Part shown: in pieces, positions 1 to 32,351 of the stretch
Position numbering within the stretch: position 1 is the first letter of the stretch
How the letters are laid out: every line of letters starts with the position of its first letter
Assembly (NCBI GenBank): GCA_020718645.1
Contig: DYRQ01000015.1
Location: 1 to 32,351, forward strand
Length of the DNA stretch: 32,351 bases
Source of the DNA: Verrucomicrobium spinosum
GTDB lineage: Bacteria; Verrucomicrobiota; Verrucomicrobiia; JADLBR01; JAIBCM01
Direction of reading: 5' to 3'
Position numbers and translations under genes: made by a program
Notes under the pieces: generated by a model
What the model saw: the letters and a program-made list of their open reading frames with translations, nothing else
Databases searched by the model: none
What the model was told of the DNA's origin: nothing

Positions 1-333
1 AAACAAACCTTCCTCAGTTTCCCCTGTTTTCAATTGCAAAATCTGGGTTCATACTGGATTCCTCCTCATAGGAGCGGACAACTAGGAAATTTATGCCGCA
101 TAGATGAAGCCCTAACCCACGAACCACACGGAATACACTGATGTGTGTGGGGGGGGTGTCTCACGCGGAGATGCGGAGGCGCGGAGGGGAAATAGGAAAA
201 GAATCCGTCAGTGGACGGACTCGTCCTGCGGCGAGCTGGATTCACAGGGTTTTCCAGGGCGTTTTTTTTATACCACGGATTACACGGATAGCACGGATGG
301 TGGAAAGGGGGGGGATCTCACGCAATGAAAGAA

Positions 334-353
334 GCGGCGGCGTCTCGCCGCCG
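334..353. repeat. GC-rich hairpin
   Basis: A perfect stem of CGGCGGCG (335-342) and CGCCGCCG (346-353) closes a TCT loop. It sits inside the repeat-rich stretch and has no T-run, so it is more likely part of a dispersed repeat than a classical terminator. Confidence 0.6.
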
Positions 354-361
354 ACAGCACA

Positions 362-385
362 ACACGGGCTGGAAGCTCGTGCTAC
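362..385 (-). repeat. Dispersed GGCTTCCAGCC-type repeat, copy 1 (inverted)
   Basis: The reverse complement of this 24-base block matches 441-464 at 22 of 24 positions. Its core is GCTTCCAGCCCGTGT. The two copies face each other across about 55 bases and could pair into a long hairpin. Confidence 0.65.
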
Positions 386-440
386 TTTAGGGGGAAATAT
401 CACGCAAAGGCACGAAGAGCACGAAGTGGTTTGCAAAAAT

Positions 441-464
441 GTAGCGCGGGCTTCCAGCCCGTGT
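441..464 (+). repeat. Dispersed GGCTTCCAGCC-type repeat, copy 2
   Basis: This is the partner of the inverted copy at 362-385. Internally it contains CGGGCTTCCAGCCCG, itself a near-palindrome with GGGCT and AGCCC arms, so each copy alone can also form a small hairpin. Confidence 0.65.
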
Positions 465-748
465 CTGTCTCTGCGCCTCCGCGTCTCTGTGGTGAACTTC
501 TGCCGTCTGTCGCTTGCCACTTTTCCCGAGTATGCACTTTCCCTTTTCTCCCTGCACTCTTTTGCCTCGGTGATGCCGTCTTTATTAGAAATACTCTAAA
601 AACACGAACCACACGAAAAAGGGGAAGTGGCAGGAAGGGAAGGGTTCCGAGGTAAAATCGGTCAGGACCTTAACGGTCCCAGCTTTGATGATGCTATGGG
701 ATGACTCGGGCGCATTTGGCTGCGGGAAGATGGATTCCTGCCGACAAT

Positions 749-769
749 TGTAGTTGACTAACAACTACA
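749..769 (+). promoter_or_regulatory. Candidate BlaI-family operator
   Basis: A perfect inverted repeat, TGTAGTTG (749-756) and CAACTACA (762-769) around ACTAA, lies 19 bases before the ATG of the BlaI-type repressor. BlaI/MecI repressors bind dyads with TACA/TGTA half-sites, and these genes normally regulate themselves (family knowledge). The half-site and position fit this; binding itself is inferred. Confidence 0.7.
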
Positions 770-788
770 CCTGTGGTTGTGTGAGCGC

Positions 789-1172
789 ATGAGCAAGGGT
801 AAAATCACCGAAGCGGAATGGGAAGTCATGGAGGTTTTGTGGGCGGAGAACAAACCGCTGACTTCCTCGGCTATCATCGGAAAACTCGAGCGAAAAACTG
901 ACTGGGCGCCCAATACGATCCGCACGCTCTTGGCCCGGCTGGTTGAAAAGAATTGTGCGACCACGCACAAGCTCGAGGGAAAGCTGTTCTACTCCACGGC
1001 TGTTCCCCGTAGGCAGTGTGTGGACAAGGAAGGTAAAAGTTTCCTTGCCCGAGTCTTCGGTGGTTCTCCCACGCCGCTGCTTCTCCACTTTGCCCGACAA
1101 GCCAAATTCACACCCGAAGAGTTGTCTGCCCTGCGTCGTATTCTCGACCAAAAAGAAAAAGGCTCCAAATGA
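789..1172 (+). CDS. BlaI/MecI-family transcriptional repressor
   Basis: A 127-aa winged-helix repressor of the BlaI/MecI/CopY family, of usual length (about 120-130 aa). The N-terminus has the family signature ITEAEWEVMEVLW, followed by the recognition region around WAPNTIRTLLARLVEKN. A shorter C-terminal part should dimerise and, in known systems, carries the site cut by the partner protease. I chose ATG 789 over an in-frame TTG at 777 because the protein then starts as usual for the family. Its stop overlaps the start of the M56 protease gene (ATGA), so the pair is translationally coupled. A perfect dyad at 749-769 is the probable self-operator. The trigger is not shown: the partner has no penicillin-binding domain, so beta-lactam sensing should not be assumed. 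Confidence 0.9.
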   Translation: MSKGKITEAEWEVMEVLWAENKPLTSSAIIGKLERKTDWAPNTIRTLLARLVEKNCATTHKLEGKLFYSTAVPRRQCVDKEGKSFLARVFGGSPTPLLLHFARQAKFTPEELSALRRILDQKEKGSK

Positions 1173-4009
1173 ACACGCAAGATTATGTATTAAAATGGCT
1201 GGCGGAATCCAGTTGGCAGGCTGGGTGCATGGCGCTCTGCCTTTTCGTGGTGCTCTCAATATTTCGCGGGAGCGTGCCGCCGCGGTGGAGGCATGCGCTC
1301 TGGCTCTTGGTAGCCTGTCGTCTGTTGCTTCCTGCTCTTCCTTCCAGCCCGGTCAGTGCCTACCAAATCATTCCTGCCTCTCCAGCCGTGGCGTGGGAAC
1401 AAGCCCTGCCAGAAACTCCTGCGCCCCCATTCTTGGAACCACCGGCAGCATCTCCCGAGCCTGCACCTGCGACAGCCGTTTCCGGCTTGCTGCCATGGAG
1501 ATGGGATACACGAGAAATCATTTTCTTCCTTTGGCAAGTCGGCGTCACGGCTTTCATTCTCCGGTTAGGGGTCAAGCAACATCTCTTTTATCGCCACTTT
1601 CGTTCCAGTCGTCGGACACCCTCCGAGGGGCTTTGGGGCATCATCGCGAGTGTTGCCCGAGAAGCGGGACTATCTCAGCCACCTCCCTCCTATCTGCTCG
1701 ATAGCACGGCAGGCCCCTCGCTTTTTGGGATTTTCCGGCCTTGCTTGCTTTTGCCGTCCGATGTGCAGACCCGCCTTCAGCCCGAGCAACTCCGGTTGGT
1801 CGTGTTGCACGAGTGCATGCACCTGAAACGATATGATCTCTGGACGCACCTCATGACCCTGTTCGTGAGCGTGACCCACTGGTGGAATCCCTTGGCCTGG
1901 TGGTTGGTCGCCAAGATCAGAGAGGAGAGAGAACTTGCTACCGATGCAGCCGTGTTGGAAATCTTGCGACAAGACCAGCAGAAGGAATACGGGGAAACCC
2001 TGCTGACCCTTGCTCAATCCGAAGAGATTTCCATTGGCGGATTGCAACCTACGATAGGAATATTTGAGAGGCATGCCGACCTCGAATCCCGCCTGCGTCA
2101 ATCAGCGGGTTTTGTCCGGTCCAAACCGCTCTGGTCTGTTGTCGGGCTCCTATGCGTTATCGCGGTCATTCCATTTCTGCTTTCACGAAACCGCATCAAG
2201 TCAACGGAAGATCAGCCGGCTAGAGAGGTTGAAGCAGTGTTACCGTTTGAAGAGTCTGGAGATCCGGAAAAAGACGGGACTGCTATCTGGGAAAAGGTGA
2301 AAGAGAAATATGCGAACTGTGACTCATTCTACTGTGAGGCGGAGGAGATTACTACAAATGACAAACCAGAAAGCCTTTCCGGTAGTGAGAGTAAATTCGT
2401 TCTCAGATTTCAACGCCCAAATCTCATGCGGCTGGATTTTATGCTTCCTTCATCTACCAGTTTTACTCCGGATGTAAGTTCATTTTTCACGAAAGATGGC
2501 AGGTATTTCGGAATCAGGAGTTATAAAAGAGAAATCAAAGAATTCAAAGTAATTGAAAATGGTATCGCTGAAATATCAGGTTCAATATCTGGTTTCCACA
2601 TGTGTTTAATGCTTCTCGGAAAAAGTCAGTCTTTCGACGGTATTGGCAAAGTAGTAGGCAATACTAATGTCCGTGGGCATGAGTGTTACCTGATAGAGTG
2701 TTCAAGAAATCCTCTAGAAAAATATGTTTTTGCGGTGAATAAAAAAACATTTGCCATTCACCAATTTGAGGTTGTCAGTGAAACCACCCCAGAGATGGTC
2801 AAGGCACAAACCGAAAGACTTAAGTCGAGTATAAAAGACCTAAAACAGTTAGAGGCATTATTCCCCAAAGAAGGTTATACAACGACCATCACGAGCACTT
2901 TCACCACCGTGGTATTCGACAAAAAAATGGCTGTCAAAGATTTTGTGTTCGAGGATCCCAAGCGTCCTTACACGCTGCCGCCTCCTATTCAAAGAAGCGA
3001 AGCTGAGACTAAAATGGAAAAAGGGGTCAGTCTCTTGCAAGTAGCCAAAGATCGGAGAACGCCCAACAGTTATCGCGAAGCTGAGACACTTTTTTCCGAA
3101 GTTATCCAAGCTGAACCCAAAAACAGTGAGGCGTGGAGCCGCCGCTGCGAGGCACGGGTGGGGTTGCGAGATTATCATGGTGCCATCTCGGATGCCAGTG
3201 AAGCTTTGGAACTCTTGCCGGGTTATTGGCATTCACTCATGTATCGTGGACAAGCTTATTTCGGACTTGGACAATACGACGATGCGTTGGCTGACTATAA
3301 TACTATACTAAAAAACGATAATCGTTTTTTCTGGCCGCCCGAGCTGAAAGCCTACTGTTATCTGGCGATGGGTCAGTTAGACAAGGCCTATAAGAATTTC
3401 TCGTCCAGTAATTGGAACGATCGTCCCCATATCAAACATCGTATGGGGTTAACGCGGATGTTGATGGGAAAGACGAAGGAAGCTGCGAACGAGTTCCGTG
3501 ATTTGCACGGGTTGTGGAGCGAGCATGGCATCTGTGTAGCTGCCTATGTCAGCGGAGATAGTGCCACGGCGGGCACGATGATAGAACAGCTCTGCAAGAA
3601 AAACCCGGGCTGGTTGGATGGAGCTATTCTGCGATTCGCCATCGGGGTGCAGGACGGCAAAAAAGTCGCCTTCGTGTCTCCGACACAGGCTCAACAACCG
3701 TGGCAGGTAGCCGTGCGCCGGTTGGGAGAAAAGAAGGAGACTTTGGAAGACACATTGAAACAGGTAGTGGATGCGCAGGACCCACTCAAAACTCGGTTGC
3801 ACCAGGCTGATGCCTATCTCTTGGCAGGATATCAAGCGTTGCAAGGACAGGAGAAGAAGGAGGCGCTGGAACATTTTATCAAAAGCGCTCAGCACGGGCA
3901 GATGCTCTCGCACACTTACATTCTAGCACGGCATGAAGCGCTGAGATTGGACCCGACGCTCGAGCCAGCCAAGCTGCTGCCTCAACCGATGTTTGTCACC
4001 ATGCCATAA
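1169..4009 (+). CDS. BlaR1-like M56 membrane protease fused to LolA-like and TPR regions
   Basis: A 946-aa predicted membrane sensor-protease. Residues 1-340 are a BlaR1/MecR1-type M56 domain: hydrophobic segments near the start, the zinc motif HECMH at 214-218, the downstream ELATDAA region at 255-261 (usual glutamate ligand area), and a last membrane segment at about 322-340. In known systems this protease cuts the BlaI repressor when a signal is sensed outside. The usual penicillin-binding sensor is missing. Instead, residues about 360-620 resemble LolA/DUF2092-type lipid-binding beta-sheet proteins (weak, by pattern), and about 630-750 are TPRs (REAETLFSEVIQAEPKN, YDDALADYNTILKND), with a helical tail to the end. 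The DNA for the LolA-like part (about 2200-3000) is visibly richer in A+T than its flanks. The start overlaps the repressor stop. The ligand is unknown. Confidence 0.85.
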   Translation: MNTQDYVLKWLAESSWQAGCMALCLFVVLSIFRGSVPPRWRHALWLLVACRLLLPALPSSPVSAYQIIPASPAVAWEQALPETPAPPFLEPPAASPEPAPATAVSGLLPWRWDTREIIFFLWQVGVTAFILRLGVKQHLFYRHFRSSRRTPSEGLWGIIASVAREAGLSQPPPSYLLDSTAGPSLFGIFRPCLLLPSDVQTRLQPEQLRLVVLHECMHLKRYDLWTHLMTLFVSVTHWWNPLAWWLVAKIREERELATDAAVLEILRQDQQKEYGETLLTLAQSEEISIGGLQPTIGIFERHADLESRLRQSAGFVRSKPLWSVVGLLCVIAVIPFLLSRNRIKSTEDQPAREVEAVLPFEESGDPEKDGTAIWEKVKEKYANCDSFYCEAEEITTNDKPESLSGSESKFVLRFQRPNLMRLDFMLPSSTSFTPDVSSFFTKDGRYFGIRSYKREIKEFKVIENGIAEISGSISGFHMCLMLLGKSQSFDGIGKVVGNTNVRGHECYLIECSRNPLEKYVFAVNKKTFAIHQFEVVSETTPEMVKAQTERLKSSIKDLKQLEALFPKEGYTTTITSTFTTVVFDKKMAVKDFVFEDPKRPYTLPPPIQRSEAETKMEKGVSLLQVAKDRRTPNSYREAETLFSEVIQAEPKNSEAWSRRCEARVGLRDYHGAISDASEALELLPGYWHSLMYRGQAYFGLGQYDDALADYNTILKNDNRFFWPPELKAYCYLAMGQLDKAYKNFSSSNWNDRPHIKHRMGLTRMLMGKTKEAANEFRDLHGLWSEHGICVAAYVSGDSATAGTMIEQLCKKNPGWLDGAILRFAIGVQDGKKVAFVSPTQAQQPWQVAVRRLGEKKETLEDTLKQVVDAQDPLKTRLHQADAYLLAGYQALQGQEKKEALEHFIKSAQHGQMLSHTYILARHEALRLDPTLEPAKLLPQPMFVTMP

Positions 4010-4046
4010 GGCACAGCAGAGAGCGGATTTTAGTTTGGAGGATTCC

Positions 4047-4481
4047 ATGAAAAACTTAGGGAAAATAATTGGGTTCGTGTGGGTTTTTAGTGTGGCGATG
4101 TCGGTGCGGGCCCAGAATCCAACAGAAGATCCGGCGGCCAAGCTGGCGGAGGTGAAGATGTTTGCGCTGGGAGCGACCGGCTTAGCCGGGACACTGTCGG
4201 AGGGTGAACTGGCCTATCAGGCATTGGCTGCGGATAAAGAGGCGCTCCAGAAATTCTCCCGCCTGCTCAAGAAAGGAAACCCACAGGCGCAGTGCTATGC
4301 CTTGGTTTGGTTTCGGCAAACCGAAATGTATCTATTTGATCTCGTTGCCGCTGGGTATATTCGAGATGAATCACCCGTGGTGGTGGGGGATGGTTGTTTC
4401 GTGACGAGCAAAAAACTGTGCGATCTGGTTCTGCAGATTGGAATGGGGTCACTCAACAAGGATGCCCCCCAGAATTATTGA
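4047..4481 (+). CDS. Small exported protein of unknown function
   Basis: A 144-aa protein I do not recognise. It begins with a clear signal peptide: Lys near the N-terminus, a hydrophobic core IIGFVWVFSVAMSV, and a probable cleavage after A22 (VRA-QN). The mature part has a helical stretch with ELAYQALAADKEALQKFSRLL, which could act like a repeat or scaffold helix. ATG 4047 is preferred over the upstream in-frame start because GGAGG (4037-4041) lies 5 bases before it and the signal peptide then starts correctly. It is 37 bases downstream of the M56 protease and so is probably in the same operon. Being exported, it may work with the outward-facing part of that protein (inference). Confidence 0.65.
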   Translation: MKNLGKIIGFVWVFSVAMSVRAQNPTEDPAAKLAEVKMFALGATGLAGTLSEGELAYQALAADKEALQKFSRLLKKGNPQAQCYALVWFRQTEMYLFDLVAAGYIRDESPVVVGDGCFVTSKKLCDLVLQIGMGSLNKDAPQNY

Positions 4482-4494
4482 ATCAGAGGATGCG

Positions 4495-4791
4495 ATGAAA
4501 AAAGCCTATATACTCACGGCAGAGCCGAGCGATGCTGGCGCGTGGTTGACGCAGATGCGCGATGAGGTGGCGCAGGGGTATGCGATATTTGTCCACTTGC
4601 TCGATGAGGCTGTGGTGTTGTGTCAGGGGGAGGTGTGGGTGGAGTTAGTGTCGGTGACGCCGCGTGTTTCGCTCTGTGCCTTGGCGTTGCAGAGAAGAAA
4701 TATGGAAGCACCAACCGAGGCGGTGCTGGGAGGCTTGGCTACGGTGGGGGCGCTAATCGAGGGATGCGATGTGTGGGAGTGCCCTATATGA
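4495..4791 (+). CDS. Small protein, possibly DsrE/TusB-like
   Basis: A 98-aa cytoplasmic protein. An alternating hydrophobic strand at the start (KKAYILTAEP), a central strand with acidic residues (GYAIFVHLLDEAVVL), a segment with a single Cys (VSLCALALQRRNM) and a late Gly-rich helix recall the DsrE/DsrF/TusB fold of sulfur-relay proteins. This is a pattern-level guess, not a firm match. ATG 4495 is preceded by GAGG and lies 13 bases after the previous stop; its own stop overlaps the next start (ATGA). The pairing of two similar-sized small proteins is typical of DsrE-type heteromers. An unrelated conserved small protein remains possible. Confidence 0.5.
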   Translation: MKKAYILTAEPSDAGAWLTQMRDEVAQGYAIFVHLLDEAVVLCQGEVWVELVSVTPRVSLCALALQRRNMEAPTEAVLGGLATVGALIEGCDVWECPI

Positions 4792-5102
4792 GTGGAGAGC
4801 CAAGACGGGTGCTGATTGGGTTTGTATCGGGTAACGCTGCTCGGTTTGCAGAAGCTGTGCGAGTGGCTGCTGGGTTGGCGGTGCAGGGGTCGTTTCCCGT
4901 GGATTTTTGGATGGGCGCCACCGTGCTGGGCGCAGTAGGAGAAGCGGAGATCGAGGCACTACAGGAGTTGGCGGATTCAGGTGGCTGTCTGCTGGTCGCT
5001 TCTGGGTTGGTAGATGCTCGAGCACTCTTCGGGACAACCCTCGACTGGACAGAGTGGGAAGGGCCGAGCGCTGGGGAGTTAAGACGGTGTCTGAGGTTTT
5101 GA
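4788..5102 (+). CDS. Small conserved-type protein, possibly DsrE-like partner
   Basis: A 104-aa protein starting with a strand and loop (RVLIGFVSGNAARFAEAVRVA), then a second strand (FPVDFWMGATVLG), a helix (EIEALQELADSGG) and a strand with Cys (CLLVASGLVD). This alpha/beta order resembles DsrE-like proteins, as in the preceding gene, to which it is coupled by an ATGA overlap. No catalytic motif is clear. Its 3' end overlaps by 24 bases the convergent TPR gene on the other strand. It is the last gene of the BlaI/M56 operon. Confidence 0.5.
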   Translation: MSGEPRRVLIGFVSGNAARFAEAVRVAAGLAVQGSFPVDFWMGATVLGAVGEAEIEALQELADSGGCLLVASGLVDARALFGTTLDWTEWEGPSAGELRRCLRF

Positions 5103-5441
5103 TTCAGTGGGGGTAGGTGCGAGTTTGCCTCCCCAAGAAAGTATCTTGGCTTTCGTGCCGGCGGATTCGGCTTCTTTGATCTGGCCGTTGCGAACATAGG
5201 CAAGAGAGAGGCTGGTCCAGAGCATCTGGTCATTGGGCTGCAAGGCGGTGGCGCGGAGACCTGCCTCGATGGCCTCGGGATATTTCCCGGTTTTCATCAG
5301 AGCCATGCCGAGTGCGTGCCAGCCATCTACAAAGAGGGGATCGAGGGTGACACATTGTTGGTAGAGGGAGACGGCACTCTCCAATTCGCCGATGGCGAGT
5401 TCGCCGTTGGCATCGTCAAATAGTCTCTCTCTCTCATCCAT
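5079..5441 (-). CDS. Small TPR-repeat protein
   Basis: A 120-aa protein almost wholly made of about three tetratricopeptide repeats: GELESAVSLYQQCVTLDP, then DGWHALGMALMKTGKYPEA with IEAGLRATALQPND, then WTSLSLAYVRNGQIKEAE. TPRs mediate protein-protein contacts; the partner is unknown. The reading frame is open upstream to 5612, but the part before residue M58 is basic, Cys-rich and unlike a TPR protein, so I start at ATG 5441 (MDERERLF). No strong ribosome site is seen. It has no signal peptide. It diverges from rho, with about 186 bases between the starts. Confidence 0.7.
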   Translation of the reverse strand: MDERERLFDDANGELAIGELESAVSLYQQCVTLDPLFVDGWHALGMALMKTGKYPEAIEAGLRATALQPNDQMLWTSLSLAYVRNGQIKEAESAGTKAKILSWGGKLAPTPTESKPQTPS

Positions 5442-5627
5442 GCGAGAGACAACCTGCGCTGGTTTGCGCCGGATGCAACTTCGAGAGGGGTGTCTGAGTG
5501 CCGAAAACTTTTTTTTGATATGGCTGCAAATAATTCTTGCCCTGCACGAGAAATCGCGCATGGTGTCGTCATCACCGAAGGCCTGATCAGGCGTCCAGTG
5601 ACTCTCTAACAATTCACAGGCAAGTTT

Positions 5628-7337
5628 ATGTTAAAACCCAAATTCAAGCGCAAACCGCGGGCAGGTTCCCGTGAGAATTCCAACCCCGCTGAGCAAGAAG
5701 GCCAGCTCCCCATGGACACCGAAGAGTCGGTGGGACAGGGTTCTTCCAGACCAGAGCAACCAGCGCCAGCTCCCGTTTCTGAGGCTATTACTCCCAGTCC
5801 GCAGGTTGAATCCCCTGCGGTAGTCGTGGACCCCCAGTCAGTGCCTGAGGCTGCACCAGTCGTGGATCCGCAGGTGATCGTGGAGCCCAAACCACAAATC
5901 AATCCCCAGACGCCCGCACAGCAGGGGCCATCTGGCCAACAGGGCCAACAGCCGACTCAGCAGGGTCAATCTGGGCAGCAAGGCCAGCACCACCACCATA
6001 AGCATCACAAACATCACAAGCACCAGAACCAGCAGCGCGAAGAGGCACCGCAAGGCCCCGCTGAACCGCAAAAGCTTGGGCTGCGTCTCGAACTCGGTAA
6101 ATTGCAGGACATGCCCATTGCCGACTTGAATCAGCTCGCGCAAGACGAGTTTCAGGTCGAGAACTGCGGTTCCCTGCGCAAGCACGAGATCATTTTCGAG
6201 ATACTCAAACGCAACGCCTCCCGCCAGGGCAACATGACCGCCGAAGGTGTGGTGGAGCGGTTGGGGGATGGCTACGGCTTCCTCCGCTCTCCGAGGTTCA
6301 ACTACACGCCTTCGCCCGACGATATCTATATCCCGCCCTCGATCATCCGCAGACACGGGCTCAAGACCGGTGATCTGGTCGAGGGTGAAATCCGTTCACC
6401 GAAAGAGAAAGAGCGTTATTTCGCCTTGGTGCGCGTGGACAAGATCGAGGGCAAAACTCTTGATCAGCAGATTAACAAAGTCCACTTCGACAACTTGACG
6501 CCGCTCTTCGCAAATCGCCGGCTCATCCTCGAGACGACGCCGGGCGAATTCGCCATGCGCGCCATGGATCTGGTGACGCCGATTGGCTTCGGGCAACGCG
6601 GCCTGATCGTGGCGCCCCCCCGCGTCGGTAAGACTATCCTCATGCAGAAGATCGCCAACGCGATCACGACGAACAACCCCAAGTCGCACCTGATCGTGTT
6701 GCTCATTGACGAGCGTCCCGAGGAGGTCACCGACATGGAGCGTTCCGTCAATGGCGAGGTCATTAGCTCCACCTTCGACGAGGCTCCCGAGCGCCATGTG
6801 CAGGTGGCTGAAATCGTCATCGAGCGTGCCCGCCGATTGGCCGAACAGAAAGTGGATGTCATCATCCTGCTGGATTCGCTCACCCGTTTGGCTCGCGCTT
6901 ATAACACCGTCCAGCCCCACTCCGGCAAAATCCTATCCGGCGGTGTGGATGCCAACGCGTTGCACAAGCCAAAAAGATTTTTCGGTGCGGCTCGCAACAT
7001 CGAGGAAGGTGGCAGCATCACCATCATTGCCACGGCGCTCATCGAGACGGGTAGCAAGATGGATGAAGTTATTTTCGAGGAATTCAAAGGCACGGGCAAC
7101 ATGGAGATCCATCTGGATCGCGCCCTCTCCGACAAACGCATCTATCCCGCCTTCAATATCGCCAAATCTGGCACCCGCAAAGAAGAGTTGCTCTACCATC
7201 CGGACGAGCTGCCGCGCATTCATATCTTGCGCCGCGCCTTGGCCGGTGCCCCTCCAGTAGAGGCCATGGAAATCCTGCTCGATCGCGTCAAGAAAACCCG
7301 CAGCAATATGGAATTCTTGATGGCGATGAACATATAA
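5628..7337 (+). CDS. rho: Transcription termination factor Rho with long Q/H-rich N-terminal extension
   Basis: A 569-aa ATP-dependent RNA helicase that ends transcription as a hexamer. The canonical protein is about 420 aa. Here residues 1 to about 145 are an added low-complexity region: Pro/Glu/Val-rich, then Gln/Gly-rich ([18 protein letters not shown]), then a His/Lys block at about 121-133. The usual domains follow: helix-rich Rho_N with [20 protein letters not shown], the cold-shock RNA-binding domain ([20 protein letters not shown]), and the ATPase with Walker A APPRVGKT at 329-336, Walker B region [17 protein letters not shown], and the conserved [20 protein letters not shown]. Walker A reads PPRVGKT where E. 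coli has PPKAGKT. The gene is followed 7 bases later by a lipid kinase gene. Confidence 0.97.
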
Positions 7338-7344
7338 GTAAGTC

Positions 7345-7713
7345 ATGGCATTACCCCGGCGCGTTTTGAGCCTCGGCCATGCGTTCCGGGGTGTGGTCAG
7401 GGTTTTAGCCACCCAGCGCAACGCACAGATCCAGGTCTGTGTGACGGGAGCTGTTCTTGGTGCTGGCGCGTATTTTTCTCTCTCGCTTCACGAGTGGGTG
7501 GTGGTTCTCCTCTGCATCGGTGCTGTGTTATCGGCGGAGTGCGCCAATACAGCGCATGAGTTTCTGGCAGATGCCGTGCATCCCGAACACTCTGAAAAAA
7601 TCCGCGATGCCAAAGATGCCGCTGCCGCAGCGGTGCTGGTGGTGTCGTGTATCGCGGCTGTCGTAGGGGCTATTATTTTCCTCCCGCATCTGCTGGCTTG
7701 GCTGAGAGGGTGA
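7345..7713 (+). CDS. dgkA: Diacylglycerol/undecaprenol kinase (DgkA family)
   Basis: A 122-aa integral membrane kinase of the prokaryotic DgkA family, of normal length. It phosphorylates diacylglycerol or undecaprenol with ATP, recycling lipid by-products of the envelope. The family signature is present: E65, N68-T-A and E72 in AECANTAHEFLAD, then the basic/acidic ...RDAKDAAAAAVLV stretch that contacts nucleotide and membrane. There are three hydrophobic segments, at about 31-46, 50-66 and 94-118. The RNAQIQV stretch before the first helix matches the usual ERNFRIH area. It lies 7 bases after rho. Its last 41 bases overlap the end of the convergent comEC. Substrate preference (undecaprenol versus diacylglycerol) cannot be told from sequence. 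Confidence 0.9.
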   Translation: MALPRRVLSLGHAFRGVVRVLATQRNAQIQVCVTGAVLGAGAYFSLSLHEWVVVLLCIGAVLSAECANTAHEFLADAVHPEHSEKIRDAKDAAAAAVLVVSCIAAVVGAIIFLPHLLAWLRG

Positions 7714-10042
7714 GCCGTTTTTCTGAGGCGAAAAACTTGGCCTCAATGGAGCCTTGATGAATTGAGAGCGAGGCAGTGCCAGAATTTTGTAAATCGAAGA
7801 CGGGAATGCCGCGGTCCTTGAGTGCGCGAAGTTGCGATGGAGAAAGCGTGTGCCGCCGGTAGCCGCCACCGTTGAAGAGGACGAGCTGCGGCTGGATAGC
7901 ATCGAGCCAGCGGGGACTCAGACCGGGGTTATTCCCGTTCGGGCCTTGCACCAGCACATCGGCTTGCACTGCTGAGCCATGATCCACCAACTGCGACTCA
8001 GTGAGCGAACCGAGGTCATTGGCAAATAGGATGCGAGCCCCACCGATTTCCAGCAGGGTTACCAGAGATTTTTCCTCGCTCTTGTCACCGGGAAAACCGT
8101 GAGGTGGCCAGAGCACGGTCCACTGCCGGTTATTGGTTTGGATTATATCTCCCGCAAAAAGACGGCGGGTGCGAGCCGGGTAATCTTTTTCAAGGGAACG
8201 GAGCGTCGAAGAGCGCGTGGATAATCCTGTGCGCACGATTTCCTCGATACGCCATGCGTGCATCAGAGAGGCCGCACCACCGATGTGCCTGTAGTCGCCC
8301 TGCGAGAGCCAGAGGCGCACGAGATGGTTGATACCACGGAAGCGCAAGAAGGGTTCCACAGCCGTGGCGCACTGGTAGGTGCTACCGCAATCGAAAAGCT
8401 CAACACCAGAAGAACCCTGCACGAGGATGGCTTGGCCGTCGCCGACCGAAAGCACCTGGACGCTGGTGCCAAACGACTCCCATATTTCTCGTGGGCGCGC
8501 CATGTGAAAAGAACCGCCCGGCACGGCATGCCCCAAGGCGATGATAGCGAGGAGCACTTTGACGAGGCCGGCGTTGGCGAGGTTGCACCATCCTGCCGCA
8601 GTGGGCCAGACCCAGAAAAGGGAGAGTGAACCAGCACCGACAGCCACGATGGCGCTGGCGAGAAAAGCCACGGGCACATTCACGGCCAGAGCTATGGGAC
8701 TCACCAGATGAAAGCACCACCATGAGAGAGGGGCTGAGCCGATGAATGCACCTACAGAGGCGGCTACCGTAGCGAGTATCGTAAGGCGCAGAGGTTCGAA
8801 CCTCGAAACCCAGGCAGGCCAAAGCTCTCGGGGCAGGAATGGGTCAGGAGCGCTCCAGCTTTTGATGCTGTTAAAAACGAGGGGTGAAATCCACACCAGC
8901 GAAGCGACGACAGAAAAGGAGAGAAGAAATCCGAGGTCCAGGCATTGTGCGGGGTCAGTCAGCAAAATGATAAAGGCCGCAGCCGCGAGCAGGTTCGGAG
9001 CTACCAGAGGTCGGTCGCAACGCCATGCGACGAGGAGCAACGAGGCCATGACACCCGCGCGCACGGCAGAGGGCTGGGCGCCGGTGGCAAGGACATAGAG
9101 CCACAGCGGCGGTATGAGAGCCACGCCCCAGCGCCATCGCAGCAGTCCGAAGAGGCGGAGTAGGAGCGCGCCCACGCCAGCGAGCACAGCGACATTTTGC
9201 CCGCTCACGGCGAACAAGTGCATCGTGCCAGTCTCGCGGAAAGCGCGGCGCAGATCGTCGCCAAAATCTGTGCGGTCGCCATATAACATCCCGGCGAGCA
9301 CAGCGCGGGCTACGGGATCGCCCAGCCCTTCGCCCAGAGCCCGACGCATGTAGGCGCGGGCGCGGCTTGCCCACGGCGCAGGGGACCAGCGCGGCTTGTT
9401 CACTGTTTTCCAAGAGTGCTGCCCCGAGGTTTTGAGTGAGGCACTCACCCTGCGGCTAGCCAGATAATCGGCTGGGTCGAATGCACCCGGATTGAGCGCA
9501 TGGGACGGTCGTATCAGGAGCCCTTCCACTTCCAGAAAATCCCCCTGCTCAATCAGTCCAACGCCAGAACCTTCCGTGCGGACGGACACCTTGCCCGAGA
9601 GCGGGCGAGGCGGCAAACCGGGTGAGATGTAATCCGTGGTATCGAGGATAAATTCAGCTCGGGCAGAGGGAGGAGAATCTGGGTCGCCCTCCTTGTCCAG
9701 CTCGTCAGAGGGTCCAGAGAGAATCGGCAGAGAGGCGACCGTGCCCCTGAGCTTGAGCCATTGCGGGTCGGGGTCGAGGATGGCAGTGAGATGGTCGGCG
9801 CGGAAGGGGTGGCGCTGGAGGGTGGCTGCTGTAGCACCAGCTACAAAAAGTAGTAGCCATAAACATATTGTTCTAACCTGTTGATTCTGTCGGAAGACGA
9901 GCGCCCACGACAAGAGACCTAAAACCAGAGCGGCTGCCCACCATGGCCAAGTGGAAGACGGCAGGAGAGAACCTGCAGCACAGCCGACGCCATGGACGAG
10001 AGCCACGGGAACTAGCGGGGCTCGTCCAACGCGGTTCTGCAT
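7673..10042 (-). CDS. comEC: ComEC/Rec2-family DNA-uptake channel protein with degenerate metallo-beta-lactamase domain
   Basis: A 789-aa polytopic membrane protein. Residues 1-75 hold N-terminal membrane segments; about 95-215 form an extracytoplasmic OB-like region (DUF4131); about 240-510 are the competence channel domain with the hallmark HLFAVSGQNVAVLAG at 275-289 and SAVRAGVMA at 325-333. Residues about 525-780 are a metallo-beta-lactamase-like domain. ComEC is thought to carry single-stranded DNA across the inner membrane during transformation. The usual THxDxDHxGG zinc motif reads LSQGDYRHIGG at 579-589, so the first His and one Asp are gone, and GQGDA reads GDGQA. Nuclease activity is therefore doubtful. 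It lies 9 bases after thiD, and its end overlaps dgkA. Confidence 0.9.
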   Translation of the reverse strand: MQNRVGRAPLVPVALVHGVGCAAGSLLPSSTWPWWAAALVLGLLSWALVFRQNQQVRTICLWLLLFVAGATAATLQRHPFRADHLTAILDPDPQWLKLRGTVASLPILSGPSDELDKEGDPDSPPSARAEFILDTTDYISPGLPPRPLSGKVSVRTEGSGVGLIEQGDFLEVEGLLIRPSHALNPGAFDPADYLASRRVSASLKTSGQHSWKTVNKPRWSPAPWASRARAYMRRALGEGLGDPVARAVLAGMLYGDRTDFGDDLRRAFRETGTMHLFAVSGQNVAVLAGVGALLLRLFGLLRWRWGVALIPPLWLYVLATGAQPSAVRAGVMASLLLVAWRCDRPLVAPNLLAAAAFIILLTDPAQCLDLGFLLSFSVVASLVWISPLVFNSIKSWSAPDPFLPRELWPAWVSRFEPLRLTILATVAASVGAFIGSAPLSWWCFHLVSPIALAVNVPVAFLASAIVAVGAGSLSLFWVWPTAAGWCNLANAGLVKVLLAIIALGHAVPGGSFHMARPREIWESFGTSVQVLSVGDGQAILVQGSSGVELFDCGSTYQCATAVEPFLRFRGINHLVRLWLSQGDYRHIGGAASLMHAWRIEEIVRTGLSTRSSTLRSLEKDYPARTRRLFAGDIIQTNNRQWTVLWPPHGFPGDKSEEKSLVTLLEIGGARILFANDLGSLTESQLVDHGSAVQADVLVQGPNGNNPGLSPRWLDAIQPQLVLFNGGGYRRHTLSPSQLRALKDRGIPVFDLQNSGTASLSIHQGSIEAKFFASEKRLTLSAKPADAGGK

Positions 10043-10051
10043 GGCAGTGGG

Positions 10052-10840
10052 TCAGGGCAGGTGGTTGAGCACCGAAAATTTCCCGAGCTTGATAGAGCGG
10101 GAGATGGCGCGGGTGACAAATTTTTTTGCAGCAGCGACGGCGTCGTAGAGGTTGTCACCGAGCGCGAGCCGTGCTGTGATGGCGGCGGAGAGGGTGCAGC
10201 CGGTGCCATGCGTATGGATACCACGGATGTAGGGGCTTTCGAAGACGCGGATGTCGTCACCAGTGGCGAGGATGTCCGTGGCGGTGTCGCCTTGGAGATG
10301 GCCGCCCTTGAGCAGGACGGCGCAGCCAAATTTTTTCTGGATGGCGTGGGCGGCTTCGCGCATGGCGGGGATGCTCGTGATTTTATCGCCGAAGAGGATT
10401 TCTGCTTCGTCGAGGTTGGGGGTGACGAGTGCGGCCAAGGGAAGCAGCTCCTCCATGAGGTATTGCACGGCGGCGGGTTTGAGCAGGCGCGCCCCGCTGG
10501 TGGCGACCATGACGGGATCAACCACCACGGTAGTTTTTTTGCGCCTAGCGAGGATGGCGGCCACGGTGATGCGGATGAGGTCGGTGGAGAAGAGCATGCC
10601 AGTCTTGAGCGCGGTCACGGGGAAAGCTTCGAAGACCAGTTCGATCTGGTCACGGAGTATTTCTTTTTTAACAGGTTGGATGGAGTGGACGCGTCCGGGG
10701 TGTTCGGCCACGACGCAGGTGATGGCGCAGGTGCCGTAAACACCGAGCGAGGTGAAGGATTTCAAATCGGCTTCGATGCCAGCGCCGCCCGAGTTGTCGG
10801 AACCTGCGATAGTGAGGGCAACGGGAGTTATGGATTTCAT
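10052..10840 (-). CDS. thiD: Hydroxymethylpyrimidine (phosphate) kinase
   Basis: A 262-aa ribokinase-fold enzyme of thiamine synthesis, phosphorylating HMP and HMP-P to HMP-PP in the cytoplasm. Diagnostic motifs are the N-terminal TIAGSDNSGGAGIEADLKS at 10-28, VVVDPVMVATSG near 105-116, TPNLDEAEIL at 140-149, LLKGGH at 176-181, and the anion-hole signature GTGCTLSAA at 212-220. Length fits the family. The start codon overlaps the stop of the upstream protease gene (ATGA), and comEC follows 9 bases later, so degP-thiD-comEC looks like one transcript. No TPP riboswitch is seen ahead of it, and no other thi gene is in the window. Confidence 0.95.
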   Translation of the reverse strand: MKSITPVALTIAGSDNSGGAGIEADLKSFTSLGVYGTCAITCVVAEHPGRVHSIQPVKKEILRDQIELVFEAFPVTALKTGMLFSTDLIRITVAAILARRKKTTVVVDPVMVATSGARLLKPAAVQYLMEELLPLAALVTPNLDEAEILFGDKITSIPAMREAAHAIQKKFGCAVLLKGGHLQGDTATDILATGDDIRVFESPYIRGIHTHGTGCTLSAAITARLALGDNLYDAVAAAKKFVTRAISRSIKLGKFSVLNHLP

Positions 10841-12291
10841 GGTTGGATGACGGATTTGAGAATCGCGTAGGATCTGGCACCGCCTGAAGAGAGAGAGGCG
10901 AAGACGCCCGTGGCGGGGTCGAGATCGGTGAGGAGGGCTTTGTAATCTTTTTCAGAGGCGAGGGAGCGTCCGGCCAGTTCCACGAGGATATCGCCCTCGC
11001 GGACACCGGCTGCATGGGCAGCACCGCCGGGGCTGACACGGGAGACTTGGAGGGCTTTGTTGTTTTTGGCACCAGCCTTTTTGGCGTCGGCTTCGGAGGC
11101 GGGCGAGAGCTGCCAGCCAAAGGGATCTTGCAGGGTATCTTTAGGCGAGGGAACTTCGATCACTTGGCCGGGGTGGGGCGGGCGTTTTTCGAGCGTCACT
11201 TGGACGGTCATCTTCTGGGGGGTGCGGGCAGTTTTTTTATCGTGCGAAGGGCGGAGAATATCGAGCGAGATTTTATCGCCGACCTTTTTCTTGATGATTT
11301 CAGATTGGAGGTCCGTGGTGGTGTCGAGAGAGACGCCGTCGGCAGAGAGGATGACATCGCCAGGACGGAGGGTGGAAGATAGGGCTGGGGTGCCGGGTTC
11401 GATGCGTTCCACGATGATGCCTCGAGAGAGGTCGAGGCCGAAGAACTCGACGAGGTCTTGACGCTGGCGCACAGAAGAGATGCGGATGCCGAGCCATGGG
11501 CGGGTGATCGAGCCCGCCGAGATGATCTGATCGGCGACATCGCGCACGAGGTCGGAGGGGACAGCGAAGCCGAGGCCGCGCCCGATGTCGCGGATGAGCG
11601 TGTTGACGCCGATGATTTCACCATCAATGTTGCAGAGAGGGCCACCGCTGTTGCCTGGGTTGATGGGGGCTGTGGTCTGGAGATATTGGACATATTGATC
11701 TTGGACGATGCTGCGTTTGGTGCCGCTGAGCCAGCCGACGGAATACGAATACTCCAGAGCAAACGGTGCGCCGACGGCGAGAGTCCATTGACCGACTTTG
11801 AGACGGGAGGGGTCGCCGAGAGTGGCGGCAGGGAGATTGGTTGCTTCGATTTTCAGGATGGCGATATCTGCTTGTTGGTCGCCGCCGAGGAGGGTGGCTT
11901 TGAAGCGGCGCCCGTCTTTGAGAAGCACCGAGACAGCGGAGGCCTTCTCGACGACATGGAAATTGGTGACGATGTAGCCATCGGCGCGGTAGATAAAACC
12001 GGAACCTGTATCGGCGGCCGGCAGCCTGCGTTCGGTGCCAGGATTCTTGTGTTGTGGGGGCAGGGGATTTTCTGGATCTTCAAGGCCGAGACTTTCAAAG
12101 ATGGAAGAAGAAGGGCGATCTACATCGAGGATGACAACGGTGGGAGCAATTTTTTCAAAGGCTGCAACAAAATCATTCTCGAGCTGTTTGGCGATAGAGG
12201 GCTGAGGAGGAGGGGTAAGGGTTTGTGCGGATAAAGAGGAGCAGCTCAAGGAAGCAGCCAAGGGTAGAGCGAAGAACCAGAAGAAAATCAT
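10837..12291 (-). CDS. Periplasmic HtrA/DegP-type serine protease with two PDZ domains
   Basis: A 484-aa exported protease of the DegP/HtrA family, which degrades or refolds damaged envelope proteins. The trypsin-like domain has the triad H112 (TNFHVV), D142 (ADIAIL) and S215 (GNSGGP). PDZ1 starts near PWLGIR (265) and PDZ2 near LQVSRVSPGG (414). The signal peptide is MIFFWFFALPLAASLS with cleavage near residue 23; C17 could alternatively be a lipoprotein cysteine, but the position -3 residue is poor for that. The frame is open to 12390, but I chose ATG 12291 because GGGGAAA precedes it and the signal peptide then begins properly. First gene of the degP-thiD-comEC group. Confidence 0.92.
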   Translation of the reverse strand: MIFFWFFALPLAASLSCSSLSAQTLTPPPQPSIAKQLENDFVAAFEKIAPTVVILDVDRPSSSIFESLGLEDPENPLPPQHKNPGTERRLPAADTGSGFIYRADGYIVTNFHVVEKASAVSVLLKDGRRFKATLLGGDQQADIAILKIEATNLPAATLGDPSRLKVGQWTLAVGAPFALEYSYSVGWLSGTKRSIVQDQYVQYLQTTAPINPGNSGGPLCNIDGEIIGVNTLIRDIGRGLGFAVPSDLVRDVADQIISAGSITRPWLGIRISSVRQRQDLVEFFGLDLSRGIIVERIEPGTPALSSTLRPGDVILSADGVSLDTTTDLQSEIIKKKVGDKISLDILRPSHDKKTARTPQKMTVQVTLEKRPPHPGQVIEVPSPKDTLQDPFGWQLSPASEADAKKAGAKNNKALQVSRVSPGGAAHAAGVREGDILVELAGRSLASEKDYKALLTDLDPATGVFASLSSGGARSYAILKSVIQP

Positions 12292-12666
12292 GCTTTCCCC
12301 ATCTAGCATGGATATGGGTAAAGGCAATATCATCCCAGATGACGCAATGGAAAACATGGGGGATTGAGGGTGGTTCGCTATATCAGTCATTTGACGAGAG
12401 AATGAGGCGAAATCCAGATCACCAAATTGGTGAGCTAATAATAGCGGAAAAATGAGCGTAGTTATTCATCCTATCGGATGGTCGGGCAGCCTGGTCTGGT
12501 CTCTAGACGCCTCTGTTTTGTTGCTCTGGTATGCAGTAGATCACAACAGCGGAACCCCATAAGGGCAGGCGAGCCTGTGCCTCGCAACTGTCCTTCGCAT
12601 GCTATTGGATTTTTAGGAAATTGTGTCAAAAACAGTCTATTTCGACTGGGGGATTGAGGTTGATAA
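12292..12666. other. Intergenic region with palindrome, likely degP promoter side
   Basis: There is no convincing gene in this 375-base stretch. It holds a near-perfect palindrome at 12419-12433, and an inverted repeat GCGAG...CTCGC with a 7-base loop (about 12569-12585) that may be a dispersed repeat or a weak terminator. The promoter for the minus-strand protease gene should lie here, but I cannot place -35/-10 boxes with confidence. Confidence 0.5.
12419..12433. promoter_or_regulatory. 15-bp palindrome upstream of the HtrA-type protease
   Basis: TCACCAA and TTGGTGA are exact reverse complements around one A. It lies about 130 bases before the protease start, on the promoter side. No downstream T-run argues for a terminator. 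It could be an operator, but the binding protein is unknown. Confidence 0.35.
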
Positions 12667-13968
12667 CTAGACGGGAGCTAATACGGCATCCCTCATGCCG
12701 TGGATAGCTTTCTTGTCGGTGGGCACTGCTGTGGCGAGCACGCCGCCTAGTTGAGTTTTGTCCCCTTGCACGAAGTAGTAGGGACAGAGGCGGACGCGGG
12801 CATGGAAACTTTTGAGCGTGTCGCTGTCCGTGTCCCAGTATTCGACCTGCTGAGCGGTGCTATCGGCAAATTCTTGAAGGATGCGGGGGGAGGTGGGGAA
12901 GGAGGATAGGGAGTCGGAGATGACTTGTGCCCACTCGCCCGAGGGCAGGTCATGCCCAAACCAGACTCCGCGAGAGCCCCAAGCTTGAGGGGAGAAGCCG
13001 GAGATTTTGACCACGAGCCGCCGAGCTTTTTGGGAAAAGGTGGCAAGCTGCTGCCAGTCGCTGATCTCGAGTCGCGGGATCACGGCATGGGGAGGGAGCG
13101 TGTCGGGAGTCAAAACCCAGGTGTAGGGAATCAGCTCACGCAGGATGCTATCGTAGCCTGCGCCAAGTTCTACCCGCCAATAATCTTTGAGCAAGGGTAT
13201 CCAGAAGAGCCCCATCCAGAGTTTTTCTTCGAGATACGGTTTCAGTGGAGGGGTCATGGGGGCACCCTGCGAAAGAGCCTCCATCCATGCTGCGGACAGA
13301 GGTAGGTTGGGCAGGTCGAACGCTTCAAAAAACCGGTAGGCGGGTCTGCCATCTAGCTGGTGTGACTCAGCCTCCACAACTTGGGTGGAACCGCCATCCG
13401 GGTTGAGCCAACGCATCTCAGGCAGGTAGTCCTGAGCCTCGTGCGAGACCATGACGACACCCTCGGGCAGGATGCTGCGCCAACCGTCGCGCATTCCAGT
13501 GGCGCCGCCGAGTAGTGCTGCGCCGAGCTGGGAGTAGGTTTCCTGCATCCACGCGGTGGCTCCGATGCCGCCCGGCACGGAATCCAGTTCGCAGAGGCTC
13601 AGCTTCTCGCCATCGAGCAGTAGGTCAGGTCGGATCAACTTCGGGATCTGCGCACGCATTTTTTTACTGCGTGCAAATTCCACCAGATGCCTGGGCTTAC
13701 CTGCGTCCAGCCAGCGGGCGATCCATTCTGGAGCAGATCCCTCGGAACTGGCGAGGTAAAGCTTGTTGCAGGCGCGATAAAAGGAGAGGAAGACTTGGCC
13801 TAGTTTTTCCAATCTGCCAGCGGTGGAGGCGGGGATGGGGATGGGGGTCGGCGAGATGCGCCACGACTTTTCCGAGAAAAGACCGCCGTCGGGAATACGG
13901 TTCGCCACGGCTTTGGCTCGGGCGAGGCCGTCAGGGGAAAGAGCAGGAGGGGGCTGCGGTTCAGGCAT
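12667..13968 (-). CDS. Uncharacterised protein, possibly ATP-grasp-like ligase
   Basis: A 433-aa cytoplasmic protein that I cannot name firmly. Around residues 113-135, RPDLLLDGEKLSLCELDS followed by VPGGIG resembles the (circularly permuted) ATP-grasp pattern in which an RxD strand is followed by an acidic ExNxDxPxG loop. Near the C-terminus, RVRLCPYYFV and GGVLATAV resemble the closing strands of those enzymes. Such ligases join a carboxylate to an amine using ATP. It overlaps by 8 bases the upstream glutamine amidotransferase gene, whose domain supplies ammonia. A coupled amidation of a peptide, cofactor or cell-wall precursor is plausible but unproven. No signal peptide or membrane segment is seen. 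Confidence 0.5.
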   Translation of the reverse strand: MPEPQPPPALSPDGLARAKAVANRIPDGGLFSEKSWRISPTPIPIPASTAGRLEKLGQVFLSFYRACNKLYLASSEGSAPEWIARWLDAGKPRHLVEFARSKKMRAQIPKLIRPDLLLDGEKLSLCELDSVPGGIGATAWMQETYSQLGAALLGGATGMRDGWRSILPEGVVMVSHEAQDYLPEMRWLNPDGGSTQVVEAESHQLDGRPAYRFFEAFDLPNLPLSAAWMEALSQGAPMTPPLKPYLEEKLWMGLFWIPLLKDYWRVELGAGYDSILRELIPYTWVLTPDTLPPHAVIPRLEISDWQQLATFSQKARRLVVKISGFSPQAWGSRGVWFGHDLPSGEWAQVISDSLSSFPTSPRILQEFADSTAQQVEYWDTDSDTLKSFHARVRLCPYYFVQGDKTQLGGVLATAVPTDKKAIHGMRDAVLAPV

Positions 13969-14662
13969 GGTCGAGCAGGTGATCCAGCGCTTTTTCCAAG
14001 AGAGCGTTCATTTCAGCAGGAAGCTGTTTTTCAGCTAAGACTTCTGGGATGTCTAGGACATGGGATGTCCTAGGCCACGGGGTCCAGCCCTCCATAGCGG
14101 CGGAAAGATCTTCGCAGGAAAACTCCGGGTGAAACTGGAGCGCCAGCACGCGGTCGCCATAGGAAAAAGCTTGGTGCGGGCAACACGCGCTCGAGGCGAG
14201 GAGCGTGGCACCTGTGGGCAGGTCAAAAGTGTCGCCATGCCAGTGCATGACTGTCGCGGTCTGTGGCCAGGAACTCAAAGGGCTTGCAGCGGCAGCAGGT
14301 GAAAGGGTCACAGGGAGAAATCCAAACTCGCGTTCCGTGTGGGGATAGACCTTGGAGCCGAGTGCCCCGGCGATCATCTGTGCACCTAGGCAGACGCCGA
14401 CCACGATTTTCCCCGCACGGATGGCAGAGTGAATACAGTCCAACTCGGGCCGGATCCACGGGTGTTCTTCTTGTTCGTAAACGCCTATGGTGCCGCCCAT
14501 CACGACGAGCCAATCAAAGGAGTCGAGCGGGGGAAAACAGGTGATTTTATCTGTAAAATAGGAGGTGATTTCAAACCCTCGCCGTGAGGCCCAGCGTTCG
14601 ATGGCGTAGGGCTGTTCGAGGGGGTGGTGCAGGAAGACTGCCATTTTTTTTGCTGCGGTCAT
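13961..14662 (-). CDS. Class I glutamine amidotransferase (GMP synthase-like)
   Basis: A 233-aa stand-alone class I glutamine amidotransferase, which hydrolyses glutamine and delivers ammonia to a partner enzyme. The nucleophile elbow GVCLGAQ puts the catalytic Cys at 91, and LQFHPEF gives H178 and E180, so the triad is intact. The MGGTIGVYEQEEHPW stretch is the usual oxyanion-loop region. It resembles the GuaA N-terminal half but lacks the synthetase half. The start overlaps the EpsI stop (ATGA) and its end overlaps the ATP-grasp-like gene by 8 bases, so those two probably form an ammonia-channelling pair. The substrate is unknown. Confidence 0.88.
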   Translation of the reverse strand: MTAAKKMAVFLHHPLEQPYAIERWASRRGFEITSYFTDKITCFPPLDSFDWLVVMGGTIGVYEQEEHPWIRPELDCIHSAIRAGKIVVGVCLGAQMIAGALGSKVYPHTEREFGFLPVTLSPAAAASPLSSWPQTATVMHWHGDTFDLPTGATLLASSACCPHQAFSYGDRVLALQFHPEFSCEDLSAAMEGWTPWPRTSHVLDIPEVLAEKQLPAEMNALLEKALDHLLDHA

Positions 14663-15387
14663 GGTGTGATCCTTTCAGATTTTTGAAAATAGGGAACGAT
14701 GCTGGCCGTAAATTTTTTCAAGGAATCCAAAGTCTGAGTCTTGTCAGCTCCACCCTCGCGAACACTGGAAGGGATGAGCGTATGGACGATCACATAAGCC
14801 CAGCGGTGCGCGACATTGCGGAAGGCCAAGTCCCAGCTCGTCAGGAAGATTCTTTGCCAGTGGTGGGGTGTGACCTTGTCAGCTCCGATGAACCAGTAGA
14901 GGTAGAGCGATTCCAGAGTCCGGCGTTGACCTGCATCGTTCTGCAAGGGGCGAGAGAGGTCCAGAGCCATCACATCGAGGGTGCGGCCAGAGGCCAAGGA
15001 CACGGGTTCCACAGCCCCGCCGCGGATAGTCCATCCTTGTCCGGGCAGACACAGTTCTGGGCGGTGGATACTACGGCGGTCGCTGCCGCTCAGGATGATG
15101 CTGGCCACGATGGTTTGACCTTCGGGAGAGAGATATTTTTTTCTCGCGAATTCGGTATCTTTTGGGAGCTGGGTCAGCTCGGCCTCGGAAATCGGTTCGG
15201 GGTAGCCTGTATAACCTGGCACCGCGAGAGGGAGATCCAGCACCACGCCCGGCTCCGCCTGAGTGTCAGCGCTACCCGAGAAATGGCACGCCAAAGCAGT
15301 GGCCAGACAGAGTGCTGTCAACGCCCAGACGCGCCACGGTTGCACAACCGTGGCGGGGGGCAGAGAGGCGGACAGCTGATCGTTCAT
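14659..15387 (-). CDS. epsI: Exosortase-associated EpsI-domain protein
   Basis: A 242-aa protein with one N-terminal membrane segment (about 18-36) and an exported EpsI/DUF3485 domain. The hallmark HRPELCLPGQGW is at 108-119, including the conserved Cys113, and a later WFIGADKVTPHHWQR stretch fits the family. EpsI domains occur with exosortases and exopolysaccharide export loci (family knowledge), where they are often fused to or next to the exosortase. Here no exosortase gene lies within the window, so it is an orphan as far as can be seen. It heads a minus-strand group with the amidotransferase (ATGA overlap) and the ATP-grasp-like gene, and diverges from nuoH. Confidence 0.8.
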   Translation of the reverse strand: MNDQLSASLPPATVVQPWRVWALTALCLATALACHFSGSADTQAEPGVVLDLPLAVPGYTGYPEPISEAELTQLPKDTEFARKKYLSPEGQTIVASIILSGSDRRSIHRPELCLPGQGWTIRGGAVEPVSLASGRTLDVMALDLSRPLQNDAGQRRTLESLYLYWFIGADKVTPHHWQRIFLTSWDLAFRNVAHRWAYVIVHTLIPSSVREGGADKTQTLDSLKKFTASIVPYFQKSERITP

Positions 15388-15535
15388 AGGTCTATGTTGG
15401 CACTATTTTGTGCAGATGCCAACTGCGGAGCAGAAGATCGTGAGACTTGCTGGGGTTGTTGGTATATTTCTCGTTGGCACAGGCAGAAAAGCATTGCGGA
15501 ATAGGCGAGGGGTTCGCATAACAGCGCCGTTCCGC

Positions 15536-16795
15536 ATGATGTGCACACTGGCAGCTACTTTTAATCCCGACCGAGTGCTGGTCGGTCTGGCCGAGTGGGT
15601 GACAAACGCCCTGAGCGCTTGGCCTGCCCTGTCGTCGCTGGCATTGATCCTCATGTCCACAGTGCCTCTCGTGGCTATTTTTCCTGGTTGTTTTGCGGTG
15701 GCTACATGGCTGGAGCGCAAAGGGTTGGGTCGTTTCCAAAACCGTATTGGCCCCAATCGCACCGGCCCGTTCGGGCTTCTACAACCGGCTGCAGATGGCA
15801 TAAAAATGTTGCTCAAAGAAGACATCGTGCCAGCGCAGGCCGACAAGTTTTTCCATTTCTGGGCACCGATTTTGGCTGTGGTGCCCGCGTTTCTCGTGTT
15901 GGCCGTGATTCCTTTTGGTAGGCAGATGGTGCCGGCGCAACTGGATATCGGGGTGCTCTATTTTTTTGGTGTTGGCTCGATGAGCACACTGGTGGTGTTC
16001 GTGGCTGGTTGGGCTTCGCGGAATAAATATTCCATGCTCGGCGGCATGCGGGCGATCGCTCAAGTGGTCAGCTACGAGGCGGCTCTCGTGTTGGCGGCGG
16101 TGCCACCCATCATGGCGGCAGGTTCGATGAACACGGCTCACATCGTGGAGTCGCAAATCGTTGCTGAATGGGTGTCCGGGGGTAACATCTTGGTCCAGAA
16201 CGCAGGGAGTTTGCTCGGGTGGCATGTGTTTACCCCGTGGGGATTTTGCGGGTTCCTGCTCTTTTTTGTGGCATCGTTGGCGGAGCTGAATCGCTCGCCG
16301 TTTGATTTGCCCGAGGCGGATTCCGAACTGGTGGCAGGGCATCTGACAGAATTTAGCGGGTTCAAGTATGCTCTTTTTTTCTTGGCTGAATATGTCAACT
16401 TGTTCGCCATCGCCGCGCTGGCGGCAACGCTTTATCTTGGCGGGTGGAGCGGACCCAATTTCTTCTGGCCGGCGGGACTGGCTGAGTCGGCACCACCGGC
16501 GGCTCTGGTGCCCGGGTTTGTGTGGCTGTTTGCGAAGATGTTCGCGATGCTGGGAGTGATGATCTGGATTCGTGCCACTTTCCCGAGATTGCGCGTGGAT
16601 CAACTCATGGGTTTTGCGTGGAAATTCTTGTTGCCGCTGGCTCTGGCCAACATTGTGTCTGCTGCATTTTTCATCCGGTTGCCGTGGTGGGCTGCATGGC
16701 CGATTTCGCTTGGGCTGAGCTTTGGTGCCTACGCTGCGCTTTGTGTGGTGAACCGCCAGAAGGGGATCGGGCCTCGGGAGTATCGCTACGCATGA
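15536..16795 (+). CDS. nuoH: NADH-quinone oxidoreductase subunit H
   Basis: A 419-aa membrane subunit of complex I that forms the quinone pocket and links the peripheral arm to the proton pumps. Conserved blocks are ATWLERKGLGRFQNRIGPNR with PFGLLQPAADGIKMLLKED, then GGMRAIAQVVSYEAAL, and AELNRSPFDLPEADSELVAG at about 249-268 followed by YALFFLAEY. The C-terminal IRATFPRLRVDQLMGFAWKFLLP is typical. The frame is open to 15410, but the upstream stretch is basic and not membrane-like, so I start at the ATG pair 15536/15539; neither has a clear ribosome site. Its stop overlaps nuoJ. The usual neighbour nuoI is absent between nuoH and nuoJ. Confidence 0.93.
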   Translation: MMCTLAATFNPDRVLVGLAEWVTNALSAWPALSSLALILMSTVPLVAIFPGCFAVATWLERKGLGRFQNRIGPNRTGPFGLLQPAADGIKMLLKEDIVPAQADKFFHFWAPILAVVPAFLVLAVIPFGRQMVPAQLDIGVLYFFGVGSMSTLVVFVAGWASRNKYSMLGGMRAIAQVVSYEAALVLAAVPPIMAAGSMNTAHIVESQIVAEWVSGGNILVQNAGSLLGWHVFTPWGFCGFLLFFVASLAELNRSPFDLPEADSELVAGHLTEFSGFKYALFFLAEYVNLFAIAALAATLYLGGWSGPNFFWPAGLAESAPPAALVPGFVWLFAKMFAMLGVMIWIRATFPRLRVDQLMGFAWKFLLPLALANIVSAAFFIRLPWWAAWPISLGLSFGAYAALCVVNRQKGIGPREYRYA

Positions 16796-17307
16796 GCATC
16801 GCTTTCTATATCGTGGCCGGCCTGACCTTGGCCTCGGCAATCGCGGCCATGTCGTTGTCCAATTTCGTGCACGCTATCCTGTGTCTGATGGTTTTTTTTG
16901 CGGGAGTGGCAGGTGTTTTTCTGACGCTGAACGCTGATTTTTTGGCGGGCGCCCAGATGCTGCTCTATGTGGGTGCGGTCGGGGTGTTGCTGATTTTTGC
17001 GATCATGTTTACCCGCAATGCCGTGTCGGAACTTTTTCGTGGCAGCGGCGGGTGGCTCTCGGGCATCGTCGTGGCTACGCTGGTGTCTAGCCTTATCATT
17101 GCCGGAGTTCGTGATGCCTACAGCACGGCGGTTTTTCCTGAAGTGGCGCAGAGTTCTGTGAAGGCACTCGGCGAGGCGCTCTCAGGTAGGCACCTCGGCG
17201 CGTTGGTGGTTACTGGCGTGTTGCTCACGGCAGCCATGATCGGGGCTGTGCTGGTGGCTTTGCCTGCTGGGGCAGTGGAAACTGCACCTGAGGAGGACGA
17301 GGCATGA
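16792..17307 (+). CDS. nuoJ: NADH-quinone oxidoreductase subunit J
   Basis: A 171-aa complex I membrane subunit with five hydrophobic segments. The N-terminal helix, then SNFVHAILCLMVFFAGVAG and LTLNADFLAGAQMLLYVGAV, with GVLLIFAIMFTRN, match the NuoJ core, which includes the flexible TM3 helix coupling quinone chemistry to pumping. A long hydrophobic end (HLGALVVTGVLL...) is followed by a short acidic tail. It starts in an ATGA overlap with nuoH and ends in one with nuoK. The frame is open further upstream but that overlaps nuoH. Confidence 0.93.
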   Translation: MSIAFYIVAGLTLASAIAAMSLSNFVHAILCLMVFFAGVAGVFLTLNADFLAGAQMLLYVGAVGVLLIFAIMFTRNAVSELFRGSGGWLSGIVVATLVSSLIIAGVRDAYSTAVFPEVAQSSVKALGEALSGRHLGALVVTGVLLTAAMIGAVLVALPAGAVETAPEEDEA

Positions 17308-17630
17308 GCGGCATGGCGGCACCTTCGGAATATTTTATTTTGTCCGCGCTCATATTTGGCGTGGGCTTGGCGGGGGTGCTCTCGCGACGCAACTTGATCG
17401 CGGTGCTGGCGGGTGTGGAGATCATGCTGGCGGCGGCTAATATCAATTTCGTGGTTTTGTGGAGGATGACTCCCGATGCGGGGCAGACGGGGCAGATGTT
17501 TGCCTTGTTCAGCATGGCTGTGGCGGCGGCAGAGATTGCTGTCGGACTAGCGCTCGTGATTCAAATTTACCGGCACTTCCGCTCATCTAGCATCGAGAAA
17601 CCGCACCTTTTGAAGGACGGGGAGGAGTAA
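17304..17630 (+). CDS. nuoK: NADH-quinone oxidoreductase subunit K
   Basis: A 108-aa complex I subunit with three membrane helices. The family blocks are LSALIFGVGLAGVLSRRNLI, AVLAGVEIMLAAANINFV with the conserved membrane glutamate (GVEIML), and MAVAAAEIAVGLALVIQIYR with a second glutamate. Both residues belong to the proton path in known structures. ATG 17304 overlaps the nuoJ stop; an in-frame ATG at 17313 is an alternative. nuoL follows after 4 bases. Confidence 0.93.
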   Translation: MSGMAAPSEYFILSALIFGVGLAGVLSRRNLIAVLAGVEIMLAAANINFVVLWRMTPDAGQTGQMFALFSMAVAAAEIAVGLALVIQIYRHFRSSSIEKPHLLKDGEE

Positions 17631-17634
17631 AGGT

Positions 17635-19632
17635 ATGGATTACCCCGCACAATGGATCTGGTTGACCTCCGTGCTGCCTTTGCTGGCCAGTGCCGTGATC
17701 GTGGCTTTGCCGAGGGGATCGCGCCAGGCTGCCGCCGGTCTGGCGATTGGTTCTTTGGCGTTGTCCACGGTGCTAGCGCTGGTTGCGCTCGTATCGGTGA
17801 TGATGTCGGGCGGTGTCCGCTCCGTCTGGAATTTTGAATGGTTTCGCACGGGGGGAGGTCCTGTGGAAATCGGGTTTGTGTGCGATCCCTTATCGGCTGG
17901 GATGCTGACGATGGTCTGTTTCGTGAGCCTGCTGATTTTTATATATTCAGTGGGCTACATGGACACTGATGCGAGGTTCGACACCTTTTTTGCGAAGCTG
18001 GCATTTTTTGTGTCTGCGATGGCGGGGTTGGTGGTTTCGAACAGTTTGTTGTTGCTCTTTGTCTATTGGGAATTGGTGGGGTTGGCTTCGTATCTCTTGA
18101 TTGGGTTCTGGTTCTCTCGTCCGAGTGCAGAGGCGGCGGCGAAGAAAGCTTTTATTACCACACGAATTGGTGATGTTGGCCTGTTGCTCGGCATGGTCTG
18201 GCTCTACCACGAGACAGGCACGCTGGTGTTTTTCTCAGAGGGTCAAGGCGTGCTTGAGGAGGCAAACTTGAAGCTTTTGCAGGGGATGCAATCCACCTTT
18301 TTCGGGTGGTCTTTGGCAGGGGCTATCGGGCTGCTGTTATTCTGCGGACCCGTGGGCAAATCGGGCCAATTCCCCCTGCATGTCTGGCTGCCGGACGCTA
18401 TGGAAGGCCCGACACCTGTCTCGGCGTTGATCCATGCAGCGACCATGGTGGCGGCGGGTGTTTTCCTGATGGTGCGCCTGTATCCCATGCTGGCCGGGAG
18501 TGAAGTGTTGGCCATCGTCGCGTGGTTGGGAGCTTTCACCGCGCTGTTTGCAGCGCTGATTGCGGTGGCACAAAATGATATCAAACGAATTTTGGCTTAT
18601 TCGACGGTGAGTCAACTGGGGTTCATGATGCTGGCGATCGGTTGCGGGAATCCTGGGGCAGCGATGTTGCACCTGCTGACGCATGCTTTTTTCAAAGCGC
18701 TCCTCTTCCTCGGAGCGGGCTCTGTGATTCATGGCTGCCACGAAGAACAAGATGTGATGCGCATGGGCGGTTTGCGGCGCGACATGCCCGTGACTTGGTG
18801 GACTTACTGTGCTGGTTATGTGGCGCTCTCGGGCGTGCCTCTGACCTCTGGATTTTTCAGCAAGGACGCGGTATTGGCCTCGGTGTCGGGCGCACAGACG
18901 GTGCTGCTGCCTGTGGCGCTGGCGGCGGCTTTCTTGACCGCTTTTTACATGACACGCCAGGTCTGCTTGGTCTTCTTTGGCGCTCGCCGTGTAGAGGAAA
19001 AGCATGGTCACGGTGGACACGGCCACGCACACGCTGCCCACGAGAGCCCTTGGCTCATGCTGGTGCCGTTGATCGTGCTCTCTATTTTCTGCGTGCCAGT
19101 GTTCGGATCGGGTTCTGGCCTCTCGGCGTGGGTGGTGGGTAGTCACGACTCTCATCACGGTGGGCATGCGGTCTGGGTGATGGTGATCAGCGGTATGATA
19201 GCGCTTTCGGGCATTGCCTGTGGCTGGTGGTTCTATGGGCGCACGCCGCTGCGTGCGGGTGATGCTGATCCTGTTCAGAGATTGTTGGGAATAGTCCACA
19301 TTGTCTTGAGGCGTCGCTTTTTTGTGGATCAGATTTATGCTTTGATGCTGGGAGCTTTGTTGCGCGGGATGCAGGGGATCGTCTCGGTGTTGGAGACGCT
19401 TTTTGCAGCAGTGACCGACTTCCTCGGCGTGGCAGGTTGCCGTGCTGGTGGGATGCTAGGCATGGCCGCAGACGAGCGTGTCATCAACCCTGCCTTTGAT
19501 GCAGGATGCAAGGTAGCGGATTGGAAGGGTCGCTGTGTGTCGAGTATGCGAACGGGCTATTTGGCGATTTACACCCGGGTAGCAGCGGCAGGCTTATTTG
19601 CACTCGCGCTGTTGTATATGCTCTGGAGATAA
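17635..19632 (+). CDS. nuoL: NADH-quinone oxidoreductase subunit L
   Basis: A 665-aa antiporter-like proton-pumping subunit at the far end of the complex I membrane arm. Seen are DPLSAGMLTMVCFVSLLIFIYSVGYM, the conserved glutamate E146 in YWELVGLASYLLIGFW, the TM7 region GPVGKSGQFPLHVWLPDAM with EGPTPVSALIHAATMVAAGVF, and the TM8 lysine area AQNDIKRILAYSTVSQLGFM. A His-rich loop (KHGHGGHGHAHAAHE, about 19003-19044) is an extra. The C-terminus keeps the long lateral-helix region and a last membrane helix. A strong GGAGGAG site lies a few bases before ATG 17635. nuoM begins 1 base after its stop. Confidence 0.96.
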   Translation: MDYPAQWIWLTSVLPLLASAVIVALPRGSRQAAAGLAIGSLALSTVLALVALVSVMMSGGVRSVWNFEWFRTGGGPVEIGFVCDPLSAGMLTMVCFVSLLIFIYSVGYMDTDARFDTFFAKLAFFVSAMAGLVVSNSLLLLFVYWELVGLASYLLIGFWFSRPSAEAAAKKAFITTRIGDVGLLLGMVWLYHETGTLVFFSEGQGVLEEANLKLLQGMQSTFFGWSLAGAIGLLLFCGPVGKSGQFPLHVWLPDAMEGPTPVSALIHAATMVAAGVFLMVRLYPMLAGSEVLAIVAWLGAFTALFAALIAVAQNDIKRILAYSTVSQLGFMMLAIGCGNPGAAMLHLLTHAFFKALLFLGAGSVIHGCHEEQDVMRMGGLRRDMPVTWWTYCAGYVALSGVPLTSGFFSKDAVLASVSGAQTVLLPVALAAAFLTAFYMTRQVCLVFFGARRVEEKHGHGGHGHAHAAHESPWLMLVPLIVLSIFCVPVFGSGSGLSAWVVGSHDSHHGGHAVWVMVISGMIALSGIACGWWFYGRTPLRAGDADPVQRLLGIVHIVLRRRFFVDQIYALMLGALLRGMQGIVSVLETLFAAVTDFLGVAGCRAGGMLGMAADERVINPAFDAGCKVADWKGRCVSSMRTGYLAIYTRVAAAGLFALALLYMLWR

Positions 19633-19633
19633 C

Positions 19634-21121
19634 ATGACGCTGCTTTTCCTTATCATACCCTTGTTTGCTGCCGTAGTGGCAGGAGCCGTTGGATCCGTGC
19701 AAGTCCGCTGGGCACGACCAGTGGCAACGGGATTGCTCTGGCTTGGCTGGGTGCCCGCGCTCTGGATGCACTCGTCCGTGGTGTCGGGAACGGGTCCTGT
19801 TCCGTGGTCGGCTCCGTGGATGCCCCAGTTTGGGTTGGAGTGGGGATTTGGTCTGGATGGTTTGAATTCTGCGCCCGTGCTACTGACTGCGTTATTGGCA
19901 CCGCTGGTGCTATTGATGTGGACGAGTGTGGAAAAAACATCGGCAGTAGTCTTGGTATCGCTCGAGATTGCTTTTTTGCAGGGGTGTTTTCTGTCGTCGA
20001 ATTTCTTGCAATGGTTTCTCTTTTACGAGCTGACGCTGGTGCCGGTTTTTCTCTTGATCAAATTCTTTGGGGATAGCGATCGCGATGCGGCGGCGTTACG
20101 ATTTTTTGTTTTTACCGTGTTGGGTAGTTTGCCGATGCTGGCCGCATTCCTATGGATTTTCTCAAAGGCTGGCTCGTTTGATTTTGCTCGTCTGTCGGAG
20201 TTGTCTGCGACAGGGGAATTGGCCAAGTGGATTGAGCCCTACGGGAATCTGGCGTTCTGGTGTGTGCTGATCGGATTGGCTGTAAAAATGCCCCTGTTGC
20301 CCTTGCACTCTTGGATGCCTGCTGCCTACCGCTCGGCTCCTACGCCGGTCACGGTGCTGATGACGGCGCTGATGTCTAAGTTGGGAGTTTATGGCCTTGT
20401 GCGCCTAGTGGTGCCGGTATTCCCAGAACAACTCGCCCAGCACAGTTCCCTGCTGACTGGGGTGGCAGTAGTGACCGTGCTCTACGGAGCCTTGGCAGCG
20501 CTGCGACAGAGCGACATGAAAATGGTGTTGGTTTACTCAAGCTTGAGCCATGTGGCTTACTGCGCTGTTGCTGTATTCGCAATTGGCGCAGGCACAGGTA
20601 TTGCCACGATGGTAGCTGAACGCGAGGCGGCTTTGCAGGGAGCCTTGTTGCAGGTGTTCAACCACGGCATGACGGCAGCGGCTCTCTTCGTGATCTGGGA
20701 GCAGATCTGGGGGAGCGCAGGAACGCGGCGCTTGGAAGATTTTGGCGGGTTGCGCACGAGGATGCCCCGGATGGCGCTTCTGGCAGGGTGCGCGATATTT
20801 GCTTCGATCGGGCTGCCGGGTCTGAATGGTTTTGTGAGCGAATTCCTGGTGTTTAAAGGCGCTTTCCCTCTCCAGCCTGGCTGGATTTCCTTGGCTGGCG
20901 TGGCGCTGGTGCTGACGGCCCTCTATCTGCTTCGTCTCTATCACGGGGTTTTTTGGGGACCGCTCTCAGGACAATCATCCGAAGTTAAGCCAGCGGGTTT
21001 TGAGACAAGCTTAGCAGCTATGGTGCTCCTCTTTTTCTGTGTGATAGCCGGAGTGGCACCAGCGTGGGTGGCCAACCCGATAGCAGTGTCAGTCGGCCAG
21101 CTTCTTGCGCTCCATCCCTGA
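19634..21121 (+). CDS. nuoM: NADH-quinone oxidoreductase subunit M
   Basis: A 495-aa antiporter-like pump subunit of complex I. Conserved parts are GFGLDGLNSAPVLLTALLAP, the glutamate E132 in FLFYELTLVPVFLLI, AVKMPLLPLHSWMPAAYRSA with PTPVTVLMTALMSKLGVYGL, and RQSDMKMVLVYSSLSHVAYC. ATG 19634 is 1 base after nuoL; an in-frame upstream start would overlap nuoL. It is the last nuo gene of the cluster: nuoN, normally next, is missing and the next gene is an Rrf2 regulator. About 140 bases follow before that gene. Confidence 0.94.
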   Translation: MTLLFLIIPLFAAVVAGAVGSVQVRWARPVATGLLWLGWVPALWMHSSVVSGTGPVPWSAPWMPQFGLEWGFGLDGLNSAPVLLTALLAPLVLLMWTSVEKTSAVVLVSLEIAFLQGCFLSSNFLQWFLFYELTLVPVFLLIKFFGDSDRDAAALRFFVFTVLGSLPMLAAFLWIFSKAGSFDFARLSELSATGELAKWIEPYGNLAFWCVLIGLAVKMPLLPLHSWMPAAYRSAPTPVTVLMTALMSKLGVYGLVRLVVPVFPEQLAQHSSLLTGVAVVTVLYGALAALRQSDMKMVLVYSSLSHVAYCAVAVFAIGAGTGIATMVAEREAALQGALLQVFNHGMTAAALFVIWEQIWGSAGTRRLEDFGGLRTRMPRMALLAGCAIFASIGLPGLNGFVSEFLVFKGAFPLQPGWISLAGVALVLTALYLLRLYHGVFWGPLSGQSSEVKPAGFETSLAAMVLLFFCVIAGVAPAWVANPIAVSVGQLLALHP

Positions 21122-21174
21122 GCAAAAGCTCTGTCGCCAAGCGGGTATCTACCGATCTCCCCACTTCTTTCCAT

Positions 21175-21198
21175 GCTAAATCTCACGCAAAATTTAGC
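21175..21198 (+). terminator. Weak hairpin after the nuo cluster
   Basis: GCTAAAT (21175-21181) and ATTTAGC (21192-21198) pair around a 10-base loop, 53 bases after the nuoM stop. The stem is A+T-rich and only a short T-containing run follows, so this is a weak terminator candidate. Confidence 0.35.
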
Positions 21199-21205
21199 GA
21201 TTTCT

Positions 21206-21235
21206 TAAAATAAATAAAAAAAGACCTTTATTTTA
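21206..21235 (+). promoter_or_regulatory. Candidate operator for the Rrf2 regulator
   Basis: TAAAATAAA (21206-21214) and TTTATTTTA (21227-21235) are exact 9-base inverted arms with centres 21 bases apart, two helix turns. They lie 31 bases before the Rrf2-type gene and ahead of nrfHA. Rrf2 proteins bind dyads of this overall size and often control themselves; binding here is inferred, and A+T-rich chance repeats are possible. Confidence 0.45.
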
Positions 21236-21265
21236 GTTTTGGCTTATTGTAGTAAATTTGGAACG

Positions 21266-21721
21266 ATGTTTTCCTACGGTAAAACAGCTTCCAAAGCGAT
21301 TGCGGCTCTGAGCTGCTTGGTGTCTGTTTATCGGGCTGGTGGCAAGCTGGGCTCTTCGGAGATTGCCAAGGCTCGTGGTATATCACGCGCTCTGGCAGCC
21401 AAGCTCATGGTTCAACTTTCCACGGCTGGTTTCGTCATAGGATACCCAGGTCCACGAGGTGGGTATCGCTTGGCTAAGGAACCTTCCGCGATCACGCTGT
21501 TTGAAATCGTAGCGCAATTTGAAAAAGTGGACGCTGAGCCCCGCTGCCCTTTTGGAGATACATGGTGCGGCAAAGAGGAACCCTGTCCTCTGCATGATGC
21601 CATAGTTGAAATGGATGCACACGCGCGAGAGTATTTGCAGAAGACGACGCTTGCAGTATTTGAGGCTTATACTTTCCCGCTAAAGCGGGGGAAATCCGCT
21701 CGGGAAAAGGGGGCCAATTAA
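21266..21721 (+). CDS. Rrf2-family Fe-S transcriptional regulator (NsrR/IscR-like)
   Basis: A 151-aa winged-helix regulator. The N-terminus (MFSYGKTASKAIAALSCLV) and wing region RGGYRLA at 64-70 are typical. Three cysteines, C94, C101 and C107, follow the C-x6-C-x5-C pattern used in the family to hold an Fe-S cluster, which senses NO, oxygen or iron-sulfur status. Family members of the NsrR kind control nitrite and NO detoxification genes. It stands just ahead of nrfH (stop to start about 4 bases), so it likely controls the operon. ATG 21266 is chosen over an upstream TTG at 21239 because the family starts here. A dyad at 21206-21235 may be its site. Confidence 0.88.
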   Translation: MFSYGKTASKAIAALSCLVSVYRAGGKLGSSEIAKARGISRALAAKLMVQLSTAGFVIGYPGPRGGYRLAKEPSAITLFEIVAQFEKVDAEPRCPFGDTWCGKEEPCPLHDAIVEMDAHAREYLQKTTLAVFEAYTFPLKRGKSAREKGAN

Positions 21722-21725
21722 ACTT

Positions 21726-22370
21726 ATGCAACGCTTCTTCCAGTGCATGGTGTCCTGGGTAATGGCTCTCGCTCAGGTTCTGCGCCCGCCTAAGTCATGG
21801 CATGTGCCAGTGCTCTTGGCTACTGGTGTATTCTCCGGATTAGGGGCGGCAGTTTTTCATATATCCAATGCCTCCTCCTACCTCTCCGAGGATCCCAAAG
21901 CGTGTATGAATTGTCATATCATGGCGCCCCAATTCGCAACATGGCAAAGGGGTAGTCACGGCACCAAAGCCACCTGCAACGACTGCCATGTCCCGCACGA
22001 CAATATATTTCTCAAGTATGCATTCAAAGCGATGGATGGTTCGCGCCATGCCTTCATGTATACCTTCCACCTGGAGCCTCAAGTGATCCGCATGCATGAG
22101 CCGGGTCAGTGGGCGGTGCAAAACAACTGCATCCGCTGCCACGAAAATGTGCTCGGTGGACATCAGGGACTTCAAGTTTCATCTCACGCAGCCGCACAAG
22201 GCCAAGGGCGTCTCTGCTGGGATTGCCATAGGGAAGTCCCGCACGGCACTGTCAACAGTCTCTCTGCTGTGCCCCATGTCTCCGTTCCGACACTCTCACC
22301 AGTGCTCCCCGAGTGGGTGCAGAAAAATCTCCGCGACAACCCGCAAACACAACCGAAAAAACAACCCTGA
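21726..22370 (+). CDS. nrfH: Cytochrome c nitrite reductase, small tetraheme subunit
   Basis: A 214-aa membrane-anchored quinol dehydrogenase of the NapC/NirT family that feeds electrons to NrfA. One membrane helix spans about 24-44. Four heme sites are seen: CMNCH (60-64, followed by IM, the usual first-heme methionine position), CNDCH (84-88), CIRCH (135-139) and CWDCH (164-168). Length is slightly above the usual 150-190 aa because of a Pro/Gln-rich tail. nrfA follows 7 bases later. It needs heme attachment, which the ResB/CcsA pair in the same operon can provide. Confidence 0.95.
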   Translation: MQRFFQCMVSWVMALAQVLRPPKSWHVPVLLATGVFSGLGAAVFHISNASSYLSEDPKACMNCHIMAPQFATWQRGSHGTKATCNDCHVPHDNIFLKYAFKAMDGSRHAFMYTFHLEPQVIRMHEPGQWAVQNNCIRCHENVLGGHQGLQVSSHAAAQGQGRLCWDCHREVPHGTVNSLSAVPHVSVPTLSPVLPEWVQKNLRDNPQTQPKKQP

Positions 22371-22377
22371 TACCTCT

Positions 22378-23880
22378 ATGAAAAACATGATCGAACTCGT
22401 CGAGCGCAAGCCCTGGGTGGGCTGGGTGCTCTTTGGTGGCACACTGCTGGCCGTTTTTGGCATCGGGCTTCTGGGGGCTTCGATCATCGAACGCCGCCAA
22501 GAATCCTACAAATTGCAGATGGTGCAGCCCATTGCTGACTGGGAGCCGCGCAATGAGGTGTGGGGCGCCAATTTCCCTCGCGAATACGAAAGCTATCTGC
22601 GCACCCGCGAGACCGATTTCGCCAGCAAACATGCGGGCTCAGCCGAAATTGATATTTTGGAGAAATTCCCCAACTTAGTCGTGATGTGGGCGGGTTACCC
22701 ATTCTCTCGTGATTACAAACAAGGCCGTGGTCACTACTATGCCGTGAAAGATATCCGCAACACACTGCGCACCACCGCGCCTCTGCCCGGCACTTGTTGG
22801 GCGTGCAAAAGCCCGGATGTCCCCCGCGTCATGCACGAGCAAGGTGTGGCTGAATTCTATAAATCTAAGTGGGCTGATATGGGATCCGAGATCGTCAACC
22901 ATATCGGCTGTCAAGACTGCCACGATCCGCAGACGATGAGGCTTCGTATCACCCGTCCTGCCTTGGCCGAGGCATGGCAGCGTCAGGGTAAAGATATCAA
23001 CCTTGCCACGCACCAAGAGATGCGTTCGCTCGTCTGCGCCCAGTGCCATGTAGAATACTATTTCAAGGGGAAAACAGAAAAATACCTGACCTTCCCGTGG
23101 GATAAAGGTTACTCGGCTGAGCAGATGGAAGCTTACTACGATTCCATCGAATTTGTAGACTGGGTTCACCCCATGAGCAAAGCCCCGATGCTGAAGGCGC
23201 AACACCCCGATTTCGAGCTGTTCAAGACAGGTGCGCACGCTGAAGCCGGGCTTTCCTGTGCCGACTGTCACATGCCTTACAAGAGCGAGGGTGGTGTGAA
23301 ATATACCAACCACCACATGGCCAGTCCCCTCCAGAACATTTCCTCCTCCTGCGTTGTCTGCCACCGCGAGAGCGAAGAGTCCCTGCGCACCAAAGTTTAT
23401 TCTCGCCAAGATAAAGTAGCTGAGCTGCTGCGCCTCTGCGAAGATGCGATCACCCACGCCCACATCGAGGCCAAAGCGGCATGGGATGCCGGTGCGACCG
23501 AGGCGGAGATGAAGCAGGTGCTCATAGATATCCGCCATGCCCAGTGGCGTTGGGACTGGGTGGCCGCGGCCAATGGTGTAGGCTTCCACTCCCCGCTCGA
23601 AGCGGCTCGCGTGCTGGGTGTCACTCTACAAAAAGCGGCAGATGCCCGAGCTGGCATCACTCGCGTCCTGTTCGCCCATGGCGTGAAAGATCCCGTGCCC
23701 ATGCCGGACCTCTCGACTAAAGCCAAAGCCCAAGCCTATATCGGACTCGACATGGACGCCCTGCGCAAGCAGAAGGAAGATCTGTTGAAAAATACAGTGC
23801 CGCAATGGGAGAAGGCTGCTGCCGAGCGCGAGGCCAAATTGCCCGCCGCCCGCAAAACTACCACCCCGAACTACAAATAG
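22378..23880 (+). CDS. nrfA: Ammonia-forming cytochrome c nitrite reductase (pentaheme)
   Basis: A 500-aa exported enzyme reducing nitrite to ammonium with six electrons. The catalytic heme site is CWACK (140-144), the lysine-ligated type; the other four are CQDCH (178-182), CAQCH (220-224), CADCH (294-298) and CVVCH (325-329). CAQCH is followed by VEYYF, with the Glu-Tyr calcium and active-site residues, and LKAQHPDFE carries the Lys, Gln and catalytic His of the family. The N-terminus has a hydrophobic stretch (WVGWVLFGGTLLAVFGIGLL) that may stay as an anchor. A frame open upstream overlaps nrfH; ATG 22378 is the natural start. Confidence 0.97.
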   Translation: MKNMIELVERKPWVGWVLFGGTLLAVFGIGLLGASIIERRQESYKLQMVQPIADWEPRNEVWGANFPREYESYLRTRETDFASKHAGSAEIDILEKFPNLVVMWAGYPFSRDYKQGRGHYYAVKDIRNTLRTTAPLPGTCWACKSPDVPRVMHEQGVAEFYKSKWADMGSEIVNHIGCQDCHDPQTMRLRITRPALAEAWQRQGKDINLATHQEMRSLVCAQCHVEYYFKGKTEKYLTFPWDKGYSAEQMEAYYDSIEFVDWVHPMSKAPMLKAQHPDFELFKTGAHAEAGLSCADCHMPYKSEGGVKYTNHHMASPLQNISSSCVVCHRESEESLRTKVYSRQDKVAELLRLCEDAITHAHIEAKAAWDAGATEAEMKQVLIDIRHAQWRWDWVAAANGVGFHSPLEAARVLGVTLQKAADARAGITRVLFAHGVKDPVPMPDLSTKAKAQAYIGLDMDALRKQKEDLLKNTVPQWEKAAAEREAKLPAARKTTTPNYK

Positions 23881-23906
23881 TTTTTCCAATAAAAAGAGAT
23901 CAATTT

Positions 23907-24173
23907 TTGAACAATACAGAATCTATCCACGGACACGAAGTGATCCACATGGTTCACTCCAACCCTGGCACGACCGAAGCGGATCTTGCTGCCAAAGTGG
24001 CCTCCACCTACGGAGAAAATGCCACTTTCCACGCTTGCTCGGGCGATGGCATGAGCTTGTCCGATTTGTTGGTGTTTCTCGCGGAGCGCGACAAAGTGCA
24101 TCGCCGCGATGGCAAAGTGTTTCCCGGTGGATCTCCCGACTGTGACCACGACGGCGAAGATCACCAGCATTGA
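23907..24173 (+). CDS. YecH-like small metal-binding protein
   Basis: An 88-aa protein resembling the YecH/DUF2492 family. Family features: SIHGHEVIHMV at the start, GENATFHACSGDGMSLSDLLVFL in the middle (H42 and C44), and a C-terminal Cys plus His/Asp-rich tail (CDHDGEDHQH). The Cys/His residues suggest metal binding; no role is established. No ATG fits. TTG 23907 gives the conserved beginning; the frame extends upstream into nrfA without similarity to the family. It sits 26 bases after nrfA and 16 before the cupin gene, inside the nitrite operon, which hints at a role in metal or heme handling for NrfA (inference). Confidence 0.7.
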   Translation: MNNTESIHGHEVIHMVHSNPGTTEADLAAKVASTYGENATFHACSGDGMSLSDLLVFLAERDKVHRRDGKVFPGGSPDCDHDGEDHQH

Positions 24174-24189
24174 GAGACTAGGACACGCT

Positions 24190-24504
24190 ATGTCCGACTA
24201 TACCCGCCCAGTTCCGGTGGCATCCATCGCCGACTACCGCGACAGCTCGGTCGTGAGCACCGCCTTCGGCAAGAGTAACACAGGGAATCTTATCGCTTTC
24301 GCCTTCGATGCGGGACAGGAACTCAAGGAGCACACGGCGACGAAAGATGCGTGGATTCTCGTCACGGAAGGTGAGCTGGAATTCCGTGTGCTGGATCAGG
24401 ATTTCACTGTGCCCAGTGGCCAGATATTTCGTATTCCTGCCAAAGCCGAGCACTCCGTCAAGGCTGTGAACCGAGCCAAGATGCTGCTCGCATTTATCGG
24501 ATGA
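24190..24504 (+). CDS. Small single-domain cupin
   Basis: A 104-aa cupin with both motifs in weak form: first GQELKEHTATKDAWILVTEGELEF, second VPSGQIFRIPAKAEHSVKAV. H in LKEH and H in AEHS are possible metal ligands, so it may bind one metal ion. The ligand or reaction is not known; small cupins near respiratory genes are often of unknown function. The stop overlaps the start of the ResB-like gene (ATGA), tying it to the heme ligation genes. Confidence 0.8.
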   Translation: MSDYTRPVPVASIADYRDSSVVSTAFGKSNTGNLIAFAFDAGQELKEHTATKDAWILVTEGELEFRVLDQDFTVPSGQIFRIPAKAEHSVKAVNRAKMLLAFIG

Positions 24505-25790
24505 ATAGCGGGTCTGTTCCCCCGGCACCTCCAGAACTGGCTCGAGATCCCGGGAGGGGTTTCTGGTCGGGTTCACTGGGTTACCCGCACGCCGTGCTTC
24601 TCTGCTGCGGTTGGGTGTGCGCCGGTTTTGCTGTCGAAGGGTGGTTGGGCGATAAAAGTCTTATCGCACCCGCATGGCCGATCAATGCTTGGATGATGGG
24701 CGGGTTCGCCCTCTGGATCGCCGTGCTCGGTGCCGGTTATCGCGAGCACCCGTGGGTGCTGTGGCTCGGAGGTATTCCTGTGGCGCTCAGCTCGCTGGCA
24801 ACCCTCTTTGTGCTCGGCGGCATCGCTGGGGTGTTGCAGCAGGGAGAACAGGCTCCTGCTTGGGCGAAGGTGTGCGGGCTCGACCGCGTCATCGGTGGTG
24901 TTCCATTTGCTCTGGCCATGCTGCTGTTGCTCCTCAATCTTGGGTTGGCCCTAGTGCGCAGGGTGGTGACGCGGGGATGGCAAGGCTGGTTTTTTGCGGC
25001 AAATCATCTGGGGCTCTGGCTGGCGATCGGCTGCGGATTTTTTGGTGCTGGCGATATGATGCGTCTTCGCATCGTGGTGGCCGAAGGCGATGCAAGCTCT
25101 GTAGGTGTCAACGAGATGGGCGCGCCTTTTCGTATGCCTTTCACCGTAGTGCTGCGGGATTTTCAGATGGAGGAATACCCGCCGACTTTGACGATGGTGA
25201 ATGATGAGGCCACGGAGATTATCTGGAAAAAAGGCGAGCCGATCCTCGAATTGTTGAGTGGTCACGAGAGGCTCATTCGCGGGTGCCGAGTGCGAGTGCT
25301 GGAGCATTTGTCCTCTGGCTTGCCACAAGGCGAGGCTGTGGATGCACCGTTCGTTGCTGCTCAGGGAGGCGTGCCAGCGGCGCTCATCGAAATCGAGGCG
25401 TCTGGAGGGCAAAAACAGCAGGGTTGGATCACCCGCGGGTCATCATCTGGCGTGGCGACACGGACGCTGGTCTGCGGGGGTGTTCGCTTTGCGGTGGCAC
25501 CTGCGAGGGCGAAAAAATTTTCATCGGACCTCACCGTGCTTGTTGCTGGTAGTGAGCCATGGGGAGCTAGGGTGGAAGTGAACAAACCCGTGAGCGTGCT
25601 CGGCTGGCGGCTTTACCAACTCGGCTATGATGAAGCAGCCGGTCCCGCCTCCAAATGGAGTCTCATAGAGGCGGTGCATGACGCGTGGTTGCCGGGCGTG
25701 TATGCGGGTTTTGGGCTGATGCTGTTCGGTGCGATAGCCATGCTGTGTCGCCGCCCCCCCTTTAGTCTGAATCAGGAGGGGAAGAGATGA
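24501..25790 (+). CDS. resB: ResB-like cytochrome c biogenesis protein
   Basis: A 429-aa membrane protein of the ResB type (system II). Hydrophobic segments near residues 27-48, 62-80, 82-107, 130-150 and 165-180 are followed by a long exported beta-rich region (about 190-390) and a last membrane helix (about 395-415). The GFFGAGDMMRLRIVVAEGDASS turn and the PVSVLGWRLYQLGYDEAAGP ending match ResB-like proteins, in which a GWR.Y stretch precedes the final helix. With CcsA it delivers heme and keeps the CxxCH sites reduced for ligation. The next gene overlaps by ATGA. This pairing and position suggest it serves NrfH/NrfA. Confidence 0.85.
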   Translation: MNSGSVPPAPPELARDPGRGFWSGSLGYPHAVLLCCGWVCAGFAVEGWLGDKSLIAPAWPINAWMMGGFALWIAVLGAGYREHPWVLWLGGIPVALSSLATLFVLGGIAGVLQQGEQAPAWAKVCGLDRVIGGVPFALAMLLLLLNLGLALVRRVVTRGWQGWFFAANHLGLWLAIGCGFFGAGDMMRLRIVVAEGDASSVGVNEMGAPFRMPFTVVLRDFQMEEYPPTLTMVNDEATEIIWKKGEPILELLSGHERLIRGCRVRVLEHLSSGLPQGEAVDAPFVAAQGGVPAALIEIEASGGQKQQGWITRGSSSGVATRTLVCGGVRFAVAPARAKKFSSDLTVLVAGSEPWGARVEVNKPVSVLGWRLYQLGYDEAAGPASKWSLIEAVHDAWLPGVYAGFGLMLFGAIAMLCRRPPFSLNQEGKR

Positions 25791-26566
25791 GTTGGGATCA
25801 TTTTCCATGGACTGTCACGCTATGCACTGCGCTGTGGCTGGTGGCGTGGTGGTCGCTGGCGCGTGGCCGGCGTGCGGTGTGGTGGGTGCTGGCTGGTTGG
25901 GTGCCCGTGGCCGTATTTATCGGTGGGCTCTGGTGGTCGCTGGGTCGTCCACCGCTCAGAACTCTCGGGGAAACGAGGCTGTGGTATGCTGCGATATTGC
26001 CTTTGTGCGGCTGCTTTCTTGAATGGCGGCGCGGGTTGGGCTGGTCTCAGGTCTATTGCACGGGTGTGGCCGCGCTCTTCCTGTGGATCACTTGGCTGCA
26101 TCCTGAAAGCCACGACAAATCCCTGATGCCGGCGTTGCAAAGCCCGTGGTTCGTTCCGCATGTCGTGGTCTATTTGGTGGCCTATGCGTTTTTAACTGCC
26201 GCGTCACTAGCGGGGTTGCGTGGATGGTGGCGGGAGTTTCGTGGGCTCGATTCGTGTGCGGAACTTCAGGCTGGCGACGAGATGGCGTGGACGGGTTTTT
26301 CCTTCCTGACCCTCGGGCTGATCTTCGGGGCTATCTGGGCCAAGGAGGCGTGGGGACATTACTGGACATGGGATCCCAAGGAGACATGGGCATTCCTGAC
26401 CTGGGCCGCGTATTTGAGTTACATTCATATCCGATCTGCACACGGGCAGAGCCGCCAGTTGGCTTTCGGGTTTCTCTCCCTCTCCAGTGTGGTGTTACTG
26501 CTCTGCTGGTTTGGTGTCAATTATATGCCGTCCGCAATGCAGAGCGTGCATACTTATACGCGCTAA
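25787..26566 (+). CDS. ccsA: CcsA/ResC-type heme handling protein
   Basis: A 259-aa polytopic protein with about eight hydrophobic segments. The heme-binding WWD signature is clear: WGHYWTWDPKETW at 189-201. Histidines H125 (FVPHVVV) and H215 (YIHIR) flank it, as in the CcmC/CcmF/CcsA family. It moves heme to the outside and, with ResB, ligates it to apocytochrome CxxCH motifs. It ends the nitrite operon. About 170 bases follow before the next gene. Confidence 0.93.
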   Translation: MSWDHFPWTVTLCTALWLVAWWSLARGRRAVWWVLAGWVPVAVFIGGLWWSLGRPPLRTLGETRLWYAAILPLCGCFLEWRRGLGWSQVYCTGVAALFLWITWLHPESHDKSLMPALQSPWFVPHVVVYLVAYAFLTAASLAGLRGWWREFRGLDSCAELQAGDEMAWTGFSFLTLGLIFGAIWAKEAWGHYWTWDPKETWAFLTWAAYLSYIHIRSAHGQSRQLAFGFLSLSSVVLLLCWFGVNYMPSAMQSVHTYTR

Positions 26567-26734
26567 AAGTCTCGGTTGTATCTTAGGGTTCCAACTTGCA
26601 TTTTTAGCAATTGCATATTGGGGAATAGCGACTAGGGTTCATTACAGAAATAGTAATTACAACTTAATGTTGGGCTGTGAGGTGCTCTTCGTAATAACTA
26701 TTCTGCACCAAAAAAACTTTTCGGAGGCGAGTCA
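26567..26734. other. Intergenic region before the XylR-like regulator
   Basis: The region is A+T-rich compared with its neighbours. It includes small inverted repeats, e.g. ATTAC (26641-26645) with GTAAT (26653-26657). A promoter for the next gene is likely here, but no boxes can be placed with confidence. GGAGG at 26722-26726 is the ribosome site of that gene. Confidence 0.4.
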
Positions 26735-27910
26735 GTGTATAGGAAGCAGTTCATCAATCTGATTGTTCAAGGGCATGCTGAAGTGAAGCCCGGACATTGG
26801 CGCGGTATCGCACAAGGATTTTACAACCATCCCTTGTGCGAGCTTTCCTATTTGCCTTTTAGGCCACCAGCGGATCCTGATGATAAAAAGCTGATCCAAG
26901 ACATGGGTATTGTCAGCATGATTGGCTGTTTTGGACACTACGATCTTTGGGACTATTATTCAAATCTCGGGCTACCTACCGTCAGCCTCTACGGTGGGCG
27001 ACCATTTCCCGGGATGGCTCAAGTGGGCACCTGTGACCGTTCGATAGGACGCCTAGCGGCCAAGTATTTCATCAATCTCGGTTTTAGGTATTGCGCCTTT
27101 TTTGGGTTGCCTGGCCCGGGTTTTTCAAAAGGCCGCTGGTCCGGATACAAGTCCACTTTGAACCAAGCGGGCATACAGCCCATACCTTTTCTCCACAAAG
27201 CGGCTTACCCTGGAGAGGTCAAATTTTTAACAAAGAGCATGCCTTGGGAGGATAATATCCAGAAGTGGCTCCAAGGGTTGCCCAAGCCAGTCGCCATTTT
27301 CTGCGCAGACGATATGCGCGCATTCTGGTTGTCTGTCTGCTGTCGCCACGCTGATCTAAAGATCCCTGACGATGTAGCTTTGCTGGGTTGCGGCGATCAT
27401 GAGTCGTTTTGCCATGCTGTACTCCCTAATATCTCCAGCATCAAGATACCGTATCTCCAAGAGGGCTTTGCGGCTGCAAGGCTGATGAACGAGATACTGG
27501 ATGGAAAAAAACCTCGCGACACTTGTATCTTGCTTGAACCCGAGGAAGTCATTGGGCGCGCTTCCACTGACACGCTTCTCACTGGCGACCAGTCCGTGAC
27601 GCGTGCCATCCGCCTCATACGCCGTGATGCCACACGAGGTCTGAGTGTCGAGGATGTAGCCAAGGCGGCCAATGTATGTGTCCCGATCTTGCAGAAGCGA
27701 ATGAAAACTGTCATCGGTCGCACGGTGTATCAGGAAATTCGACGCGTGCAGCTCGAAGAGGCTAAAAAACTTTTGATCAATACGGATCTCCCACTCGAGG
27801 AAGTCGCAGAGAAATGCGGGTTCGGCTACTTGAACCGATTCATGCGTGAATTCAAAATCAAAGTTGGTATCAACCCAGGCGCTTTTCGCAAAAAGAACAG
27901 GGTCAGATAG
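26735..27910 (+). CDS. XylR-like regulator: LacI-type sensor plus AraC HTH
   Basis: A 391-aa regulator. Residues 1 to about 280 look like a periplasmic-binding-protein/LacI-type ligand domain (GLPTVSLYGG, DRSIGRLAAKYFINLGFRYCAFFG, PVAIFCADDMRAFW, LLGCGDHESFCHAVLPNISSIKIP). Residues about 290-390 are an AraC-type double HTH (GLSVEDVAKAANVCVPILQKRMK, LPLEEVAEKCGFGYLNRFMREFK). This domain order is that of XylR of E. coli, and such regulators are abundant in Verrucomicrobiota and Lentisphaerota (family knowledge). No sugar gene is adjacent, so the ligand is unknown. The start is GTG 26735, with GGAGG (26722-26726) 8 bases before. Its end overlaps the YfhO-like gene by 8 bases. Confidence 0.9.
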   Translation: MYRKQFINLIVQGHAEVKPGHWRGIAQGFYNHPLCELSYLPFRPPADPDDKKLIQDMGIVSMIGCFGHYDLWDYYSNLGLPTVSLYGGRPFPGMAQVGTCDRSIGRLAAKYFINLGFRYCAFFGLPGPGFSKGRWSGYKSTLNQAGIQPIPFLHKAAYPGEVKFLTKSMPWEDNIQKWLQGLPKPVAIFCADDMRAFWLSVCCRHADLKIPDDVALLGCGDHESFCHAVLPNISSIKIPYLQEGFAAARLMNEILDGKKPRDTCILLEPEEVIGRASTDTLLTGDQSVTRAIRLIRRDATRGLSVEDVAKAANVCVPILQKRMKTVIGRTVYQEIRRVQLEEAKKLLINTDLPLEEVAEKCGFGYLNRFMREFKIKVGINPGAFRKKNRVR

Positions 27911-30473
27911 CCCTGTGTCGCACCCAGTAGAGTGCCGATAGAGCGAGCAGCAGGTGCCCCACTGCACTCACCAGCACGGGGAGAAATGGGGGCGCATAAA
28001 CAAATCGCACCTCGTGTGGTCCCGCAGGCACAGACACAGCTCGCATGACTCCCTGAGCCTTGGCTATCGGCACAGGCTGCCCATCCACCAAGGCTCTCCA
28101 GTGGCGGGTAAAACGGTCGGTGACAACCAACCATCCCTGCTGGCCACTTGTTGTTTTTATCACGAACTCCGTAGGGCGATAGCTATCGGTTTTCAAGGGG
28201 GTAACTCGGGAGGGCGTGCCCCCCGATCCCACAGTGGTCTCAACCCCAGCAGGCAAGCTCTCGCGCTCGAGCAGCACCGTGCTGGTAGGATCATAGGCAG
28301 GATCAGCCAGTCGTTTGACCAAGCTCTCTCGCTCATGCGTTTCCCATGCCGTATAGAAGGCGTAGCGCGGCACGGCTGAGTTCACTTCAAAGAGGGCCAA
28401 TGGCCCATGCTCATCCTCTCGCACCACTTGGCTGGGTGCATCCAGATCCATGCGATAGCGCATAGCCACAGCAATGGTATTATTTTTTCCAGCCTGTCGC
28501 CGCCAATCTTCCAGTTCATCGGCAGGTGCAAACAGGTAGCGGCAGGAGGTGAGTTCCAGCATGCGCACGGGATGCTTCGACAAGGCCAAAGTAAAAAGCT
28601 CATAGTCCGCTGGCACCCTCGGTATTTGTGGGAACTCCAGAGAAGGTATCGCCTGCCGCAAAAAGTGGTGCTGGTGCCAAGTGTGGAGTATGGCTGGCCC
28701 GCCTCCCATCAGGCTCACTCGCCACTCTTTTGTGTGCTCTTGGAGATAGTCGAGCACGGCATTGCTGCTGTAGCGCTCCCGCCAGTTTTCGAATGAGACA
28801 TAAGGCAGAGCCGCACGACCCAAATCGGCCAATGCCACAGCCCACAACAGCGCAATCCCAGCAACGCTAGGCACGCGCCCGCGGAAACAGCCCGCCACCA
28901 TAGCCCCGACTACCAGCGTGAGGGCACACCAGACGAAGATAGTGCCCCAGCAATCAGTGATTGTGCTATTGATCATCTCAGTAGCCGCATCTCCCCAGCC
29001 CGCCCTATCCAGCGAAGCCACGAGCCCTTTTCGTGCTAACACAGTAACCGCTAGGAGCGTGGCAAGCGAACCCAAGGACAAGAGGCATAGGACAATCAAT
29101 GTCCTATCTCCACCCTTGGCTGACTCTCGCAGTCGCTCGATCACAGAACCCCATTGCAGGGCAGGCGCAGGCTGGTCGGGGAGAGCCCTGCCAAAATACC
29201 GCCGTTGCCACGAGGCGAGAGCCATGACTGCCAGCACCAGACAACTCACGGTGAAAGGATGTAGGAACTTGACCGGATTGCGGATGCTCGACGCCAGCGG
29301 GAGCGAGTAAAAAAACTGGTAAAATGGAGCGTGCCGACCGTAGGCCAACAGCAGGCAAACCATGGCGCATCCCGCCCAAAACAACACCTCGGCTCGGTCA
29401 GGTGGAGCATCAGCAGTTCCGCCCGCTTCCGGCTTAGGTCGGAGATTCGACACCACTACCCAACCGCAGCAGAGCAGCACCAGCGCACCGAGGTAATCCC
29501 CCGTGCCGCTATACTCGCGCAACCCCTGATGCTCGCGGTCCCAGCGAGGATCCCGCCCGATCTCGCCCCAGTAGGAATCAGGCGAAGGCGAATTCGTCTT
29601 CTGGCCAAAATAACCAGGCACCCAGAACCGGATCGTCTCCCGCACAGGCAAACTCCACTGGGTCGCCCAATCCCACGCCTCCTTACCTCCCTGTTGCAAC
29701 ATCGGAATCTGCTGGATCTGCGCTCCCACAGCATCGCTGATCGGCGCCAACGCAATCCCGCACGAGGCCACCACTGCCAATACCGTGCACCGGATCATTC
29801 GCCACAGGGACAAAAAAAATCTCTGCCCCTCGCGCGGGCGCAGGCACTGGAAGGCGAGATAGGCAAAAACCAACACGCTCGTGATGGCTCCAGAATCGAA
29901 CCCCTCGGACATATTAAAACCAGCACAGAGCCCGGCAAAAACCGCAAGCGCCCATTGCGGAGGTCTGCTTTGGCAGCGAGCCCGGATCACAGACAGAGCA
30001 TAAAAAAGCAGCGCGAACCCCGCCACTTTCGCCCATTGACCCCACGCCGCGTAGGATAAATAATTCCCGTTCAACGCCACCAGAATTGCTCCCAAAGCCG
30101 ACATCGCCCGACCACACCCAAAACTGCGGCACAAACACCAGCCACCGCACCCGCACAGCAGCAACACCCCCGGCACTGCCAGCTTCAAAAACAGCTCCGG
30201 TCCCAACGCCCACTGCACCACCAAAGTCACGGGCGAGAGGTAAGGCAGCTCCGCCCCGAGCCAATGCAAGTCCAGCCACCCACCACGCAGGAAAGAAAGA
30301 TCGCGATAAGTAGGAGAACTGAGAGCCCCGAAAGTGACATCGTTAGAAAAATGCACCATGCCAGGCAGCACCCCCTGCCAAAAGAGAATTGCCAAGGCAC
30401 ACGATACAGGCAACACCATCCAAGCGGCAGCGGCCAGCTTGGCTGAGACTCGAGTCAGTGCTTTATCCACCAT
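27903..30473 (-). CDS. YfhO-like polytopic membrane protein
   Basis: An 856-aa membrane protein of the bacterial YfhO family (GT-C-like fold). An N-terminal region with many membrane helices includes an acidic and aromatic loop near LPGMVHFSNDVTFGALSSPTY; a large exported part follows, and the last 80 residues show the family signature QQGWLVVTDRFTRHWRALVDG then VSVPAGPHEVRFVYAPPFLP. YfhO in Bacillus takes part in glycosylating lipoteichoic acid; in Gram-negatives the acceptor is unknown. I start at ATG 30473; a GTG at 30509 extends it by 12 residues and neither has a good ribosome site. A cell-surface glycosylation role is inferred. It converges on the regulator gene. Confidence 0.85.
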   Translation of the reverse strand: MVDKALTRVSAKLAAAAWMVLPVSCALAILFWQGVLPGMVHFSNDVTFGALSSPTYRDLSFLRGGWLDLHWLGAELPYLSPVTLVVQWALGPELFLKLAVPGVLLLCGCGGWCLCRSFGCGRAMSALGAILVALNGNYLSYAAWGQWAKVAGFALLFYALSVIRARCQSRPPQWALAVFAGLCAGFNMSEGFDSGAITSVLVFAYLAFQCLRPREGQRFFLSLWRMIRCTVLAVVASCGIALAPISDAVGAQIQQIPMLQQGGKEAWDWATQWSLPVRETIRFWVPGYFGQKTNSPSPDSYWGEIGRDPRWDREHQGLREYSGTGDYLGALVLLCCGWVVVSNLRPKPEAGGTADAPPDRAEVLFWAGCAMVCLLLAYGRHAPFYQFFYSLPLASSIRNPVKFLHPFTVSCLVLAVMALASWQRRYFGRALPDQPAPALQWGSVIERLRESAKGGDRTLIVLCLLSLGSLATLLAVTVLARKGLVASLDRAGWGDAATEMINSTITDCWGTIFVWCALTLVVGAMVAGCFRGRVPSVAGIALLWAVALADLGRAALPYVSFENWRERYSSNAVLDYLQEHTKEWRVSLMGGGPAILHTWHQHHFLRQAIPSLEFPQIPRVPADYELFTLALSKHPVRMLELTSCRYLFAPADELEDWRRQAGKNNTIAVAMRYRMDLDAPSQVVREDEHGPLALFEVNSAVPRYAFYTAWETHERESLVKRLADPAYDPTSTVLLERESLPAGVETTVGSGGTPSRVTPLKTDSYRPTEFVIKTTSGQQGWLVVTDRFTRHWRALVDGQPVPIAKAQGVMRAVSVPAGPHEVRFVYAPPFLPVLVSAVGHLLLALSALYWVRHRAI

Positions 30474-30575
30474 GTCCCGTATGCTGCCCGCTAGCTCCGA
30501 TCCGTCCACAGTATTTTGGCAGGAGCGTTTTTTATTGATCTCTCTGGATGCCGCCCCATACTCCTCGTCCCAACT

Positions 30576-30656
30576 GCGCTCGTGGCGAAATGGCAGACGC
30601 GCTAGATTCAGGTTCTAGTGGAGCGATCCGTGGAGGTTCAAGTCCTCTCGAGCGCA
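30576..30656 (+). tRNA. tRNA-Leu (CAG)
   Basis: An 81-base class II tRNA. The acceptor stem GCGCTCG (30576-30582) pairs with CGAGCGC (30649-30655), then discriminator A. The anticodon stem CTAGA (30602-30606) / TCTAG (30614-30618) closes loop TTCAGGT, anticodon CAG at 30609-30611. The T loop is TTCAAGT, and an extended variable arm follows the anticodon stem, as expected for Leu. CCA is not encoded. It stands between the divergent YfhO-like gene and the accessory end of the window. Confidence 0.95.
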
Positions 30657-30659
30657 CTT

Positions 30660-30890
30660 TTCCCCTTCTCCATCCATCCGTGTTATCCGAATCATCCGTG
30701 GTAAAAAAATTTCCCCAGTTCCCGTCTGTGTATTCCGTGTGGTCCGTGGTAGAACCTACTTCCCATCAGTGTTAATCAGTGTCCATCAGTGGTTCAATTT
30801 CCTCCTACCTTTGCCCCTTTTCCGACTTGCCCCACCCCACCCATTCTGCTAACACAAACTCATGCGCGACCTGACCCGCGCATGATGATG
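30660..30890. repeat. Short-period repeats after tRNA-Leu
   Basis: ATCCGTG/TCCGTGGT-type units lie at 30671-30702 and 30724-30750, and ATCAGTG units at about 10-base spacing at 30764-30795. The first is the reverse orientation of the ACCACGGAT unit at 272-300, and the second shares 15 bases with the reverse of 121-140. No gene is seen before the Rhs fragment. Confidence 0.65.
30671..30702 (-). repeat. Dispersed ACCACGGAT-type repeat unit, reverse orientation
   Basis: Read on the minus strand it contains ACCACGGAT, then GGATAACACGGATGG, matching the pattern of the 272-300 unit, which is three ACGGAT blocks about 9-10 bases apart. It looks like the same family in opposite orientation. Confidence 0.6.
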
Positions 30891-30931
30891 CCCAACTGGC
30901 GAACTGCGCCAGCGGTGATTCCGTCGGACAG

Positions 30932-31459
30932 GTGCTGGAAACCTACGCCTACGACGCCTTCGGCAAGGCCAGCGTTTACGATTCATCCTTCAACCTTCTG
31001 CCTTCATCCTTACAAAACAATCGGTTCTTGTTCACCGGACGCGAGTATATCGCCGAGGCTGGAATTTACGACTACCGGAACCGGGCTTATTCGCCTGAGT
31101 TGGGGCGTTTCTTGCAGACTGACCCTATCCGCTTTTCCGCAGGGGATGCGAATTTGTATCGGTATGTCGCCAATAACACGGTCAATGCCGTGGATCCCAG
31201 TGGGCAAAGCCCATGGGATACTGCCGAGAACATTGCGGACAGTATCACTGAGGGTGTTGCGAGTCTTGGACAGGGTTTGCTTCAATTGCTTTACCTTATA
31301 CCATGCATAAATGCTCGATCCACTTTGATTGGATGTCTTGCGGAGCAGGATAGTAATCCATGTCATGATTGCAGCAAAGAGGAGGCTAATAAAGAAAAGT
31401 TTTGTGGCGCAAGCAAGGCCGTGAATGAAGCTGCCTCATCCAGACCTTGGAATGAGTAA
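30932..31459 (+). CDS. Orphan Rhs core C-terminal fragment with variable tip
   Basis: A 175-aa fragment. Residues about 1-91 are the Rhs repeat-associated core: ETYAYDAFGKASVYD, NRFLFTGREYIAEAGIYDYR, NRAYSPELGRFLQTDPIRF, AGDANLYRYVANNTVNAVDPSG. The tip (about 92-175) is different: a hydrophobic stretch, five Cys (including PCHDC) and more A+T-rich DNA. Full Rhs proteins exceed 1000 aa and the core sits near their C-terminus, so the upstream part is lost. An in-frame stop at 30872 limits the frame; GTG 30932 is a possible start without a clear ribosome site, so this may be a relic. In intact Rhs systems the tip is a toxin; its activity here is unknown. Confidence 0.7.
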   Translation: MLETYAYDAFGKASVYDSSFNLLPSSLQNNRFLFTGREYIAEAGIYDYRNRAYSPELGRFLQTDPIRFSAGDANLYRYVANNTVNAVDPSGQSPWDTAENIADSITEGVASLGQGLLQLLYLIPCINARSTLIGCLAEQDSNPCHDCSKEEANKEKFCGASKAVNEAASSRPWNE

Positions 31460-31472
31460 ACGAGGTAGAACC

Positions 31473-32006
31473 ATGCGTCGTTTTTTTTCGTGTTATTTGC
31501 CGTGGGGTATCGTTCTCAGTGGCGTGTTAGTGTATTTACTGAATCTGCACATGCATAGTGGAAAGTCGATTGCTCCAGAAATTGGGGAATTAGGAAATAC
31601 TTTCAGCAACTCATTGTTTCAGAAACGCTTTTCAATGGGAAATGTCACTATTTGGTCGGATATTACCGACAGCGCTATGTTAATGGAGCATAGCGGTAAA
31701 CTACTAGCAGTTCTAACAAATGTTGGTGAGAAGCCACACATGGAAGTATTTCGAAAGAAAAAGCCTACTCTAAATATCATCTTCTCAGAAACAAATAGCC
31801 CATTAGCTTTGAAGGTTAGTGATGACGAAAGTAGTTGTTTGTGGTGGGTGTTTGATAACGACTGGTCGGGAGTTCCAGATCGAAGGGTGGTTCTGCCGAA
31901 TGGTTTCGTCGCAAATTCAACAGTGGAAGAGTTCGTTGGCGGGCATTGGCAAGCTCCTAACTCTGGCAATAGCTCTAAGGAGACAAACCCTGACAGCCAG
32001 CCATGA
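31473..32006 (+). CDS. Small membrane-anchored protein, possible Rhs partner
   Basis: A 177-aa protein I do not recognise. An N-terminal hydrophobic anchor (LPWGIVLSGVLVYLLNL) is followed by a soluble exported-looking part rich in Ser, Lys and Glu (TIWSDITDSAMLMEHSGK, SSCLWWVFDNDWSGVPDR). ATG 31473 has GAGG (31462-31465) 7 bases before it; an in-frame ATG at 31452 would overlap the Rhs stop. The DNA is A+T-rich compared with the window's other genes. Genes directly after an Rhs tip are often immunity proteins, so that role is plausible but not shown. It could equally be an unrelated accessory gene. Confidence 0.5.
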   Translation: MRRFFSCYLPWGIVLSGVLVYLLNLHMHSGKSIAPEIGELGNTFSNSLFQKRFSMGNVTIWSDITDSAMLMEHSGKLLAVLTNVGEKPHMEVFRKKKPTLNIIFSETNSPLALKVSDDESSCLWWVFDNDWSGVPDRRVVLPNGFVANSTVEEFVGGHWQAPNSGNSSKETNPDSQP

Positions 32007-32351
32007 CAGGGGGGGGACAGCCCAACCAGAAAGGAATTAGGGGTCAGTGTGCATAAACCTGCAATTTAGCAGCTGGTTCACCACGGATTTCACGAATGGC
32101 ACGGATAGCGGAACGAGGGATGGCGGGAACTGCCGCAGGCTGTGTCTCACGCGGAGACGCGGGGCTCGCGAAGGGGGGCATGGGAAAGAATCTCCCGCCA
32201 AGCTCGCAAAGGCGCAGCGGGAGGAGACTTTTGACAGGATAAACAGGATTTTTCAGGATGGTGAGATCGGAAAAACTTCCCTCCTGATCATCTTGGGGGA
32301 CGGGGTCAGTCCTTAATATTGACTATTCCTGACTCGCTGGAGTTGTTTTTA
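32007..32351. repeat. Repeat-rich end of window
   Basis: Short repeat units recur here: ACCACGGATTTCACGAATGGC at 32080-32100 with the continuation to 32108, GTGTCTCACGCGGAGA at 32142-32157 (identical to 156-171), a GCAAAGGCGCAGCGG-type unit near 32206-32220, and ACAGGATAAACAGGA-type units at 32234-32261. An open frame here is made of repeats and is not a credible gene. Confidence 0.65.

Follow-up and report, generated by a model that had tools for sequence, protein, structure and literature searches.

A BlaR1-type membrane protease with a predicted LolA-like and TPR outside part, paired with a BlaI-type repressor

INTRODUCTION

BlaR1 is known for sensing antibiotics; in the locus described here, the same protease-repressor switch carries an outside part made of a LolA-like domain and TPRs. 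The window, that is, the whole stretch of DNA analyzed (32,351 nucleotides), is one complete contig (C3) of a 2.56-Mb genome in 152 contigs. In the open-licence literature, we found no description of a protein that joins an M56 protease to a LolA-like domain.

RESULTS

A repressor-protease gene pair behind a perfect inverted repeat

The beginning of the window contains the following features.

749 to 769 (no strand): perfect operator-like inverted repeat, TGTAGTTG-ACTAA-CAACTACA, with 8-base arms, an N5 spacer and zero mismatches
761 to 780: imperfect second repeat, ACAACTACACCTGTGGTTGT, overlapping the repeat at 749-769
789 to 1172, forward strand: gene of a blaI-type winged-helix repressor, 127 amino acids (PF03965, Penicillinase_R)
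1169 to 4009, forward strand: blaR1-like gene, 946 amino acids in a single open frame starting with ATG
4047 to 4481, forward strand: gene of a 144-amino-acid protein with a signal-peptide-like start, 37 nucleotides past the stop of the M56 gene

The repressor and protease genes overlap by 4 nucleotides (ATGA), and the palindrome lies 20 bases 5' of the repressor ATG. The initial annotation had proposed a BlaI partner with a perfect operator, and both elements are borne out, the former by its PF03965 match (E = 1.7e-30) and the latter by the absence of mismatches. The repressor also matches BlaI/MecI sequences of the PDB (E = 1e-17 to 5e-17), and its residues H100-F101 align with the cleavage site N101-F102 of Staphylococcus aureus BlaI, keeping the P1' phenylalanine, which is almost invariant at this site (PMC9834060).

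The palindrome is the sole exact copy in the 2.56-Mb genome. Genome-wide, nine sites follow the operator pattern with at most three mismatches versus seven for a reversed control, i.e., about the control level, and the genome-wide regulon search with this operator gave no further convincing site and no target beyond its own operon. TGTAGT half-sites are also present 5' of the blaI gene that accompanies the ankyrin paralogue described below and 5' of blaI in a genome of the same family (G001). We infer that autoregulation is the main output of the pair. The 144-residue protein, which matches NCBIfam MchS3 under the cut-off (E = 4e-7), is a possible member of the operon and could represent its output. 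Farther downstream, positions 4495-5102 hold two small overlapping open reading frames (98 and 104 amino acids) that lack a Pfam match and look, by eye, possibly DsrE/DsrH-like. The genome encodes two M56 proteins and two BlaI proteins, whose genes are arranged as two pairs.

The protease part resembles that of BlaR1

1169 to 2182, forward strand: M56 zinc-protease part, residues 1-338 (PF05569, model and match to a BlaR1 structure)
1328 to 1507, forward strand: proline-rich outside loop, residues 54-113, at the place of BlaR1 EL1 (model and alignment)
1808 to 1822, forward strand: HECMH zinc motif, residues 214-218 (sequence motif)
2057 to 2074, forward strand: GIFERH, residues 297-302, candidate autocleavage loop with the hydrophobic F299 (position inferred from PMC9834060)

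Residues 14-287 match Peptidase_M56 (PF05569) with an E value of 7.7e-48. The AlphaFold model, with a confidence near 95 in this part, predicts four membrane helices (residues about 2-31, 38-53, 114-147 and 320-338) and matches the transmembrane-protease structure of BlaR1 (8exr; TM-score by target, 0.74). The zinc motif, which had been read as intact, is indeed present as HECMH at residues 214-218. Furthermore, D223, E255/D259 (in ELATD) and Y274 are spaced exactly as D210, E242/D246 and Y261 of S. aureus BlaR1, which uses H201ExxH and E242xxxD and in which D210 and Y261 are near strictly conserved (PMC9834060). The window protein thus combines HExxH and ExxxD in a membrane M56 domain with an adjoining BlaI/MecI-type repressor, the two sequence hallmarks of an M56/BlaR1-type protease. 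The protease is presumably active and would cleave its partner BlaI.

In BlaR1, the outside loop EL1 occupies the active site of the sensor until displaced by the drug (PMC9834060). In the window protein, the first half of the corresponding loop (residues 60-86) is identical at 22 of 27 positions to the G001 protein, which exceeds the overall identity of that pair, and at 11 of 27 to the ankyrin paralogue. Contact between this loop and the sensor would fit such identities, a lead rather than a conclusion, the G001 sensor lying past the end of its contig.

The outside part is predicted to consist of a LolA-like domain and a TPR arm

2264 to 2944, forward strand: LolA-superfamily domain, A+T-rich, residues 366-592 (predicted structure and homologues)
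2999 to 3976, forward strand: TPR or helical-repeat arm, residues 611-936 (Pfam TPR, helices of the model and structure matches)

Residues 366-592 gave no direct Pfam match, including to the LolA and DUF2092 profiles, and no sequence match in the PDB. Their AlphaFold model, built with 13 sequences, has a mean pLDDT of 79 and shows a LolA-type half-barrel. In a Foldseek search against the PDB, the top matches were LolA, LprG, RseB and MucB (best E = 6e-8, probability 1.00), and LolB was matched as well. By target, the TM-scores of the LolA matches do not exceed 0.62, a moderate level in line with a remote, larger relative. VioE is also among the Foldseek matches. LolA-like folds serve as carriers or enzymes too. 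At the sequence level, the link to the LolA superfamily is transitive: homologues found in the class yielded a first profile and, through it, further members, among which one (L086) scores above the DUF2092 cut-off and another (L093) above that of LolA. A profile search found no canonical LolA in the genome.

The arm that follows is recognized in sequence, with TPR models around residues 620-720 above their Pfam cut-offs (TPR_2, 40.4 bits versus 27; TPR_1, 36.5 versus 27.8). Residues 611-936 are modeled as paired helices that match TPR structures, with low confidence beyond about residue 813. Structure prediction of the outward part, which the initial annotation had suggested as a check, therefore returned the two folds it had named, a LolA/DUF2092-like region and then TPRs; even its mention of DUF2092 was apt, given the homologue above that cut-off, though the window protein itself stays below it.

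With a BlaI partner and an M56 protease, as in bla operons, the protein could be a beta-lactam sensor of classical BlaR1 function whose penicillin-binding domain has strongly diverged. However, no penicillin-binding (transpeptidase) or beta-lactamase family appears among its Pfam matches down to E = 10, in agreement with the initial reading that the C-terminal part lacks such a domain. In addition, the outside part is modeled as LolA plus TPR, and the NCBIfam blaR1_generic equivalog reaches 102 bits versus a cut-off of 400 and covers residues 22-333 only. We hold a beta-lactam sensor to be highly improbable.

Related LolA-like domains occur in free proteins and in ECF sigma factors

Homologues of the LolA-like domain are encountered as free proteins whose start resembles a signal peptide. 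In three proteins from two genera, found as profile homologues, the domain is located at the end of an ECF sigma factor, behind a hydrophobic segment.

L087, 1132 to 2739, reverse strand: ECF sigma-LolA-like fusion
L088, 1048 to 2673, reverse strand: ECF sigma-LolA-like fusion
L090, 709 to 2175, forward strand: ECF sigma-LolA-like fusion

Such a fusion is apparently a one-protein envelope switch. With related LolA-like domains attached to transcription regulators of two unrelated kinds (M56-BlaI and ECF sigma), a detector is the simplest reading of their role.

A second genome of the phylum has the same domain order

A search for the domain order in other genomes had been proposed along with the initial reading. 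Searches within a single family and a single order, as well as a search of the class with the first profile, gave no second M56-LolA copy. The widened profile, applied to 388 genomes of the phylum, identified one in a second genome (G604): a protein of 2,438 residues in which M56, a LolA-like domain, and TPR and Ig-like (Big-like) repeats follow each other on one contig. A BlaI-type gene is situated immediately 5' of it, preceded by a long inverted repeat, CGACAAGTGTCGTTA...TAACGACACTTGTCG (L123), and a divergent LolA-like lipoprotein gene, under the Pfam cut-off, adjoins this blaI (L123, 8442-9965). No downstream partner gene common to the window locus and those of its relatives was found.

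In the M56 tree, support is 98/95 for the grouping of the window protein with that of G001 and 100/100 for the grouping with its own paralogue. A clade of the window and G604 proteins is rejected (p-AU = 2e-5), the G604 branch being long; the M56-LolA-TPR order has therefore probably arisen twice, or one half has been exchanged. The closest relative, G001 (C211, 1-945; L034/L099), is 64% identical, but its M56 gene runs off the contig within the region that encodes the protease; no LolA-like match was found in that genome.

M56 genes at contig ends, as in G001, are common here, and base composition shifts within the window gene, as would be expected if an assembly error had joined an M56 gene to an unrelated one. 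Nevertheless, such a chimera has in our view only a very slim chance of being the explanation: the gene is a single open frame of 946 codons, an unrelated genome (G604) has the same domain order on one contig, and a drop in composition is seen in the ankyrin paralogue as well.

The very long TPR/Big-like arm of the G604 protein also bears on which part of the outside region senses. TPRs are binders of peptides and proteins, and the arm could be the sole detector, acting by protein-protein contact, with the LolA-like domain as a passive spacer. This we consider quite unlikely, as the LolA-like part recurs without TPRs in the free secreted proteins and in the sigma fusions.

The outside part is exchangeable among M56 proteins

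The initial annotation had noted that the DNA of the LolA-like part is richer in A+T than its flanks, and had taken this as a hint that the sensor was swapped in. The first point is correct: the LolA part has a GC content of 41.2% (GC3, 41%), compared to 56.9% (GC3, 61%) in the M56 part and 56% over the window, and the lowest-GC stretch of 723 bp in the whole window starts at position 2221. The drop is larger than in nearly all relatives. In 24 of these, the whole C-terminal part averages 3.9 points of GC (standard deviation, 3.2) under the M56 part, versus 9.6 points in the window protein (15.6 for the LolA part alone); only the ankyrin paralogue drops further for the whole C-terminal part, by 11.8 points. 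The GC drop taken by itself as proof of a swap is thus weakened, the sensor parts of relatives being lower on average too, though rarely so far.

The swap finds support in the paralogue and in the M56 tree. The other M56 protein of the genome shares 45% identity with the window protein where the two align, and ends in ankyrin repeats, and the similarity of the two proteins stops just past the last membrane helix.

L068 (G000, contig C1), 609 to 995 and 1003 to 4218: second BlaI-M56 pair, with a long ankyrin-repeat C-terminal part and the TGTAGT half-sites 5' of its blaI

Relatives carry carboxypeptidase-regulatory-like, secretin, HlyD, ExbD-like or DUF4019 parts at the same C-terminal place, and the M56 tree (17 labeled proteins) requires at least 10 changes of C-terminal type. 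That the outside part is exchangeable among M56 proteins is therefore well supported by the ankyrin paralogue, the tree and base composition, and the proposed swap of the sensor stands on the three combined, GC alone being no proof. Some of the ankyrin, carboxypeptidase-regulatory-like and secretin C termini of relatives may not be sensors. As a separate observation, four M56 proteins (L027, L036, L037 and L071) have secretin-type C-terminal domains, and one of the four also gives an LptD_N-like match; such domains are unusual companions for a protease of the BlaR1 type.

LolA superfamily proteins are carriers of lipids and lipoproteins, and the LolA-TPR part might accordingly be an effector or scaffold rather than a detector, for instance a carrier of lipids or lipoproteins, anchored in the membrane and by chance fused to a protease, its amount set by BlaI autoregulation. 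The free secreted homologues and the LolA-like lipoprotein gene adjoining the G604 blaI would suit such a role. Against it, the LolA-TPR part follows membrane helix 4, i.e., the position of the BlaR1 sensor, many dissimilar domains occupy that position in relatives, and ECF sigma factors bear related domains as well, so that we judge a carrier or scaffold unlikely.

DISCUSSION

We consider it likely that the locus encodes a BlaI-BlaR1-type one-component pair, in which cleavage of BlaI by a cytoplasmic protease is under the control of a detector outside the membrane, made of a LolA-superfamily domain and TPRs. Without signal, BlaI would sit on the palindrome at 749-769 and keep its own operon repressed. 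A ligand, most plausibly a lipid, a lipoprotein or a misplaced envelope protein, would then fill the LolA cavity or bind the TPR arm, and membrane helix 4, perhaps together with the outside loop (residues 54-113), could relay the change to the zinc protease in the cytoplasm. By analogy to BlaR1, the protease would cut BlaI at H100-F101, releasing the operon.

A lipid or lipoprotein, or envelope stress, is the signal that we propose, by analogy, from the structural neighbors RseB, MucB, LolA and LprG and from the occurrence of related domains in secreted proteins and in fusions to ECF sigma factors. A more tentative proposal, which we regard as possible rather than probable, is that the phylum employs the LolA-like fold as a portable detector of envelope lipids in unrelated transcription switches, and that direct lipid or lipoprotein binding controls BlaI cleavage, combining an RseB-like input with a BlaR1-like output.

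The LolA-TPR part found here and the ankyrin, secretin-like, carboxypeptidase-regulatory-like and other parts of relatives raise the possibility that the sensing of beta-lactams is just one specialized use of a general membrane-protease switch whose detector can be exchanged. They suggest that one and the same protease switch has been put to use by bacteria for various envelope signals, each read by its own detector. The natural exchanges just past the last membrane helix are ready-made chimeras for the question of how BlaR1 signals across the membrane; they also call for caution in labeling M56-BlaI pairs as antibiotic resistance genes.

Comparison with known systems

The pair is closest to BlaR1/MecR1 and BlaI/MecI of S. 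aureus and Bacillus licheniformis (MEROPS M56), with which it shares the repressor-protease gene arrangement, four membrane helices, the HExxH...ExxxD gluzincin signature, an outside loop, a C-terminal domain outside the membrane and the phenylalanine at the BlaI cleavage site. Unlike BlaR1/MecR1, the window protein has a LolA-like and TPR part in place of a penicillin-binding domain, and unlike in bla operons, no beta-lactamase or PBP gene adjoins the pair.

The outside domain resembles the LolA/LolB/LprG/DUF2092 superfamily in its predicted fold and through its transitive sequence links. Whereas members of that superfamily are free carriers, the window domain is anchored to the membrane, fused to a protease and itself below the family profiles. 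RseB and MucB, the envelope stress sensors of the sigma-E and AlgU pathways, likewise place a LolA-type fold outside the membrane, where they control the proteolysis of a regulator's partner. RseB is a periplasmic regulator that LPS displaces from RseA (PMC7593790). In contrast to these free periplasmic proteins acting on an anti-sigma factor, the window domain is part of the protease itself, and the target would be a repressor. The three ECF sigma fusions (L087, L088 and L090) similarly equip a transcription regulator with a related LolA-like domain, which follows a hydrophobic segment, but their output is a sigma factor, while that of the window protein is a protease.
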